A stretch of 64,000 nucleotides of DNA from NCBI RefSeq assembly GCF_016124105.1, contig NZ_JADGMQ010000008.1, positions 1 to 64,000 of the forward strand, given 5' to 3'. Positions 1 to 64,000 of the stretch are shown here, piece after piece. The position numbers and the translations under genes are program-made. Below the pieces are notes generated by a model. The model saw only the letters and a program-made list of their open reading frames with translations, ran no database searches and had not been told where the DNA came from. The stretch's first letter is position 1. Every line of letters begins with the position of its first letter. This DNA is from Aquamicrobium zhengzhouense (GTDB lineage: Bacteria > Pseudomonadota > Alphaproteobacteria > Rhizobiales > Rhizobiaceae).

Positions 1-71
1 CCAACATCAGGCGGCCTTGTCATATCCAGAACACGCAAGGTAAGCTCACGCTTGCTTTGGACGCCAGTCCA

Positions 72-99
72 AAATGGTGACGCGGGGTGGAGCAGCCCG
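72..99 (+). repeat. 5' fragment of tRNA-fMet with its leader (direct repeat copy)
   Basis: These 28 bases are identical to 195-222, which hold the 9-base leader and the first 19 bases of the intact initiator tRNA. The copy stops in the D arm, so it cannot make a tRNA. It is either a leftover of a tRNA duplication or a recombination scar. Confidence 0.75.
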
Positions 100-203
100 T
101 TCGGCCTGAAATTGATCCACAGGATCAATTCCTTGACGGCCTCACCTCATCAGGCTACGCCTGACTTCGCTCCCGGGCCACAAACGCCCGGTTCAAATGG
201 TGA

Positions 204-280
<77 letters not shown>

Positions 281-336
281 ACTTCAAACTTCTCAGCAAT
301 CAACATTCAACGCCGCGCACTTCAGGGTCAGCTGGC

Positions 337-352
337 GGGACGCATGCGTCCC
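337..352. repeat. 16-bp perfect palindrome
   Basis: GGGACGCATGCGTCCC reads the same on both strands. It lies between the intact tRNA-fMet and the 3' tRNA remnant, just before the retained D-arm piece. Its role is unknown. It could be part of a short interspersed repeat or the junction of an old insertion. Confidence 0.5.
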
Positions 353-359
353 TGGCCGA

Positions 360-426
360 GGTAGCTCCTCGTCCTGCGGACCATAAGCTGAAGGTCGTTG
401 GTTCAAATCCAACCCCCGCAACCAAC
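360..426 (+). pseudogene. tRNA-fMet remnant (3' half)
   Basis: Bases 382-426 match 238-282 of the intact tRNA and flank with one mismatch in 45 bases: half of the anticodon loop, the variable loop, T arm, acceptor 3' strand and CCA. The D-arm piece GGTAGCTC is retained at 360-367, but unrelated bases replace the anticodon 5' stem and no 5' acceptor strand is present. It cannot fold as a tRNA. The duplicated 3' end looks like an attachment-site footprint or a failed tandem duplication. Confidence 0.7.
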
Positions 427-651
427 AAATCCCCTCAATCGATAGATGCAGGACGCCAGATGTACCCCGATCTGGCGCGCCAGACTTTTATTCTCCTGGC
501 GGAATTGGTTCGTCGCCGATGCTTGAGCATGAAAACGACGGGGAACTAGTTCAGGCTTTGCGGCATGGCATCGTCATGATGATTGGTCGAAAGGGCCATA
601 TTGCGCGTTACAGACGCGAGCATGTGCGCTTGCCAAGAGACGCTAGCAAAA

Positions 652-728
652 TGGTGATCCCGACAGGATTCGAACCTGTGACCCCCAGATTAGGAATCTG
701 GTGCTCTATCCTGCTGAGCTACGGGACC
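652..728 (-). tRNA. tRNA-Arg (CCT anticodon)
   Basis: A 77-nt cloverleaf on the minus strand with encoded CCA. The anticodon loop is TTCCTAA (anticodon CCT), decoding the rare arginine codon AGG. The acceptor GGTCCCG pairs with CGGGATC through one G-T wobble, and the T loop is TTCGAAT. It lies downstream of the convergent tRNA-fMet cluster and about 50 bases after the end of the amidohydrolase gene. Confidence 0.95.
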
Positions 729-781
729 GCCAATGCGGATATAAACGGTTCCATTGGCTTAGCCAACCGTTTTGGTGATAT

Positions 782-1948
782 TCATGCGCGGCTTGCAGCG
801 GTTTCCGCGATGCGGATCCAATAGGCTATGCCGTGGGGGAGGGCATCGTCGTTGAAGTCGTAAGCAGGATTGTGGAGGCTGGCCGTATCGCCATTGCCTG
901 TAAAGATGAATGCTCCCGGCCGCGCGATCAGCATGTAAGAGAAGTCTTCACTGGCCATGAGAGGACGAAGCTCGGTATCGACCTTTGAAGTGCCGGCGAC
1001 TTCCTGTGCGACCTGGATCGCGAAATCTGTCTCCGCGTCATGGTTGACGGTCACGGGGTAATTGATCTTGATCTCGACGTCAGCGCGCACGCCAAGTGCA
1101 GCTGCAACACCCTCTGCGATCTCCTTGATGCGCTTGTAGGTGTTGTCGCTGACCTCCTGTCGCAGGGTACGTATCGTTCCGCCAAGGAATGCGCTTTGCG
1201 GGATGATGTTGTGGGTGTCGCCGGCGTGGAACTGGGTCACAGAAACTACCACAGCGTCGAGTGGATCTGTGTTGCGGGACGCGATTGTCTGCAAGGCCTG
1301 TACGATCTGACTTCCGGCGATGATCGGATCTGCGCCCGTATGCGGCATGGCAGCATGTGCGCCTTTGCCGTGCAGGGTAATCTGAAATTCGGCGGTCGCC
1401 GCCATGATCGGGCCGGGGCAGATGGCAAATTGCCCAACTGGGAGACCAGGCATGTTGTGCATGCCATAGACCTGATCGATCCCGAAGCGCTCCATCATGC
1501 CATCGTCAACCATGGCCTTTCCTCCGGCACCGCCCTCTTCGGCTGGCTGGAAGATCGTGACGACCGAACCTGAAAAATTACGCGTCTGCGCGAGATATTT
1601 GGCGGCACCGAGCAACATGGTGGTGTGGCCGTCGTGCCCGCAAGCGTGCATCTTTCCCGGCTTGGTTGATGCGTAAGGCGTGCCGGTCACTTCGGTGAGG
1701 GGAAGGGCATCCATATCCGCCCGCAGACCGATGGTCGGACCATCACCCTGCGAGCCGCGAATGACGGCAACGACCCCTGTTCGACCAATTCCGGTAACCA
1801 CCTCGTCGCAACCGAATTCCCGAAGTTTGGTCGCCACGAATTCAGCGGTCTCGTGCACGTCGTACAGGAGTTCGGGTATCGAGTGGAGATGACGGCGCCA
1901 GGCGGTTACTTCATCGTGCATAGTGGTGACCCGGCTTAGAATCGGCAT
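782..1948 (-). CDS. M20 family amidohydrolase (hippurate hydrolase-like)
   Basis: A 388-aa zinc- or manganese-dependent amidohydrolase of the M20D/HipO group, which cleaves N-acyl amino acids or small amides in the cytoplasm. Visible motifs are RADMDALPL at about residue 76, the metal-binding HACGHDGH at 101-108 and the catalytic pair in QPAEEGG near 142. The length fits the family. AGGA lies eight bases before the ATG at 1948. It diverges from the DD-carboxypeptidase gene. The true substrate cannot be read from sequence. Confidence 0.88.
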   Translation of the reverse strand: MPILSRVTTMHDEVTAWRRHLHSIPELLYDVHETAEFVATKLREFGCDEVVTGIGRTGVVAVIRGSQGDGPTIGLRADMDALPLTEVTGTPYASTKPGKMHACGHDGHTTMLLGAAKYLAQTRNFSGSVVTIFQPAEEGGAGGKAMVDDGMMERFGIDQVYGMHNMPGLPVGQFAICPGPIMAATAEFQITLHGKGAHAAMPHTGADPIIAGSQIVQALQTIASRNTDPLDAVVVSVTQFHAGDTHNIIPQSAFLGGTIRTLRQEVSDNTYKRIKEIAEGVAAALGVRADVEIKINYPVTVNHDAETDFAIQVAQEVAGTSKVDTELRPLMASEDFSYMLIARPGAFIFTGNGDTASLHNPAYDFNDDALPHGIAYWIRIAETAASRA

Positions 1949-2142
1949 TATACAGTCCTCGTCATACTCCAGCGTATGCCTGTTGCTCGTATCGGCGACA
2001 GGCCCTACGGGTTCTTTGCCTTCTTGGCGTCACATAGATTAAATAGCAAGATCGGACTTTCGATACAGGGACAGCTGCGGCGTTGGCGCGTTTCTTACCG
2101 CCGGCAATTTGGTGTCCCACGGTACGGCAAGGGCGGTTCACG

Positions 2143-3231
2143 ATGAAGTTCAGGTCTACGATTATCGCAGGATTGCTGCTGTCTTTCGCGTCAGGAAGCG
2201 CCGCGGCGGGGCCGGCGATATTGTTGGACCTTGATAGCGGCAAGGTGCTCGAACACGAGGATGTGTTTGCGCCCTGGTATCCGGCTTCTCTTACCAAGCT
2301 CATGACGACCCTGGTGGTTTTCCGGGCTGTAAAGGCCGGTGAAATTACCCTTCAATCACCCGTACGCATTTCTGAGCGGGCTGCCAAAGAGCCGCCGAGC
2401 AAGATGGGTTACAAACCCGGTACCGTTATTACCTATGAAAATGCGATCCGCATCCTGATGGTGAAATCTGCAAATGATGTCGCCACCGCGATCGCAGAGA
2501 GCTTGACCGGCACACGTCAGGCGTTTGCGGCGCGTATGAATGAAGAGGCCAAGCGCCTCGGAATGACGTCTACACGCTTCGTCAATGCACATGGCCTTCA
2601 TGCTGATGAGCAGGTGACGACCGCGCGAGATCTTGCCATTCTCGCCATGGCGGTCTGGAACGAGTTTCCGGAGTATCACGAATATTACGGGATCGAGGCG
2701 TTAAAGGCGGGAACGCAAACCCTCGACAATCACAACGATCTCATCATGCGCTTCGATGGCGCGAACGGTATGAAGACGGGCTACACATGCCCGTCCGGAT
2801 TCAATCTGATTGCCACTGCGGAACGGCAGGGCAGGTCCCTCATGGCCGTGGTGATCGGTGAGCCGACAGTAGAGGCGCGCGCCGACAAGGCTGCCAACAT
2901 GCTGGCGCGAGGATTTGAAACGATGGGGGATTCCTCTCCGTTCATTGGTCAGCTGCGCGCTTCGGGGAAGGAGGCTGCAAGCCCTCCCAATCTGCGTCCC
3001 GTTATCTGTACCCAGGAACATTGGAAGGCGGTGGAAGCGGCGCGCGGCCCAAGCGGCAAGCCCAAATACACCTCGCCGCATCTGAAGGACCTGCCGCAGC
3101 GCGAGCGTGTGGCTGTTGCGATCAGTACGGGAGCCACGGGACCAGAGTCGAAAGCTCCGCGCTATGCTAATGTGCCACTTCCGACCCCGCGTCCTGAATA
3201 CACTCCAACAAGCGTCGCGGAAGGCGGCTGA
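2143..3231 (+). CDS. dacC: D-alanyl-D-alanine carboxypeptidase (PBP5/6 type)
   Basis: A periplasmic serine DD-carboxypeptidase that trims the terminal D-Ala from peptidoglycan stem peptides. Starting at 2143 gives 362 aa with a clear signal peptide (residues 1 to about 22, ending ASGSAAA). An upstream in-frame ATG at 2083 would add a non-signal leader and is rejected. The three active-site motifs are present: S49-LTK, S109-AN and K211-TG. The C-terminus has a short PBP5-like extension rich in Pro but no obvious amphipathic anchor. The CobW gene begins three bases after the stop, so the two are probably cotranscribed. The symbol could equally be dacA or dacF. Confidence 0.88.
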   Translation: MKFRSTIIAGLLLSFASGSAAAGPAILLDLDSGKVLEHEDVFAPWYPASLTKLMTTLVVFRAVKAGEITLQSPVRISERAAKEPPSKMGYKPGTVITYENAIRILMVKSANDVATAIAESLTGTRQAFAARMNEEAKRLGMTSTRFVNAHGLHADEQVTTARDLAILAMAVWNEFPEYHEYYGIEALKAGTQTLDNHNDLIMRFDGANGMKTGYTCPSGFNLIATAERQGRSLMAVVIGEPTVEARADKAANMLARGFETMGDSSPFIGQLRASGKEAASPPNLRPVICTQEHWKAVEAARGPSGKPKYTSPHLKDLPQRERVAVAISTGATGPESKAPRYANVPLPTPRPEYTPTSVAEGG

Positions 3232-3234
3232 TTT

Positions 3235-4359
3235 ATGCACAATACTCCTATTGCGGTATCGGTCCTGACGGGGTTTCTCGGTGCGGGCAAGACGACTTTG
3301 CTCAACCGGCTTCTGAAAGATCCAGCGCTCGAAAATACCGCTGTCATCATCAATGAGTTTGGCGAGGTCTCGGTCGATCACATGCTGGTCGAACAGGCCT
3401 CCGATGGGATCATTCAGCTCGCCGATGGTTGCCTTTGCTGCACCGTTCGCGGCGAGCTGGTCGATACGCTGGCTGAGCTGATCGAAAAATCGCAGACCGG
3501 CAAGATCCAGCCATTGAAGCGGATCGTCGTCGAGACGACGGGTCTTGCGGATCCTGTTCCGGTCTTGCAATCGATTATGGGCGATCCGGTTCTCGCGCGG
3601 ATGCTGCGCCTTGACGGCGTTATCTGTGTCGTGGACGCGGTGAATGGTGCGGCAACGCTCAGCGCGCATGAGCAGGCTGTCAGGCAGGCAGCCGTTGCCG
3701 ATCGGATCGTCATTTCAAAGGCAGAGCTTGCGGAGCCGCACGAAGAGGCCTCGCTGCGGGCACGGCTATCCGTTATCAATCCATCCGCAGAGGTACTGGA
3801 TGCCGGGCGCGGCGAAGCGGGTGTGAGCCAGTTGTTTGAATGCGGTCTTTACAATCCGCAGACAAAGACAGCGGACGTCCGGCGCTGGCTGGGTGAAGAT
3901 CAGGCCCATAACCATCAGCACCATGATCATCACGATCATGATTGCGAGGGGCATGGATGCACTCACCACCACCACCATCACCATGATGAGCGGGTAAAGA
4001 GCATTTCGCTGGTGCACGACAAGCCGGTCTCCTACTCGACGGTCGAGATGTTCCTTGATCTGCTGCGTTCAACGCAAGGAGAGCATCTACTGCGCATGAA
4101 GGGCGTGATCGAGGTGGTTGAGGACATGGACCGCCCGCTCGTTATCCATGGCGTGCAGAAATTGCTGCACCCGCCCGCATGGCTGCCAGAATGGCCGGAG
4201 GGACCGCGTGGTACGCGGCTCGTGCTAATCGGTTATGATCTTTCGGAAGACTATACCCGCAAGCTCTTCTCAGCTTTCGTGGGGGAGCCAATGATTGATA
4301 CCGCCGATGGTGCGGCACTGTCCGACAATCCACTGGCAATAGCAGGCTTCAAGGCCTGA
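3235..4359 (+). CDS. CobW/COG0523 family GTPase, metal chaperone
   Basis: A 374-aa G3E P-loop GTPase of the CobW/ZigA/YjiA family, which uses GTP hydrolysis to deliver zinc or another divalent metal to target enzymes. The P-loop GFLGAGKTT is at 13-21, the metal-binding CLCC at 66-69, and a histidine cluster (many HHH and HDH runs) at about 225-250. A C-terminal CobW_C domain follows. It starts three bases after the carboxypeptidase stop. The name CobW does not prove a role in cobalamin synthesis: cobST lie 30 kb away. No Zur box was seen upstream. Confidence 0.88.
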   Translation: MHNTPIAVSVLTGFLGAGKTTLLNRLLKDPALENTAVIINEFGEVSVDHMLVEQASDGIIQLADGCLCCTVRGELVDTLAELIEKSQTGKIQPLKRIVVETTGLADPVPVLQSIMGDPVLARMLRLDGVICVVDAVNGAATLSAHEQAVRQAAVADRIVISKAELAEPHEEASLRARLSVINPSAEVLDAGRGEAGVSQLFECGLYNPQTKTADVRRWLGEDQAHNHQHHDHHDHDCEGHGCTHHHHHHHDERVKSISLVHDKPVSYSTVEMFLDLLRSTQGEHLLRMKGVIEVVEDMDRPLVIHGVQKLLHPPAWLPEWPEGPRGTRLVLIGYDLSEDYTRKLFSAFVGEPMIDTADGAALSDNPLAIAGFKA

Positions 4360-4383
4360 GACACAGGCTTGTCTGACGCGGAG

Positions 4384-4410
4384 GCCGGGGTATCGCACTC
4401 CGGCTTTTTT
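4384..4410 (+). terminator. Rho-independent terminator after the CobW gene
   Basis: A stem GCCGG/CCGGC, extended by inner pairs, is followed by six T residues. It lies 25 bases after the GTPase stop and just before the convergent tusA end. Confidence 0.8.
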
Positions 4411-4416
4411 CTATCG

Positions 4417-4653
4417 TCAACAGCGCTCGATTAGGAAGCGATGAGAGCCATCGGCAGCGGTTTCGCTGCTGATGAGGCGGTGCCCGCTGTCGTTGCAGAA
4501 GGCGGGAATATCGATGACCGCCAGCGGATCTGTGGTTTCCACCCAGATGCGGGAGCCGCGCGGCATCCCTGCCAGTCTCTTGCGCGTGCGCAGGACAGGC
4601 AGCGGACAGTTAAGTCCCTTCAAATCATAAACGTCATGACTTCGCGGCTGCAC
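4417..4653 (-). CDS. tusA: TusA/SirA-family sulfurtransferase
   Basis: A 78-aa small cytoplasmic sulfur carrier. The family signature CPLP starts at C16, the residue that would carry the persulfide. Family members relay sulfur to tRNA thiolation, molybdenum cofactor or other acceptors. It starts three bases after the stop of the L,D-transpeptidase and is presumably its operon partner, an odd functional pairing. A dedicated TusBCDE set is not present here, so the acceptor is unknown. Confidence 0.85.
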   Translation of the reverse strand: MQPRSHDVYDLKGLNCPLPVLRTRKRLAGMPRGSRIWVETTDPLAVIDIPAFCNDSGHRLISSETAADGSHRFLIERC

Positions 4654-4656
4654 GAC

Positions 4657-5838
4657 TTATCCGCCAAACATGCCGAGCAGGCGGCTGCGAAGCCCGGGCT
4701 TCTCCGAAACAACCGTCTCGGCCTGTGCGGCTCCCGTAGCTTCGGCAATGCCGCTTTCTGCGCGGGCAGTCGCTGCAGGCGTAGGGACCTCTGCAACGGT
4801 GGCTGGAGCTTGAGCCGGGGCGGTGGTCTGTGCGGGACGCTGCTGCTCCGCGAGCATCACCTGGGGCCGCTCCAAGGTTGGGGGCTCGCGTGAAACGCGT
4901 TCTCCGCGTGCGCGTCTGCGTGACCAGTCAGCAACGAGGCTCGCTTCCTTGAAGCCGGCGATCGTAGGGGCAGGGCTCTTGTTGCTCTTCTTGCCGAGCG
5001 CTGCCTGGAATGCGCTGTCATAGGTCTTCAGATAGCTGCGGTAGGCGATCTCAAGCGACTGCGGCTTTGCCAGAGACGGGCATGCGGCAACCGGATTGAG
5101 CGGACGTCCATCAGTCGCAACCGAGTTGAAGACGTAACGCTTGCCACAAACGTCTACCTTGGGCGGGACCTTTGTGATTTCGAAGTGGTCATAGCCTTCC
5201 TTCAGCATGGTCCAGAACTCGTAGTTCGGATCATCCTTGTAACGCGCCATATTTGCCGGCGTCATGCGGAAGGGAAACGCCTGGATCTGGAACGATTGCT
5301 GGCCGCCTTTGAAGGCGTCGCGCGCAAATGCGTAGATTTCCTCGACCTGCTTGTCGGTCATGGAGTAGCAGCCTGCGGATGAGCAGGCACCATGAACCAT
5401 CAGGTGCTGGCCGGTCCGGCCATTGGCGCGATCATAGCTGTTTGGAAAGCCGATATTGAACGCCAGATGATAAGACGAGCGCGGGTTCATCTGGTGCGGG
5501 CCGACGGAATAAAAACCTTCCGGAGCCTGGCGGTCACCTTCGATGAATTTGGGGCCAAGTCGTCCCGACCATTTGCAGATATCGTAGGAAGCGGCCAGAT
5601 CGTAGCGGCCATTGTCCTTTTGCTTCCACACTTCCAGAACGGCTTCTTCCTTGAAGATGCGGACCATAATCGGCGAAGTTGAAGACATGCCCTTCGCCTT
5701 GAGCGACTGCACCACTCTCGCGGGCAACGGCTTGTTAGCCTTCTCGCTTGAGGGCGCAATATCTTCGAGCGTGCCGTTGCAGCCAGCAAGAAATAGGCCT
5801 GCAATCATAAGCCCGATACTGACAATTCTGGTCGTCAT
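4657..5838 (-). CDS. YafK-like L,D-transpeptidase lipoprotein
   Basis: A 393-aa YkuD-fold protein acting on peptidoglycan in the periplasm, either cross-linking or releasing murein-bound proteins. A lipoprotein signal ends in the lipobox LAGC with C20. The catalytic motif is H149-GACS and SAGC157-Y, with all key residues kept. About 90 residues rich in Ala, Pro and Thr follow the catalytic domain. By resemblance to YafK/DpaA it may hydrolyse rather than form cross-links. Confidence 0.85.
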   Translation of the reverse strand: MTTRIVSIGLMIAGLFLAGCNGTLEDIAPSSEKANKPLPARVVQSLKAKGMSSTSPIMVRIFKEEAVLEVWKQKDNGRYDLAASYDICKWSGRLGPKFIEGDRQAPEGFYSVGPHQMNPRSSYHLAFNIGFPNSYDRANGRTGQHLMVHGACSSAGCYSMTDKQVEEIYAFARDAFKGGQQSFQIQAFPFRMTPANMARYKDDPNYEFWTMLKEGYDHFEITKVPPKVDVCGKRYVFNSVATDGRPLNPVAACPSLAKPQSLEIAYRSYLKTYDSAFQAALGKKSNKSPAPTIAGFKEASLVADWSRRRARGERVSREPPTLERPQVMLAEQQRPAQTTAPAQAPATVAEVPTPAATARAESGIAEATGAAQAETVVSEKPGLRSRLLGMFGG

Positions 5839-6018
5839 GGATCGCGATCTGCTCTGGTTTCAGGAACCGGACCTGAGTGTCCGGGCCAAACACGCCCCGG
5901 AACACACCATAGCCCGGTTAACCTTGAAAAAACCTTACCGCAAACTTTACGGTTGGCCACCGCCAGGCGGAAGGCATGCGCGCAAGTTTGTAGGGAATGC
6001 TGTCAGACCTTTTGTGGC

Positions 6019-6050
6019 AAAAAAGGGGCCGCAATCAGAGCGTGCGGCCC
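6019..6050 (-). terminator. Rho-independent terminator of accA
   Basis: On the minus strand GGGCCGC (6050-6044) pairs with GCGGCCC (6032-6026), followed by a run of six T residues. The accA stop codon at 6035-6037 lies in the loop, so coding sequence and terminator overlap. Confidence 0.8.
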
Positions 6051-6985
6051 ATTGCCAGGAATTTTTCGCGGCGATGTTCGCGGTAATCGATCGGTTCAGC
6101 GCCTAGTTCGGCGAAACCCGTGGCGATCTGTTCGCCAGCGGCCCTTATGACGACGTCCGGCGCGCGATGAGCGCCGCCGAGCGGCTCGCTGATGATCGCG
6201 TCGATGATCTTCAGGCCCAGAAGGTCCTGAGCGGTGATCTTCATGCTGGTAGCCGCGTCTTTCGAACGGGTGGTGTCGCGCCACAGAATAGAGGCGGCAC
6301 CTTCGGGCGAAATGACCGAATAGATGGAATGCTCGAGCATGTAGACCTTGTTCGCAACGGCAATTGCAATTGCGCCCCCCGAGCCACCTTCGCCGATCAC
6401 GACAGAGATGTTCGGCACCTTCAGGCCAAGGCAGGCAGATGTCGAGGTTGCAATGGCCTCAGCCTGACCGCGCTCTTCCGCGCCAATGCCAGGGTAAGCA
6501 CCGGCGGTATCAACGAGGCTCACCACCGGGATCCCGTAGCGGTCGGCCAGTTCCATGATGCGGACAGCCTTGCGATAGCCCTCAGGCCGCGCGCTGCCAA
6601 AATTATGCTTCAGCCGGGTCTGCGTGTCGTTACCTTTTTCAAGGCCGAGAACCGCGACGGACTCGCCACGGAAGCGGGCAAAGCCGGCGACCAACGCCTG
6701 GTCCTCACCAAAAGCGCGATCCCCTGCAAGCGGAGTGAAGTCCGAGAAGAGCCCGCGCACATAATCGAGGCAATGCGGCCGGTCGGGATGACGTGCGACC
6801 TGGACCTTTTGCCAAGGGGTCAGCTGCCGATAGGCTTCGCGCAGCGCGTCCTGCGACCGCTTCTCGAGCCGGGCAATTTCGTCTCCAACGTCGACTGCCT
6901 CGCCGCTCTCGGAAAGCTTCTTCAGTTCGAGAATCTTGCCTTCGAGGTCGGCAACGGGTTTTTCGAAATCGAGATAGTTGAACAT
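6035..6985 (-). CDS. accA: acetyl-CoA carboxylase carboxyltransferase subunit alpha
   Basis: A 316-aa subunit of the malonyl-CoA-forming carboxyltransferase, the first committed step of fatty acid synthesis. It works with AccD as an alpha2beta2 enzyme. The start at 6985 (protein begins MFNYLDFEKP) matches the conserved family N-terminus. The longer open frame to 7066 adds unrelated residues. The glycine-rich acyl-CoA site GEGGSGGA and GAYPGIGAEERGQ are intact. It follows xerD on the same strand with a gap of about 96 bases. Confidence 0.96.
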   Translation of the reverse strand: MFNYLDFEKPVADLEGKILELKKLSESGEAVDVGDEIARLEKRSQDALREAYRQLTPWQKVQVARHPDRPHCLDYVRGLFSDFTPLAGDRAFGEDQALVAGFARFRGESVAVLGLEKGNDTQTRLKHNFGSARPEGYRKAVRIMELADRYGIPVVSLVDTAGAYPGIGAEERGQAEAIATSTSACLGLKVPNISVVIGEGGSGGAIAIAVANKVYMLEHSIYSVISPEGAASILWRDTTRSKDAATSMKITAQDLLGLKIIDAIISEPLGGAHRAPDVVIRAAGEQIATGFAELGAEPIDYREHRREKFLAMGRTL

Positions 6986-7081
6986 TCGCCGTGTCGTGTC
7001 CGAAGGATGGTTGGAGCGAGAATGCCCCGGAAATTTGCCATGCGCGGGCGTAAACGCACGCCTCACATAACGGTCATAAGG

Positions 7082-7996
7082 CTAATCGGCAAGCGGATGA
7101 TGCTTTGTGACCAGTTCGATGAGCCTGTTTTCGAGTACGTGGGTGTAGATTTGCGTCGTTGAAATGTCGGCGTGGCCCAGAAGTTGCTGCACCGCGCGCA
7201 GATCCGCGCCGCGTTGAAGCAGGTGACTTGCGAAGGCGTGACGCAAAACGTGAGGCGAAACTTTTGCGGCGGGGATGCCGGTTCGTGCCGCCAGTGCTTT
7301 CAGTTCACGGGCAAATACCTGGCGGGACAGGTGCCCGCTTTCAGAATCAGCAGGAAACAGAAATGCGCTCTCTGCGCAGGAGGGGACCGTGTTGCGAGAG
7401 GCAATCCACTCCCGCAGCGCTTCTTTCGCCTTAGGTGACAAAGGCACGATGCGATCCTTGCCGCCCTTGCCCCTGACCGTGAAGAACCGCTCGTTTCTGA
7501 GGGCAACCGCAACCGGCAGAGAAACGAGCTCGGATACGCGCAATCCGGTGGCATAAAGCGTCTCCACCAGTGCGTGGAGGCGGAAGGCCGCGAAACGTGC
7601 AGCGTAATCGTTTGCCTCAATCTTCTCGGCTTCAGCGCGGGACAGAAGTTTCAAAACCGCGTCCTCCTGCATCGTCTTGGGGAGTGAAGCAGTTTTTTTC
7701 GGCGAGTCGATCACACTGGTCGGGTCATCTTCGCGAAGACCCTCCGCATGCAGAAACTTGAAGAACTGGCGCAGCGCGGAAAGTTTGCGCGCCTGGGAGG
7801 AGGCGACAAAACCGCGTGCCGAAATGTCGTCGAGCCACCGGCGTATATCCGTCGGCGTTAGGTCGTCGAGGCGGCCGCCAAAGAACTCGGCGGCGTCTTC
7901 AAGATCACGACGATAGGCCTCAAGCGTGTTTTCGCTCGCCCCTCGTTCAGCGCTCATCATTTCCAGAAAGGTTTCGAGCCGGACGGCTGCTTTCAT
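7082..7996 (-). CDS. xerD: tyrosine recombinase XerD
   Basis: A 304-aa site-specific recombinase that resolves chromosome dimers at dif together with XerC and FtsK. The N-terminal SAM-like DNA-binding domain covers about residues 1-95. The catalytic residues are R153, K177 or K180 in the GKGGK turn, H249-LR252, H275 and nucleophile Y284. The start at 7996 has GGAGAGA nine bases upstream. The frame opens to 8137 but the extra residues are not family-like. Chromosomal neighbours argue against a phage integrase. Confidence 0.93.
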
Positions 7997-8064
7997 CTGC
8001 TGTCTCTCCGTCCCTCCGCTCGCAAATTGTACAATCACCGCGTTTCCGAATGGTGAACCGTTCC

Positions 8065-8090
8065 GGAACCCAGCGGAGGTGATGTGCGTT
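8065..8090 (+). promoter_or_regulatory. candidate EcfG promoter upstream of the 8115 gene
   Basis: GGAAC at 8065-8069 and CGTT at 8087-8090 are separated by 17 bases, which fits the alphaproteobacterial EcfG consensus. Initiation about seven bases downstream would exclude the ATG at 8082 and supports 8115 as the start codon. Confidence 0.5.
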
Positions 8091-8114
8091 TCTCTGGCGA
8101 AAGGTAAAAAGGTC

Positions 8115-8447
8115 ATGGAACACATCGCCGCATTCATCCTCGCCGTAACATGTTCAGGTGATCTGAAGGATTGCCACGAGCTTCCCGCTCCTTTGCCTGT
8201 TTATGAGACCTATGCAGATTGCACCTCTGACCTGCCAGCCGTTCGCCAGCGGTTTGAGACGTATCAGAACCTGCATATTGCCTGTTTCGAGGTCGATCCT
8301 CTTTTGGCCGAGGTCGACGCGGAAATCGTGTGGGATGTCACAGTGGAGGACGGATTGACGGCGAGCGTGGAACCGATTGAGGCTGAAGAGGTTCTTGTAG
8401 CGTCGAAGCAGCCGCACAACGGTTATTCAGAGACTTTGCATCCTTAG
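8115..8447 (+). CDS. conserved hypothetical protein
   Basis: A 110-aa protein I do not recognise by function. It begins [17 protein letters not shown] and has four cysteines in its first 60 residues (C14, then in DCHELP, DCTSD and ACFEV), suggesting one or two disulfides and export. The N-terminus is hydrophobic enough for a weak signal. AAGGT lies nine bases before the ATG at 8115. An in-frame ATG at 8082 sits directly on a GGAGGTG and has poor spacing. A stress-type promoter lies just upstream. Confidence 0.65.
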
Positions 8448-8527
8448 GTGGTGGCGCTCTTGAAGCAGACGTTGTGTTGGGGCATCGTCGTTCCGGAAGG
8501 GGCGGATCCAACACCCAGGAGGTTGTA

Positions 8528-8782
8528 ATGAGGAATATGTTGTTCGCGGCCGTTGCCGCTCTGACGATGGCAGGCTGCACGACTGCGGAGCAGGCGGGTA
8601 CGGTTGGCGCCATCGGTGGTGGTCTTGTCGGCGCCGCTGTAGGTGGCACTGAAGGTGCGCTGATCGGCGTTGTTGCTGGCGGTGCCGGTGGCTATCTGCT
8701 GGGTCGCGCATCAGATCGTCCAGGCTATTGTAATTATCGTCACGCACGCACCGGTCGCGTCATCGTCGACCGCTGCTATTGA
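8528..8782 (+). CDS. glycine-zipper lipoprotein
   Basis: An 84-aa outer-membrane-type lipoprotein: signal peptide, lipobox MAGC, then an alternating glycine segment (GAIGGGLVGAAVGGTEGAL and so on) typical of glycine-zipper domains that pack or oligomerise in membranes. The C-terminus has a short Tyr/Arg/Cys-rich tail. AGGAGG lies seven bases before the ATG at 8528. The frame upstream (from 8474) is not part of the gene. Its exact role is unknown. Confidence 0.8.
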   Translation: MRNMLFAAVAALTMAGCTTAEQAGTVGAIGGGLVGAAVGGTEGALIGVVAGGAGGYLLGRASDRPGYCNYRHARTGRVIVDRCY

Positions 8783-8802
8783 TCGATAGGCATAGAGATT
8801 GA

Positions 8803-8826
8803 GGGCTCGGGTTACCGGGCCCTTTT
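8803..8826 (+). terminator. Rho-independent terminator
   Basis: GGGCTCGG pairs with CCGGGCCC (one G-T wobble) around a GTTA loop and is followed by four T residues. It ends the glycine-zipper gene just before the convergent xylG stop. Confidence 0.75.
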
Positions 8827-8827
8827 C

Positions 8828-9616
8828 TTATGCGAAAGCGCGCATTGCTCCCGGGCCGGGGGTAGCACCTGGCGGGCACTTTCCCAAGATGATCATTCCG
8901 AGCACTTCGTCCTTCGTGACATCTTGCGTCCGCGCAGTTCCCACCACCTGACCGTTCTTCATCACACAGACGCGGTCTGACAAATCAAACACGTCGTGAA
9001 TGTCGTGGCTGATCAGGAAGATGCCGATGCCATCGGCCTTCAACTGTTTGACCAGTTCGCCGACCTGCGCGGTCTCCTGAGGCCCAAGTGCAGCTGTGGG
9101 TTCATCCATGATCAGGATCTGGGCGTTGAAGTGAATGGCCCGTGCAATCGCTACCGATTGGCGCTGGCCACCGGAGAGCTTGATGACGGGCTCCTTGAAG
9201 CGCTGGAAGCGGGGGTTGAGCCGCCCCATGACCTTGCGGGTCTCGGACTCCATGGCGACATCATCCAGCGTGCCCCATTTTGTACGGATCTCGCGTCCGA
9301 GGAACAGATTGGCTGCCGCATCGACATTATCGGCAAGCGCCAGGGTCTGGTAGATTGTCTCAATGCCGTACTTCTTCGCGTCGCGCGGGTTATTGATGAT
9401 GGCTTCTTCCCCTCTCACGAAGATTTCGCCGGCATCGCGCTTGTAGGCGCCGGAGAGAATCTTGATCAGGGTGGATTTGCCGGCGCCATTGTGTCCGAGG
9501 AGCGCGACGACTTCTCCCGCATGCAGGTCGATGGATGCGTCGTCCACGGCGTGAATGCCACCAAAGGAGATCGAAATGTTGCGCATTTCAACAAGAGGCG
9601 TTGAGGGCTGGTCCAT
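8828..9616 (-). CDS. xylG: xylose-type ABC transporter ATP-binding protein
   Basis: A 262-aa single-cassette ATPase powering a CUT2-family sugar importer. Walker [10 protein letters not shown], signature LSGGQRQ and Walker [11 protein letters not shown] are intact. E. coli XylG has two fused cassettes; this has one, like rhizobial FrcA, so it must dimerise. GAGGAGA lies before the ATG at 9616, and the longer frame to 9718 overlaps the permease end and is rejected. It is the third gene of xylF-xylH-xylG. Confidence 0.88.
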
Positions 9617-9626
9617 GATCTTCTCC

Positions 9627-10937
9627 TCAGCCGATGCGGCGGCGATAGACAGTGTCGAGCCAGACGGCGATGACGAGCGCCAGACCGACGACAATGTTCT
9701 GCAACGGGGTGTCGACACCGAGCAGGATCATGCCCGTGGCAAGGGATTGCATGAGGACAGCGCCCAGCATCGCGCCCGCAATGGTGCCAACGCCGCCTGA
9801 GAGAGACGTGCCGCCAATGACGGCAGCAGCAATGACAAGCAGCTCATCGAGCGTACCTTGGGCGTTGGTCGCGGCATTGAGACGGGCCGTCGAAATCAAT
9901 GCGCCGACCGAAGCCAGGCCGCCCATGAGCATGAAGATCTTCATCGTCACCCAGCGGGTGTTGATGCCAGCCAGGGCAGCTGCTTCCGGATTGCCGCCAA
10001 TCGCGAAGACATAGCGACCAAAGCGGGTTCGGGTGGTCACGAACGTCATCACGATGCCGACGGCCAGCGCGATCAGCACCGGAATTGCGATCCCGTGGGC
10101 AATGTAAGCACCCTCTGGAACCTCCTGACCAAGGGCCTGATAGTAGCGGCGGACGATGCCAACAGGCCATGGATAGGAATTTGCGACCCAGACACATGCG
10201 AGGATGACACCGCACGTGACCGTTCCAAGGAAAGCCTCGGCCCATAATGGGCGCAGGGGGAAGCGGAAGCGCTTGCGCTGGGTTCGCGCGTTCATCAGCA
10301 GCCAGATGATGGCTGCGCATGCGATGATTCCGATGATCCAGCTCCAGGTGGAGCCTATTGCCCCATCAGGGCCGCCGCCCATCAGGCGGAAGGTGGCATC
10401 CATTGGAGCAACCGTGCGACCGCTCGTCACCCACCAGGCAGCACCGCGCCAGACCAGCAGACCGCCCAGCGTAACGATAAAGGCGGGAACGCCAAGATAA
10501 GCGATCACGTAGCCATGCAGAGCCCCGATGGCGACGCCCACAATCAGGCCGGCGATTGCAGCCAAAATCCAGATGGAGGGAGAGCCGAAGCCGAGATATT
10601 GCGGCAACAGTTCCGCCTGGGTCACGCCCATGATCATCCCGGTGAATCCGAGGATTGAACCAACCGAGAGGTCGATGTTGCGGGTGACGATGACCAACAC
10701 CATACCGGTTGCCATCACGGCAACGGAAGAAGATTGGACTGAAAGGTTCCAGAGGTTTCGTGGAGTGAGGAACAGTCCACCGGACAGGACGTGGAACAGC
10801 GCCCAGATGATCAGCAGCGCGCCGACCATTCCAAGCATCCGGGTGTCGAGTTCAGTGTCTTTGAGGAAACGCGCGACCGGCCCAAGGTGGCTCGCTCGTG
10901 CCCGGTCAACAGGGGTCTGAGCCGTTGCGTCCGACAT
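9627..10937 (-). CDS. xylH: xylose-type ABC transporter permease
   Basis: A 436-aa inner-membrane permease of the CUT2 family with about ten hydrophobic segments and the conserved stretch [11 protein letters not shown] near residue 100. An excellent SD (GGAGG) precedes the ATG at 10937. It is somewhat longer than E. coli XylH because of a hydrophilic loop near residues 210-240. Neighbouring genes give it its xylose assignment. A strong hairpin separates it from xylF. Confidence 0.9.
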
Positions 10938-10998
10938 ATCGTCCTCCCGTTTCCGGTCGGCCTTCTGTGGGACGCACCGGATCATTCACTTGACCAGA

Positions 10999-11025
10999 CG
11001 CCGCGGGGATCGTCAAACCGCGGCG
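10999..11025 (-). promoter_or_regulatory. intercistronic stem-loop between xylF and xylH
   Basis: A perfect 8-bp stem CGCCGCGG/CCGCGGCG with an 11-base loop and no T run. Such hairpins after a binding-protein gene commonly protect its mRNA 3' end, giving more binding protein than permease. This function is inferred. Confidence 0.55.
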
Positions 11026-11046
11026 CCGGTTCCCAAAGCGGGAAAA

Positions 11047-12090
11047 TCAGTCGCAGGCTGCGACAGTTCCAGCCTGCACACCCTGGCAAACCACGTCCTT
11101 GGATACCCAGCCCGCATCAATCACGGTGGCGAGGTTGTCCTTGGTGATTGGGTTGGGTGCGAGGAAGATCGCGTTCATCTCAATGCCGTTGGGGCCATCT
11201 GACCATTTAACCGCACCTTCAACTTCCTCGAGCGACTTGCCGTCTGCGAGTTGATTGGCGATTTCCGCAGCGGCCTTGCCGAGTTCGCGCGAGTCCTTCC
11301 AGACCGAGACGGTTTGGGTGCCAAGTGCGATGCGGTTGAGAGCAGCGTGGTCGCCGTCCTGGCCCGAAACCGGCACCGAGCCAGCAAGCCCCTGTGCTTC
11401 GAGAGCAGCAATTGCGCCACCAGCGGTGCCGTCGTTCGAAGCAACCACTGCATCAACGTTGTTGTCGTTGGCGGTCAGGAACTGCTCCATGTTGCGCTGG
11501 GCGTTCGCAGGGAGCCAGCCATCCGTATAGGCTTCGCCGACATTCTTGATCTTGCCGCTGTCGATGGCTTCCTTCAGGACTTCCATCTGGCCGGCAAACA
11601 GGAAGTCTGCATTGGGGTCGGCGCCATTGCCCTTGATGAAGACGTAGTTGCCTTCCGGCTGGACGTCGAAGACAGCCTTGGCCTGCAGGCGACCAACTTC
11701 CTTGTTGTCGAAGGTGAGGTAGAACGCATCCGCGTTCTCGATCAGGCGGTCATAGCCAACAACAGGAATGCCCTCGGCGACGGCTTTTTCAACTGCGGGG
11801 CCGATGGCGCTGGCATCTTGAGCCAGAATGATGAGAGCGTCCGCGCCCTGCGCGATCAATGCTTCAACGTCTGTGAGCTGCTTGGAGGCGGACGACTGCG
11901 CGTCAGCCGAGATGTATTTGTTGCCGGCGGCTTCCAACGCAGCCTTGATCGCAGCTTCGTCCGTCTTCCAGCGTTCTTCCTGAAAATTGGACCAGGACAC
12001 GCCAACAGTCTTACCTTCTGCCAGAGCCGCCGCGGACAGAGTAAGCGACAGCGCGGCACCCGCGAGCAACGCGGTTGCAAATTGTTTCAT
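11047..12090 (-). CDS. xylF: D-xylose-binding periplasmic protein
   Basis: A 347-aa periplasmic sugar-binding protein with a signal peptide ending at AAALA. Stretches such as [39 protein letters not shown] and SGQDGD closely resemble E. coli XylF, including sugar-contact positions, so xylose is a well-supported ligand. GGGAGGAG precedes the ATG. It is first in the operon and sits 45 bases from a ROK-type operator. Confidence 0.92.
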
Positions 12091-12134
12091 GACTCTCCTC
12101 CCAATCGGGCCTGTTAGGCACCAAACGAAACCCT

Positions 12135-12155
12135 TTTTTTCGAGCTTCGAAAAAA
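12135..12155. promoter_or_regulatory. palindromic ROK-family operator
   Basis: TTTTTTCGA and TCGAAAAAA form a perfect 9-bp inverted repeat around a 3-base spacer in the xylF/ROK intergenic region. The T-rich, central TTCG/CGAA layout resembles Mlc/NagC operators bound by ROK regulators. Its place 45-65 bases before xylF fits repression of xylFHG relieved by sugar. Confidence 0.7.
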
Positions 12156-12260
12156 TGAATGACTCAGCATTGTCTGCATGTCAATATCTCGCGTGCGCAC
12201 TGTCTTTTCCGGTTCGCGGAGACTAAACCCCGCTGAACTGGAATCTGGGAGGAGATTGGA

Positions 12261-13496
12261 ATGACGGTCGGCGTGCGGCACGACGATCTGCGCAGGCGTA
12301 ACCGGGCGATGGTGATCGCAGCGGTGCGCGGCGGAGGTCAGCCATCCCGGACGGAAATCGCTGCCGCAACGGGCCTCAGCAATTCGACGATCTCCACCAT
12401 CTCTGCTGATCTGATCACGGAAGGTGTTTTGACGGTTGTTCCGGCTATCGAAAACGGGATCCTGAAGCGAGGACGCCCGCAAGTGGCGCTTGGGCTGCAT
12501 CCACGAGCCGCGAATGTCATCGCCGTTACCTTGTCGCTGAATTCCCTTTCGGCGGCGATTATCGACTATTCGGGCAAGGTGATCGTGCACGAGTTCAGGC
12601 GGCCCTCGACGCTGACCATGAGCGCGGACGAACTGCTCAATGCATTAGCCGAGCTTGTCCAGTCAGTCATCCTTCGTATGGGGCAGGACCTTGCACCGCT
12701 GCTGCGTATGACGCTGGCGATACAAGGCATCACCGATTCCTCAAAGCGCGCGCTTTTGTGGTCTCCAATTACGCCACACAGCAACATCGACTTTGCCGAT
12801 TTTTTCGAGACCCGCTTCAGGGTACCGGTCACCGTCGAGAATGACTGTAACATGATCGCAGTGGCGCTCAGGGCACGTTCGCCGGAACGCTACGGCAAGA
12901 ACCTCATAACGGTGATGCTGTCGGACGGGATCGGTATGGGGCTGATCCAGCGGGGCGAGCTTTTTACCGGATCGCGGTCATCCGGTGGGGAGTTCGGTCA
13001 CATGATCCACATCCCGGATGGCGCCCAATGTCGCTGTGGCCGCCGCGGATGTGTGGAAGCCTACGCCGGAAATTACGCCATCCTTCGCCATGCGCGCGGC
13101 GAATGCGAAACTGCTCAGCCTGCTGCGGATATCGACCATCTGACGATGACCGAAATGGCAAATGCGGCGCGCAACGGTGAGGGGCTTGAGCGAGATGCGT
13201 TCAAGAGGGCCGGCGAGGCGCTGGGCTTTGCGCTGGGCAGTCTCTTTGCGTTGTTCGATCCGGCGCCTGTGGCGTTCGTCGGCCTTGGAACATCTGCCTT
13301 TGACCTGATCGAGCCGTCTATTCGAAACGCGATCGCCCGTACGGCGGGCGGTCAGCATAATGCAGAGTTCGACTTCGCGATCCAGGCGGATGAAGCGCCT
13401 CTGATCCGCGAGGGGGGCGCCTATCAGGCGCTGACTTATCTCGATCAGACCGTGTTTGCGGCAAGCCCGCCGCTGCAAGTTCTCGATCTGGCCTAG
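12261..13496 (+). CDS. ROK family transcriptional regulator
   Basis: A 411-aa XylR/Mlc-like repressor. The N-terminal winged helix-turn-helix spans about residues 12-70 (SRTEIAAATGLSNSTIS). The ROK domain follows with the zinc motif CRCGRRGCVE near 255. The DxGxT ATP motif of true ROK kinases is replaced by ordinary residues, so it should bind sugar but not phosphorylate it. GGGAGGAG precedes the ATG. Divergence from xylFHG points to control of that operon with xylose as inducer. Confidence 0.9.
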   Translation: MTVGVRHDDLRRRNRAMVIAAVRGGGQPSRTEIAAATGLSNSTISTISADLITEGVLTVVPAIENGILKRGRPQVALGLHPRAANVIAVTLSLNSLSAAIIDYSGKVIVHEFRRPSTLTMSADELLNALAELVQSVILRMGQDLAPLLRMTLAIQGITDSSKRALLWSPITPHSNIDFADFFETRFRVPVTVENDCNMIAVALRARSPERYGKNLITVMLSDGIGMGLIQRGELFTGSRSSGGEFGHMIHIPDGAQCRCGRRGCVEAYAGNYAILRHARGECETAQPAADIDHLTMTEMANAARNGEGLERDAFKRAGEALGFALGSLFALFDPAPVAFVGLGTSAFDLIEPSIRNAIARTAGGQHNAEFDFAIQADEAPLIREGGAYQALTYLDQTVFAASPPLQVLDLA

Positions 13497-13500
13497 AAGA

Positions 13501-13539
13501 AAAAAAGAGCCCCCAACGGCTATACGCTGGGGGCTCTTT
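13501..13539. terminator. bidirectional terminator between ROK and tctA genes
   Basis: A 10-bp stem AGAGCCCCCA/TGGGGGCTCT (13506-13515 with 13528-13537) is flanked by a run of A on one side and T on the other, so it can stop both convergent genes. Confidence 0.85.
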
Positions 13540-13555
13540 CTGGCTTAGCCAGAAT

Positions 13556-15061
13556 TCAATCCTCTTCGACGAAGACTTCTTCGCGCTTCTTGCGTACCGA
13601 CGGCATGAGGACGATTGCCAGGACCACCAGCGACATGACCAGCAATGTCGCGCTGATCGGGCGGGTCAGGAAGACTGAGGGGTCGCCCTTCGAGATGATC
13701 ATCGCGCGCCGCAGGTGCTCTTCCAGCATCGGCCCGAGCACAAAGCCGAGCAGCAATGGTGCTGGTTCGCAGCCAAAGCGGACGAGTGCGTACCCAAGAG
13801 CGCCGAAAAGCGAGAGGGTATAGAGATCATACGGGTTCGAGTTGATTGAGTAGATCCCGATTGCTGCGAACGCCATGATGGCCGGGAAAAGAAGATAGTA
13901 GGGGATCGTCAGCAGTCGCACCCAAAGGCCGATCAGCGGCAGATTGAGCAGCACCAGCATCAGATTGCCCGCCCACATTGAGGCGATGATGCCCCAGAAC
14001 AAGTCAGGGTTCTGATTAACGACGTTAGGGCCGGGCACGATGCCCTGGATGATCATGGCACCGATCATCAGCGCCATCACGGGGTTGGCAGGAATGCCGA
14101 GGGTCAGCATCGGGATGAATGACGTCTGAGCACCCGCATTGTTGGCTGACTCGGGCCCGGCGACACCTTCAATCGCCCCGCGACCGAACTCTTCCGGCGT
14201 GCGAGAGAGGCGTTTTTCCACCGTATAGGAAGCGAAGGATGCCAGGATCGCGCCGCCGCCCGGCAAAACGCCCAGAATGGATCCGAGGGCCGTGCCGCGC
14301 ACGACGGGGGCGGCCATGCGGCGGAAATCCTCGCCGGAAGGCCACAGATTGGCGACCTTCTTCACCATCACGTCGCGGTCCGTTTCGCTTTGAAGATTGC
14401 GCAGGATTTCGGCAATGCCGAAGATGCCGACTGCCACAGCCACGAAATTGAGCTCGTCTGAAAGCTGAGGAATACCGAAGGTGAAACGCTGGGCTCCGGA
14501 ATAGAGGTCGGCACCAACGAGGCCGAAAAGGAGCCCGATGACGATCATCGCTGTCGCCTTCAGGATCGAGCCGTGGGCGAGGGCGATGGCGCAGATGAGA
14601 CCGAGGACCATCAGCGAAAAATATTCGGGAGACCCGAAATTAAGCGCTGCCTTCGCGAGCGGCGGGGCAAAAAGCGCGAGAATTACGGTCGCCACCGTTC
14701 CGGCAAAGAACGAGCCAAGTGCCGCAGTGGCAAGCGCAATGCCAGCGCGTCCCTGCTTTGCCATCTGATAGCCGTCAATCGCAGTCACCGCGGAGGACGA
14801 TTCGCCTGGCAGATTGATCAAGATGGCGGTCGTCGATCCACCGTACTGCGCGCCATAGTAAATGCCGGCGAGCATGATGAGCGAGGTCGCGGGATCAAGG
14901 CCCAGGGTGATCGGCAACAGCATAGCGATGGTTGCCGTCGGACCAATGCCCGGCAGCACGCCGACAAGCGTTCCCAGCAGACAGCCGAGGAAGCAGAACA
15001 TCAGATTGTGCGGCTGCAGCGCGATGGAGAGGCCCAGATACAGGTTCGATACGAGATCCAT
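13556..15061 (-). CDS. tctA: tripartite tricarboxylate transporter, large permease TctA
   Basis: A 501-aa inner-membrane protein with about 12 hydrophobic segments, the transport subunit of a TTT-family importer for citrate or other carboxylates, driven by an ion gradient. The typical motifs [17 protein letters not shown] near the N-terminus and [10 protein letters not shown] in the middle are present. The order on the minus strand is tctC, tctB, tctA. The substrate cannot be told from the sequence. Confidence 0.93.
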
Positions 15062-15062
15062 C

Positions 15063-15545
15063 TCAGCGAACTCCGAAGATTGGCCGCGTCCAGGGCTCTA
15101 CAGCGGAGCCGAACACGCGAAGTGGCAGGCCAAGACCGATGCTGAAGACAAGGATGCAGAAGATCGTGAGGCCGACCGACAGGGCGACTGCAGCGAGGAG
15201 GGACATGCGCCGGCTGGCGAAGGAGGTGACGAAGGTGGTGATGAGCAGAACGGGTGCTATTCCGAGCGGTCGTATCAGCAGCCCGAAAAGCACGGGCACG
15301 CTGAGGAGCACCGGGATGCCGCGCCAAGGCAACGGACCGCGTTCCACGTCTGGATGGCTCATTCCCTTCAGGATGGTGGCAATGCCGAAAACGATCAAGA
15401 TGCCCGACAGGACGATCGGAAAATAGCCAGGGCCCATGCGCCGGGCTGTTCCGATATCCAGCCCGTAAAGTGTCATGAGACCGAAAAACAGGCCGATCGC
15501 GACAAAAATGCTCCCGGCTCCAACATCACTTCTGTTGAAGGTCAT
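15063..15545 (-). CDS. tctB: tripartite tricarboxylate transporter, small permease TctB
   Basis: A 160-aa four-helix membrane protein of the TctB family, the small membrane subunit of the TctABC importer. The helices are at about residues 10-30, 45-62, 80-100 and 115-150. Its stop is one base from the tctA start, indicating translational coupling. A GC-rich hairpin separates it from tctC. Confidence 0.9.
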   Translation of the reverse strand: MTFNRSDVGAGSIFVAIGLFFGLMTLYGLDIGTARRMGPGYFPIVLSGILIVFGIATILKGMSHPDVERGPLPWRGIPVLLSVPVLFGLLIRPLGIAPVLLITTFVTSFASRRMSLLAAVALSVGLTIFCILVFSIGLGLPLRVFGSAVEPWTRPIFGVR

Positions 15546-15568
15546 CGTCTCTCCTCTCCGAAGAAATC

Positions 15569-15596
15569 GCCGACGCGACGGGGGCGTCGCGCCGGC
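15569..15596 (-). promoter_or_regulatory. intercistronic stem-loop between tctC and tctB
   Basis: Two 12-base arms (one wobble in the RNA) around a 4-base loop, with no T run. It probably stabilises the tctC part of the mRNA so that binding protein exceeds the permeases, as with the xylF-xylH hairpin. Confidence 0.55.
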
Positions 15597-15616
15597 GAGA
15601 CTGCCGAAGCAGATGA

Positions 15617-16594
15617 TCAGTCGGCGTAAACGCCGGCAGCTTCGATCAGCGGCTTCCAGCGCGCGATTTCAGACTCTACCTTGGCCTTGAGCGCGTCAGG
15701 CGTGGCGTTCTCTTCCGGCTCCGGGCTCGTGGCGAGGGCGGCGAAGCGCTCGATCACGTTCGGGTCCTTGAGGGCCACCTTGAGCGACTGGCTCAGGCGG
15801 TCAACGATCGCAGCGTCGGTTCCGGCAGGTGCATAAAGGCCGTGCCAGATACCAAACTGCATCGAGGCGAGGCCGCCTTCTGCTGCAGTTGGAAGGTCAG
15901 GGAGCTGCTCAAGGCGTTCAGCGCTTGTCACTGCGTACGCCTTGACCGCGCCAGCCTGGATCTGGCTGGTCGTGTTGGTTGTCTGGTCGCACATGAAGTC
16001 GACCTGGCCGCCGAGAAGATCGGTCATTGCCGGGCCGGTGCCCTGGTAAGGCACCGTGGTCAGCTGGGTGCCAATCTCGCTCATGAACAGCATGCCGCAA
16101 AGATGCGAAGCTGCGCCGATGCCAGCATTGGCGTAGGTCACGTCATCTGCATTTTCTTTGACGTAGCTGATCAGTCCCTGCAGATCTTCCGCCGGGAAAT
16201 CCGGACGGGCGATGATGGTCATCGGAACTTCGGTGACGAGGCCCGCATATTCGAACGATTCAAGCGGATTGTAGGTGAGGTTACGGTAGAGAGTCGCGCT
16301 GGTAGCCATGCCGATATGGTGGAGGAGGAGGGTGTACCCATCCGCCTCTGCCTGTGCGACGCGTGCGGCGCCAACCGTGCCACCTGCACCGCCGACGTTC
16401 TCAACGATAACTTGCTGGCCCAGATCCCGGCTCATCGCTTCCGCAACGAGGCGCGCAACCGTGTCGGTCGGGCCGCCAGCCGAGAACGGCACGACCATCG
16501 AGATGGTGCGCTCGGGGTAGGTTTGAGCGCTGGCAAATTGCGGCAGCACCGCAAGCGCGGCAGCGATGGATAGCGATGCGACTAGCTTCTTCAT
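15617..16594 (-). CDS. tctC: tripartite tricarboxylate transporter, substrate-binding protein TctC
   Basis: A 325-aa periplasmic binding protein (Bug/TctC family) with signal peptide ending ASA. PFSAGGPTDTVAR near residue 36 and the conserved central stretch NAGIGAASHLCG contact carboxylate ligands in the family. GGGAGGATCTC is its SD. It is first in the tctCBA operon and next to a DctBD-like two-component system that may sense the same ligand. Confidence 0.92.
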   Translation of the reverse strand: MKKLVASLSIAAALAVLPQFASAQTYPERTISMVVPFSAGGPTDTVARLVAEAMSRDLGQQVIVENVGGAGGTVGAARVAQAEADGYTLLLHHIGMATSATLYRNLTYNPLESFEYAGLVTEVPMTIIARPDFPAEDLQGLISYVKENADDVTYANAGIGAASHLCGMLFMSEIGTQLTTVPYQGTGPAMTDLLGGQVDFMCDQTTNTTSQIQAGAVKAYAVTSAERLEQLPDLPTAAEGGLASMQFGIWHGLYAPAGTDAAIVDRLSQSLKVALKDPNVIERFAALATSPEPEENATPDALKAKVESEIARWKPLIEAAGVYAD

Positions 16595-16771
16595 GAGATC
16601 CTCCCGGTGATCATTTTATTGACCGGCAGGCGCAGTTTCCTCCCCGCGCCAGCCCTGGGAGACAGTAGGAAGCTTCTGAAGACACTATTTCAATGCTCTC
16701 GACCGCCCTTAAGCGGACTCGACAAGTTCATTGGGAGATGATGGGTAGAAAAGGTAACATCTGCGTCAAGT

Positions 16772-16795
16772 TGATGTGTCGAGTCTCACACATCA
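16772..16795. promoter_or_regulatory. inverted repeat between the DctD-like gene and tctC
   Basis: GATGTGT and ACACATC form a perfect 7-bp inverted repeat with an 8-base spacer about 180 bases before tctC and directly after the regulator's stop codon. It has no T run. A second imperfect repeat (TCGACCGC and GCGGACTCGA) lies at about 16700-16722. Both could be enhancer sites for the adjacent NtrC-type activator. Confidence 0.35.
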
Positions 16796-16799
16796 GCTG

Positions 16800-18140
16800 C
16801 TAGTCCGTGTGGTCACGACGATCCAGCTTGTAGCGTTGCATCTTCTCGTACAGTGTCTTTCTCGAAATGCCGAGCTCTTCATATACCGGTTTGAGAGAGC
16901 CGCCATGGGCCTGCAATGCGCTGGCAATTACGGATTTTTCGTAGCGTGCCATGCGTTCTGCCAAAGATATTCCGGGCTGCTCGCCGGCTGCAGGGTCAAG
17001 ACCATCAATGCCCAGACCCAGTACATACCGGTCAGCGGCATTGCGGAGTTCGCGGACATTGCCGGGCCAGTTTCGCCGGGTTACCGCTTCAATGACGTGC
17101 GCTGGCGGTTCGAGCGGTTCGCGCCTGTAGCGACCGGCCGCCTCGCGCAACAATTGAAGGAAAAGTATCGGCACATCCTCTCGCCGTGCCGCTAACGGTG
17201 GCACCTTGAGGGTCACCACATTGAGCCGGTAGAAGAGATCGGCTCGAAATCGCCCTGCGGCCACTTCCTCTTCAAGATCCACCTGGCTTGTTGCGACGAA
17301 GCGAAGATCAAGTGGGATCGGCTCGTTGGAGCCAAGCCGGACGATAACCCGATCTTCAATCACGCGGAGCAATTTCGCCTGAAGGTCGAGCGGCATCTGG
17401 CCGATCTCGTCGAGCAAAATCGTGCCGTCGCGTGCATGCTCGAACTTGCCGTAACGCGCGCGGATTGCGCCGGGAAATGCGCCAGCCTCGTGGCCGAATA
17501 ACTCGCTCTCGATGAGGTTTTCAGGAAGGGCGGCACAGTTGATGACGACGAAGGGCCGATCCGCGCGGCGGCTGATATCGTGGAGGGCTCTAGCTGCGAC
17601 TTCCTTGCCGACGCCGGTATCGCCGACGATGAGAACGTCAGCATCGGTGCCTGCGACAGCTCTTAGCCGGTAGCGCAGGTCGATCATCGCTTGCGACCGT
17701 CCCGGAAGGCGAGTTTCGACGTCATCGCGCTTTCCGGCAGCGGCGCGCAGCAGGCGGTTTTCGAGGACGAGGCTGCGCCGGTCGAGCGCCCGGGCCACCA
17801 CGTCTGCCAGTTGCTGACCGGAGAAGGGTTTCTCGATAAAATCGTAGGCACCCTCGCGCATGGCCCTTACTGCCAGTTGCACGTCACCGTGGCCAGTTAC
17901 GAGAATTGCCGGGACATCCGCGTCAATGTCGCGGATCTTGGTGAGAAGCGTCATGCCGTCCATGCCCGGCATGCGGATGTCGCTGACAATGACACCGGCA
18001 AAACCGGGAGTAACAAGGTCAAGCGCGGCTTCGGCGGACACTACCTCCTGAACATCGAAACCGGCCAGCTCAAGCGACTGGCGGGTGGAACGGCGGATGT
18101 CTTCCTCGTCATCCACCAGGAGAACTGACGGCTGCTTCAT
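16800..18140 (-). CDS. DctD-like sigma-54 response regulator
   Basis: A 446-aa NtrC-family regulator: receiver domain (phospho-acceptor D54), AAA+ domain with Walker A GDTGVGKE at 173-180, and a C-terminal Fis-type helix-turn-helix (GISRKTLYEKMQRYKL). The sigma-54 contact loop reads GAFPGA at 220-225 rather than GAFTGA. The gene overlaps the kinase gene by 4 bases. The likely target is tctCBA, by analogy with DctBD control of dicarboxylate uptake. I found no convincing -24/-12 promoter before tctC. Confidence 0.88.
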   Translation of the reverse strand: MKQPSVLLVDDEEDIRRSTRQSLELAGFDVQEVVSAEAALDLVTPGFAGVIVSDIRMPGMDGMTLLTKIRDIDADVPAILVTGHGDVQLAVRAMREGAYDFIEKPFSGQQLADVVARALDRRSLVLENRLLRAAAGKRDDVETRLPGRSQAMIDLRYRLRAVAGTDADVLIVGDTGVGKEVAARALHDISRRADRPFVVINCAALPENLIESELFGHEAGAFPGAIRARYGKFEHARDGTILLDEIGQMPLDLQAKLLRVIEDRVIVRLGSNEPIPLDLRFVATSQVDLEEEVAAGRFRADLFYRLNVVTLKVPPLAARREDVPILFLQLLREAAGRYRREPLEPPAHVIEAVTRRNWPGNVRELRNAADRYVLGLGIDGLDPAAGEQPGISLAERMARYEKSVIASALQAHGGSLKPVYEELGISRKTLYEKMQRYKLDRRDHTD

Positions 18141-19984
18141 TCTGCAGCCTCGCGGGATGACGAGGCCTCATCTTCCTGGAGGATAATAGTCGCGATGGTG
18201 CCGCCCTCGTGGTGCTGTTCGACGGACAGGGTGCCTCCGAAATCCTTGGCGATGTTGTAAGAAATTGAAAGCCCCAGCCCGAGGCCCTTTCCGACGCCCT
18301 TTGTCGTGAAAAACGGGTCGAAGATCCGCCCGGCTATCGCTTCCGGCACCCCGGGACCGTGATCTCGTACGGTGATTGAAATTTTGTCCGGCTCTGCGCG
18401 CTGCGCCGAAAGGGTGATGGTACGGTCTTTGGTGCCTTCGATTGCGTCGGCCGCATTGGAGATGACGTTTACCAGCACCTGTTGCAGACGGACCGTTCCC
18501 GCCTTCACCCATAAGGGCTCGCTGCCGAGGTCGAGTGTAAGAGCAGCATCGGCAGCTTTTAGCCTCCAGCCAACGATCTCGAGCGTTGCGTTGACAATGT
18601 CGTCGAGCAGGACCGGTCCCAGTTTCTCATTCGGCTTGCGCGCAAAGTTGCGCAGATGCCGGCTGATTGACGCCATCCGCTCCGTCAAGCTGGCGATGCG
18701 TTGGACGGCGTCTCCGGCTTCGTCCAGTCGCCCGCGCTCGATGAATTGAGCTGCGTTGTCGGCATAGGTTCGGGTCGCGGCCAGCGGTTGATTGAATTCG
18801 TGCGAGAGAGCGGCGGCCATTTGGCCTAGTGCTGCAAGCTTTCCCGCCTGGACAAGATCTGATTGCGTCTTCCGAAGAACCCGCTCGGTTGCGCGCCGCT
18901 CTGCAACTTCAGCCTGGAGGAGTTGGTTTACGTCCGCAAGATCAGCGGTGCGTTCCGCAACCCGCTGCTCGAGCTCTTCCTGCGCTTCACGCTGTACCTG
19001 AAGCCGTTCCGCCAGCCGGGCACGGCGCTCAAGCCAGACGGCAAAGCCCATTGCTCCAAGGGCCACCAGAAGGACCAGTGCTGCGATGGTTGTGAGCACC
19101 TGCGTGCGGACGGATGCGGTATCGAGTAGGACCTTCACGGTCCAATCGGCCTCGGGCATCAACTCGGTGACCGCCAGATATTGTCGCTGTCCCTCTGCAC
19201 CCGTGATGGTGAGAAGGTCATGCCCGTCTTGCGACTGGCTCCGGACTACGGGGAGTTCGCGAAGCTCCGCATTTGCGTAGCGACGTGTCGCCACGGTTCG
19301 GGCAAGCCGGTCAGGCGTCAGCGGCTGGATGGCAGTGAAGAGCCAGTCCTGGCGGCCGGACATGAAGACAATGCCCTCGGGATCGGTGACGATGATCTCA
19401 TAGTCACTTCCCCGCCAGCTGCTCTCGATGGCGTCTATGTCCACCTTGAAGACGACGACACCGGAGACACGCTGATCGGTTACAATCGGGGCGCCGAAAT
19501 AATAGCCGCGTTTAAAGGATGTTGTGCCAAGCGCGAAGAAGCGGCCCTTCCCACCATCGAGCGCGTCGCTGAAATACGGGCGATAACTGAAGTTTTCTCC
19601 GATGAAGGTCGGGCTTTGATCGAAGTTAGATGCAGCAAGTGTGACCCCGTCCGTGAGCATCACATAGATGTCGGACGATTCGAGCAGCGAATTGATCTGT
19701 TTGAGGAACAGGTTGATCTCATCGACCTTTGTACGGTCTTGAGGATTCGCAACAAGCTGCTTGATGTCGGGATCGTCTGCGATCAGTTCCGGCAGCTTCT
19801 CGTATCGGGCGAGCTGCCCACGCAACGCGGTGACCGCAAGCCCCAGCGTGTTGCTGCCGCGGGCGGCAGCTTCGTCGAGGTAGCCCGCGGTAGCATAACG
19901 ATGTCCAAAGCTGGCGATCAGCAGGCAAAGGGCGAACGCGACTGCCCCCAGGATGATCAGATGTCGCCGCCGGTTCCGGTTCAT
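18137..19984 (-). CDS. DctB-like sensor histidine kinase
   Basis: A 615-aa membrane kinase: one helix at about 10-30, a periplasmic dCache-type sensor of about 250 residues, a second helix near 295-315, a coiled coil with many Glu and Arg, then a HisKA domain with the phosphorylated His in ALSHEFNQPLAA and an HATPase with N and G boxes (GKGLGLGLS). This is the DctB architecture for sensing carboxylates outside the inner membrane. The gene is translationally coupled to its regulator. Confidence 0.9.
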   Translation of the reverse strand: MNRNRRRHLIILGAVAFALCLLIASFGHRYATAGYLDEAAARGSNTLGLAVTALRGQLARYEKLPELIADDPDIKQLVANPQDRTKVDEINLFLKQINSLLESSDIYVMLTDGVTLAASNFDQSPTFIGENFSYRPYFSDALDGGKGRFFALGTTSFKRGYYFGAPIVTDQRVSGVVVFKVDIDAIESSWRGSDYEIIVTDPEGIVFMSGRQDWLFTAIQPLTPDRLARTVATRRYANAELRELPVVRSQSQDGHDLLTITGAEGQRQYLAVTELMPEADWTVKVLLDTASVRTQVLTTIAALVLLVALGAMGFAVWLERRARLAERLQVQREAQEELEQRVAERTADLADVNQLLQAEVAERRATERVLRKTQSDLVQAGKLAALGQMAAALSHEFNQPLAATRTYADNAAQFIERGRLDEAGDAVQRIASLTERMASISRHLRNFARKPNEKLGPVLLDDIVNATLEIVGWRLKAADAALTLDLGSEPLWVKAGTVRLQQVLVNVISNAADAIEGTKDRTITLSAQRAEPDKISITVRDHGPGVPEAIAGRIFDPFFTTKGVGKGLGLGLSISYNIAKDFGGTLSVEQHHEGGTIATIILQEDEASSSREAAE

Positions 19985-20043
19985 GCGTTATGTCGTTCCT
20001 CCCGAAATGATCATAACGCCGGATTTGTCGCGGTGTCGAATGC

Positions 20044-20340
20044 CTAATGCTTGAGCACGTCCGCCCATTCAGGATGACGCTGGAACTGTGCGGCTGCAAA
20101 CGGGCATAGCGGCAAAATTGTCTTCCCGGCAGCGCGCGCGTCCTCTACGGCCCTCGCTACCAGCCGAGCGCCGATACCTTGGCCTCGGAACGCATCAGGG
20201 ACCATGGTGTGGTCGATGATAATCTGGCTTTCGCCGATGCTGGTGTAGGTCATCTCGGCTTCAGCGCCGTCCGGTCCTTTCACCAGATACCGCCCCTTGG
20301 TGCCGGTCAGTTCAAGCTCGATCGGTAAATCACCTGTCAT
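20044..20340 (-). CDS. small GNAT N-acetyltransferase (YjdJ/COG2388 type)
   Basis: A 98-aa minimal acetyltransferase of the COG2388 group. The acetyl-CoA loop is RGQGIGARLVARA and the C-terminal CPFAAAQFQRHPEW is typical. A GTG three bases upstream (20343) could also be the start. It overlaps the esterase gene by about 11 bases and is the last gene of the dioxygenase-esterase operon. The acceptor is unknown. Confidence 0.85.
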   Translation of the reverse strand: MTGDLPIELELTGTKGRYLVKGPDGAEAEMTYTSIGESQIIIDHTMVPDAFRGQGIGARLVARAVEDARAAGKTILPLCPFAAAQFQRHPEWADVLKH

Positions 20341-20968
20341 CACTCTGTCTCGCTCCGCTGGAGGCCAGGAAGCGCTGGGCTGCTTCCATCTCTACCGGAC
20401 GGACTTCATGTCCGCCGTCGTGCCATATTGTTTCAACGATCGCGCCATGTCGCCCGAAATCGGATTCCAGGCGCTGCGTCTGGGGCGCGGGGCAAATCGG
20501 ATCGTGACGACCGGCCGTCATCAGTATCCTCGTATCGGCCAGCGTTCCTTCCACCTTCGGTTCGAACGGGATCAGTGGGTGCATCAGGACGGCGGCGTCG
20601 AACAGGCCTGGCTGCGCGAAGATCGCGGAGGCAAGGATGTTCGCGCCGTTCGAGTAACCGAGACCCAGAACCGATGAAGGCTTTATTTCGGCGCGGTGTG
20701 CTTCGACGAAAGCCAGCATCTTCTCCGTCGCGCGCGCGAGGTCAGCCATGTCGTAAACGCCTTCACCGGTGCGGCGAAAGTAGCGAGCAGCGCCAAATTC
20801 CGAAACGTCCCCGCGCGGGGCGACGATGGTCGCATCCGGCGCAAGATGGCGTCCGATGCTGAGGAACTGATTTTCATCTGCGCCGGTGCCATGGAACACG
20901 AAGAGCAAAGGCCCGCCGGTTTCCCCGGCGGTCTGCTTGTAGGTGTAGTTGTCGATGGCCATGGTCAT
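20330..20968 (-). CDS. MhqD-like carboxylesterase/phospholipase family protein
   Basis: A 212-aa alpha/beta hydrolase. The nucleophile elbow is GYSNGA (Ser at about 106), with Asp in GRHDP and His in DGGHEV completing the triad. The oxyanion motif HGTGADE is N-terminal. It overlaps the ring-cleaving dioxygenase by 4 bases. This pairing matches the Bacillus mhqE/mhqD type of quinone-detoxification operons; role here by analogy. Confidence 0.85.
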   Translation of the reverse strand: MTMAIDNYTYKQTAGETGGPLLFVFHGTGADENQFLSIGRHLAPDATIVAPRGDVSEFGAARYFRRTGEGVYDMADLARATEKMLAFVEAHRAEIKPSSVLGLGYSNGANILASAIFAQPGLFDAAVLMHPLIPFEPKVEGTLADTRILMTAGRHDPICPAPQTQRLESDFGRHGAIVETIWHDGGHEVRPVEMEAAQRFLASSGARQSDDR

Positions 20969-21900
20969 TCCCCTAGCGGCTGGAGGTGGCTCTCAAGGAA
21001 GCTGCGCAAATGCTCGTGCTGCGTGGGAAGCTTGAGAGCTTCGCCGAGATGCGCGGTGTCCTCGTCGCGATCAAAACCCGGTTCGTTGGTGGCAATTTCG
21101 AATAGGATGCCGCCGGGCGTGCGGAAGTAGATCGCCCAGAAGTAATCCCGGTCAATGACAGGCGTTACCTGGTAGCCCGTATCCATCAACGCCTTGCGGA
21201 CTTCGAGCTGCTTCTCCCGATTTTCAACCGCAAACGCGACGTGGTGGACCGAGCCCGCACCCTGGCGACCATGATTGACCATCGGCAGGGTTTCGAGGTC
21301 GACGTAATTGGCTCCGTTACCCGCTCCCCTGACAGCGAAGCGGCGGACGTTCCCCGCCTTCTCCACTTCCTCGTAATTCATGAACTTCAAAAGCTCGGCG
21401 GTCGCATCGGCATCCTGCAGCCGCATCGACACCGAATGGAAACCGCGAATAGCTTCATCGGTGCCTACGCCGCCATTGGTCCACGGTGCCCGTCCATCCT
21501 CGGCAGCTTCCACGAGTACAAACCCGTCACCATCGGGACCGTCAAATGCCAGGCGCTTCTCGCCGAACCGCTCTTGCGGGCGCACATTGGTGACGCCTTG
21601 GTCAGCAAGTCGCTGCTCCCAATAACGAAGCGTGCCGTTTGGCACTGAAAAGGCGGTCACACCCACTTCACCGGTTCCTTGACGGCCACGTGCCGCGTGG
21701 GGGAACGGGAAATATGTCATTACGGAGCCAGGCGTTCCAACCTCGTCACCGTAGTAGAGGTGGTAGACGTCAGGCGCATCGAAATTGACGGTCTTCTTGA
21801 TGCGGCGCAGCCCCAGCTTGTGCGTGAAAAAGTCATTGTTCGCCGCAGCGTCGCGAGCAAGCGATGTGACGTGATGAAGGCCCTTGATCTGTTCGAGCAT
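20965..21900 (-). CDS. MhqO-like ring-cleaving dioxygenase (two VOC domains)
   Basis: A 311-aa protein with two vicinal-oxygen-chelate domains, residues about 5-130 and 150-285. The Fe(II) ligands are probably H9 (GLHHVT), H215 region (GSVHHVAFAV) and E in the C-terminal GGILFEIATNEPGF. Members cleave hydroquinone- or catechol-like rings. It is first in a three-gene operon with an esterase and a GNAT. No MarR-type regulator lies next to it. Confidence 0.88.
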   Translation of the reverse strand: MLEQIKGLHHVTSLARDAAANNDFFTHKLGLRRIKKTVNFDAPDVYHLYYGDEVGTPGSVMTYFPFPHAARGRQGTGEVGVTAFSVPNGTLRYWEQRLADQGVTNVRPQERFGEKRLAFDGPDGDGFVLVEAAEDGRAPWTNGGVGTDEAIRGFHSVSMRLQDADATAELLKFMNYEEVEKAGNVRRFAVRGAGNGANYVDLETLPMVNHGRQGAGSVHHVAFAVENREKQLEVRKALMDTGYQVTPVIDRDYFWAIYFRTPGGILFEIATNEPGFDRDEDTAHLGEALKLPTQHEHLRSFLESHLQPLGE

Positions 21901-22062
21901 GATCGGCTCCTTTTCTAAGCACCGCCTGATGCGGCTTTCACATCCATATGTCTTTTAATCTGCTCGCGGGGAAAGCTCGTAGGGACGCTAAGGACTGTTC
22001 TTAAAAATTGAACGATGGTGGCTGCGCTGTTCAATTCGAGGGTCTTGATCCCGGAACGGAAA

Positions 22063-22090
22063 CGGGCTCGCATCCGAAGATGCAAGCCCG
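22063..22090 (-). terminator. terminator of the PRC-barrel gene
   Basis: On the minus strand CGGGCTTGCATC, a TTCG tetraloop and GATGCGAGCCCG form a 12-bp stem (one G-T pair), followed by TTT. It lies 23 bases after the stop codon. Confidence 0.8.
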
Positions 22091-22112
22091 CCTCAGGTCC
22101 GCCTGAAAGAAA

Positions 22113-23105
22113 TTACTGTGCGGGGACTACCAGAAGCTGGCCGTCACGATTCTCGGCAAAAGTGCCTTCATCATATTCCGGCTGGGCTTCGAGCTGCTCC
22201 TTTGTCATGGACGTGTAGAGATAGTGGTTGGCATCTCCATCGGCCATAAAGGCGAGGTTTTCCATGCTCACTGCGACGGACTTTTGTCCGATGCCAAGGA
22301 AGCCGCCGACGTCAATAATAACCGCATCGACCCCGCCGTCCTGGGACAGAAGAACGTCGCTGATTTCACCGACGTTTTCATCATTGGCACCGTAAACCGT
22401 GGTCCCGATGATGTTGTCGGCGCTCATCGTGCCTGCATCGACTTCATTCAGCGTCGAGCGGTCAATTGCGGCAGTTGCAGTATCATCGGTATCAGTAACA
22501 ACAGTGTCGTTAGCAGCAGTGTTATAGGAGGTAGTGTCCGTCGTCGTTGCTGGTGCAGTAACGGCCGGAGCAGTTGCCGTCGTATCATTTGTCGGGGCAG
22601 TCGCTGCCGCGCCAGCACCCGTCGCTGCTACACCGATGTCCTGCCCGGTAGCCGGGGTGGTGTTGCCCACTTCAGCGTTCGCATCCTGAGGAGTGAAGGC
22701 AGAGCGATCAAACTCAGGAAGCGCTTCAAGGGCCTCACGGTTCGTCGGAATTACGAGCCATTCGTCGCCATCACGTTCGGCCCATTCAGCAACGCTGAAT
22801 TCGAGAGCTACGTCCTTACGGCCAATCCCGAGGAAGCCGCCGACACCGACAACAAGCGCTTCAATCTGGCCCTGATTTGAGATCACCATATCGGTCACGC
22901 TGCCAATGTTCTCGGCATCATCGCCGGTACCGTTGTAGACGGTCTCACCGATCAGATTGCTGGCGAGATGGCCTTCAGCGTGTTTGACCTGAGGTGCGGC
23001 CTGTTCCGTCTGCATCGTTGGTTCAGTCGTTGTCGTCGTCTGAGCGTAGGCACCGGTGGCTACGAGCGTTGCAATTGCAGTAGTCGCCAAAAGATTGCGG
23101 ATCAT
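22113..23105 (-). CDS. periplasmic protein with two PRC-barrel domains
   Basis: A 330-aa exported protein: signal peptide ending ATGAYA, then two PRC-barrel repeats, each with the block VGGFLGIG(R/Q)K. A linker of about 65 residues rich in Ala, Thr and Asp joins them. AAGGAGA precedes the ATG at 23105, and the frame upstream to 23276 is rejected. A perfect EcfG promoter lies about 95 bases upstream, so it is probably a stress protein. Molecular function is unknown. Confidence 0.85.
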   Translation of the reverse strand: MIRNLLATTAIATLVATGAYAQTTTTTEPTMQTEQAAPQVKHAEGHLASNLIGETVYNGTGDDAENIGSVTDMVISNQGQIEALVVGVGGFLGIGRKDVALEFSVAEWAERDGDEWLVIPTNREALEALPEFDRSAFTPQDANAEVGNTTPATGQDIGVAATGAGAAATAPTNDTTATAPAVTAPATTTDTTSYNTAANDTVVTDTDDTATAAIDRSTLNEVDAGTMSADNIIGTTVYGANDENVGEISDVLLSQDGGVDAVIIDVGGFLGIGQKSVAVSMENLAFMADGDANHYLYTSMTKEQLEAQPEYDEGTFAENRDGQLLVVPAQ

Positions 23106-23199
23106 GTTAGTGTCTCCTTGTGCATGTTCTTTTGCACGACCGTGCCCCGGCCAAACTTTTCGCAGAGGGAGGCCCGGGGCGCGGCCTTCACCCGTCGAC

Positions 23200-23224
23200 A
23201 ACGCCGACCTCCCGATGAGGTTCC
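23200..23224 (-). promoter_or_regulatory. EcfG promoter of the PRC-barrel gene
   Basis: On the minus strand GGAAC (23224-23220) and CGTT (23203-23200) with a 16-base spacer, an exact match to the EcfG consensus. It diverges from the lipid kinase promoter. Confidence 0.75.
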
Positions 23225-23254
23225 GCATTAGATCAATCGTTTCCCGGCTCCTCA

Positions 23255-23279
23255 GGAACGAAACCATCATGCTCACGTT
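23255..23279 (+). promoter_or_regulatory. EcfG promoter of the lipid kinase gene
   Basis: GGAAC (23255-23259) and CGTT (23276-23279) with a 16-base spacer. The start codon follows only nine bases after CGTT, so the mRNA would have almost no leader. Confidence 0.75.
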
Positions 23280-23287
23280 GCTGGCGG

Positions 23288-24196
23288 ATGAAGTTCCAAA
23301 TCATACTGAACAGGGATGGCGGTACGCTGCGGACACTTGATCTCGAGCAGTTCGAGAGCGAGTTGCGCGCAGTGCTCCAGGCCGCTGGCCATCAGGTAGA
23401 CGTTTCAGTTATCGAAGGTGCAGAGCTTGAGCGCCGCCTCGACAATGCGCTCGCAAGCGATTGCGACGTCGTCATGGTGGGAGGCGGCGATGGCTCGATC
23501 TCTGCTGCCGCCAGCCGGATGAAGGGATCGGATAAAGCGCTCGCCATTCTACCGGCGGGGACCATGAACCTGTTCGCGCGCAGTCTCGGTATTCCGCAAA
23601 ATCTCAGCCAGGCGGTGGTTTCGTTTGCAGATGGTCAAATCCGCAGGGTCGATCTTGCCTCTGCAAACGGCCGCTTTTTCATCCACCAGTTCTCCGTGGG
23701 CCTTCACGCCAAGGTTATTCGGATCCGCGAAAGCCACGTATTTGGTTCCCGCCTAGGCAAGATCTGGGCATCGCTTCGCGCTGGTTGGAAGGCCATGTTC
23801 AAGCCGCCGCGCCTCAAAGTGGAAATGGAGCTGGATGGCGTCCGGATCCGGCGCAAGACGGCGGGGATAGGCATCAGCAACAATATCTTTGGTGAAGGGC
23901 ATCTTCCGTATGCCGATGACCCAGATGGTGGCGTGCTGGGGGTCTATGTCACACGAGCGCGCAAGCCGGGTGACATATTTCGGATGGCAATCCAGGTCGG
24001 CCTTGGGCGGTGGAAGGCGATCGACACGATTGAAGTCTTGCAAGCGAAGAAAGTCTCGCTACGCCTGCTGTCGAGGCACGAACGCTATGGATGTGCGATA
24101 GACGGCGAGATTTGCCCGCTGGAGACAGTGACGCGCCTGGAAATCCATCCGGGCGCGCTCAATGTCCTGGCTCCTTCGCAAGGCGAAATCAGCTAG
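23288..24196 (+). CDS. diacylglycerol kinase family lipid kinase
   Basis: A 302-aa DAGK-catalytic-domain protein of the YegS/DgkB type, phosphorylating a lipid such as diacylglycerol or a sphingoid base. N-terminal NRDGGT, the nucleotide motif GGGDGS at 65-70 and PAGTMNLFAR near 85-95 are intact. The N-terminus matches the family, so the start at 23288 is right even though no SD is present beyond a weak GGCGG. Its EcfG promoter predicts a leaderless transcript. Its 3' end overlaps the convergent small gene by 8 bases. Confidence 0.88.
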   Translation: MKFQIILNRDGGTLRTLDLEQFESELRAVLQAAGHQVDVSVIEGAELERRLDNALASDCDVVMVGGGDGSISAAASRMKGSDKALAILPAGTMNLFARSLGIPQNLSQAVVSFADGQIRRVDLASANGRFFIHQFSVGLHAKVIRIRESHVFGSRLGKIWASLRAGWKAMFKPPRLKVEMELDGVRIRRKTAGIGISNNIFGEGHLPYADDPDGGVLGVYVTRARKPGDIFRMAIQVGLGRWKAIDTIEVLQAKKVSLRLLSRHERYGCAIDGEICPLETVTRLEIHPGALNVLAPSQGEIS

Positions 24197-24380
24197 GGTT
24201 TGCGGGTACCTGTTCGGTTGGGGTTTCGCCGATCGGATTTTCAGGCTCAATGGACTCGCCGTAAATTTCTACAGCCCACCAGCCGATTGCTACCAGGATC
24301 AGCGCGCAGATGAGGACGACCAGCACGGGCCATCCGCTGCGGCCCTGTCGCGCTCGATTTCCGTCTATCTTCTTTTCCAT
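24189..24380 (-). CDS. small single-pass membrane protein
   Basis: A 63-aa protein: a basic N-terminus, one transmembrane helix at about 18-38 (VLVVLICALILVAIGWWAV), and an acidic, proline-rich tail. I do not recognise a family function. Its only SD, GGAG, lies eight bases before the ATG at 24380, inside the 3' arm of the terminator hairpin of the upstream operon. It sits in the general stress island. Confidence 0.7.
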   Translation of the reverse strand: MEKKIDGNRARQGRSGWPVLVVLICALILVAIGWWAVEIYGESIEPENPIGETPTEQVPANPS

Positions 24381-24382
24381 AG

Positions 24383-24416
24383 AAAAAGCTCCGGGAGGTG
24401 ATTGATCTCCCGGAGC
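24383..24416 (-). terminator. terminator hairpin carrying the RBS of the next gene
   Basis: GCTCCGGGAG and CTCCCGGAGC form a perfect 10-bp stem with a 9-base loop, followed on the minus strand by TTTTT. The last arm contains the GGAG of the gene starting at 24380. It should stop readthrough and also hide that ribosome-binding site. Confidence 0.75.
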
Positions 24417-24441
24417 AATGTTTGGATCTGTGTGTTGTTCC
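24417..24441 (-). promoter_or_regulatory. near-consensus EcfG promoter for the small membrane protein
   Basis: On the minus strand a perfect GGAAC (24441-24437), a 16-base spacer and CATT (24420-24417) instead of CGTT. Initiation would fall at about 24410, inside the 5' arm of the hairpin, giving a transcript that cannot form the full stem. Confidence 0.4.
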
Positions 24442-24444
24442 TGC

Positions 24445-24903
24445 CTAGTCGCGCATATCGCCCAAATTCCTGCGCCCGCGCGAGTTCTCTCGCCAGACAG
24501 CCCAACCCAGCCCAGCAAGAGCAGGAGCGAGCAAGGCCAGCGACGACCGCCCTTTGCCGCCGGCGAGAAGGGTAGGGATCATCGCCACGGCCGCTGCACC
24601 CACAACTGCCGTAATTTCGCTCTGACGCCTTTTTGCCGCCAATTTCGCTTTCGATCGCGCCGCGACACGATGGACTATCACGATGATTGCGGCACCGATG
24701 ATGAAAACGGCAGCGAACCCGAGCGCAGCCTTAACGACGCCGAACTCACGCGCTGCGACAACGAACGCCGCAATAAGGAGAAAGACGAGGCCTGCCGCCA
24801 TCAAGGCCGCGGCGATCAGATATGCCACCACGGCCCGGCGTATCCGGCCCGCGGTCTCGGCAGCTTCTCCGGAAACAAGACCTGTAATCAGCGATGCCAG
24901 CAT
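24445..24903 (-). CDS. phage-holin-3-like / YqjE-type membrane protein
   Basis: A 152-aa protein with two strong transmembrane hairpins at about 25-50 and 58-82, a basic stretch (RSKAKLAAKRRQ) and a third weak hydrophobic segment near 98-130. It resembles the YqjE/Act-like holin superfamily proteins, which usually follow a DUF883 (YqjD/ElaB) gene as here. These are stress-linked envelope proteins, not phage lysis genes. It starts 5 bases after the DUF883 stop. Confidence 0.75.
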   Translation of the reverse strand: MLASLITGLVSGEAAETAGRIRRAVVAYLIAAALMAAGLVFLLIAAFVVAAREFGVVKAALGFAAVFIIGAAIIVIVHRVAARSKAKLAAKRRQSEITAVVGAAAVAMIPTLLAGGKGRSSLALLAPALAGLGWAVWRENSRGRRNLGDMRD

Positions 24904-24908
24904 GTCGA

Positions 24909-25247
24909 CTAGCGGCGCAGGACTGCGAGGAGGTAGCCGATGCCGGCTGCTATAGCGAGCGCAGTGATTGGCTTTTCGCGCACGGCGTCCGAAATCTGCT
25001 CTTCGATATCGCTTGCGTTTGAGCGGATCGCGTCGACCGCAGCTTCGCCTTTCGCGCGCAGATGATCTGCGCCTTCGCTGGCAACGCGGCGCGCGGCGGA
25101 ATAGGTATGCTCGCTGGTCTTGGCAAGTTGGTCGGCGAGCTTGGCTACATCTTCTCGCAGCCTTTTGATCTCTGCCTCGAGATCCGCCGGTGAGCCGGTG
25201 GTGAAATCGTCGACGCCGCCGGCGCCCGCCCTTGGTGTTACTGCCAT
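24909..25247 (-). CDS. DUF883 family protein (YqjD/ElaB-like)
   Basis: A 112-aa protein with an N-terminal coiled coil (about 20-85, heptads rich in Leu, Ala, Glu) and a C-terminal membrane anchor with the signature REKPITALAIAAGIGYLLAVLRR. In E. coli such proteins tether ribosomes to the inner membrane in stationary phase. A perfect EcfG promoter lies about 34 bases before the ATG. It heads an operon with the holin-like gene. Confidence 0.85.
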   Translation of the reverse strand: MAVTPRAGAGGVDDFTTGSPADLEAEIKRLREDVAKLADQLAKTSEHTYSAARRVASEGADHLRAKGEAAVDAIRSNASDIEEQISDAVREKPITALAIAAGIGYLLAVLRR

Positions 25248-25280
25248 ATTCAGACTCCCGTGACTGCTAACAGATCAGGT

Positions 25281-25305
25281 AACGCACTGGTGAAGTCGGG
25301 GTTCC
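25281..25305 (-). promoter_or_regulatory. EcfG promoter of the DUF883 operon
   Basis: On the minus strand GGAAC (25305-25301), a 16-base spacer and CGTT (25284-25281), giving a 5' leader of about 25 bases to the ATG at 25247. Confidence 0.75.
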
Positions 25306-25449
25306 ACGCGACACGGGAACACAAATTTAAGCGTTAGTTCTTTTTGGAGCGGATCAAGTCAGCCCTAGTCTTTACCTAGCGTAATGCATGTTGCCGGTGA
25401 CAAACAACTGCGTATACGCCAAAGCTTCTTGATCGATGGAGGGCGCTGC

Positions 25450-25845
25450 TTGATAAACAATTCGCTGGATGGTTTGCGCATCCTCGTTCTGGAAGACGAG
25501 ATGCTCATTGCAATGGACGTGGAAGACATGTGCCGGCAAAGCGGAGCTGAACACGTCACCATCGCTCGTAGTTTTGATCAGGCTACCGAACGCCAGATGG
25601 ATTACGACGCTGCCGTCATTGACGTCATGATTGAAGGCCGGCCGACCTTCGATTTCGCCCACCTGTTGCGCCAGAACGGCATCCCGTTCGTTTTTGCTAC
25701 CGGGCACGCGGATGACCGCCAGATGTTCGCCGATTTTCCTGGCGTTCCGGTTGTGGCCAAGCCGTATTCAGGAAACGCGGTCGTCACCGCCCTGAAAACG
25801 GTTCTGGAGCCTGATGGGGCGCTTACGCCGCGCTCGTCCCCATGA
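25450..25845 (+). CDS. single-domain response regulator
   Basis: A 131-aa stand-alone receiver domain. The acidic pair is in LVLEDEML, the phospho-acceptor Asp in AAVIDVMIEG and the Lys in VVAKPYSG. I chose the TTG at 25450 because GGAGGG lies six bases upstream and the protein then begins just before the receiver. An ATG at 25384 has no SD. Such receivers near phyR can act as phosphate sinks or feed the stress phosphorelay. Its 3' end overlaps the convergent ecfG by 23 bases. Confidence 0.75.
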   Translation: MINNSLDGLRILVLEDEMLIAMDVEDMCRQSGAEHVTIARSFDQATERQMDYDAAVIDVMIEGRPTFDFAHLLRQNGIPFVFATGHADDRQMFADFPGVPVVAKPYSGNAVVTALKTVLEPDGALTPRSSP

Positions 25846-26386
25846 CCTGGGATGAAATCGCGTCCGGGCCATAATCAGCTTCGCCCACCACGCCCAGCAT
25901 CTCCTGAAGCCTGCTGCGGGCACGGCTTACCCGGCTCTTGATCGTACCGACGGCGACGCCGCAGATTGTGGCGGCTTCCTCGTACGAAAAGCCAGAGGCG
26001 CCTATCAGGATGATCGCTTCACGCTGGTCCTCCGGCAGCTTTTCAAGCGCTGAACGAAAATCGCCGAGATCGAGCGAACCGTGCTGGCTGGGATGCACTG
26101 CCATTCGCTCGGTCATGATGCCGTCGCTGTCCTGTACCTCGCGGCCACGCTTGCGCATCTGCGAATAGAATTCGTTGCGCAAAATCGTGAACACCCACGC
26201 CTTGAGATTGGTGCCCGGCTGGAACGAACTTTGCTTGTCCCACGCCTTTACAAGGGTCTCTTGTACGAGGTCGTCGGCTTTATCGGCGTTTTGAGAGAGT
26301 GACATGGCGAACGCCCGAAGATTCGGGATGCAGCCAAGTAACCCGGTCTTGAAGCTGGAGCCGTCGCCGGCAATGGCCTGAGTCAT
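25823..26386 (-). CDS. ecfG: ECF sigma factor EcfG (general stress response)
   Basis: A 187-aa ECF15 sigma factor: region 2 with NADKADDLVQETLVKAW and region 4 with LPEDQREAIILIGASGFSYEEAA followed by the helix-turn-helix GTIKSRVSRARSRL. It directs transcription from GGAAC-N16-CGTT promoters when NepR is captured by phosphorylated PhyR. It starts two bases after the nepR stop and shares its promoter, which is itself EcfG-type (autoregulation). Confidence 0.95.
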   Translation of the reverse strand: MTQAIAGDGSSFKTGLLGCIPNLRAFAMSLSQNADKADDLVQETLVKAWDKQSSFQPGTNLKAWVFTILRNEFYSQMRKRGREVQDSDGIMTERMAVHPSQHGSLDLGDFRSALEKLPEDQREAIILIGASGFSYEEAATICGVAVGTIKSRVSRARSRLQEMLGVVGEADYGPDAISSQVMGTSAA

Positions 26387-26388
26387 GA

Positions 26389-26595
26389 CTATTCTCCGTC
26401 GCGAGCCGACTGCGGCTGAGAGCGTTCATCCAGTTGACGCAGAAGATCTGCGAAACGATCAGGAACTTCCTCGGAGACTAGATCATCATAATACTGCTTG
26501 AGCTTGCGTCCGATTTCGGAATTGGGCCCGAGCGGATCGCCCTTCTTTGCAGGTTGATTGCGGCCTTCATCGGCCGCCAAGGTGTTGGATTTCAT
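26389..26595 (-). CDS. nepR: anti-sigma factor NepR
   Basis: A 68-aa protein with the NepR core: GPNSEIGRKLKQYYDDL, then VPDRFADLLRQLDE. It binds EcfG in unstressed cells and is taken away by PhyR~P. It is cotranscribed with ecfG. Its leader contains AGGGGGGC on the minus strand (26616-26609), able to pair seven G-C bases with the loop of the candidate small RNA at 29.1 kb. The SD is weak (AAGAA). Confidence 0.92.
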   Translation of the reverse strand: MKSNTLAADEGRNQPAKKGDPLGPNSEIGRKLKQYYDDLVSEEVPDRFADLLRQLDERSQPQSARDGE

Positions 26596-26691
26596 ACAGG
26601 TTCTTTATGCCCCCCTAGCTCGATTTTCCTTCACCCGTCCCAACGCGATGTGCCATAGGACACGCTTTTCCCGAGACGGGTTTGCGCAGGA

Positions 26692-26716
26692 AACGCGGAA
26701 TATGCACTATCGTTCC
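26692..26716 (-). promoter_or_regulatory. EcfG promoter of nepR-ecfG
   Basis: On the minus strand GGAAC (26716-26712), 16-base spacer, CGTT (26695-26692). The -35 boxes of this and the phyR promoter are only nine bases apart. Confidence 0.8.
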
Positions 26717-26725
26717 ATTCGACGA

Positions 26726-26750
26726 GGAACTTTTTTCTCGGTTTGGCGTT
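26726..26750 (+). promoter_or_regulatory. EcfG promoter of phyR
   Basis: GGAAC (26726-26730), 16-base spacer, CGTT (26747-26750), about 60 bases before the phyR ATG. It is back to back with the nepR promoter. Confidence 0.8.
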
Positions 26751-26809
26751 TGTTTCGCTGTGGGTCCGCTTTTCGGACCGGTCATGCGTCATTGAGGGAG
26801 ACGATACCT

Positions 26810-27601
26810 ATGAGCCTTTCAGCACGAATTGCGCCGCATCTACCGTATCTGAGGCGTTTTTCGCGCGCCGTGACAGGCTCTCAATCGAGTGGTGATACAT
26901 TGGTCGCCGCGACGCTTGAGGCCATCATTGCAGACGTGAGCGTCTTTCCAGAGCTCACCAGCGATCGCATTTCATTATACCGCATTTTCACAAAGCTCTT
27001 TTCGTCCGTGAATGTGCGAGTTCCCGAGGACAATTCTCAGGCCGGCTGGGAGGGACGCGCATCCGCAAATCTCGCCGCGCTGTCGCCACTGCCCCGCCAA
27101 GCATTCCTGCTCGTGGCCGTAGAAGGATTCTCGGAGAGCGAAGCTGCCGAAGTTCTTGACGTCGACGGGGCTGAGTTTGCGTCCTTGCTTGCTGAAGCAA
27201 GCGAAGAAATCTCGCGACAGGTCGCTACCGACATTATGATCATCGAGGATGAGCCTCTGATCGCGATGGACATCGAAGAGATGGTTGAGAGCCTGGGACA
27301 CCGGGTGGTGGGAACGGCGCGTACTCATAAGGAAGCCGTTGCCATGTTCTCGACTGCCCGTCCGAAAATGGTTCTTGCGGATATTCAACTGGCTGACGGG
27401 TCGTCGGGCATCGACGCCGTTAATGAGATGCTTGCTGTCTCACCCGTACCGGTCATTTTCATCACGGCCTTCCCCGAGAGACTGCTGACTGGCGAACGTC
27501 CTGAGCCTGCTTTCCTTGTTACGAAGCCCTTTAATCCAGACATGGTCAAAGCGCTCATCAGCCAAGCCCTGTTCTTTGATCGGCAGGCCGCAGCAGCCTA
27601 A
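26810..27601 (+). CDS. phyR: anti-anti-sigma response regulator PhyR
   Basis: A 263-aa regulator with an N-terminal sigma-like domain (about 1-135, including PRQAFLLVAVEGFSESEAAEVL, which mimics EcfG region 4) and a C-terminal receiver with phospho-acceptor D191 and conserved Lys in TKPF. When phosphorylated, the sigma-like domain binds NepR and frees EcfG. GGGAG lies before the ATG at 26810, whereas the frame open to 26558 crosses both promoters and is rejected. Confidence 0.95.
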   Translation: MSLSARIAPHLPYLRRFSRAVTGSQSSGDTLVAATLEAIIADVSVFPELTSDRISLYRIFTKLFSSVNVRVPEDNSQAGWEGRASANLAALSPLPRQAFLLVAVEGFSESEAAEVLDVDGAEFASLLAEASEEISRQVATDIMIIEDEPLIAMDIEEMVESLGHRVVGTARTHKEAVAMFSTARPKMVLADIQLADGSSGIDAVNEMLAVSPVPVIFITAFPERLLTGERPEPAFLVTKPFNPDMVKALISQALFFDRQAAAA

Positions 27602-27662
27602 TTTCATCCAGTTCATGATCAGGTCGCTTCGCGCGGCCTGATTGCGTATCGCGGCCCGTGGC

Positions 27663-27687
27663 GGAACCAACGCCGAACGGCCGCGTT
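27663..27687 (+). promoter_or_regulatory. EcfG promoter of the DUF1328 gene
   Basis: GGAAC (27663-27667), 16-base spacer, CGTT (27684-27687), 28 bases before the ATG at 27715. Confidence 0.75.
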
Positions 27688-27714
27688 TTCGTACACACAG
27701 CAAGGAGATAGGTC

Positions 27715-27882
27715 ATGCTCTACTGGACATTGGTATTTTTTGTCGTGGCCATCATCGCCGGCGCGCTGGGCTTTGGCGGGATTGCCGGCGCTTCCGCGGG
27801 GATCGCGCAGATCCTGTTCTTCATCTTCTTGGTCTTCTTGGTCATATCACTGATCGCCGGCCTGATGCGCCGTGCAGGATAG
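27715..27882 (+). CDS. DUF1328 small membrane protein (YtjA-like)
   Basis: A 55-aa two-helix membrane protein: [20 protein letters not shown], then [20 protein letters not shown]. This is the DUF1328/YtjA family, often induced by stress. AAGGAGAT precedes the ATG. Its own EcfG promoter places it in the PhyR regulon. Molecular function is unknown. Confidence 0.85.
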
Positions 27883-27927
27883 GGAAACCGCTTCACCCGC
27901 GGCAATTTCCTGTCGTGGTATGAAGAG

Positions 27928-27962
27928 GGCGGAGCGCGCATCCCCCTCAAGCGCGCTCCGCC
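27928..27962. terminator. perfect 12-bp GC-rich hairpin after DUF1328
   Basis: GGCGGAGCGCGC and GCGCGCTCCGCC with an 11-base loop, 45 bases after the DUF1328 stop. No T run follows, so it is a weak or Rho-assisted terminator, or an mRNA-stabilising structure. Confidence 0.45.
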
Positions 27963-27984
27963 GCTGGAGTTGTCATTATGCCGT

Positions 27985-28010
27985 GGAACCAGCGCGAAGC
28001 ACTGTTCGTT
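27985..28010 (+). promoter_or_regulatory. EcfG promoter of the HWE kinase gene
   Basis: GGAAC (27985-27989), 17-base spacer, CGTT (28007-28010), about 53 bases before the GTG start. It would place the kinase in the regulon it may activate. Confidence 0.6.
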
Positions 28011-28062
28011 TACTCGCTTGCGCGATACCTACGATCGGTGATCACATGAGCGGGGTGCGAGT

Positions 28063-29025
28063 GTGGAAGTAAGACGCGGTCTACTGCGTGCTCTGCGCAA
28101 CACGGGAATTATTGTCATCTACCAGACACCGGACCTTCGCGTTCGGTGGGCGCAGAATATTCCCGAAAAATGGTCGAGCGGAGACGTTTCCGGGCGCAGC
28201 GACGGCGAGTTTATGCCGGCGCTGGTTGCTGAGCGCGCTCTTGAGTTGAAACGATCCGTCCTCGCCACAGGTATCCAAGAGACGATGGAGTTTCGCGACC
28301 GCAACGCGGTAGGTGCGCGGTGGTACGACATGTGGATCGATGCGGACCGCGACGACGAGAACCTCATTCAGGGCGTTGTCACCACCATTGTTGACGTCAC
28401 CGAACGAAAGAACCGCGAACAGACCCTTCAGACCCTGTTGCGGGAGGTGAGCCATCGCTCCAAGAACCTTCTGGCCATCATCCAGGCGATCGCATCACAG
28501 ACAGGGCGATATTCCAGCGGTATCGAGATGTTTCTGGATCGCTTTCGCGGCCGTCTCCAGTCACTCGCATCGTCGCAGGATCTGGTGACATCCTCCAACT
28601 GGCGCGGCGCGATGTTGAGCGAACTGGTAGAGGGGCAGGTGGACCGCTTCCTCAACGGCTCAGGGACGGAGGTCCGCTTTCAAGGTCCCGATGTCTATCT
28701 GAACCCGAACGCTGCCCTCCATATCGGGCTTGCTTTACACGAACTCGTGGTAAATTCGCTCAGCCATGGGGCGCTTTCGCGGCCGAATGGCGATGTCGTG
28801 TTGACCAGTGAAATCAATCAGACGGCAGTAGACGGGACACCGTCACTCGTCATCCAGTGGCGTGAGAGTACAGACGCCCGCGACATGCATTCCGAACCAC
28901 GGTTCGGCAGCGTAGCGCTTGAGCGCGTCGTGCCGATGTCCCTCGATGGAAGAGCCAAACTGGAAGTCGGCGAAAACCGTCTCGACTATCGACTGGAAGT
29001 TCCAGGCGGCAACTTCGAGAGCTGA
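28063..29025 (+). CDS. PAS-HWE family sensor histidine kinase (PhyK-like)
   Basis: A 320-aa soluble kinase: a PAS domain at about 12-115 and an HWE/HisKA_2 domain with phospho-His H131 in REVSHRSKNLLAII. The ATPase has the N box HELVVNSLSHGAL. HWE kinases next to phyR are the usual PhyR kinases. GTG at 28063 is the only in-frame start after a stop at 28039. The final G box of the ATPase domain is poorly conserved. Confidence 0.85.
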   Translation: MEVRRGLLRALRNTGIIVIYQTPDLRVRWAQNIPEKWSSGDVSGRSDGEFMPALVAERALELKRSVLATGIQETMEFRDRNAVGARWYDMWIDADRDDENLIQGVVTTIVDVTERKNREQTLQTLLREVSHRSKNLLAIIQAIASQTGRYSSGIEMFLDRFRGRLQSLASSQDLVTSSNWRGAMLSELVEGQVDRFLNGSGTEVRFQGPDVYLNPNAALHIGLALHELVVNSLSHGALSRPNGDVVLTSEINQTAVDGTPSLVIQWRESTDARDMHSEPRFGSVALERVVPMSLDGRAKLEVGENRLDYRLEVPGGNFES

Positions 29026-29053
29026 GTTGACATAGCCGCTCACTGCTCCTTCG

Positions 29054-29191
29054 AAAAACGCAGTTTTCGCTCGCGCGACCCTCGTCGTTGCGAGCTTTTT
29101 CAGATCTGATTGTTCGGGATGTTGACAATCCCGCTACGTGCCATTTGGGGGGGCGTTCAGAGGGGGCTTAGCACGTAGCGGGACCGTCTGC
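29054..29191 (-). ncRNA. candidate EcfG-dependent small RNA (GsrN-like)
   Basis: No gene lies on either strand here, yet a perfect EcfG promoter at 29198-29222 fires into it. The predicted RNA of about 140 nt starts with a 13-bp perfect hairpin (29171-29183 with 29129-29141). Its 29-base loop carries CCCCC and CCCCCCC runs. A second stem GCTCGC/GCGAGC (29095-29090 with 29074-29069) and a T5 run at 29058-29054 could terminate it. A sigma-T-dependent RNA with a C-rich target loop, GsrN, is known from Caulobacter, and the layout here is alike. Homology by sequence was not tested. Confidence 0.5.
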
Positions 29192-29197
29192 TCAATA

Positions 29198-29222
29198 AAC
29201 GCGGGGCCCCGGAACTGGTTCC
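29198..29222 (-). promoter_or_regulatory. EcfG promoter of the candidate small RNA
   Basis: On the minus strand GGAAC (29222-29218), 16-base spacer, CGTT (29201-29198). No protein-coding gene follows it before the convergent kinase end at 29025. Confidence 0.7.
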
Positions 29223-29299
29223 ACACTTACGTATCTTTTTTGACGCAAGGCCGGGGCGAGTGTAGCATCGCAGTGGAACGACATTCGGTGAGGATGGCG

Positions 29300-29452
29300 A
29301 TGAGTTTTCAAATGCATCACATTCACCGCGCGGCCCGTCTGGCAATGGCCGATCACCGGGCCGGTGCTACTCGCGAGGCTACCACCAAAGCGCGCTGGCA
29401 AATGTTGCGCAGCTTTTTCACCAAGCTGATCCGAGCGTTTCAACGAGCTTGA
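29300..29452 (+). CDS. possible small basic protein
   Basis: A 50-aa frame starting MSFQMHHIHRAARLAM with GAGG six bases before the ATG at 29300. It is rich in Arg, Ala and His, with a C-terminal amphipathic stretch FFTKLIRAFQRA. It is not recognised. It lies between the small RNA and the aroK region, and its stop lies within the convergent membrane-protein gene. It could be a stress-island small protein or chance. Confidence 0.35.
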   Translation: MSFQMHHIHRAARLAMADHRAGATREATTKARWQMLRSFFTKLIRAFQRA

Positions 29453-29589
29453 TTTAACCGCTCCGCCGGGATCCGCACTGTCATCTCTCCCTTATTGGGT
29501 TCCACATAAAGGACCACGGCGTACATCGCGCCGTAGATAAGCGCGGCGAGTACAGCCAGGGTCGTAAGGAACCGGAAAAGAGTGGGCAT
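29440..29589 (-). CDS. conserved rhizobial small membrane protein near aroK
   Basis: A 49-aa protein beginning MPTLFRFLTT with one membrane helix (about 8-28) and the periplasmic tail VEPNKGEMTVRIPAERL. I recall near-identical proteins next to aroK in other Rhizobiales. The function is unknown. No good SD is visible. Residues upstream in the open frame (to 29655) are not conserved. It diverges from aroK. Confidence 0.7.
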   Translation of the reverse strand: MPTLFRFLTTLAVLAALIYGAMYAVVLYVEPNKGEMTVRIPAERLNQAR

Positions 29590-29729
29590 CAGGGGCAGGT
29601 ACCTGAGATCATGATCTAACTGTGCCGTTATGGAACCCTCAATCCGCCATTGCAAGGGTTGGGGTGTGGAACCCGATGCTTGACGAGCTTCGCCTTTTCA
29701 TGTGTTACCCGCCTTAAAAGGCGGAGAGC

Positions 29730-30335
29730 ATGACAGAGCAGGCACATCCGGACATCGCAGAATCGATCCGCGGACTTCTTGGCCGTCGCGTCATCGTGTT
29801 CGTCGGCTTGATGGGTGCTGGGAAAACAGCAATCGGCCGAAAAGTGGCTGCTGGGTTGCAACTGCCCTTCATCGACAGCGACCATGAGATTGAGTCGGTC
29901 TCCTGCATGACCGTGCCCGATCTATTTGAAAAATATGGGGAACCGGAGTTCCGCGCTCTCGAGCAGCGCGTCATTGAGCGGCTCCTGCAAGAAGGCCCGC
30001 GTGTCGTTTCTACCGGCGGCGGAGCCTACATGAATGCCCAGACGCGTGCCGCGATATCAGCGCACGGTATCTCGATATGGCTTAAGGCGGACCTCGATAC
30101 CTTGATGGAACGGGTGTCCAAGAGGCAGAATCGTCCCCTGCTCAAGAATCCCGACCCGCGCGGCGTGATGCAGAAGCTGATGGACGACAGATACCCGTTC
30201 TACGCGCTGGCCGACATTCACGTACAGACACGAGATGCGCGACGTGAAATCATCACGGCTGAAACCTTGGAAGCCTTGCTTGCCCACCTTCAAGACGTTG
30301 GCGCAGCCGTCAAAGACAATGGAACTTCGGCATGA
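29730..30335 (+). CDS. aroK: shikimate kinase
   Basis: A 201-aa cytoplasmic kinase making shikimate 3-phosphate for aromatic amino acids. Walker A is [11 protein letters not shown], the shikimate contacts are in DSDHEIE and [11 protein letters not shown], and STGGGAY is the substrate loop. It is slightly longer than the usual 170-190 residues owing to N- and C-terminal tails. It overlaps aroB by 4 bases. Confidence 0.95.
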
Positions 30336-31462
30336 TTTCAGCACAGCAGCGCCAGGTGCGCGTCGATCTTGGTACGCGCAGCTATGACATCTTGATCGGT
30401 CCCGACCTTTTGGCCACTGCTGGCACCCGGATCGCCGAGCGGCTGCCAAAGGCGCGTGCGGCGATCGTTACGGATGAGAATGTCGCTGCTGCCCATGCAG
30501 CGACGCTTTCTGCCAGCCTCGAACAAGCCGGGATAGAGGCGGCCACCATCACCGTGGCGCCCGGAGAAAAATCGAAGAATTTTGCCACGCTTGAGCGCGT
30601 CGTTGATGAGGTGATCGCAGCCAAGCTTGAGCGTGGAGATGTCGTCGTCGCTCTCGGAGGCGGTGTTGTCGGAGACCTTGCCGGATTTGTCTCCGGCATT
30701 GTGCGTCGGGGTATGAAGTTCGTCCAGATGCCGACATCGCTGTTAGCGCAGGTGGATTCGTCCGTCGGCGGCAAGACCGGTATCAACACGCAGCGCGGGA
30801 AGAATCTCGTCGGCGTCTTCCAGCAGCCTTCGCTGGTACTGGCTGACACGACGGTGTTGGACACCCTGCCGGAGCGCGAATTCCGCGCTGGCTATGCCGA
30901 AGTCGCGAAATACGGCCTGATTGATCGTCCCGATTTTTTTGCCTGGCTTGAGGCTAATTGGCGCGACGTGTTTGCGGGTGGTGATGCTCGAACGCATGCG
31001 ATCGCAGAATCCTGCCGTGCCAAGGCTGAGGTCGTCGCGCGCGACGAGTTTGAAAAGGGGGATCGCGCGCTACTCAATCTTGGGCACACTTTCGGACACG
31101 CCTTTGAGGCTGCGACCCAATATGACGGATCCCGGCTGGTTCATGGCGAGGGCGTTGCGATCGGGATGGCACTGGCTCACCGGTTTTCGAGCCGGCTGAA
31201 TCTTTGCTCGATGGATGATGCACTTCGTGTGGAGGCGCATCTTCGCGCAGTCGGGTTGCCGATCTCGCCGCTGGAAATTCCCGGGGAGCTTCCTGGCGCA
31301 GAGCGTATGCTCGACTTCATTGCCCAGGACAAGAAGGTGTCACGCGGGGCCCTGACGTTTATCCTCACGAAGGGAATCGGGCAGTCATTTGTCGCGCGCG
31401 ACGTCCCACCTTCCGAAGTTCTTTCATTCCTCCAAACCACGTTGCACGCGGAAGCCGCATGA
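30332..31462 (+). CDS. aroB: 3-dehydroquinate synthase
   Basis: A 376-aa NAD- and metal-dependent enzyme of the shikimate pathway. [19 protein letters not shown] binds nucleotide. The metal ligands fall in a Glu near 194, GHTFGHAFE and HGEGVAIGM. It is coupled to aroK upstream and to the CBS-domain gene downstream by 4-base overlaps. Confidence 0.95.
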
Positions 31463-32346
31463 AAGCATATGAAGTCGCTCTGACGTTTGGTCCGCTCGCG
31501 CTGCTGGTGATCGCGGCGCTGCTGCATCGTCAATTGCTGGCTTTATGTGGTTATGAACTTCGAAAAGCGGATCGGAACGGCAGCAACCCCGAGGGGAATG
31601 GGGAGGTGCAGTTTGATGCGGAGCGCAACGGAGCGGCTTCAAGACCAACCCGCGCCAGCGGTATTTCCGAGCTTGCGGAGCTGGAAGTCTCTGACGTGAT
31701 GGTCCACCGCACCGATATGCGGGCAGTGGAAGCAGATCTTCCCCCGGAAATCGTGGTGCGTGAAATTTTGCAAAGTCCGCACACACGCATGCCAATCTGG
31801 CGGAACTCGAAGGAGAACATCGTCGGCGTCGTGCACTCGAAGGATCTGCTCCGGGCGCTGATAGACGCCGAGAACGATTACTCGCGCATCGATATTCTGA
31901 AGGTTGCGAGCAAGCCGTGGTTCGTCCCTGATACGACGATACTTCAGGACCAGCTGAGCGCGTTTTTGCGCCGCAACGCTCATTTCGCCATCGTCGTGGA
32001 CGAATATGGCGAGGTGCAGGGTCTGGTGACGCTCGAAGATATCATCGAGGAGATCGTCGGCGATATCGCAGACGAGCATGACGTTAGCGTGCAGGGCGTG
32101 CGGCAGGAAGCGGACGGCTCTGTGGTGGTAGAAGGCTCCGTCCCAATCCGTGACCTTAATCGCGCTCTGGACTGGCACCTTCCCGACGAAGAGGCGACGA
32201 CTATTGCGGGTCTCGTCATTCACGAGACCCAAACCATTCCGCGCGAGCGTCAGGCTTTCACCTTCCACGGCAAGCGCTTCATCGTCATGAAGCGGGAAAA
32301 GAACCGCATTACGCGCATTCGGATCAGGCCTGCTGACAAGGCCTGA
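31459..32346 (+). CDS. CorC/HlyC-type CBS protein lacking the DUF21 domain
   Basis: A 295-aa protein. Residues about 75-200 hold a CBS pair (SDVMVHRTDMRAV to VTLEDIIEEIVGDI), and 215-290 the CorC_HlyC transporter-associated domain. The aroKB-linked homologue in other Rhizobiales is about 430 aa with an N-terminal multi-helix DUF21/CNNM domain. Here that region is replaced by one helix (9-27) and a polar linker. The ATG overlaps the aroB stop, so the start is sound. Without DUF21 it cannot be a CNNM transporter. Confidence 0.85.
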   Translation: MKAYEVALTFGPLALLVIAALLHRQLLALCGYELRKADRNGSNPEGNGEVQFDAERNGAASRPTRASGISELAELEVSDVMVHRTDMRAVEADLPPEIVVREILQSPHTRMPIWRNSKENIVGVVHSKDLLRALIDAENDYSRIDILKVASKPWFVPDTTILQDQLSAFLRRNAHFAIVVDEYGEVQGLVTLEDIIEEIVGDIADEHDVSVQGVRQEADGSVVVEGSVPIRDLNRALDWHLPDEEATTIAGLVIHETQTIPRERQAFTFHGKRFIVMKREKNRITRIRIRPADKA

Positions 32347-32352
32347 GGGCCG

Positions 32353-32655
32353 TTACCAGCGCGTCTTTTCGCCCGGTGCCGCAGCCTCGATAGCGAGAGC
32401 GTGCACGCCCGAGTCGAGTTCGGCGGCCAGAAGCGCGTTGACTGCGCGGTGCCGGTCGATCCTGCTCAGCCCATCGAAGGCGGATGTGACGATGCGGACA
32501 CGGAAATGCGTTTCCCCGGTGCCGTCGAACGAGGCGTGATGGTCCGAGCCGCCATGATGATGTCCGGCATGGAGGTGGCTTTCGTTGAGAACCTCAAGGC
32601 GCTCGGGAGAAAACTCCGCCGCGAGCTTGGCTTCTATCGTCGACTGGATGGACAA
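32353..32655 (-). CDS. bolA: BolA family protein
   Basis: A 100-aa class II KH-fold protein. Typical features are LNESHLHAGH near the N-terminus, FRVRIVTSAFDGLSRIDRHRAV and a conserved His cluster able to bind an Fe-S cluster with a monothiol glutaredoxin. It probably links iron status or stress to the envelope. It diverges from the J-domain gene, as in related genomes. Confidence 0.92.
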   Translation of the reverse strand: MSIQSTIEAKLAAEFSPERLEVLNESHLHAGHHHGGSDHHASFDGTGETHFRVRIVTSAFDGLSRIDRHRAVNALLAAELDSGVHALAIEAAAPGEKTRW

Positions 32656-32797
32656 GGCAGGTTCCTTTCACCATATGAGGCGTACGCGCGACCGGGATGG
32701 TCGATTCACGCGGTTGGGCGATGATCCCGCAAATGTCAATTCTTGTATCGAAGTGCGAACGGCTCATAATCGCCGGACCAATTCTCATCTGGACTGT

Positions 32798-33415
32798 ATG
32801 AAACCGAACTCGAAATATTTCGACAAGATCAGGATTCGCCCGGACCGCAAGGCGGAGACGAAGGCGCATGCGCCCCTCTGCCAGTGGGACGGATGTTCTG
32901 AGCCGGGCACGCATCGTGCACCTGTCGGCCGTATGCGTGAGGGCGAGTACTTCAAGTTCTGCTTCGATCACGTTCGCGAATATAACAAGGGCTTCAATTA
33001 TTTCTCCGGGGTGCCGGATTCCGACATAGCGCGCTTCCAGAAAGAAGCGCTGACCGGTCACCGCCCGACATGGAAGATGGGTGCCAATGCTGCGGCTGCC
33101 TTTTCTCAGACCCCCTCGCAAAAGCGGTCTGGCGCAGCTGGCTATTACAACCGCGTGCGCGATCCCTTCGGCATGTTCAACGAGGAGGCGCCTGTCGCCA
33201 AGCCTCGCGAACGCAAGCTGAAAACGCTTGAGGCCAAGGCGATGGAAACACTAGGCCTCGACGCCAAGGCGACTAGCGCGGACATAAAGGCGCGCTATAA
33301 GGAGCTCGTAAAACTTCATCACCCTGATGCGAATGGTGGCGATAGAGGCTCAGAAGACCGGTTGCGCGATGTGCTGCAAGCCTACCGCGTGCTCAAACAA
33401 GCAGGTTTGTGTTAG
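32798..33415 (+). CDS. J-domain protein next to cobS
   Basis: A 205-aa DnaJ-class cochaperone with the J domain at the C-terminus (about 145-205; HPD motif in [11 protein letters not shown]). The N-terminal half has C-x4-C in [10 protein letters not shown] and CFDHVREYN, possibly a small metal site. The start at 32798 is chosen because the upstream frame overlaps bolA and is not conserved. The bolA / J-protein / cobS / cobT order recurs in Rhizobiales. A partner DnaK substrate is unknown. Confidence 0.85.
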
Positions 33416-33498
33416 GTCCCCCGTCTGCTAGATACGCCTCCGGAAAATTTGAATTTGCTGGCGGAATACCCGCTTCCGCGTGTGGAGACTTGAACATC

Positions 33499-34479
33499 AT
33501 GGCCGATCGCGACATCGCCAACCTGCCTGACACAACTGTATCGGTGAAAGATACGTTCGGCTTTGATTCTTCGATGGTCGTTCCGGCCTACTCGAAGACG
33601 TCCGAGCACGTTCCGGACATTGACCCGGATTACCTGTTCGACCGTCAGACGACGCTCGCGATCCTGTCAGGCTTTGCCTACAACCGCCGCGTGATGGTCT
33701 CGGGTTTCCACGGCACGGGTAAGTCGACCCACATCGAGCAGGTTGCCGCGCGCCTCAACTGGCCGTGCGTTCGTATCAACCTCGACAGCCACGTCTCGCG
33801 TATCGATCTGGTCGGCAAGGATGCCATCGTCGTCAAGGACGGCATGCAGGTCACCGAATTCAAGGACGGTATTCTTCCCTGGGCTTACCAGAACAATGTC
33901 GCTCTCGTTTTCGACGAGTACGATGCTGGCCGTCCAGATGTGATGTTCGTGATTCAGCGGGTGCTGGAATCATCTGGACGCCTGACGCTTCTTGATCAGA
34001 GCCGCGTCATTCGCCCGCACCCGGCATTCCGCCTGTTTGCGACTGCCAACACTGTCGGTCTTGGCGACACGACCGGCCTCTACCACGGCACGCAGCAGAT
34101 CAACCAAGCGCAGATGGACCGTTGGTCGATCGTTACGACCTTGAACTATCTGCCGCATGACAAGGAAGTCGAGATCATCCTGGCGAAAGCCAAGCACTTC
34201 CGCGACGAGAAGGGTCGCGACATCGTCAACAAGATGGTGCGCGTGGCCGACATGACCCGCTCCGCCTTCATCAATGGCGATCTGTCCACGGTCATGAGCC
34301 CCCGCACGGTGATCATGTGGTCGGAAAACGCCGAAATCTTCAACGATGTCGGTTTTGCTTTCCGCCTGACCTTCCTGAACAAGTGCGACGAACTCGAGCG
34401 GGCAACCGTCGCCGAGTTCTACCAGCGCGCATTCGGCGAGGAATTGCCGGAAAGCGCAGCGAACGTAGTGCTGGGTTAA
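33499..34479 (+). CDS. cobS: cobaltochelatase subunit CobS
   Basis: A 326-aa MoxR-type AAA+ ATPase. With CobT and CobN it inserts cobalt into hydrogenobyrinate a,c-diamide in aerobic B12 synthesis. Walker A is GFHGTGKST and Walker [11 protein letters not shown], with sensor FATANTVG. The start at 33499 gives the family N-terminus [14 protein letters not shown], with GGAG upstream. Here cobS and cobT lie together, away from other cob genes in this window. Confidence 0.95.
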
Positions 34480-34531
34480 GTCGTTGGGGCGGTGGTGCTC
34501 GTCGCATCACCGCGGCACAGGAACGATCTAG

Positions 34532-36421
34532 ATGGCAGGTCCCGGAGATAATACGCGCAATCGCTCGGTAAGGGGCGGGGACGTCGACGTGTTCAAGCGG
34601 GCGGTGTCCGTCTGCATGCGCGCCGTTTCCGGCGACAACGAGCTGGAGGTGTCGTTCAGCAAGGACAAGCCGGTTCTCGCGGGCACCATTGCTCGACTGC
34701 CGGAGCTGCCTAAGAAAGCAACGGCAACGGATATTGCCGTCACTCGCGGCATGGGCGATTCGATGGCTTTGCGCCGCGCCCGCCACGATCCGCGCATCCA
34801 TATGAAACTTGCCCCTGAGGGGAAGCTGGCGCGGTCCATCTTCGATTCGGTCGAGCAGGCCCGCGTCGAGGCGATCGGCAGCCGCGCCATGCAGGGCGTA
34901 TCCGACAACATCGCCCAGATGCTGGAAGATCGCTACGCGAAGGCCAACTACGTTGCCATAACCGAGCAGTCGGAAGCCCCGCTGGAAGACGCGCTTGCCC
35001 TGCTGGTGCGTGAGCGTCTGACGGGCCGCCCTGCGCCTGCGAGCGCCGGGCAGGTGGTTGAGTTTTGGCGTCCGTGGATTGAGGATAAGGCAGGCATTGA
35101 TCTCAATGGCCTGGCCGACAAACTCGAAGACCAGCAGGCGTTTGCACGTGTCGTACGCGACATGCTCGCCTCAATGGAGATGGCTGAGGAACTCGGCGAA
35201 GACGAGGAAACGGAAGACGAGAACGAGGACGACGATTCCCCGCAGGGCGAGGAAGAGTCGCAAGAAGGCGGAGAGGATGATTCCGGCTCGGAGGACTCAC
35301 AGGCTGAGGAAAGCGATACCTCAAGCGAGGACCAGGAGTCGGGCGAGAGCGAGTCTTCTGACGCGAGCGCCGATGATCTGTCTGACGATCAGGATCTGGA
35401 TTCCGAGACGCCTGGCGAGGCCAAGCGCCAGGACAACCCCTTCGCAAACCTTCCTCGGGAAATCGATTACAAGGTCTACACCACCGAGTTTGACGAAACG
35501 GTCGGCGCAGAGGAACTCTGCGACGAAGAAGAACTCGAGCGCCTGCGCGCCTTCCTCGACAAGCAGCTGGCAAATCTGCAGGGCGTCGTTGGACGGCTCG
35601 CCAATCGTCTCCAGCGCCGCCTGATGGCGCAGCAGAACCGCTCCTGGGACTTCGACCTTGAAGAGGGTGTTCTTGATACGGCTCGCCTGATGCGAGTTGT
35701 GATCGACCCGATGCAGCCGCTTTCATTCAAGTGGGAGCGCGACACCCAGTTCCGGGACACCGTGGTCACGCTGGTTCTCGACAATTCCGGTTCGATGCGT
35801 GGACGCCCGATCACCGTTGCCGCCACCTGCGCAGATATTCTCGCGCGTACGCTGGAGCGTTGCGGCGTGTCGGTTGAAATTCTTGGCTTTACCACGCGCG
35901 CCTGGAAGGGCGGGCAGTCACGCGAGAAGTGGCTCAAGGAAGGCAAGCCCGCCAATCCGGGCCGGCTGAACGATCTTCGCCATATCATCTACAAGTCGGC
36001 TGACGCTCCGTGGCGTCGTGCACGCCGCAATCTTGGCCTGATGATGCGCGAGGGGCTGCTCAAGGAAAACATCGACGGCGAGGCGCTGTTGTGGGCACAT
36101 CAGCGCCTGATCGCGCGCCCTGAACAGCGCAAGATCATGATGGTGATCTCTGACGGCGCGCCTGTTGATGATTCCACGCTTTCGGTCAATCCGGGCAATT
36201 ATCTGGAGAAGCATCTTCGCGGTGTGATCGAACTGATCGAGACGCGCTCGCCAGTCGAATTGCTGGCAATTGGCATCGGCCATGACGTGACCCGCTACTA
36301 TCGCCGGGCCGTCACAATCGTCGATGCCGAGGAACTGGCAGGCGCGATGACCGAGCAACTTGCATCTCTGTTCGGCGAAGAGACAAGACGTGACACGCGC
36401 CGCCTGAGCCGTCGAGCGTGA
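34532..36421 (+). CDS. cobT: cobaltochelatase subunit CobT
   Basis: A 629-aa chaperone-like partner of CobS. The N-terminal CobT domain (to about 220) is followed by a highly acidic Glu/Asp/Ser linker (about 225-305) and a C-terminal von Willebrand A domain with the MIDAS motif DNSGSMRG near residue 416. The length matches known CobT. It overlaps the next gene by 4 bases. Confidence 0.95.
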
Positions 36422-37416
36422 AGCCTCTGGCACTTGCGCTGGGACTAGGTCTCAGCGCTTGGTGCGCTCCACTGGCTCTTGCTGAAAGCAGCGCGCCCGT
36501 CACGGTCGAGACGCGCTCGATCCCGTTCTCAACCTTTGCGGCAGGCTCAAGTCAGGTCCGTTTCGGCAAACTCGAATTCGTTGGCGGATTTGAACTTCGT
36601 TCGCGTGCTTCCAAATTCGGACAGATGTCGGCATTCCGGTTCACCGAACCCGGTGGGCAATTCATTGGCGTGTCGGACCATGGCTACTGGTTTTTCGGTT
36701 CCGTCGAGCGCGATGGGAATATCCCGGTCGGCGTATCGGATTTTCGTAAGCAGCCAATTGTCGACGCTGCGGGAAATGTCATTTCGGACAAGCACTACGT
36801 CGACGCGGAGGGGCTGGACGTACACGGGGGCGTTGCAACCGTCTCCTTCGAGCGACTAGCGCGCGTCACGGAATACCCGATCAGTGCCCATGGCGCGGGT
36901 GCGCCGCTCCGCGATCTCGACTTCCTGATCCCGCGACGGGAACTGCGTTACAATAGCGGGATGGAAACGGTTGCTCGAGGCCCTGCGGGCTCCGCGCTAC
37001 AAGGTGCACGCATTGTAATTGCCGAGCGCAGCATTGATCAGGAGGGCAATATCTTCGCCTCTGTGCTGGAAGGACCGCGCAAGGGCATCTTCAAGGTAAA
37101 GCGGCGCGATGATTTCGACGTGACCGACGGCGTGTTCCTGCCCGATGGCGATCTGCTCTTGCTGGAGCGGCGCTTCACCCGGCCGATCAGTGTCGGAATG
37201 CGCATGAGGCGCATTGATGGCAGCAAGATCAAGCCGGGAGCTGTCATCGATGGCGAAGTGCTCATCGACGCCGATTTATCTGCGCGTATCGATAACATGG
37301 AAGCCATCGACGTTTGGCAGCGCGAGGATGGAGAGCTTGTGGTCTCCGTTGTGTCTGACGACAACCAGTCGTTCTTGCAGCGCACCCTCTATCTTGAGTT
37401 CGTGCTGCGGGAGTGA
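36418..37416 (+). CDS. secreted esterase-like/phytase-like beta-propeller protein
   Basis: A 332-aa exported protein (signal peptide ending LALAE) of the esterase-like activity of phytase family, a beta-propeller group. Markers are [27 protein letters not shown], and near the C-terminus [13 protein letters not shown]. It starts with GTG overlapping the cobT stop. Enzyme activity is not certain. The cobT linkage recurs in Rhizobiales. Confidence 0.85.
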
Positions 37417-37450
37417 GAGCAGCCGAACATGTTCGCCGGCTGCTCCTTTT
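37417..37450 (+). terminator. terminator after the cobST operon
   Basis: GAGCAGCCG and CGGCTGCTC form the stem, with an inner CGAACATGTTCG palindrome, followed by CTTTT. It lies between convergent genes. Confidence 0.75.
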
Positions 37451-37458
37451 CGTAAGCC

Positions 37459-37821
37459 CTACTGCAGCGCCAGCTGCACCTTGCTGCGGATCTCCATCAG
37501 CGTGAATGGCTTCGGGACGACATCAACGATGATCCGCTCAAGGTCCGAAGCGCGCTCGCGCTGCTCCGCATAGCCGGTCATCAAGAGGATCTTCAGTCCA
37601 GGAAACTCGACTGCCGCGCGCTTGGCCATCTCGATGCCGTCCATTGCCGGCATACGAATGTCTGACAGCACCAGATCATAGCTGCCTTCCGCTTCCCTGA
37701 TCTGAGAAAGGCCGAGATCGCCATCTTCGGCAGTTTCGACTTCGTGCCCGGCGGCAGCAATTGCGCGCGCGGTGAAGGTGCGGACCGAGACGTCGTCTTC
37801 TACAATCAGAATGCGAGCCAC
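37459..37821 (-). CDS. CpdR-like single-domain response regulator
   Basis: A 120-aa receiver domain: DD in LIVEDDVSV, phospho-acceptor Asp in LVLSDIRMPAMDG and Lys in VPKPFT. Length and sequence resemble CpdR, the receiver that delivers cell-cycle substrates to ClpXP in Caulobacter and Sinorhizobium. Assignment as CpdR itself is tentative because several close families exist. It follows hpt by one base. Confidence 0.75.
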   Translation of the reverse strand: MARILIVEDDVSVRTFTARAIAAAGHEVETAEDGDLGLSQIREAEGSYDLVLSDIRMPAMDGIEMAKRAAVEFPGLKILLMTGYAEQRERASDLERIIVDVVPKPFTLMEIRSKVQLALQ

Positions 37822-37822
37822 T

Positions 37823-38365
37823 TCAGGCGTCTCCCTTGACGATACCTACAAATGGAAGTTCACGAAATGCGTGGGCGACGTCCATGCCGTAACCCACGAC
37901 GAAGTAGTCGGGGCACTCAAACCCGACAAAGTCAGCGTCCAGCTCGGTTTGCCGCTTCTCGCGCTTGTCGAGGAGCACCGCGATGGACACGCTCTTAGCG
38001 CCGCGCGACAGCATCAGATCGCGGGTGAACTTCAGTGTCTTGCCTGATTCGAGAATGTCGTCGACGAGGAGGACGTCGCGTCCCTTCACCTCATTGTCGA
38101 TGTCGCGCAGAACCCGGACCTCACCGGAGGTGGTGCCGGTGCCATAGCTCGAGATGAAGATGAACTCGACCTCGGGTGACAGGCCGGTGTCATGCATCGC
38201 GCGGATCAGGTCTCCAGCGAAGATGAAGGACCCCTTCAGAATCGAGATGACGAGCAGATCCTCGTATTCCCGCTCGGCGATTGCCTTGGCGAGTTCGAGG
38301 TTCCGTCGAGCGATTGTCGAGGCGCTGAACAGGACCTCGATATCCTTGCCGCGTACAATAGGCAT
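37823..38365 (-). CDS. hpt: hypoxanthine phosphoribosyltransferase
   Basis: A 180-aa purine salvage enzyme converting hypoxanthine or guanine and PRPP to nucleotide. The PRPP motif VLLVDDILESGKTL near 100 and the purine-binding C-terminal CPDYFVVGYGMD are conserved. It overlaps the upstream gene by one base and is followed at once by the receiver gene. Confidence 0.94.
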   Translation of the reverse strand: MPIVRGKDIEVLFSASTIARRNLELAKAIAEREYEDLLVISILKGSFIFAGDLIRAMHDTGLSPEVEFIFISSYGTGTTSGEVRVLRDIDNEVKGRDVLLVDDILESGKTLKFTRDLMLSRGAKSVSIAVLLDKREKRQTELDADFVGFECPDYFVVGYGMDVAHAFRELPFVGIVKGDA

Positions 38366-38964
38366 CAGCGCTGGAACTCCTGGAATGCTGCGGAGACAGT
38401 CTCGACCCCAGTCTTAGAGGCCGCCATCCGGCTGGAAAAGGAGTAGCGTTCGCCGGAGGCGAGCGCCACCTGGTTTGTCCCCAAATAATAATTCGTCATG
38501 ACCCCGTAATTTGATCTCACCACGATCTCCAATATTGGCAAAGTCCGGACTGCCGATCCGCGGTTCTCGACTTGTCCTTCAAGGAAAAGCACATCTCGTC
38601 CGCTATGCTTTTCGAAGCGGCTGCTGATCCCGTCGAGGCTTAGCCCTACCTGCTTGCCGGCTGCAGCCTTAACAAGCGCACGGCCACCGGAACTCCAGAA
38701 GGCCAAGACGACAAGGCAGATACCAATCAGCCAGAAGAGAAGCGTCTTGGTTCGTCCTTCTAATGCTGCCTTATCTCCGGGCCTCAGAAAGCCGAGCCCT
38801 TCGGTCGCAAAAACGGGAGATATCCTCGAGGGTTCCTGCGAAGGCGTAGGGCACTGTTCAAACTCTGCGTCGACGGCATCCGACCCATTGCGGATGAAGG
38901 TTGTGCGTGTGCGGGCGTCGGTCATGATTTCGCCGGAAACCGGGCGTGGTTTGTCGTTGCTCAT
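38365..38964 (-). CDS. membrane-anchored hypothetical protein upstream of hpt
   Basis: A 199-aa protein with a polar N-terminus, one transmembrane helix at about 73-90 (TLLFWLIGICLVVLAFW) and a C-terminal domain of about 100 residues (EGQVENRGSAVRTLPILEI) that looks like the extracytoplasmic beta-sandwich of the MJ0042/zinc-ribbon proteins usually found beside ftsE. The zinc-ribbon cysteines are absent here. ATG at 38964 is used; residue 14 is an alternative start. Confidence 0.7.
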   Translation of the reverse strand: MSNDKPRPVSGEIMTDARTRTTFIRNGSDAVDAEFEQCPTPSQEPSRISPVFATEGLGFLRPGDKAALEGRTKTLLFWLIGICLVVLAFWSSGGRALVKAAAGKQVGLSLDGISSRFEKHSGRDVLFLEGQVENRGSAVRTLPILEIVVRSNYGVMTNYYLGTNQVALASGERYSFSSRMAASKTGVETVSAAFQEFQR

Positions 38965-39049
38965 GCGACCGACCGTCCTCTTGCGCTTATCCGAGTGGGT
39001 AGCCTCTATAGGTTAACGCTTCGCTGCAAATGGCACATGAGTGAACTTG

Positions 39050-39066
39050 TTAACCTCACATTAACC
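39050..39066. promoter_or_regulatory. CtrA-binding box upstream of ftsE
   Basis: TTAA, seven bases, TTAACC: a full match to the CtrA consensus TTAA-N7-TTAAC. It lies 79 bases before the ftsE start and 84 bases from the divergent gene. Confidence 0.65.
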
Positions 39067-39144
39067 ATGCGGGGGCGAAGTTCGGGACTTAGCAAAAAAT
39101 TCGCGGGGCGCTCCGGTCAAACCGTTGATGAACAAGGACTTCCG

Positions 39145-39804
39145 GTGATCCGCTTCGAGAATGTCGGCCTCAGATATGGGATGGGACCGGAGATACTCCG
39201 CGACATCTCGTTCCACCTGCCCGAGCGCTCTTTCCAGTTTTTGAGCGGCCCGTCTGGTGCGGGCAAAACGACCTTGCTTCGCCTGCTGTTCATGTCGCTC
39301 AAGCCGACGCGCGGTCTGATCACGGTTTTCGGGCGAGACCTGTCCCGTATCCCCAGAAATGAACTGCCTATGCTGCGCCGGCGCGTTGGCATCGTGTTTC
39401 AGGACTTTCGCCTGCTTGACCACATGACGACCTACGAGAACGTGTCGTTGCCGCTGCGCGTGCGTGGGCGAGAGGAAGCGAGCTATCGCTCGGACGTCAT
39501 TGAATTGCTGAAGTGGGTGGGGCTTGGCGAACGTATGCATGTCTTGCCGCCGGTTCTGTCGGGAGGTGAGAAGCAGCGCGCTGCGATTGCGCGGGCGCTG
39601 ATCGAGCAGCCGGAAATCCTCCTGGCGGACGAACCGACCGGAAATGTCGATCCGCCGCTGGCGCGGCGCCTGCTGCGCCTTTTCATCGAGCTCAACCGCC
39701 TTGGTACGGCCGTCGTCATCGCAACCCACGATGTTGCGCTGATGGAACAGGTAGATGCGCGCCGGATGGTTCTGTCTGGCGGGAGGCTTGAGATCCATGA
39801 CTGA
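39145..39804 (+). CDS. ftsE: cell-division ATP-binding protein FtsE
   Basis: A 219-aa ABC ATPase that with FtsX controls peptidoglycan hydrolases at the division site. Walker A GPSGAGKTT, signature LSGGEKQR and Walker B ILLADEPTGN are intact. I choose the GTG at 39145: AAGGA lies six bases upstream and the protein then starts with the conserved RFENVGLRYG. The longer open frame to 38995 would run through a CtrA box. It overlaps ftsX by 8 bases. Confidence 0.93.
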   Translation: MIRFENVGLRYGMGPEILRDISFHLPERSFQFLSGPSGAGKTTLLRLLFMSLKPTRGLITVFGRDLSRIPRNELPMLRRRVGIVFQDFRLLDHMTTYENVSLPLRVRGREEASYRSDVIELLKWVGLGERMHVLPPVLSGGEKQRAAIARALIEQPEILLADEPTGNVDPPLARRLLRLFIELNRLGTAVVIATHDVALMEQVDARRMVLSGGRLEIHD

Positions 39805-40771
39805 TCCGGCGACCATGCCAGGAGCACCGTTGCGACGCATGGCAGCGGCACGATCCCATCGCAAGCAGGCGCCGATTGTGCCGCCAGCAAATGTGGCAGG
39901 TCATGCGCTGATCCTGGTGATTGCGATCATGACGTTTCTTTCCTGCCTGACGCTTGGTGCCGTCACGCTGGTTCGCGATACCGCCGCCATGTGGCAAACA
40001 CAGATCGCCCGCGAGGCGACAGTGCAGATCAAGCCGATTGAAGGCCTCGACATGGAGGCAGCTCTCGCCTCCGCTCAGCGGGTAGCCGCCTCCTTCCCCG
40101 GTGTGAGGCAGGCGAGGATCGTCGAGCGAGATGCGACGATCCGGCTGCTCGAGCCCTGGCTCGGAACGGGATTTGATATTAACGAACTGCCGGTTCCCCG
40201 CCTCGTCATCGTCACCATCGACCCGGCGAATCCGCCGGATTTCGCTGCCTTGCGTCAGGCTGTGATCGGTGAGGTCCCGCAAGCAACGCTCGATGACCAC
40301 CGAACATGGGTCGACCGGTTGATCGCGATGGCGAATACCACCGTAACGATCGGGTTCTCTGTTCTGGTTCTGATGCTGGTGGCAACGGTCCTCGCCATTG
40401 TGTTTGCGACCCGCGGCGCGATGTCGGGGAATGGGCACATAATCGAGGTTCTGCACTTTGTAGGTGCCGAAGCGGGCTTCATCGCCGGCCAATTCCGGCG
40501 TCACTTTCTTTTGACCGGCATGAAAGGCGCGGCTGGAGGCGGGATCGCTGCGATCATCGTATTCATTGGCTTTTCCTGGTGGTCCTCTTGGAACCTAGCC
40601 ACGCCCGAAGCCGATCAGGCCACCGCGCTTTTCGGTAATTTCGCCATTGGCAGCGCCGGCTATATCGGCGTCGCCCTTGTCGTCCTGTTGATCGGCGCGC
40701 TGACGGCGGTGACCTCACATGTCACTGTTGTCTCCTATCTCGGGGACATCGATCCGAGCCATAACGCCTGA
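39797..40771 (+). CDS. ftsX: cell-division protein FtsX
   Basis: A 324-aa inner-membrane protein with four helices (about 38-60, 190-215, 240-262, 290-315) and a periplasmic domain between the first two that would activate a hydrolase or its activator. GGGAGG precedes the ATG at 39797, which overlaps the ftsE end. It has the long N-terminal cytoplasmic segment seen in rhizobial FtsX. Confidence 0.9.
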   Translation: MTDPATMPGAPLRRMAAARSHRKQAPIVPPANVAGHALILVIAIMTFLSCLTLGAVTLVRDTAAMWQTQIAREATVQIKPIEGLDMEAALASAQRVAASFPGVRQARIVERDATIRLLEPWLGTGFDINELPVPRLVIVTIDPANPPDFAALRQAVIGEVPQATLDDHRTWVDRLIAMANTTVTIGFSVLVLMLVATVLAIVFATRGAMSGNGHIIEVLHFVGAEAGFIAGQFRRHFLLTGMKGAAGGGIAAIIVFIGFSWWSSWNLATPEADQATALFGNFAIGSAGYIGVALVVLLIGALTAVTSHVTVVSYLGDIDPSHNA

Positions 40772-40848
40772 GAAAGACCATTCTTGCGCCATCAGCGGCA
40801 CACTCAAATACCTGTTCAACGCCGATATTGGCAGGTATCCATACGAGC

Positions 40849-41538
40849 ATGACGGGGCCAGTCGACAGAAAGGCGTCGCGCGGGAATGAGCGCGACCTCT
40901 ATGAACCGCCGGCGCGCCGCCGCCGTCCGGTGAGCCGCATTCTTTCGTGGCTTCTTCTGCTTGTCGTGGGGACGACGCTCGCGTTTCTGGGTGGTTTTGC
41001 AGCGTTCGCAACGCATGTCGCTCGTCTTTCGACCCCGACCGATATTTCCAACGCGGATGCGATCATCGTGCTGACTGGCGGCGAAAAACGCCTTTCGTCC
41101 GCAGTCGAATTGCTCCAGTCAGGCAAGGGGAGGCGGCTGCTGATCAGCGGCGTCCACCCATCTGCAGGGCTCGCGGATTTGAGGCGCGCCACGGGGGGCG
41201 ACGCGAAGCTCTTCTCGTGTTGCGTCGATCTCGACCACACGGCGCTGGACACCATCGGCAATGCCGAGGAGAGCGCAAAGTGGGTCGATAGCCGGGGCTG
41301 GGACACGATCATCATCGTGACGAACAACTACCACATGCCGCGCAGCCTGCTTGAACTGAAGCGCTACATGAGCGACGTCGAGCTGCTGCCCTATCCGGTC
41401 GTCAACACCCAGCTGGAAGGCGGCGAGTGGTTCACCAACCGCGCTGCGCTTCGAGTCCTCTTCACCGAATACGCCAAATACGTTGCGGCCCTTGGAAGGG
41501 GCGTGCTGCCAGATCTGAGGAGACAGGATGCGGGCTGA
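40849..41538 (+). CDS. YdcF family (DUF218) membrane protein
   Basis: A 229-aa protein with one helix at about 30-52 and a DUF218 domain (DAIIVLTGGEKRL, LLISGVHP, TNNYHMPRSLLELKR). Related ElyC/SanA proteins act in envelope polysaccharide or vancomycin sensitivity. The ATG at 40849 is preferred over a TTG at 40828. It lies between ftsX and plsC, a linkage common in Rhizobiales. Confidence 0.85.
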   Translation: MTGPVDRKASRGNERDLYEPPARRRRPVSRILSWLLLLVVGTTLAFLGGFAAFATHVARLSTPTDISNADAIIVLTGGEKRLSSAVELLQSGKGRRLLISGVHPSAGLADLRRATGGDAKLFSCCVDLDHTALDTIGNAEESAKWVDSRGWDTIIIVTNNYHMPRSLLELKRYMSDVELLPYPVVNTQLEGGEWFTNRAALRVLFTEYAKYVAALGRGVLPDLRRQDAG

Positions 41539-41640
41539 GCCCGAAGAGGAATCGAACAGAGCTGATTGCGAGCTCTGCATTCCCCTTTGCCCGCGTCTGG
41601 TGTAACCAACGATCCGCACGGTAATCTTCAGGCACGTCTC

Positions 41641-42444
41641 ATGCTCGTTATTCGGTCGCTGGCGTTCAATGCCGCTTTCTATCTGAACCTGATCGTCCAG
41701 ATGATCGTGTTCACTCCGTTCTACTTCCTGGCACCGCGTCATAAGGCGTGGTTCGTGCCAAGGTTCTGGTCGCGAACAAGCTTGAAGCTGCAAGAGTGGC
41801 TCGCGGGAACCAAGACCGAGATTGACGGGCTGGAAAACCTTCCAGACGGCCCATTCATTCTCGCGCCGAAGCATCAGTCTTTTTGGGATACGATCGCGTT
41901 CTTCCCGTACTTGAAGGACCCGGTTTACATCCTGAAGCGGGAACTCACCTGGATCCCGATGTTCGGTTGGTACATCGGCAAGATGAAGATGATCCCGATC
42001 AACCGTGGCAGCCGTTCCAAGGCGCTGAAGCAGGCGCTGGTGGTTGCCAAGGAGCGCATGGCGGATAACCGTCAGCTGATCATCTATCCAGAGGGTACTC
42101 GCCGCTCACCGGGCGCTGAGCCTGCGTATAAATGGGGTATTGCCGAAATTTATGCCGCGCTGGGCGTGCCTGTGGTTCCGGTTGCTCACGTTGCTGGCCT
42201 TTACTGGCCGCGCCGTAAGTTCTTGCGCTTTCCCGGTACCCTGAAGGCTCGCTTCCTGCCACCTATTGAACCAGGCATGGAAAAGGACGCGTTCATGAAG
42301 CGGCTGATCGCTGAGACCGAGGCCGGGTGCGATGCGTTTCTGATTGACGCAGCGACGTCGGATAATCCCCCGGCGATGCCCGACACGGCGATCAAGCGAC
42401 TTAAGGAGCTTGGGGTGGAGCTTCCTGCTCGTCCGGCAAAGTAA
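41641..42444 (+). CDS. plsC: 1-acyl-sn-glycerol-3-phosphate acyltransferase
   Basis: A 267-aa membrane-associated acyltransferase forming phosphatidic acid. The catalytic H-x4-D is in KHQSFWDT, with the second-substrate motif YPEGTRRSPG. An N-terminal helix covers about 6-30. The ATG at 41641 is preferred over 41566. Its last 44 bases overlap the convergent chaC gene. Confidence 0.92.
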   Translation: MLVIRSLAFNAAFYLNLIVQMIVFTPFYFLAPRHKAWFVPRFWSRTSLKLQEWLAGTKTEIDGLENLPDGPFILAPKHQSFWDTIAFFPYLKDPVYILKRELTWIPMFGWYIGKMKMIPINRGSRSKALKQALVVAKERMADNRQLIIYPEGTRRSPGAEPAYKWGIAEIYAALGVPVVPVAHVAGLYWPRRKFLRFPGTLKARFLPPIEPGMEKDAFMKRLIAETEAGCDAFLIDAATSDNPPAMPDTAIKRLKELGVELPARPAK

Positions 42445-42961
42445 GGTGCCGGGCGACGTTTTCGAGCCAGCGGTCGCGAATGCCGAGCGCCGTCAGGTGC
42501 TGGATGGTGTTCAAGACGTAGTCTTCGTTTCGCCCTGAAAGGCCGACCGAACCGCAGACGCGGCGTGCAGCCTCTTCGACGTCCACCTGGCCGGCATATT
42601 GAATATGAGAACGATCGGTCACATAGGTCACAGCCTGAACGCGTGAGCCGTCTTCGAGGCGAATCGGCAGGCGTTTTTCCAGATAGACGTTGGTGATCAA
42701 TTCACGTTGGCGCAGATAGGCCATGACCTCGTCAGTCAGCTCTCCTGGCACTCGAAAGGCAAGGCCGACGCAGGATCCACCACGATCAAGTCCAAGCACA
42801 AGGCCCGGCTTTTCCACGGAGCCGCGATGAATATGTGACGTGATGCACAACGCCCTGCGATAGCCGGAAAGATGCGCCTTTTGCGTTTCCCTATGGGCAA
42901 AGCCCGGCCGCCACATCAGCGAGCCATAGCCAAACACCCAAAAATCGCCCATATCGCACAT
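42401..42961 (-). CDS. chaC: gamma-glutamylcyclotransferase (ChaC family)
   Basis: A 186-aa enzyme that degrades glutathione to 5-oxoproline and Cys-Gly. The substrate loop FGYGSLMW and the catalytic Glu (in YLRQRELI) are present. A second ATG at 42952 (MGDFWVFGYGSL) is an equally good start; neither has a clear SD. It overlaps plsC tail to tail. Confidence 0.88.
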   Translation of the reverse strand: MCDMGDFWVFGYGSLMWRPGFAHRETQKAHLSGYRRALCITSHIHRGSVEKPGLVLGLDRGGSCVGLAFRVPGELTDEVMAYLRQRELITNVYLEKRLPIRLEDGSRVQAVTYVTDRSHIQYAGQVDVEEAARRVCGSVGLSGRNEDYVLNTIQHLTALGIRDRWLENVARHLTLPDEQEAPPQAP

Positions 42962-43017
42962 CCAGGAATCGTAGATCGGCTAAATGCCGACCGTTGAGGG
43001 TTAGCGAGAGCCGCACC

Positions 43018-43995
43018 ATGGCGTCAAGCAAGGACAAACCGGTAAACACCAGCAGGCGCTTCATGTTCTTTGCGCTTGCGATTGCCGGAACAATCGCACT
43101 TTACACCGGCGGCTGGTTCTATGCAGCAGGCCAGCTTGAGGAGCGCGTTCAGACAGCTGTCAGCGACGCGAACCGCAGCGGTCGTCGTGCCAACTGTGAG
43201 AACCTGGAAGCTCGGGGCTATCCGTTCCGCATCGGCGTGTTCTGTCGGTCCGTGATGTTTGAGGACCCGAAAGCGGCGATTCGCTTTCAGGCCGGTGAGT
43301 TCAGATCTGCTGCGCAGGTCTATCGGCCTAATCTGGTCATTGGCGAGCTTGACGGGCCTGCTACATTAGAAACACCTGGTATCCCCTCGCTCGACCTCAA
43401 ATGGGAAACGATGCGGGCAAGCGTTCGCCTGGCTTCGCCGCTGCCCGAGCGGGTCTCGATCGAGGGACGGAATGTCGAGGTTCGGTTGGATGAGGTTGGA
43501 GCGGTCGCGCCCTTGATCGCACAGGCCGGGACGGCCGAACTTCATGCCCGCCCTGCGCCTGAGGGATATGACCTGGCGGCGCGGTTTGGCCAGCTTATGC
43601 TCGACCCGGAGTTTATCGGTACCGATAAGCTGCCTCCACTTGCGGGGCTTGCAGATGTTTATGTGCAGAGGTGGCAGGCAGGTGGCCGCGATTCCCAGGT
43701 GGATATCCGCAACCTCACGCTGTCCATCGACGCCGAGGGAAGTGGTGCGAGCGTGGCAGGGCCATTCGCGATTGGAGCAGACGGACTGATCGACGCAAAT
43801 CTCGAAGTTAAGGTGCGCAATCCGCGTGCGATCGGCGATTTGCTGATCGAGCTGATGCCGGACCAGCGGCGTGAGATTGAAATGGCAGTCACAGGGATCG
43901 CGATGATCGGCGAAGAGCCGACCCTGCCGCTGAAGATTACGCGCGGCAAGGTCAGCCTTGGCTTCATCTCGCTGGGGTCAATCCCGCCCCTGTGA
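43018..43995 (+). CDS. DUF2125 domain protein
   Basis: A 325-aa protein with an N-terminal membrane helix or signal anchor (about 12-32) and a periplasmic DUF2125 domain, beta-rich, as in many Rhizobiales. CENLEARGYPFRIGVFC holds two Cys that could pair. GAGAG precedes the ATG. Its end overlaps tyrC by 18 bases tail to tail. The function is unknown. Confidence 0.85.
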   Translation: MASSKDKPVNTSRRFMFFALAIAGTIALYTGGWFYAAGQLEERVQTAVSDANRSGRRANCENLEARGYPFRIGVFCRSVMFEDPKAAIRFQAGEFRSAAQVYRPNLVIGELDGPATLETPGIPSLDLKWETMRASVRLASPLPERVSIEGRNVEVRLDEVGAVAPLIAQAGTAELHARPAPEGYDLAARFGQLMLDPEFIGTDKLPPLAGLADVYVQRWQAGGRDSQVDIRNLTLSIDAEGSGASVAGPFAIGADGLIDANLEVKVRNPRAIGDLLIELMPDQRREIEMAVTGIAMIGEEPTLPLKITRGKVSLGFISLGSIPPL

Positions 43996-44928
43996 GGCCT
44001 CAGCGGGTTTAGCGACAGCGATACGTCCGAAGTCCGGTGCGTCGACTTCCTGACCTGCCTCGATGATCGAGCGCCGAACGGCGCGCGTACGGGTGAACAT
44101 GTCGAAGAGCTTATCTCCATCGCCCCATCGGATTGCGCGCTGGAGTGAAGCGAGATCTTCCGAAAAGCGCGCAAGCATCTCGAGGATTGCATCCTTGTTG
44201 TGGAGGCATACGTCGCGCCACATGGTCGGGTCAGAGGCCGCGAGACGGGTGAAGTCACGGAAACCTGACGCGGAGTACTTGATGACTTCCGACTTGGTTA
44301 CCGTCTCCAGATCGTCCGCGGTGCCCACGATGTTGTAGGCGATAATGTGCGGCAGGTGCGAGACGATCGCCAGAACCATGTCATGATGGTTGGGATCCAT
44401 CGTGTCGATATTGGAGCCACAGGCGGTCCAAAAATCCGCGAGCTTTGCAACTGCCGCTTCGTCGGACCCGGGCAGGGGCGTCAGAATGCACCAGCGGTTC
44501 TGGAAAAGTTCGGCAAAGCCAGCGTCAGGACCTGAGCGCTCCGTACCGGCGATCGGATGTCCTGGAATGAAGTGGACGTTGGAGGGAACGTACGGTTCCA
44601 TCTGTGCGATCACCGAAGCCTTGGTCGAGCCGACATCGGTGAGAATCGCGCCTGGCTTAAGCGAGCTCGCGATCTCTTTCGCGACAGCACCCGAGGCGCC
44701 GACAGGCACGGAAACGATGACGAGGTCAGCGTCTTTGACGGCCTCGGCTGCGCTTTGCTCGTAGCGGTCGCCAAGGCCAAGTTCTTCTGCCCGTGCGAGA
44801 GTTTCGGCTCTGCGTGTTGATATGATGATCTCGCCAGCGAGGCCTTCGCGGCGAATTACGCGTGCAATTGATGATCCGATCAGGCCGATCCCGATCAGGG
44901 CGATGCGGTCAAACATCTTCGTTGTCAT
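43978..44928 (-). CDS. tyrC: prephenate/arogenate (cyclohexadienyl) dehydrogenase
   Basis: A 316-aa NAD-dependent enzyme of tyrosine synthesis. The Rossmann motif is GIGLIGSS; the catalytic His lies in SHLPHIIAYNIV, with GHPIAGTERSG before it. It lies two bases after hisC on the same strand, the usual hisC-tyrC pair. No chorismate mutase is fused. Confidence 0.92.
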   Translation of the reverse strand: MTTKMFDRIALIGIGLIGSSIARVIRREGLAGEIIISTRRAETLARAEELGLGDRYEQSAAEAVKDADLVIVSVPVGASGAVAKEIASSLKPGAILTDVGSTKASVIAQMEPYVPSNVHFIPGHPIAGTERSGPDAGFAELFQNRWCILTPLPGSDEAAVAKLADFWTACGSNIDTMDPNHHDMVLAIVSHLPHIIAYNIVGTADDLETVTKSEVIKYSASGFRDFTRLAASDPTMWRDVCLHNKDAILEMLARFSEDLASLQRAIRWGDGDKLFDMFTRTRAVRRSIIEAGQEVDAPDFGRIAVAKPAEASQGRD

Positions 44929-44930
44929 TT

Positions 44931-46034
44931 TTAGTCTTTCAGGAAATCCGCGAGTGCGGCGACTACGCCGCGATTGGCTTCTTCGGTGCCTATCGTCATA
45001 CGCAGCGCGTCGGGAAGGCCGTAAGCCGCAACGCGCCTGAGAATATAGCCGCGTGCGCTTAGATACTCATCCGCCGCTGCGGCGGTGTGCTTCCCGTCTT
45101 CCTGAAAGTGAATAAGAATGAAATTGGCAACGCTTGGCGTCACCCGCAGGCCCAGCTTGCGCAGTTCCTCGCTCGTCCATTCGAGCCATTCTTCATTGTG
45201 GCTGACACAGCTGTCGACATGCGCCCGGTCGAGGATCGCGGCCGTACCGGCCTCAATGGCCATAGCGTTGACGTTGAACGGGTCACGGACGCGCTCCAGC
45301 GCATCGATGATGTGGGTTGGCCCATAGCACCAGCCAATCCGCGCGCCGCCCAAGCCATGCACCTTCGAGAAGGTGCGGGTCATGACGACGTTTTCATTCG
45401 CGGCGACCAACTCGACACCCGCTTCATAGTCGTTGCGGCGTACGAACTCGGCATAGGCCGCGTCGATGACCAGCAAGACGTTCTTCGGCAGTCCGGCGTG
45501 CAAGCGGCGAACTTCCTCGAACGGCAAGTATGTGCCGGTGGGGTTGCTGGGATTCGCCAGAAAGACGATCCGCGTCTTTTCGGTCACGCAGGAAAGGATT
45601 GCGTCGACATTGGCCGTTTCATTGGTCTCGGGCGCAATGACGGGCTTTGCACCGACCGCACGAATGTAGATCGGGTAAGCAAGGAAGCCGTACTGGCTGT
45701 AGATGCCCTCATCGCCTTCGCCGACATAGATGCGGGTCAGCAGCGCCAGCGCTTCGTCGGAGCCGTTAAAGGCCATGACATTGCCGACGTTGAGGCCGTG
45801 CGTCTTTGCGATCGCCTCGCGCAGCTTCCTCGAAGAGCCGTCCGGATACAGAGCCAGTTTCTCGGCAACTGACTGTGCAGCGGCGATGGCATGCGGGGAG
45901 GGGCCAAAGGGATTTTCGTTGGACGAAAGCTTATAGACCTTGGTCACGCCGGCCGGCGCGTGGCTCTTGCCGGGCACGTAGGCGTCGATCTCCATCACGC
46001 CAGGGCGCGGTTCAGGGCGAAGCTCAGTGGTCAT
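44931..46034 (-). CDS. hisC: histidinol-phosphate/aromatic aminotransferase
   Basis: A 367-aa PLP enzyme of fold type I. The Schiff-base Lys is in [17 protein letters not shown]. The substrate Arg is near the C-terminus. Pairing with tyrC suggests it also transaminates prephenate or phenylpyruvate, as hisC2 genes often do. The start codon ATG lies at 46034. Confidence 0.92.
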
Positions 46035-46123
46035 TGCTATTGTCCAGTTGGATAGGTGTGCTTGCCTCTATCAAGTCTTTGGCGTTGACGCAAAGGTTCG
46101 GCGTACCTAAATATGCCGCGTTC

Positions 46124-46176
46124 CGTGGTGATTTGGCCGGTCGGCTTGCAGCCACGTAAAATAAGTTGCTAAATGA
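46124..46176 (+). promoter_or_regulatory. SAM-II riboswitch of metA
   Basis: CGTGGTGATTTG, a loop with GGCTTGCAGCCACG and then AAGTTGCTAAATGA match the metA-motif (SAM-II) consensus in order and spacing, including the pseudoknot partner. It is followed by a terminator and then metA, so SAM should switch the gene off. Confidence 0.92.
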
Positions 46177-46199
46177 CCGATCGCAGCAACTCCGTTGGG

Positions 46200-46228
46200 A
46201 CCGGTCGCCTATTGCCGCCGGTTTTTTT
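46200..46228 (+). terminator. riboswitch-controlled terminator before metA
   Basis: ACCGG and CCGGT with further inner pairs, followed by seven T residues, 24 bases after the SAM-II core and 18 before the metA start. Its 5' arm can also pair with GCCGGTC-type sequence in the riboswitch, giving an antiterminator option. Confidence 0.75.
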
Positions 46229-46245
46229 GTTTCTGGAGTCGAGCC

Positions 46246-47172
46246 GTGCCCATCAAGATCCCTGACCAGCTACCCGCCCACGACATTCTTGTCAGAGAAG
46301 GCGTTCAGGTGATGGATGAGCGCACCGCGCTGAGGCAGGATATCCGGCCGCTTCAGATCGGCCTGCTGAACCTGATGCCGAACAAGATACGCACGGAGAC
46401 GCAGTTCGCTCGTCTCATCGGCGCATCACCCCTTCAGGTGGAGCTGACGCTGGTGCGCATTGGCAGTCACGCCGCCAAAAACACCTCCGAGGAGCACCTC
46501 ATCGCCTTCTATCAGACCTGGGAGGAGGTGAAGCAGCGCAAGTTCGACGGCTTCATCGTCACCGGTGCGCCCGTCGAAAAGCTCGACTTCGAAGAGGTGA
46601 ACTACTGGGACGAACTCACGCAGATCTTCGACTGGACGACGACCAACGTACATTCGTCCTTCTTCATCTGCTGGGGCGCGATGGCGGCTGCCTGGCACTT
46701 CCACCGGATCCCGAAATATCAGCTCGACAAAAAGGCGTTTGGCGTCTTCCGTCACAAGAACCACGCGCCGGCATCGCCGTATCTGACGGGCTTTTCGGAC
46801 GACTTCGCGATCCCCGTCTCGCGCTGGACCGAGGTTCGATCGCAGGACATCCGGGCCAATCCCGAGCTGGAATTGCTGATGGAATCCGAGGTAACCGGGC
46901 CCTGCATGCTGGCTGAGCAGCGGGCAAACCGCCTCTACATGTTCAATCACATCGAGTACGATTCCACGTCGCTTAAGGAAGAGTATGATCGTGACGTCGC
47001 AACGGGCGTTCCGATCGATGTGCCGCACGAATATTATCCGGACGATGATCCTGCGCGCCCGCCGCTCAATCGCTGGCGTTCGCACGCGCACCTTCTGTTC
47101 GGCAACTGGATCAACCAGGTTTATCAGACGACAACCTACGATCTGAACGAGATCGGCAAGGGACGGAGCTAA
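46246..47172 (+). CDS. metA: homoserine O-acyltransferase MetA
   Basis: A 308-aa enzyme that acylates homoserine (acetyl- or succinyl-CoA) at the start of methionine synthesis. The catalytic Cys is in FFICWGAM, and the His-x-Glu pair in FNHIEYDS. I choose the GTG at 46246 (GGAG eight bases upstream; protein starts [10 protein letters not shown]). The open frame to 46195 would include the terminator. Acyl preference cannot be told safely. Confidence 0.94.
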
Positions 47173-47206
47173 CCTGCAGCCTTTCCGAGTTGTCCAGGCA
47201 GGAACC

Positions 47207-47252
47207 CCTTCAATGAAATGGCGTTTCGGTACGACGCGCCTTTCATTGAAGG
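47207..47252 (+). promoter_or_regulatory. hairpin enclosing the glsA ribosome-binding site
   Basis: CCTTCAATGAAA (47207-47218) pairs perfectly with TTTCATTGAAGG (47241-47252), and GGCG/CGCC extend the stem inward. The 3' arm holds GAAGG, the only SD of glsA (ATG at 47259). With no T run, it looks more like translational control than termination. Confidence 0.65.
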
Positions 47253-47258
47253 AATTTC

Positions 47259-48227
47259 ATGCCCGCCAGGAAGAATAGTCTCCAGACCGATCAGATACGT
47301 TCTGCGGTCGATGCCGTCGTAGCCGAAGTGGAAGTAATCGAGAGCTTCGGCAAGGTCATCGACCACATCGCCGAGCTCAGTGACCTCCAGATAAACCGCT
47401 TTGGCATCTGCGTCGTGACCGCTGATGGAGATGTCGTCACCGGGGGCGAGGCCGATCATCCCTTTCCGATTCAGAGCATTTCCAAGGTTTTCGCGCTTAC
47501 CATGGCTTTGGAGGCGCACGGCGATGATGTTTGGAAGCGGGTGGGGCGTGAGCCCTCGGGAGATCCGTTCAACTCCATCATCGACCTCGAGCGCATGAAG
47601 GGTGTGCCACGAAATCCCTTCATCAACGCGGGTGCACTGGTCGTCGTCGATATGCTGCTCGATCGCGAGAAGCCACGCCACGAAGATGTCGCGGCGTTTT
47701 TGGCCGAACATATCGGATCAGACGAATTCGACGTCGATCCGGAGATTTTCGACAAGGAGGCCAAGGGCGGCTACACGAACCGTGCCCTGGCAAATCTGGC
47801 GAAGTCTTTCGACAATTTTCATCACGAAGTCGACGACGTATTGAAGGTCTATGTGCGCCAGTGCGCGATTGCGCTCACATGCCGCCAGCTGGCTCTTGCC
47901 GGGCGGTATCTGATGCTCGCGCCACCTGGCGGCCGGAAGAAGACTTCCATTGAAGAGGCGCATCGGGTGCGGCGGATTAACTCCCTGATGCTGACCTGCG
48001 GCCAATATGATGGTGCGGGCGACTTTGCCTATCGTGTGGGACTACCCGCAAAAAGCGGCGTTGGCGGCGGCATACTCGCGGTCGTGCCGCATGTCGCATC
48101 GATTGCGGTCTGGTCGCCCGGGCTGGATGACAATGGCAATTCCCTGTTGGGTACGATTGCGCTGGAAAGGCTGTCCGAGCGGCTGGGTTGGTCCGTTTTT
48201 GGCAACCTGCCCCCCAAGGATGTCTAG
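47259..48227 (+). CDS. glsA: glutaminase
   Basis: A 322-aa serine-dependent glutaminase (beta-lactamase-like fold) turning glutamine into glutamate and ammonia. S73-ISK76 is the SxxK motif; NPFINAGAL, YTNRALA and GGGILAVVP are conserved. The length fits the family. It follows metA by 86 bases, with its SD hidden in a hairpin. Confidence 0.93.
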   Translation: MPARKNSLQTDQIRSAVDAVVAEVEVIESFGKVIDHIAELSDLQINRFGICVVTADGDVVTGGEADHPFPIQSISKVFALTMALEAHGDDVWKRVGREPSGDPFNSIIDLERMKGVPRNPFINAGALVVVDMLLDREKPRHEDVAAFLAEHIGSDEFDVDPEIFDKEAKGGYTNRALANLAKSFDNFHHEVDDVLKVYVRQCAIALTCRQLALAGRYLMLAPPGGRKKTSIEEAHRVRRINSLMLTCGQYDGAGDFAYRVGLPAKSGVGGGILAVVPHVASIAVWSPGLDDNGNSLLGTIALERLSERLGWSVFGNLPPKDV

Positions 48228-48725
48228 CTAGCCCCGCGCGAGCTTCTGCCACTTCTTTATGGCGCGATCACGCTTGAGGCGCGACAGCCGCTGCAACCAG
48301 AAAACGCCGTCAAGCTGGTCGACCTCATGCTGCAGGCAGGTGGCGAGAAATCCGGTTGCCTCCTCGCGTTGCTCCTCGCCGGTAATCGTCTGGTAGCGAA
48401 GCGTGATCCGGTCGGGTCGTTCGATTTCTTCCGTCACGCCAGGCATGGAGACGCTACCTTCGGTATGGCGCTGCAATGTCTGCGACGTTTCCTCGATCAC
48501 CGGATTCACGTAGATTCGCACGCCATCCTCGGGCGACAACTCAATGACGGTAATGCGCTTGAGGACGCCGATATGAGGACCTGTGATGCCGACGCCAGGG
48601 GCCGCACGCATGGTCTCAAGAAGGTCGTCGGCAAGTTGACGCAGCTCGTTATCAAACGTCTCGACTGGCGCAGCGGGCGTACGCAGCGCGATGTCGGGAA
48701 ATTTTACGATGGGCCGAACAGTCAT
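48228..48725 (-). CDS. degenerate peptide deformylase-like protein
   Basis: A 165-aa protein of the deformylase fold. Motif 1 reads GVGITGPHIG (44-53; His for the usual Gln), motif 2 EGSVS (Ser91 for the metal-ligand Cys), and motif 3 HEVDQ (133-137; Gln for the second ligand His). Two of three metal ligands are thus lost, so deformylase activity is unlikely. It overlaps the methyltransferase by 4 bases. A normal def gene must lie elsewhere. Confidence 0.85.
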   Translation of the reverse strand: MTVRPIVKFPDIALRTPAAPVETFDNELRQLADDLLETMRAAPGVGITGPHIGVLKRITVIELSPEDGVRIYVNPVIEETSQTLQRHTEGSVSMPGVTEEIERPDRITLRYQTITGEEQREEATGFLATCLQHEVDQLDGVFWLQRLSRLKRDRAIKKWQKLARG

Positions 48726-49483
48726 GCGTCGCCTTCTCCAGCTATTTGACGCGCCGTGCGGGTTGCCCCTTGCGGCGACAAGACCGGCACAAAGACCCGC
48801 CGCGAGGCGCGCGCTGATACCGGAACGCCCTGATAGAGGCGCTTCTGCGCTTCGACGACCAGAACGCCTGCGAAGATGGGCCCGAACCGCCTGCCAGCTC
48901 CTTCGAATACGCCATGCATGCGCATCATCCAGCGGCGTTTGGCGGGGGGAAAGTGGAGGGCATCCGCCCATGGCCCAGGGGTAAAATTCGTTTCACGCAG
49001 TAATGCGTTTAGCTGTGCCCGGGAAAACGGACGACCGGTGCCAAATGGCGTGTGCTCGAAACGCGCCCAGACACCGCGCCGGTTGGGGGTAACGATGACC
49101 AGCCTGCCGCCGGGCGCAAGGACACGCCAGGCTTCCATCAGCATCTCGCGCGGATTTTCGGCGTGCTCCAGCGCATGGACAAGCAGCATCCGGTCGATTG
49201 ACGAATCGTATAGCGGCAATTCTTCTTCAAAGACGAGCGCTGTCGCACACGGGCCGTTGGCCGGCCAGCTTACCGCTCCCTGACTTGCGGGCATGAAGGC
49301 AAGGACACGCTCTGTCCCCTCGCGCAGCCGGTCCAGCCAGGGCAACGCATAGCCAAGCCCGAGCAGTCGCTCGTTCGGCATCTTCGCCCAGACCTGAGAG
49401 ATGGCGCGTCCAATCGACTGCTCGGCCAGATGGCCAAGGGTAGAGGAGTAAAACGAGCGAAGTTCAACAATGTCGGAAAGCAT
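48722..49483 (-). CDS. class I SAM-dependent methyltransferase
   Basis: A 253-aa methyltransferase. The SAM motif I is atypical (LLGLGYALPWL), but LLVHALEHAENPREMLMEAWRVLAPGG and VTPNRRGVWAR are clear motifs of the UbiE-like fold. It diverges from gloB, an arrangement seen in other Rhizobiales. The substrate is unknown. The last 4 bases overlap the deformylase-like gene. Confidence 0.82.
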   Translation of the reverse strand: MLSDIVELRSFYSSTLGHLAEQSIGRAISQVWAKMPNERLLGLGYALPWLDRLREGTERVLAFMPASQGAVSWPANGPCATALVFEEELPLYDSSIDRMLLVHALEHAENPREMLMEAWRVLAPGGRLVIVTPNRRGVWARFEHTPFGTGRPFSRAQLNALLRETNFTPGPWADALHFPPAKRRWMMRMHGVFEGAGRRFGPIFAGVLVVEAQKRLYQGVPVSARASRRVFVPVLSPQGATRTARQIAGEGDA

Positions 49484-49585
49484 TTGGCGACCCTAGCTGG
49501 CCCAAACCAGGACGACAAGGAGTGGTAGCGGCGTGACAAGGCCAGCCGCCGGGCATACATTCGCGCGCCTACGAGGAGAGCACTT

Positions 49586-50353
49586 ATGGCTGTCGATGTC
49601 GAACTATTCATGTGCCTGTCGGACAATTTCGGAGCACTGGTCCGAGACCGCGAGACGGGAACCGTCATGCTGGTTGATGCGCCGGATGAACGCGCCATTG
49701 TCGCTGCTATCGAGCGCACGGGATGGGTTCCGAGCATGTTGCTGACGACCCACCATCATTCCGATCACGTGCAGGGAAATCTTGCACTCAAGGAGCGCTA
49801 CGGGCTGACCATCTACGGCCCCGAAACTGAGGCGGCCAAGATCCCGGGCATTGACGAGATGGTGTCGGAAGGCTCTCAGATCCGCTTTGGCAGCCAGATC
49901 ATCGAAACGATAGAGACGCCTGGACACACGGCGGGTCACGTTTCCTACTGGCTGAAGGATGCGAAGGTCGCCTTTACCGCAGACACCTTGTTTGCGCTTG
50001 GATGTGGTCGTTTGTTTGAGGGAAAGCCTGCAACCATGCACGCTTCCCTGTCAAAGCTCGCAGCGCTCCCGGCTGATACTACGGTCTATTGCGGGCACGA
50101 ATACACGCTCTCGAATGCCAGATTCGCACTGACCGTCGATCCGACCAATTCGGCACTGAAGGAGCGGGTTCGCAAGATCGAGCAATTGCGCGCCGAGGAT
50201 CTTCCGACCTTGCCGACAACTATCGGCGACGAACTGGCAACGAACCCGTTTTTGCGCCCGCACGACCCTGCAATCCGCCGCAATCTTGGAATGGAAACCG
50301 CCACGGACGCCGAGGTCTTCGCAGAAATTCGCAAGCGCAAGGACGTCTCCTGA
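49586..50353 (+). CDS. gloB: hydroxyacylglutathione hydrolase (glyoxalase II)
   Basis: A 255-aa binuclear-metal hydrolase that releases D-lactate and glutathione from S-lactoylglutathione. The metallo-beta-lactamase motif is THHHSDH near 56, with further ligands in TPGHTAGH, FTADTLF and YCGHEYT. The C-terminal HAGH domain includes NPFLR. GAGGAG lies upstream. Confidence 0.95.
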   Translation: MAVDVELFMCLSDNFGALVRDRETGTVMLVDAPDERAIVAAIERTGWVPSMLLTTHHHSDHVQGNLALKERYGLTIYGPETEAAKIPGIDEMVSEGSQIRFGSQIIETIETPGHTAGHVSYWLKDAKVAFTADTLFALGCGRLFEGKPATMHASLSKLAALPADTTVYCGHEYTLSNARFALTVDPTNSALKERVRKIEQLRAEDLPTLPTTIGDELATNPFLRPHDPAIRRNLGMETATDAEVFAEIRKRKDVS

Positions 50354-50360
50354 TTGTAGA

Positions 50361-51014
50361 TCAGATCAGGATGCCCAATGCGATGAGCACTTGCGCGAAA
50401 TAATAGAGCACCCAGCTGACCGGTGCCGTGTCCTTGGAGGTCGCTGGCAGGAAAAGCCGCGCGCCCAAAAGCATGTCGGAAGCAACGAACAGTACGGCTC
50501 CCGCGACTATCAGAGGCGTCGGGACCGTAGCTGCCGTCAGCACCATGATGAGGATCACAGCTACATAAGCGACAAGCGGCAGCCGCAGATCTGGTTCAAC
50601 GCGCTGGAGGATGCTCGACGACAGGCAAAGCGCTGCGCCGATCACGACGGCAAGCAATAGCGGCCGCCATAGCTCCGACAAGATGAGGTCTCCTCCCAAG
50701 CCGCTCTGCCAGAACAGGACTATGTAGGCGAGGTGCGCGATAAGGAAGCTGCCAAGACCCAGCAGAAATCGTTGACGTCCGTTCTGCGCCAGAAACGCAT
50801 CGCCAACTGCGCTGATGGCGAGTGCGAGGACAAGCAATACGGGGCCGCCTTCCAGAGCAGCCAGCAGGGCGAGCAACGCTACCGCGGCAGTTTTCATCGC
50901 CGTGCGACGCCAGGAAGGGGCGTCGCCCTGCTTCAGGAGGTAGAAGAAGGCGGCACCAGCTGAGAATATCAGCGTCCCGTTGGCAAGCGAATCGATCCCG
51001 CCAGCAAATGGCAT
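50361..51014 (-). CDS. YhhN/TMEM86-like lysoplasmalogenase family membrane protein
   Basis: A 217-aa protein with about eight helices and the family features ISAVGDAFLA and ASDMLLGARLFL, in which the Asp residues are conserved. Eukaryotic relatives hydrolyse vinyl-ether lysolipids; the bacterial role is unclear. The ATG overlaps the stop of the upstream exporter gene (ATGA), and the open frame beyond is rejected. Confidence 0.85.
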   Translation of the reverse strand: MPFAGGIDSLANGTLIFSAGAAFFYLLKQGDAPSWRRTAMKTAAVALLALLAALEGGPVLLVLALAISAVGDAFLAQNGRQRFLLGLGSFLIAHLAYIVLFWQSGLGGDLILSELWRPLLLAVVIGAALCLSSSILQRVEPDLRLPLVAYVAVILIMVLTAATVPTPLIVAGAVLFVASDMLLGARLFLPATSKDTAPVSWVLYYFAQVLIALGILI

Positions 51015-51889
51015 CAGTTTTCCTCGGTCCTGCGGCCGAACAGCATGGACTTTGCCGCCAGCACGGCACCGACGGTAATGAACAGACATGCCGCGAGTAT
51101 GTAGAGACTGGCCTCGGCGGCACCCGCGATTATCAGCACGATTGTCGACAGGAGGGGAGCAGCATAGCTGGCAGCGCCAAGTACCTGGATGTTGCCGCGC
51201 TTGACCCCGTGGTCCCAAGCGTAAAACGCCGCACCCACCGGCATCAGGCCCAGCCCGGCCACGGCGAGCCACTGCCCTATTCCCTGCGGCCAGATCGTCT
51301 CCTCAAGGAACAGATGGCATAGAAGTGATAGGAGGGCGGTTGCGGCACAAAACCATGTAACAATGCTCGTCGGCACGGATGGAAAGCGTCGGGACAGCAG
51401 AGAATAGCTCGACCAGGTCACCGCACAAAGCGCCGCCATCGCATAGCCGAATGCGAATTGTGGATCGAATGAGAGGGTTCCGCCACGCGTGACGATCAGG
51501 AAAGCGCCTGCAAGGCCGAGCGCTGCACCTGCAACATGAAACCAGCGCAGTCGCTCACCCGGAAGGAGCGCCGAGCCGACCACAATAAGAAGCGGCCAAA
51601 GATAGGCGATCAGGCTTGCTTCAACCGCCGGGGCATTGCGCAAGGCCGTGTAGTAAAAATAGTGGTAGCCAAATAGTCCGGCGATGCCGATCAACCACAC
51701 GATCGGGGGGATCGGCGGATGATCCTGCGACGGCATGAAACCGCGCATGATGAGGCCGACAATGGTTCCGATCGCGAATGTGATCGCAGAAAGCTGGAAA
51801 GGTGGGACGTTTCCCGATTCTGCCGTCAGCAAAGCCAGCAGCGACCACATGATGACGGCAGAAAATCCGATCAGCGTTGCACGTGCCAT
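51014..51889 (-). CDS. DMT/EamA family exporter (YddG-like)
   Basis: A 291-aa inner-membrane protein with ten helices in two EamA repeats. It resembles YddG, an exporter of aromatic amino acids and related compounds (GYHYFYYTALRNAPAVEASLI region and EASLIAYLWPLL). GGAGGGGAC precedes the ATG. It is translationally coupled to the YhhN-like gene. Substrate by resemblance only. Confidence 0.83.
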   Translation of the reverse strand: MARATLIGFSAVIMWSLLALLTAESGNVPPFQLSAITFAIGTIVGLIMRGFMPSQDHPPIPPIVWLIGIAGLFGYHYFYYTALRNAPAVEASLIAYLWPLLIVVGSALLPGERLRWFHVAGAALGLAGAFLIVTRGGTLSFDPQFAFGYAMAALCAVTWSSYSLLSRRFPSVPTSIVTWFCAATALLSLLCHLFLEETIWPQGIGQWLAVAGLGLMPVGAAFYAWDHGVKRGNIQVLGAASYAAPLLSTIVLIIAGAAEASLYILAACLFITVGAVLAAKSMLFGRRTEEN

Positions 51890-51960
51890 GTCCCCTCCGC
51901 TCCCTCCAACGGCTTGAACCGTTAGCCCGATAGGCGGGTGCTCGCAAGCTGGCGGACGAA

Positions 51961-52709
51961 TCAGCGGGCAACGATCTTAGTCGCGGCGATTCGAACGGTG
52001 CCGATCTGAGTGCCGTCACTCGCGCTGACGGGGGCGAAGAAACCTGTGGATCCGAGTTGGGCGAAAGTGATGCTCATGCGGCTCTTCGAGCGCATGTATT
52101 CGATCTGTTTCTTGCCCTTTCGGTAGCCCGACACCGGCGAAAAGCTGGCGCGGCAGGTTACCGTGCCGTTGTCTGACAGCGACGGTGCTGCCAGCGAAAG
52201 ATCGCCGCGCAGTTCGCCATCAAAGAACCGGATCGTGCGCCCGCAGACTTTCGCAGGATCCTGAGTGCGAATGAGTGTGGCGGAGAGGGGATCGAGCGCG
52301 CCTGCAAGATGGGACGTCGTTACGTCGATCCACGATTCGCCCTTGCGGGGCTCGGGCGTGTTTTCGTAACTTGCGACTTTCCCACCCGAGAACCGGATCG
52401 CGGTGACGCTGTTTTTCTTGCCGGATTGGTACTGGGACGAAAAATGCTTGGGCGAGGCTCCATTTCTACCGATTGACCCCTCGACCTTTGCCGTCCCACT
52501 CGTTCTGGCAAAAAGGTTGGCGATTCCCGCGCTCGACATTTCTCCGTCGATTGCAAAGCTGTCGCCGTTGAAGCTGGAGACAAAAGTCGCCTTGCCAACA
52601 GGCATTCCCAATAAGGTTATCGAATAGTCGGCGTGGAACTTTGAGCCAGTGCCGAGCCTGGCGCGGCTAGCAGAAACAGCGACAAAGCGGCTTTTCCTAG
52701 CGCTTTCAT
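51961..52709 (-). pseudogene. DUF3108 protein, apparently frameshifted after the signal peptide
   Basis: Reading from the ATG at 52709 gives a clean signal peptide (MKALGKAALSLFLLAAPGSALA) but then a stop within nine codons. The DUF3108 body (SKFHADYSITLLGMPVGKA and on to VAR) continues in another frame from about 52645. A -1 shift, as after loss of one base near 52641-52648, joins them exactly where the mature protein should begin. It is either a real disrupted gene or a sequencing error. The body frame is open to 52794 but lacks a signal there. Confidence 0.65.
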
Positions 52710-52907
52710 CAGAAACACTTGCTGGGGGAATTCGGCGATAGTATGAAGGTGCACGGCCTGTCCAAAGGCAGCTTGCGCTTGACCGGAGCGCCATTTGCCA
52801 CTATGGAACGGCAACTTTTTCCAGGAGGCCGCCTGAATTTACCCGCGTGCCGTGCGTAAACGCTACGGCAGTTGGTCTTGGTCGGCAACGAAACGAAGGT
52901 AAGTAAC

Positions 52908-53201
52908 ATGTCCCGCGCTTGCGAACTCACCGGCAAGGCTGTGCTGACTGGCAACAATGTGAGCCACGCCAACAACAAGACCCGTCGCCGTTTCCTGCCG
53001 AACCTGTGCGATGTCACTCTGCAGTCAGAGGCACTTGGCCAGAGCGTACGTCTTCGCGTCTCGGCTAACGCCCTGCGCTCGGTTGAGCACCGCGGTGGTC
53101 TCGACGCATTCCTCATCAAGGCTGACGCGAACGATCTGTCGCAGCGTGCTCGCCTTTTGAAGAAGCAGATCGGCAAGAAGATCGCTGAGCAGGCTGCTTA
53201 A
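52908..53201 (+). CDS. rpmB: 50S ribosomal protein L28
   Basis: A 97-aa ribosomal protein. [20 protein letters not shown] and TRRRFLPNL are the family signature, with a C-terminal Lys-rich helix. AAGG precedes the ATG at 52908. An in-frame ATG at 52872 adds unrelated residues. Confidence 0.95.
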
Positions 53202-53231
53202 TCAGCCCAAAGCGACTTCCTGAAATCCTTG

Positions 53232-53253
53232 CGGCGGGCCTTTGTGCCCGCCG
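53232..53253 (+). terminator. GC-rich hairpin after rpmB
   Basis: CGGCGGGC and GCCCGCCG form a perfect 8-bp stem with a 6-base loop, 30 bases after rpmB. No T run, so termination is uncertain. Confidence 0.45.
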
Positions 53254-53280
53254 ACTGGTTCCATCACCCAGGCTAAAAAA

Positions 53281-53895
53281 ATGTCACGCACCCAGACAAT
53301 CTGGCCGTTCATGGCCGCGATGGCAGCTGTTGTTGCTGCTTCAAATTTCCTCGTCCAGTTCCCCTTCGAACACCTAGGCCTTCAGGATATCCTGACCTGG
53401 GGGGCGTTCACCTATCCGTTTGCATTCCTCGTCAATGATCTCACCAACCGCAGGTTCGGTCCGGGTTCGGCACGTCGGGTGGTTTATGCCGGATTTGCAA
53501 TGGCGGTGGTCATCTCGGCATTCCTGGCGACACCGCGAATCGCGATCGCGTCCGCCAGTGCGTTTTTGACGTCCCAGTTGCTGGACGTTTATGTGTTTGA
53601 CGGGCTGCGCCGTCGAAAGTGGTGGATCGCACCGCTTTCGGGAGCGGTTCTTGGCTCGTGCATCGACACCATCCTGTTTTTCTCGATTGCCTTTTCGGCA
53701 AGCTGGTCGGTTCTCGACACCGCATTCGGGCTTGAAGATGGCTCGCTCGCGTTCGGTGTGCCGTTTTTCGGTGGCGAGGTACCGCTTTGGGTGTCGTTGG
53801 CGGTTGGCGACTTTGTGGTGAAGATCGTGCTTTCGGTGCTGATGCTGATCCCCTACGGGGCACTGCTGAACGTCATTCGGCCAGTCCGCGTCTGA
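53281..53895 (+). CDS. YhhQ/VUT family queuosine precursor transporter
   Basis: A 204-aa membrane protein with about six helices. FEHLGLQDILTWGAFTYPFAFLVNDLTNRRFG and SQLLDVYVFD are typical of YhhQ, which imports queuosine precursors. It is slightly short for YhhQ. It follows rpmB and is convergent with the TIGR02302 gene, with one base between stops. Confidence 0.83.
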   Translation: MSRTQTIWPFMAAMAAVVAASNFLVQFPFEHLGLQDILTWGAFTYPFAFLVNDLTNRRFGPGSARRVVYAGFAMAVVISAFLATPRIAIASASAFLTSQLLDVYVFDGLRRRKWWIAPLSGAVLGSCIDTILFFSIAFSASWSVLDTAFGLEDGSLAFGVPFFGGEVPLWVSLAVGDFVVKIVLSVLMLIPYGALLNVIRPVRV

Positions 53896-53896
53896 A

Positions 53897-56398
53897 CTAG
53901 CGGAGCTCCAGCAGTCTCTCGAGATAATTGCGCTCAAGCTCCGGGCTGAGCGCGTTGCCCAGCCTGCGGCGTATTTCTTCCAGAATCTGGCGCGCGCGCT
54001 GGGCATCGATTACGTCGGGAACCTCGACGGAGTCGCCGAAATCCGGACCAGTCGTGGCACGCGGACGGCCCAGCGGATCTCGACCCGAACTTTGCTGACG
54101 CCCGCCTTGCGCACCCTGGCCGTCCTGGCCTTCGCCCTGCATAGCCTGGAGCTGCTGCATCATGTCCTGTGCTCCGCGCCGCAGCGCCTCCAGCGCCTGT
54201 CCCTGCTCCGACACCGCGTCTTCCCCCTGGCCTTCACCAAGCGCTCCCTCGGCGCGCCCCATGGCGTCGCCTGCCTCGCCGAAGCCTTCGCCCGGCTGGA
54301 GGCCCATTCCTTCCAGTCCTTTCTGGAGCTGCTGCAGCTGTTGCTGCAACTCGCCTTGCTGCTGTTGAAGCTGGCGCATCGCCTCTTCAAACTCTTCGGG
54401 CGACATCTGCTGTTCGCTCTGCTGCTGCTGGTCCAGCCGGAACGTCTCGTTCATCGTTTCCTGCTGACGGCGCATCAGATTGCCAAGCTCGTTCATTTGC
54501 TGTTGCATCTGGCCCTGCTCGCCGCCGGGCTGTTGCTGGCGGCCAGCCTGCAAATTGTTCATCATGTCCTGGAGCTGCTGCAGCATATCCATGGCCTGAT
54601 CGCGCGCGCCGGAGCGGGCGAGGTTTTCGATCTGGTCCATCATGCGCTCGAGATCGCCCGGGCGCATTTCCTGCGCATTGTCAGGCATCTGCATTGCCAT
54701 GTTTGGATCTTGTGCAGCGCGCTCGGCATATTCACGCAGGAACTCGCGCATGGCTTCGCGGAGCTCCGCCATCAGTTGATCGAGTTCCTCGTCGCTGGCG
54801 CCATTCTCGATGGCCTGCTTGAGCGCTTCCTGCGCCTGCTTCAGACGCCGTTCAGCCGCGGAGAGCGCGCCATCTTCGATCGCAAGGGCCATGTTCCAGA
54901 GATAATCCGCCACGTCCCGTAGCGCGTCTTCGGTGTAGGCGAGCTTCAGACGCGATCTTGCCGACATTATGCCGAGGTATTGCGCAAGATTTTCTATCGT
55001 ATCTTCCGGTCGCAGGGTGATAGCGTCCATCAGAGCCAGCACGAATGGCTTGGCATTGGCATCAAGCGCCAAAAGGCGTCTTTGCTCGACCAAGGCTTTG
55101 GCGAGCGGATTGGCAAAGGGGCGCTCGGGAAGAGTGATAGTCCTGCTTTCGCTCTTCGACTTTTGTCCGGCCCCATCTTCCGCCTCAAGAGTGAGCGTCA
55201 CCGCTGTGCCCGCCCAAGGATGCTCGCTGAGGTCCTTGGATGTGCGCGCGGACTTCCTATCGCCATTTCGCCGCGGGAGCGCCAGCGGCATGTCTGGGGC
55301 GCCGTAAAGAGGCACTGCCTCCGGGTCGGCCGGCGCGGTGGGGTTGATCAGTGCGCGTGCGGCGCTTGCACCATAATCGTCTTCGATTTCATAAGTCAGC
55401 TCGAGCGCACCGTTGACCGCGCGCCTTGGCTCATCGACAAATCGGATTGCGGGAGGTGCATCAGGAATAATCGCAAAGGCCCAGCTTTTCGACTCAACAT
55501 CCGAACCGCTCAGAGTGAGCATGCCATCTCGGGTCAACGTGTCTGAGAACTGCTTTGAGGTGGAGTGGGCTGTTGCGGTTCCGTTTACCTGCTCCAGGCC
55601 ATCGTCTTCCGCTATCGCGGTTTCGGAGCCCGTGTGCGAATCCAGCCAAATCAAGCTTTCGTCGCCGCTCGCCCCGGCAATGCGAACAGCAATCGTGCTG
55701 CCCGTCGGGACACGAAAGACAGGCACGTCCTTGTCCTGCTGTTGAACAGTCAGAAAAATGGGAGGCTTTCCGGTGTAGGTGGGCGGCGTGACCCATGCGT
55801 CCACCCGAACGGGCGTGAAGGACGATGCCGTGTGGCTGCGGAATGCGTCGGTTAGAGTTCCGCCCAGCGGACCGGATGAAAAGCCAAGGGCGATAAACAA
55901 TAGAAGCGGTGCCACTGCTCGCAGTGCCCAGGGGTCGCGCTCTGGCACACCGGCGCGCGGCAGATCGCCCGACAATGCGTTGAGGCGACTTGCCATCCTC
56001 TTCTGGTGCTGATGCCACAGGGCCTGAGCGAACGCATCCTGCGAAGCAGGTGAAAGCGTGTCTGTCTGCGTCAGGACGGGCGCGTGTTCCAGATGGTTTG
56101 ACGCCTCGATCCGCCGGTCGATCTCGGCTGGGCTCGGTGATCGGAAGTGGCGAAGCGGAAACAGCGCGACGAATGCGGCGAGGGCAAAGGCAGTCAGAAG
56201 GCCGAACCGCAACCAGTCCGGCACGACGCGGAATACGCCAAACCAGGACAGGCTGACAAACAGACTGATGGTGACCAGAAGGGGCAGGACAAGTGGCCAG
56301 CCTCGTTCAAGCAGCATGGCGGCTCGCACTGACCCGCGTGTGCGGGCCAGTTCGCGTGGCAAGAGATCACTGCGCGCCTTATGCTGCCGGTCGGCCAT
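53897..56398 (-). CDS. TIGR02302 family membrane protein
   Basis: An 833-aa protein with two N-terminal helices (about 35-55, 63-82), a third near 160-178, a large periplasmic part, then a long low-complexity coiled region rich in Gln and Met (about 565-740, for example LQQQQGELQQQLQQLQKG) and a conserved C-terminus (DPLGRP, ARQILEEIRRRLGN). The family is restricted to alphaproteobacteria and usually follows lysA, as here. The function is unknown. Confidence 0.9.
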   Translation of the reverse strand: MADRQHKARSDLLPRELARTRGSVRAAMLLERGWPLVLPLLVTISLFVSLSWFGVFRVVPDWLRFGLLTAFALAAFVALFPLRHFRSPSPAEIDRRIEASNHLEHAPVLTQTDTLSPASQDAFAQALWHQHQKRMASRLNALSGDLPRAGVPERDPWALRAVAPLLLFIALGFSSGPLGGTLTDAFRSHTASSFTPVRVDAWVTPPTYTGKPPIFLTVQQQDKDVPVFRVPTGSTIAVRIAGASGDESLIWLDSHTGSETAIAEDDGLEQVNGTATAHSTSKQFSDTLTRDGMLTLSGSDVESKSWAFAIIPDAPPAIRFVDEPRRAVNGALELTYEIEDDYGASAARALINPTAPADPEAVPLYGAPDMPLALPRRNGDRKSARTSKDLSEHPWAGTAVTLTLEAEDGAGQKSKSESRTITLPERPFANPLAKALVEQRRLLALDANAKPFVLALMDAITLRPEDTIENLAQYLGIMSARSRLKLAYTEDALRDVADYLWNMALAIEDGALSAAERRLKQAQEALKQAIENGASDEELDQLMAELREAMREFLREYAERAAQDPNMAMQMPDNAQEMRPGDLERMMDQIENLARSGARDQAMDMLQQLQDMMNNLQAGRQQQPGGEQGQMQQQMNELGNLMRRQQETMNETFRLDQQQQSEQQMSPEEFEEAMRQLQQQQGELQQQLQQLQKGLEGMGLQPGEGFGEAGDAMGRAEGALGEGQGEDAVSEQGQALEALRRGAQDMMQQLQAMQGEGQDGQGAQGGRQQSSGRDPLGRPRATTGPDFGDSVEVPDVIDAQRARQILEEIRRRLGNALSPELERNYLERLLELR

Positions 56399-56491
56399 CC
56401 GCTCCCTTCAGGCGCGAAGTCGCGCCATCACCAACGTCGAGAATAACAGTAAACGCGGCGAAGGCGAGGCAGGCGCGAAAACGTGATGAGG

Positions 56492-57757
56492 TCAAACCCA
56501 GTCCGGAACCGAATCGAGAGCGATGAGGTCTTCATAGGTCTGGCGCGGGCGCACCACATGGTAACGATCACCATCGACAAGGACCTCAGGAACCAGAAGC
56601 CGGGAATTGTAGGTGCCAGCCTGTACCGCGCCGTAAGCGCCAGCTGAACGCACCGCGATCAGGTCACCGGGTGAGAGGCGCGGGAGGTTTCTGTCCTGGC
56701 CGAGGTAGTCGCCGGTTTCGCAGACGGGGCCAACCACGTCGACAGTCAGATGGGGATCACCGCTCGCGGCTTCTTTGACCGGGACGATGTCGTGAAATGC
56801 CTCGTAGAGCGTCGGACGAATGAGATCGTTCATCGCGCCATCGACGATCAGAAAGTTCTTGGCTTCGCCCTCCTTGAGGAAGATGACTTCCGAAACGAGA
56901 ATGCCAGCGTTACCGACAATCAAGCGACCCGGCTCGAAGATCACGTCGACACCGAGAGGCTTCAGGTGCTTCTTGACGACGCGGGCATAGTCCTCCGGAA
57001 CGGGGGGAGGGTTGTTGTCGGTGCGGTAAGGAATACCGAGGCCCCCACCGGCGTCCACATGGCGAATGTCGTGTCCGTCTGCCTTGAGGGTGCGCGTCAG
57101 TTCGGCAAGGAGCAGGAATGCATCGTCAAACGGTTGCATATCCGTGATCTGGCTGCCGATATGCATATCAATGCCAGCCACTCTCAGACCCGGAAGCGAT
57201 GCGGCCTTTGCGTAGGCTGCACGCGCATCCTTCCAGGCAATGCCGAATTTGTTTTCGGCCTTGCCGGTCGAGATTTTCGCGTGGGTCTTCGCGTCGACGT
57301 CCGGATTGATGCGCAGCGAGACGGGGGCCTGCCGACCCGCGGCAGTTGCACGTGCGGAAAGCGCTTCAAGTTCGGGGAGGGATTCGACGTTGAAGCAGTG
57401 GATGCCTTCTGCGATTGCGAAATCCATTTCGCGGGCGGTCTTGCCGACACCGGAAAAGACCACTTTGCTTGCCGGGATACCGGCTGCGAGTGCCCGCCGA
57501 AGTTCTCCCTCGGAAACCACGTCCGCGCCCGCGCCCAATTTTGCAAGCGTGCGGATCACGGCCTGATTGGAGTTCGCCTTCATCGCATAGCAGACAAGGG
57601 CGTTCATGTCGGAGAACGCTTGCGCAAACACGTTGTAATGGCGGGTCAGGGTGGCGGTGGAATAGACGTAGAACGGGGTGCCTACTGCCTCGGCGATAGC
57701 CGGCACGGCCACGTCCTCGGCGTGGAGCACGCCGTCGCGATAGTTGAAATGGTCCAC
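56492..57757 (-). CDS. lysA: diaminopimelate decarboxylase
   Basis: A 421-aa PLP enzyme producing lysine from meso-diaminopimelate. The PLP Lys is in CYAMKANSNQAV, with HIGSQI, GGGLGIPY and the active-site Cys in VCETGDYLG. Length and motifs are canonical. It lies downstream of argH and the small lipoprotein gene on the same strand. Confidence 0.96.
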   Translation of the reverse strand: MDHFNYRDGVLHAEDVAVPAIAEAVGTPFYVYSTATLTRHYNVFAQAFSDMNALVCYAMKANSNQAVIRTLAKLGAGADVVSEGELRRALAAGIPASKVVFSGVGKTAREMDFAIAEGIHCFNVESLPELEALSARATAAGRQAPVSLRINPDVDAKTHAKISTGKAENKFGIAWKDARAAYAKAASLPGLRVAGIDMHIGSQITDMQPFDDAFLLLAELTRTLKADGHDIRHVDAGGGLGIPYRTDNNPPPVPEDYARVVKKHLKPLGVDVIFEPGRLIVGNAGILVSEVIFLKEGEAKNFLIVDGAMNDLIRPTLYEAFHDIVPVKEAASGDPHLTVDVVGPVCETGDYLGQDRNLPRLSPGDLIAVRSAGAYGAVQAGTYNSRLLVPEVLVDGDRYHVVRPRQTYEDLIALDSVPDWV

Positions 57758-57768
57758 TTTGGTGGTTC

Positions 57769-57981
57769 CTAAATCAGGCGGTCGAGAATGAAGGGCTTGT
57801 CGTTGTCCGGACGAGAACGGGCAGGCGGCAGCGGCTCGTTGTTTTGCTCCGCTTCCTTTCGCGCCCGCTCGGATGCCTCGAATGGCGTTTCAAGCTCGCT
57901 GGGGCGACGGCCACAGGCCGTGACCGCTGCTGCTACGGCAGCAAGCAACAGTGTCGTCCTGATCAGATTTCCTGCACGCAT
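57769..57981 (-). CDS. small LptM-like lipoprotein
   Basis: A 70-aa lipoprotein: signal peptide, lipobox VTAC, then RRPSELETPFE and a Pro/Arg/Asp-rich end DKPFILDRLI. Small lipoproteins in this place, between argH and lysA, are LptM-like; in E. coli LptM helps LptD assembly. Function here is inferred from that resemblance. Confidence 0.75.
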   Translation of the reverse strand: MRAGNLIRTTLLLAAVAAAVTACGRRPSELETPFEASERARKEAEQNNEPLPPARSRPDNDKPFILDRLI

Positions 57982-58026
57982 GAGCCCGTCCGTCCGTCAA
58001 TTAGTCAAAGGGTTCTACCGGTTTTT

Positions 58027-59436
58027 TTACCGCCTTGCACCCCGTTTCAGGCGAGAGCGCCAGTAGCGGATCTGGCGACGAACTTCCGCCGGTGCCGTGC
58101 CACCAAAGGACGCGCGGCTCTTTACCGAGGCATTGACCGAAAGCACGCCGAACACAGCGTCGGTAATCCGCTCGTCGATTGCCTTGAGGTCTTCGAGTGA
58201 AAGCTTCTCAAGTGACACCTTCTTTTGCTCTGCAAGAGCAACAGCACGCCCGGTGACGTGGTGCGCCTCGCGGAACGGCATTCCTGCTTCGCGGACCAAC
58301 CAGTCTGCAAGGTCCGTCGCGGTGGAATAGCCCGAGCCTGCAGCCTTCTTCATGGCCTGCTCGTTGATGGTCATGTCGCTGACCATGCCCGTCATGGCTG
58401 CAACCATGAGGTCGAGCGTCTCCGCGGCATCGAAGACAGCTTCCTTGTCTTCCTGCATGTCCTTGGAATAGGCGAGTGGCAGGCCCTTCATGACGGTCAG
58501 AAGGCCAATCAGATGGCCGTTGACGCGGCCGGTCTTGGCGCGGACGAGTTCTGCAGCGTCCGGGTTCTTCTTCTGCGGCATGATGGATGAGCCGGTCGAA
58601 AACTGGTCGGACAGACGGATGAAGCCGAATTGCGGGGTCGACCAGATGACGATCTCTTCAGCAAGTCGCGACAGATGCGTTGCGCAAATTGCGGCGAGCG
58701 ACATGAACTCCAATGCGAAATCGCGATCGGAAACACTGTCGATCGAGTTGCGGGACGGCTCTCGGAAGCCGAGCGCCTTCGCTGTCATGTGACGGTCGAT
58801 TGGGAAACCGGTGCCGGCAAGCGCTGCGGCACCAAGCGGCGATTCATCCATGCGCTCGATCGCGTCGCGAACGCGCGACAGGTCACGGGCGAACATTTCG
58901 ACATAGGCCATGCAGTGATGGCCAAAGGTCACAGGCTGGGCTGTCTGAAGGTGGGTAAATCCAGGCATCACCGTAGCGGCGTGCGCTTCGGCCTTTGCCA
59001 GAAAAGCTTCAATCAGCGCGACCAGCGCAGCATCAGTACGCTGCAGCTCTTCCTTGACCCACAGACGAAAATCGACTGCCACCTGATCATTGCGCGAACG
59101 CGCGGTGTGAAGACGGCCGGCAGCCGGCCCGATCAACTCGGCAAGCCGTGCCTCGATGTTCATGTGAATGTCTTCGAGCTGCGCGGAAAACTCGAACTTG
59201 CCGCTCTCTATCTCCGACAAAATCGTGTTCAGCCCGTGAGCGATCTGTTCTTGATCTTCACGGGAAATGATGCCGGTCTCTGCAAGCATCTCTGAGTGGG
59301 CGATGGAGCCGCGAATGTCCTGGGCGTAAAGCTTCTTGTCGAACGAGATCGAGGCGTTGATGGCCTCCATGATCGCGGCTGGACCCGAGGCAAAACGTCC
59401 GCCCCACATCTGGTTGCTGGTCTTGTTCTCGTTCAT
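58027..59436 (-). CDS. argH: argininosuccinate lyase
   Basis: A 469-aa tetrameric enzyme, last step of arginine synthesis. The signature [12 protein letters not shown] (flexible catalytic loop), [10 protein letters not shown] and THLQTAQP are present. The start at 59436 gives the family N-terminus ([12 protein letters not shown]). The open frame to 59826 runs through the divergent tlpA and is a shadow. Confidence 0.96.
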
Positions 59437-59475
59437 CGTGCTAACCGGACCCCGGAAACTGACTGGACTTATGGA

Positions 59476-60135
59476 ATGGCAAACGGAAAGTTTCATCTGC
59501 CGACGGGCCGCTTGATCGCGGTCGCCGTCGCGGCCGGCATGTTCGCAGGCGCCCTCGGCGTATACGTGATGGGTGGCAGCTCTGGCAACAACACAGCGCA
59601 ATTGAGTACCGCAGAAAGCTCTTGTGCGGCAAAGCAGCCGCGTGCGGATCGGGTAAACGAGGCCGCCACGGGCGAAGTCGCTGCCATGATGGGCGCCAAA
59701 CCGCCTCGCCCGCTCCACGACCTGAAATTCAATTCGCCTGATGGCGTGCCCATGAGTGTCGCGGATTTGTCCGGCAAATTGGTGCTTTTGAACCTGTGGG
59801 CGACATGGTGTGCACCCTGTCGCCATGAAATGCCCGCCTTGAACCAGCTTCAGGAGGAGCTCGGTAGCGAATCCTTCGAGGTGGTCGCGGTCAATGTCGA
59901 TACGGGCGGGGATGAGAAGCCGAAAGCCTTCCTCCAGGAAACCGGTGTAGACGCGCTTGGCTATTACCGGGACGCCACGCTCGGGCTTTTTAACGATCTC
60001 AAGCGACAGGGCCTGGCTCTGGGACTGCCGGTGACACTGCTGATCGACGAGGAGGGCTGCATGCTTGCCTCAATGAACGGGCCAGCGGAGTGGGCCAGCC
60101 AGGACGCCAAGAACCTGATTGCAGCAGCACGATAA
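59476..60135 (+). CDS. tlpA: TlpA-like thiol-disulfide reductase
   Basis: A 219-aa membrane-anchored periplasmic thioredoxin-fold protein: an N-terminal helix at about 12-35, and the active site WCAPC near 117-121 in [20 protein letters not shown]. TlpA reduces proteins needed for cytochrome oxidase maturation. It diverges from argH with 39 bases between starts, an arrangement kept in Rhizobiales. Confidence 0.9.
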
Positions 60136-60246
60136 TCCAGATTCAGGCAGTTGAACGAAGCCCAACCGGGTCGTGGCGCCTAACCCGATCTTTACGGATT
60201 AGCTGCGAGGGTCAGTTTGGGGGGCTGGCGCGAGGAGGTGCGAAAA

Positions 60247-61038
60247 TTGTTATCACGCTTTCGAGGCGTTTCGCCCCGAGCCTGGCGCCGGGTCGTGATG
60301 TGGACGATCCTTGGTCCACTCGTTTGTGTGGCAATTTGCCAGATCTTCATCTGGTTCACCTTCCCCCACCTCGCTCCTGAAGATTTTCGCAAAGTTGCCA
60401 TAACGGCCACGATCTTGCCGACTGTCATCGCTGCGCCTCTATTCTTTATGCACTCGCTCAAACTGCGTGAACTCGCGATCGCAAATCACAAGCTGAATGA
60501 TCTCGCATCGCTCGACGGGCTGACCGGATGCCTGAACCGCCGGAGCTTCCAGTCGACCGTTGAGGACTGGCTTCGCAGGACATCGCAAGGGGCCTTCCTG
60601 ATCATCGATGCCGACAACTTCAAGTCGATCAACGATACGTATGGGCATGAGAGGGGCGATGAGGCCCTGCGCGTGATCGCGGGTGCGGTCAGCGCCTCGA
60701 TGCGGCAGGAGGATTTGTGCGGCCGTATCGGTGGTGAAGAGTTCGGGGTCTATCTGCCCAACGTGCAGATCCCTGTCGCGACCGAGGTGGCCGAGCGGTT
60801 GCGCGCGGCAGTATCGGATGCGCCATTTGCGCCGTACCACGACGACGACTATCGCAATCTTTCGGTTAGTGTCGGCTGCGCGGTTCACAGCCGGGCGACG
60901 AGCTATGCGGAGCTTTTCTCAGCCGCCGACGAGCAGCTTTACGTCGCCAAGGAGCTTGGTCGTGACCGTGTGCGGCTCGCTGTGATCGACCCCGCTGTCG
61001 AGGCGCAACTGCAGGGTCGAAGGCGAGCGGCGAACTGA
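60247..61038 (+). CDS. membrane-anchored diguanylate cyclase (GGDEF)
   Basis: A 263-aa protein with two helices (about 16-38, 50-70) and a GGDEF domain making cyclic di-GMP. The active-site loop is RIGGEEFGVY (GGEEF, an active variant), with LDGLTGCLNRRSF at the start of the domain. No inhibitory RxxD is visible five residues before it. I choose the TTG at 60247 because AGGAGG lies eight bases upstream; the frame opens to 60217. Confidence 0.87.
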   Translation: MLSRFRGVSPRAWRRVVMWTILGPLVCVAICQIFIWFTFPHLAPEDFRKVAITATILPTVIAAPLFFMHSLKLRELAIANHKLNDLASLDGLTGCLNRRSFQSTVEDWLRRTSQGAFLIIDADNFKSINDTYGHERGDEALRVIAGAVSASMRQEDLCGRIGGEEFGVYLPNVQIPVATEVAERLRAAVSDAPFAPYHDDDYRNLSVSVGCAVHSRATSYAELFSAADEQLYVAKELGRDRVRLAVIDPAVEAQLQGRRRAAN

Positions 61039-61056
61039 TTGGTTCGCCTCTCAAAT

Positions 61057-61941
61057 TCACCGGGTGGGGACGGGATGTTCGCCGCGATAATCGTAGAAGC
61101 CGCGGCCGGTCTTGCGGCCGAGCCAGCCAGCCTCGACGTATTTTACCAGCAGCGGGCAGGGGCGGTACTTTGAATCTGAAAGCCCTTCATGCAAGACCTG
61201 CATGATCGACAGGCAGGTGTCCAGGCCGATGAAGTCCGCCAGCTGCAGCGGGCCCATCGGATGGTTCGCTCCAAGCTTCATGGCGGTGTCGATTGCTTCA
61301 ACCGTGCCAACCCCTTCATAGAGGGTGTAGATCGCCTCATTGATCATCGGCAGCAGGATGCGGTTGACGATGAAGGCTGGGAAATCCTCGGCAACGGTGA
61401 TCGTCTTGTCGAGCTTCGCCACATATTCCTTCGCCGTTTCGAAGGTGCTGTCCTCGGTGGCGATGCCGCGCACGAGCTCGACCAGTTTCATGATCGGAAC
61501 GGGGTTCATGAAATGAATGCCGATGAAGCGCTCAGGACGATCCGTCTGCGCTGCAAGGCGGGTGATCGAGATGGATGAGGTGTTGGTCGCGAGGATGGCT
61601 TCGGGGTTCAGTACCGGGCACAGCTGGGCGAAGATCTTGCGCTTGATCGTCTCGTCTTCAGTCGCCGCCTCAATGACGAGGTCGACGTCGGCAAGGTCGG
61701 ACAATGCAGGTGCGCTGGAAATCTGGGCAAGCGCCTGCTGGCGAATAGTCTCCTCCATCTTCCCGGATGAGACCTGTCTTGCCATATTGCCGCTGATCGT
61801 CGCGATCCCGGCCTCGATGCGCTCGGGCGATATGTCGTAGAGCTTTACGTCATATCCGGCGAGCGCTGATACATGCGCGATACCGCCGCCCATCTGACCG
61901 GCGCCAATGATGCCTATCGATTTGATTTTGCCCGTCATCAT
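61057..61941 (-). CDS. hbd: 3-hydroxybutyryl-CoA dehydrogenase
   Basis: A 294-aa NAD(P)-dependent enzyme of beta-oxidation or butyrate/PHB metabolism. The Rossmann motif is [15 protein letters not shown], and the catalytic His is in [15 protein letters not shown]. Two adjacent ATGs (61941 and 61938) are possible starts. It is followed upstream by etfAB, an expected partnership because ETF carries electrons from acyl-CoA dehydrogenases. Confidence 0.94.
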
Positions 61942-62058
61942 ATCATCCCGTCCGAACCCGCAGGCCTGCCTCGTCGCCATATGAAAGAGGGCGAGGCGAC
62001 CTTTGTCTACCCCGCCCTCGATTTCCTTAGCACGTGTCGCTGCAAGCGACTACGTTGG

Positions 62059-62988
62059 TTAGAGCGCCTTTTCGAGTTCTGGCAGGATGGTGAAAAGGTC
62101 ACCGACGAGGCCGTAGTCTGCGACCTGGAAGATCGGAGCTTCCTCGTCCTTGTTGATCGCGACGATGACCTTCGAGTCCTTCATGCCAGCAAGGTGCTGG
62201 ATCGCGCCGGAGATGCCGACGGCGATGTAGAGCTCGGGCGCGACGACCTTGCCGGTCTGGCCGACCTGCCAGTCGTTCGGCGCATAGCCCGCGTCGACCG
62301 CTGCACGGCTCGCGCCAATTGCAGCGCCGAGCTTGTCGGCGATCGGAACGATAACTTCCTCGAACTTTTCCGAAGAACCCAGCGCGCGACCACCCGAGAT
62401 GATGATCTTGGCCGAGGTCAGTTCCGGACGATCGCTCTCCGACAGCTTGTTCTCGACGAAGGTCGAAACGCCCGGGTTGGCGGCAGCTGCAACGGTTTCG
62501 ATCGAAGCTGCGCCGCCTTCGCCAGCGGCTGAGAAGGACGCGGTGCGCACGGTGATGACCTTCGTGGCATCGCCCGACTGAACCGTCTGGATCGCGTTGC
62601 CGGCATAGATCGGACGCTTGAAGGTGTCCGCCGAGACGACCTCGGTGATTTCCGAGATCTGCATGACGTCGAGAAGCGCTGCAACGCGCGGCAGGACGTT
62701 CTTGCCGGTGGTGGTCGCTGGCGCGACGATGGCGTCATAGCCACCAGCCAGCGAAACGATCAGCGCAGCGGTCGGCTCAGCGAGACGCTCTGCAAGTTCG
62801 TCAGCGTCGGCCACGAGAACCTTGCGCACGCCGGAAAGCTTGGCAGCAGCATCGGCAACGCCTTGAGCACCCTTGCCAGCCACCAGCACGTCGACGTCGC
62901 CGCCGATCTGGGAGGCTGCGGCCAGTGCCTTGTTGGTCTGGTCCGAGAGGGTTGCGTTGTCATGTTCGGCAACGAGAAGAATAGCCAT
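62059..62988 (-). CDS. etfA: electron transfer flavoprotein subunit alpha
   Basis: A 309-aa FAD-binding subunit. The C-terminal FAD domain has SGRALGS (inside [14 protein letters not shown]), [23 protein letters not shown] and [11 protein letters not shown]. It pairs with EtfB and passes electrons from dehydrogenases to ETF-ubiquinone oxidoreductase. Confidence 0.96.
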
Positions 62989-63011
62989 TGGTAAAACTCC
63001 CTTTCCCGAAA

Positions 63012-63758
63012 TCAGATGACGCCAGCGGACTTGAGCGAGGCGACGAGCTCGGCCACGTCCTTGACCTTGACGCCCGCCTTGCGGCCGCCCGGCTCTTCGG
63101 TCTTCAGGACCTTGAGGCGCGGGGAAACATCGACGCCGTAATCGGCAGCCGACTTCTCATCGAGCGGCTTCTTCTTGGCCTTCATGATGTTCGGCAGCGA
63201 GGCATAACGCGGCTGGTTGAGGCGAAGATCGGTGGTGACAATCGCCGGCAGCTTGATGTCGACGACCTGCAGGCCGCCATCAACTTCACGGGTCACCTTG
63301 GCCGAACCGTCGCCAAGCTCGACCTCCGAAGCGAACGTGCCCTGCGACCAGCCGAGCAGTGCCGACAGCATCTGGCCGGTCTGGTTGGCGTCGTCGTCGA
63401 TCGCCTGCTTGCCCAAGATGACGAGCTGCGGGCCTTCGGCCTCGACAACGCCCTTCAGAAGCTTGGCGACAGCGAGCGGCTCGACCACGTCGTCAACCTT
63501 GACCAAGATGCCGCGGTCAGCGCCCATGGCGAGCGCGGTGCGGATCGTTTCAGCCGCCTGAGCCGGTCCGATCGAAACGACGATGATCTCTTCGACCTTG
63601 CCCGCTTCCTTCAGACGGATCGCCTCTTCGACGGCAATCTCGTCGAACGGGTTCATCGACATCTTCACATTGGCAAGCTCAACGCCCGAGCCATCCGACT
63701 TCACGCGGATCTTAACGTTGTAGTCTACGACCCGCTTGACTGGGACTAGTACTTTCAT
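63012..63758 (-). CDS. etfB: electron transfer flavoprotein subunit beta
   Basis: A 248-aa AMP-binding subunit. [19 protein letters not shown] opens it, and [21 protein letters not shown] plus [15 protein letters not shown] are typical; the recognition loop is present. etfB is first, with etfA 23 bases downstream. Confidence 0.96.
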
Positions 63759-63901
63759 GGGTAAGAAACCTTTCCGAAACTCGTCAGGGACTGGCTAACA
63801 GCTGCCAGGGCCGCTTACTTGCCGAAAAACGACATCTCTAGCGCTGTAGTCATCCGCCTTTTGCGCGTCAATAGAACTGGCGCCCGCGAACCGGATGAAA
63901 C

Positions 63902-63923
63902 GGGGGCGCTTATTGACGCCCCC
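63902..63923 (-). terminator. hairpin at the end of the last gene
   Basis: GGGGGCG and CGCCCCC pair around an 8-base loop that contains the stop codon of the gene reading in from 64000. On the minus strand it is followed by GTTTC, a weak T run. Confidence 0.6.
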
Positions 63924-64000
63924 AGGGCGAACGTATTTGAGGCTCGACTTGTGCTGGACGTTCGACCTCAACGGCCTTCGGCGTCACCACTGTCGCGTCG
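63910..64000 (-). CDS. 3' end of an unidentified gene (runs off the window)
   Basis: Thirty codons on the minus strand ending in RSPWGRQ and a TAA at 63912-63910. The visible tail is rich in Pro, Val and Glu (VEVERPAQVEPQ), looking like a disordered C-terminus. Too little is present to name it. The frame and the overlapping terminator make it credible. Confidence 0.5.
   Translation of the reverse strand, partial: DATVVTPKAVEVERPAQVEPQIRSPWGRQ

Follow-up and report, generated by a model that had tools for sequence, protein, structure and literature searches.

The window analysed here, a 64,000-nucleotide stretch of DNA from Aquamicrobium zhengzhouense, lies on one contig of a 4.07 Mb genome assembly that is 99.98% complete. 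It holds a complete general-stress locus comprising ecfG, nepR, phyR, a DUF1328 gene and an HWE kinase gene, with a predicted small RNA gene at the locus end (Table 1). The alphaproteobacterial general stress response is known chiefly as a protein partner switch. Exact EcfG boxes precede nepR, phyR, the DUF1328 gene and the kinase gene; another, placed behind the kinase gene on the other strand, precedes the RNA. The window contains 11 exact GGAAC-N15-17-CGTT boxes versus 1.75 expected, a count reached in none of 100 shuffles, and five of the 11 fall within 26.69-29.22 kb. Further exact boxes lie beyond the core locus at 8065-8090 (+), 23200-23224 (-), 23255-23279 (+), 25281-25305 (-), 38812-38836 (-) and 47201-47225 (+). 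An open reading frame of 50 residues (29300-29452, +) starts divergently from the RNA, with a degenerate box ahead of it and no Pfam match for residues 2-50. At five other loci (L005, L006, L007, L010 and L011), the EcfG box of the RNA has a second exact box back to back with it, followed by a short ORF that looks similar by eye.

Table 1. Features of the general-stress locus and of the predicted small RNA gene within the window.
Feature	Position	Strand	Basis or remark
ecfG sigma factor, directly behind nepR	25823-26386	-	PF08281, PF04542, PF22029
nepR anti-sigma factor	26389-26595	-	PF18557
GGGGGGC tract in nepR leader, complement of loop core; candidate target	26609-26615	-	Leader reading
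phyR	26810-27601	+	PF22029, PF22233, PF00072
DUF1328 small membrane protein	27715-27882	+	PF07043; EcfG box upstream at 27663
HWE histidine kinase with PAS domain, convergent neighbour of the RNA	28063-29025	+	Pfam PF07536, PF08448
Small RNA (predicted), about 138 nt with the T5 run as its end	29054-29191	-	Promoter position and sequence; end uncertain
Second stem	29069-29095	both	Plus strand: kinase-gene terminator, T5 29096-29100; minus strand: weak end signal, T5 29058-29054
Conserved hairpin, 18-bp stem and 29-nt loop	29124-29188	-	Folding, covariation
C-rich loop, core CGCCCCC, presumed target-pairing site	29142-29170	-	Sequence; CGCCCCC in 16/18 aligned members
EcfG-type promoter GGAAC-N16-CGTT	29198-29222	-	Exact box; GGAAC 29222-29218, CGTT 29201-29198

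Judged from the position of this promoter, the RNA would start about 7 nt past CGTT, near 29191, and lead almost at once into a hairpin. The stem arms (29188-29171 and 29141-29124) span 18 positions, of which 89% are Watson-Crick, with 29 nt between them; the innermost 13 pairs are perfect, and all 18 pair once two G-U pairs are counted. The exposed, cytosine-rich loop lies near the predicted 5' end and carries C5 and C7, the latter being the sole CCCCCCC on either strand of the 64-kb window, where shuffles give about eight. Folding yielded z = -4.1 for 161 nt and z = -6.1 for the 80 nt past the box, with none of 200 shuffles equally stable in either case. These results bear out the first-pass annotation, which had described a perfect minus-strand EcfG promoter, a perfect 13-bp stem enclosing a 29-base loop with CCCCC and CCCCCCC, and some 140 bases without a gene: the box is exact, the stem extends to 18 bp, and the interval 29054-29222 is covered by mechanical ORFs only. 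The 4227 Rfam models gave three matches in the window at gathering score and none at the RNA interval, nor was there any match with E up to 5 in 28900-29500.

The 3' end of the predicted transcript is less well defined. A second stem followed by a T5 run had also been proposed, and both elements are present, but on the minus strand ten other bases separate them, and the stem is a good terminator on the kinase strand only. A terminator scan of 28950-29350 returned two sites, both on the plus strand and serving the kinase gene, and neither of two rules detected a canonical minus-strand terminator in the window copy. With the second rule, the other seven genus members each have one minus-strand site, 112-132 nt past the predicted start. 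The second stem was not alignable with G001, a close relative within the genus.

Promoter and hairpin recur throughout the genus. When the locus was found via the kinase gene, all eight genus genomes carried GGAAC-N16-CGTT on the opposite strand followed by a C-loop hairpin, so that promoter and stem, whose loss in close relatives had been named beforehand as grounds for abandoning the annotation, are both retained. The box is exact with N16 in each, its spacers have mostly diverged, and the C run in the loop varies from 5 to 11. The 80 nt past the box gave a negative z in 14 of 14 loci (-1.3 to -6.1), all of which had been selected for the presence of a box together with C runs. G001 retains an island of 59-62 nt at the hairpin that is 91-93% identical and is the only BLAST-alignable stretch from the kinase gene to the small ORF; the EcfG box is kept there with a different spacer. 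A plain DNA similarity search of 120 genomes matched two, the source genome and G001, and an exact loop pattern allowing up to two mismatches matched only the source genome among 151, a draw in which G007 was the only other genus member. The stems have little sequence in common, save between the close pairs window-G001 and G004-G002, and still pair.

This pattern was quantified in two alignments. Six rows with hand-placed arms, which exclude the irregular stems of genus rows G005 and G006 and also G023, removed following a gapped trial, showed pairing in 92.2% of 90 stem cells; 14 of the 15 pairs carry changes in both arms. In 18 model-aligned rows, those of 39 loci with E up to 0.0052 in an alignment fitted to the structure, 93.0% of 227 stem cells pair and all 15 pairs have changed on both sides. 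(L040-L044 stand for the genomes of L004, L005, L011, L008 and L010 in this set, and a second L005 match, with E 0.0034 at a phyR promoter, was left out.) The covariation score of these rows was 0.728 versus 0.188, and none of 500 shuffles reached either the pairing or the covariation value; sliding the partners gave 31 to 46% pairing, and 24 of the 500 shuffles attained the count of two-sided changes taken by itself. CGCCCCC follows the stem start in 16 of the 18 rows and AAUCGCCCCC in 8. The compensatory stem changes and fixed C-rich loop that had been proposed as a check on the annotation are both found.

Conservation of this kind also bears on two other accounts of the hairpin. Since it starts about 100 nt past the kinase stop, near a good plus-strand terminator (29069-29100), it might belong to the kinase mRNA as a 3' structure or terminator, with no independent RNA involved. 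We regard this as very improbable: the kinase terminator is a separate hairpin, the minus-strand EcfG box points into the conserved hairpin in every genus genome, and the stem wobbles, read on the minus strand to which the alignment was fitted, comprise 24 G-U versus 8 A-C cells and suit that strand. Moreover, an RNA at the same place in Rhizobium etli, ReC64, has a mapped start and length according to its published description. A chance hairpin or decayed element, as the window copy without a canonical terminator might suggest, is scarcely credible against the covariation and conservation of the hairpin.

The association between hairpin and promoter is specific. Among 30 kinase loci, 18 exact boxes are found behind the kinase on the opposite strand, and 12 of these are followed by a C-loop hairpin, versus 2 of 63 other boxes (Fisher p 2e-8). 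Both exceptions are further copies of the RNA, one of them (L009) misplaced in the sorting since the wrong ORF was taken as the kinase and the other (L022) having its box on the kinase strand. The RNA is thus not universal, because by rule only 12 of the 30 loci, or 14 with L009 and L022, carry it opposite the kinase. The RNA of the stress locus forms two or three C-rich-loop hairpins at L024, L025, L026, L060 and L070, which come from other genera.

A model built from the six rows gave 24 matches in 22 of 297 family genomes. Fourteen of these are the RNA hairpin beside the kinase or phyR, with neighbour genes taken within 1.5 kb: five genus matches together with L045-L048, L051, L058 and L060-L062. 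Filters for many-genome searches are stricter and lose weak matches, and G023, G016 and G010, which have the RNA by eye, were missed at this level. A second model, trained on such matches, detected 28 of 297 order genomes, the source genome included, and 7 of the 27 other matches (L067, L068, L070, L071, L075, L076 and L079) adjoin a kinase, phyR or response regulator gene. At class level the second model matched 7 of 289 genomes including the source; the six matches outside the order are weak, and only L092 has box, stem and a C6 loop. By rule, a C run of at least 5 is enclosed in 17 of 24 family and 15 of 27 order matches, counts that reflect in part a model which itself rewards such loops. 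Some model matches were rejected as 5' leaders of small ORFs (L050, L052, L053, L054 and L055), of which L054 and L055 lie inside the stress locus, yet in a DUF1328 leader. In L050, L052 and L053 an EcfG box, a GC-rich hairpin and a ribosome site precede an ORF starting ATGATCCGC, a recurrent structured 5' leader of probable stress genes.

The closest known RNA is ReC64, judged by its published description. It lies downstream of the phyR-locus kinase gene of R. etli, depends on an EcfG1-dependent promoter, is seen in stationary phase and measures 88 nt, with a start mapped by 5' RACE that fits its EcfG box (PMC2881028, PMC3892343). The RNA predicted here shares its place and its EcfG-type promoter and would be longer, at about 138 nt.

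Comparison with Caulobacter GsrN draws on passages of the 2018 eLife study, whose first author is reportedly Tien. In these passages the stress sigma factor drives synthesis of GsrN, which uses a C-rich loop to pair with G-rich sites on mRNAs and increases KatG (PMC5869019). On the basis of promoter, place and C-rich loop, RNAs from species including R. etli, S. meliloti and B. abortus are grouped with it there, and its BLASTn relatives are said to end at Caulobacteraceae (PMC5869019). GsrN of Caulobacteraceae is further characterised by activation of katG by way of the katG leader, by cleavage to a stable 5' isoform and by Hfq stabilisation of the full-length RNA. The predicted RNA resembles GsrN and these Rhizobiales counterparts, as so described, in its general-stress sigma promoter, its C-rich-loop hairpin and a place that is usually beside the stress locus, although gsrN of C. 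crescentus is distal to that locus and the RNA here lies within it. From the GsrN target sites given in those passages (UCGGGGGGCG and others), we infer a CGCCCCCC core common to both loops. Because box and C-rich-loop hairpin occur in all eight genus genomes and the stem covaries, the GsrN-like design put forward by the first-pass annotation is upheld. The data support placing the RNA among the EcfG-dependent C-loop RNAs of the general-stress locus, a likeness of design that does not imply descent from GsrN.

PmaR of Agrobacterium offers a further parallel. Passages of the mBio 2018 report (PMC6234868) depict a spoon-like molecule in which a long stem carries a single-stranded C-rich loop that pairs with targets and is required; it peaks in stationary phase, is encoded between two hypothetical genes, and has a reported occurrence limited to Agrobacterium and a single Rhizobium strain. 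Long stem and C-rich loop are shared with the RNA here, and, as a difference, those passages mention no EcfG promoter. By its anatomy, the RNA of Aquamicrobium should work like GsrN and PmaR. Six matches from other genera (L049, L056, L057, L064, L066 and L073) have an EcfG-like box, a C-loop stem and a terminator-like hairpin with no stress-locus protein within 1.5 kb, and in L049, L056 and L057 none of ten window proteins lies within that distance; these six may be paralogues or PmaR-like RNAs. Several RpoE2-dependent sRNAs are also described in S. meliloti, according to excerpts of two papers (PMC6180224, PMC3616915). The literature located by our search contains no description of such an RNA for Aquamicrobium, in keeping with the earlier statement that none was known; the kind is nevertheless not undescribed, because ReC64 and the eLife 2018 predictions precede. 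The same literature yielded no mention of the covariation evidence, a search model, the missing katG or the conserved nepR tract.

The resemblance to GsrN invites the stronger proposition of a true orthologue whose main job, as in Caulobacter, is raising KatG. EcfG promoter, C-rich 5' loop and stress-locus place do match the criteria given in passages of the eLife 2018 study (PMC5869019), and a G5 tract occurs upstream of katG in two of the six katG-bearing relatives (L097, GGGGGAG; L102, GGGGGCG). We nonetheless consider the proposition highly improbable. TIGR00198, the KatG family, has no match with E up to 1e-50 in the source genome or in G007, whereas six of the eight genus genomes match, and visual inspection of the stretches upstream of katG in those six showed no G-tract at a common position (the L101 stretch stops short of the katG start). 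Since this genome has no KatG match at that threshold, the RNA can hardly act through katG; the proven target of GsrN, as published, found no match here, and katG was rejected as a target in this organism, where it seems excluded unless a catalase-peroxidase has escaped recognition.

The nepR leader is the alternative that can be named. GGGGG(G)C lies 11-14 nt upstream of the nepR start in all seven genus genomes that could be read (G005 was not covered). The phyR and DUF1328 leaders of the genus have ordinary GGAG-type sites, and kinase leaders hold G4 to G6 in six of eight genomes, the start not being placed in the other two. GGGGGC occurs at 2.4e-4 per base, or about 0.7% per 30-nt leader; no joint probability is given for the seven nepR tracts because the seven genomes are related. 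Beyond the genus, many nepR leaders hold just GGGC (30 loci read, two of them from the genus; 90 genomes matched), which a ribosome-binding site alone could explain. The nepR mRNA of Caulobacter is among the RNAs recovered together with GsrN, its predicted pairing being at GGGGGGCG; the same passages report that a sigma-T-dependent reporter did not respond to GsrN and that no feedback on the sigma factor was found (PMC5869019). We tentatively name nepR-ecfG mRNA as the most likely conserved target of the predicted RNA.

As to targets alone, the chances are about even that the targets of the RNA are numerous weak G-rich sites, among which nepR is nothing special. Passages of the eLife 2018 study list 67 GsrN-enriched genes or regions with 32 predicted pairings through the C-rich loop (PMC5869019), and by loop-leader duplex energy nepR ranks just 8th of 69 window entries, the kinase being entered twice. 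A perfect 10-nt complement of the loop, TTTGGGGGGC, stands at 60216-60225 (+) in the leader of a GGDEF-like protein (60238-61038, domain assigned by eye), a presumed diguanylate cyclase. This 10-mer has seven genome sites, that one in a leader, versus none for the reversed pattern. The diguanylate cyclase tract is missing in the three relatives read, one of which has GGGG there, and was rejected as a conserved target, whereas the nepR tract is kept in seven of seven. Another 10-mer loop complement, GGGGGGCGTT, was also rejected: its ten genome sites include the RNA gene itself and none clearly in a leader.

Overall, we consider it very probable that the locus encodes a trans-acting, EcfG-driven small RNA of the general stress response that acts through its C-rich loop. 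Promoter, conserved place, covarying stem and fixed loop are present in the DNA; transcription, pairing and outcome would follow a scheme in which stress frees EcfG from NepR, EcfG uses the RNA's own promoter to transcribe it convergently with the kinase gene, and a rigid stem presents the C-rich loop for pairing with G-rich tracts in mRNA leaders. Given GGGGG(G)C in the nepR-ecfG leader throughout the readable genus, the sigma/anti-sigma pair that controls the RNA may in turn be tuned by it. Post-transcriptional feedback of this sort on the master switch, in which pairing between the C-loop and the leader shifts the anti-sigma:sigma ratio, is a speculative extension that we consider less likely than not. 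On that reading the pairing would be old, because Caulobacter nepR mRNA co-purifies with GsrN and has the predicted site in the published passages, and stem letters would be free to change because only the loop matters. A widespread RNA of the stress locus, unlisted in Rfam and marked by a covarying stem and fixed C-loop, provides a searchable and testable model for many Hyphomicrobiales. The apparent absence of katG parts it from the one proven target of GsrN, and the nepR leader offers a concrete alternative. Elsewhere in the window, a SAM-alpha riboswitch lies at 46115-46192 (+) with 70.2 bits.
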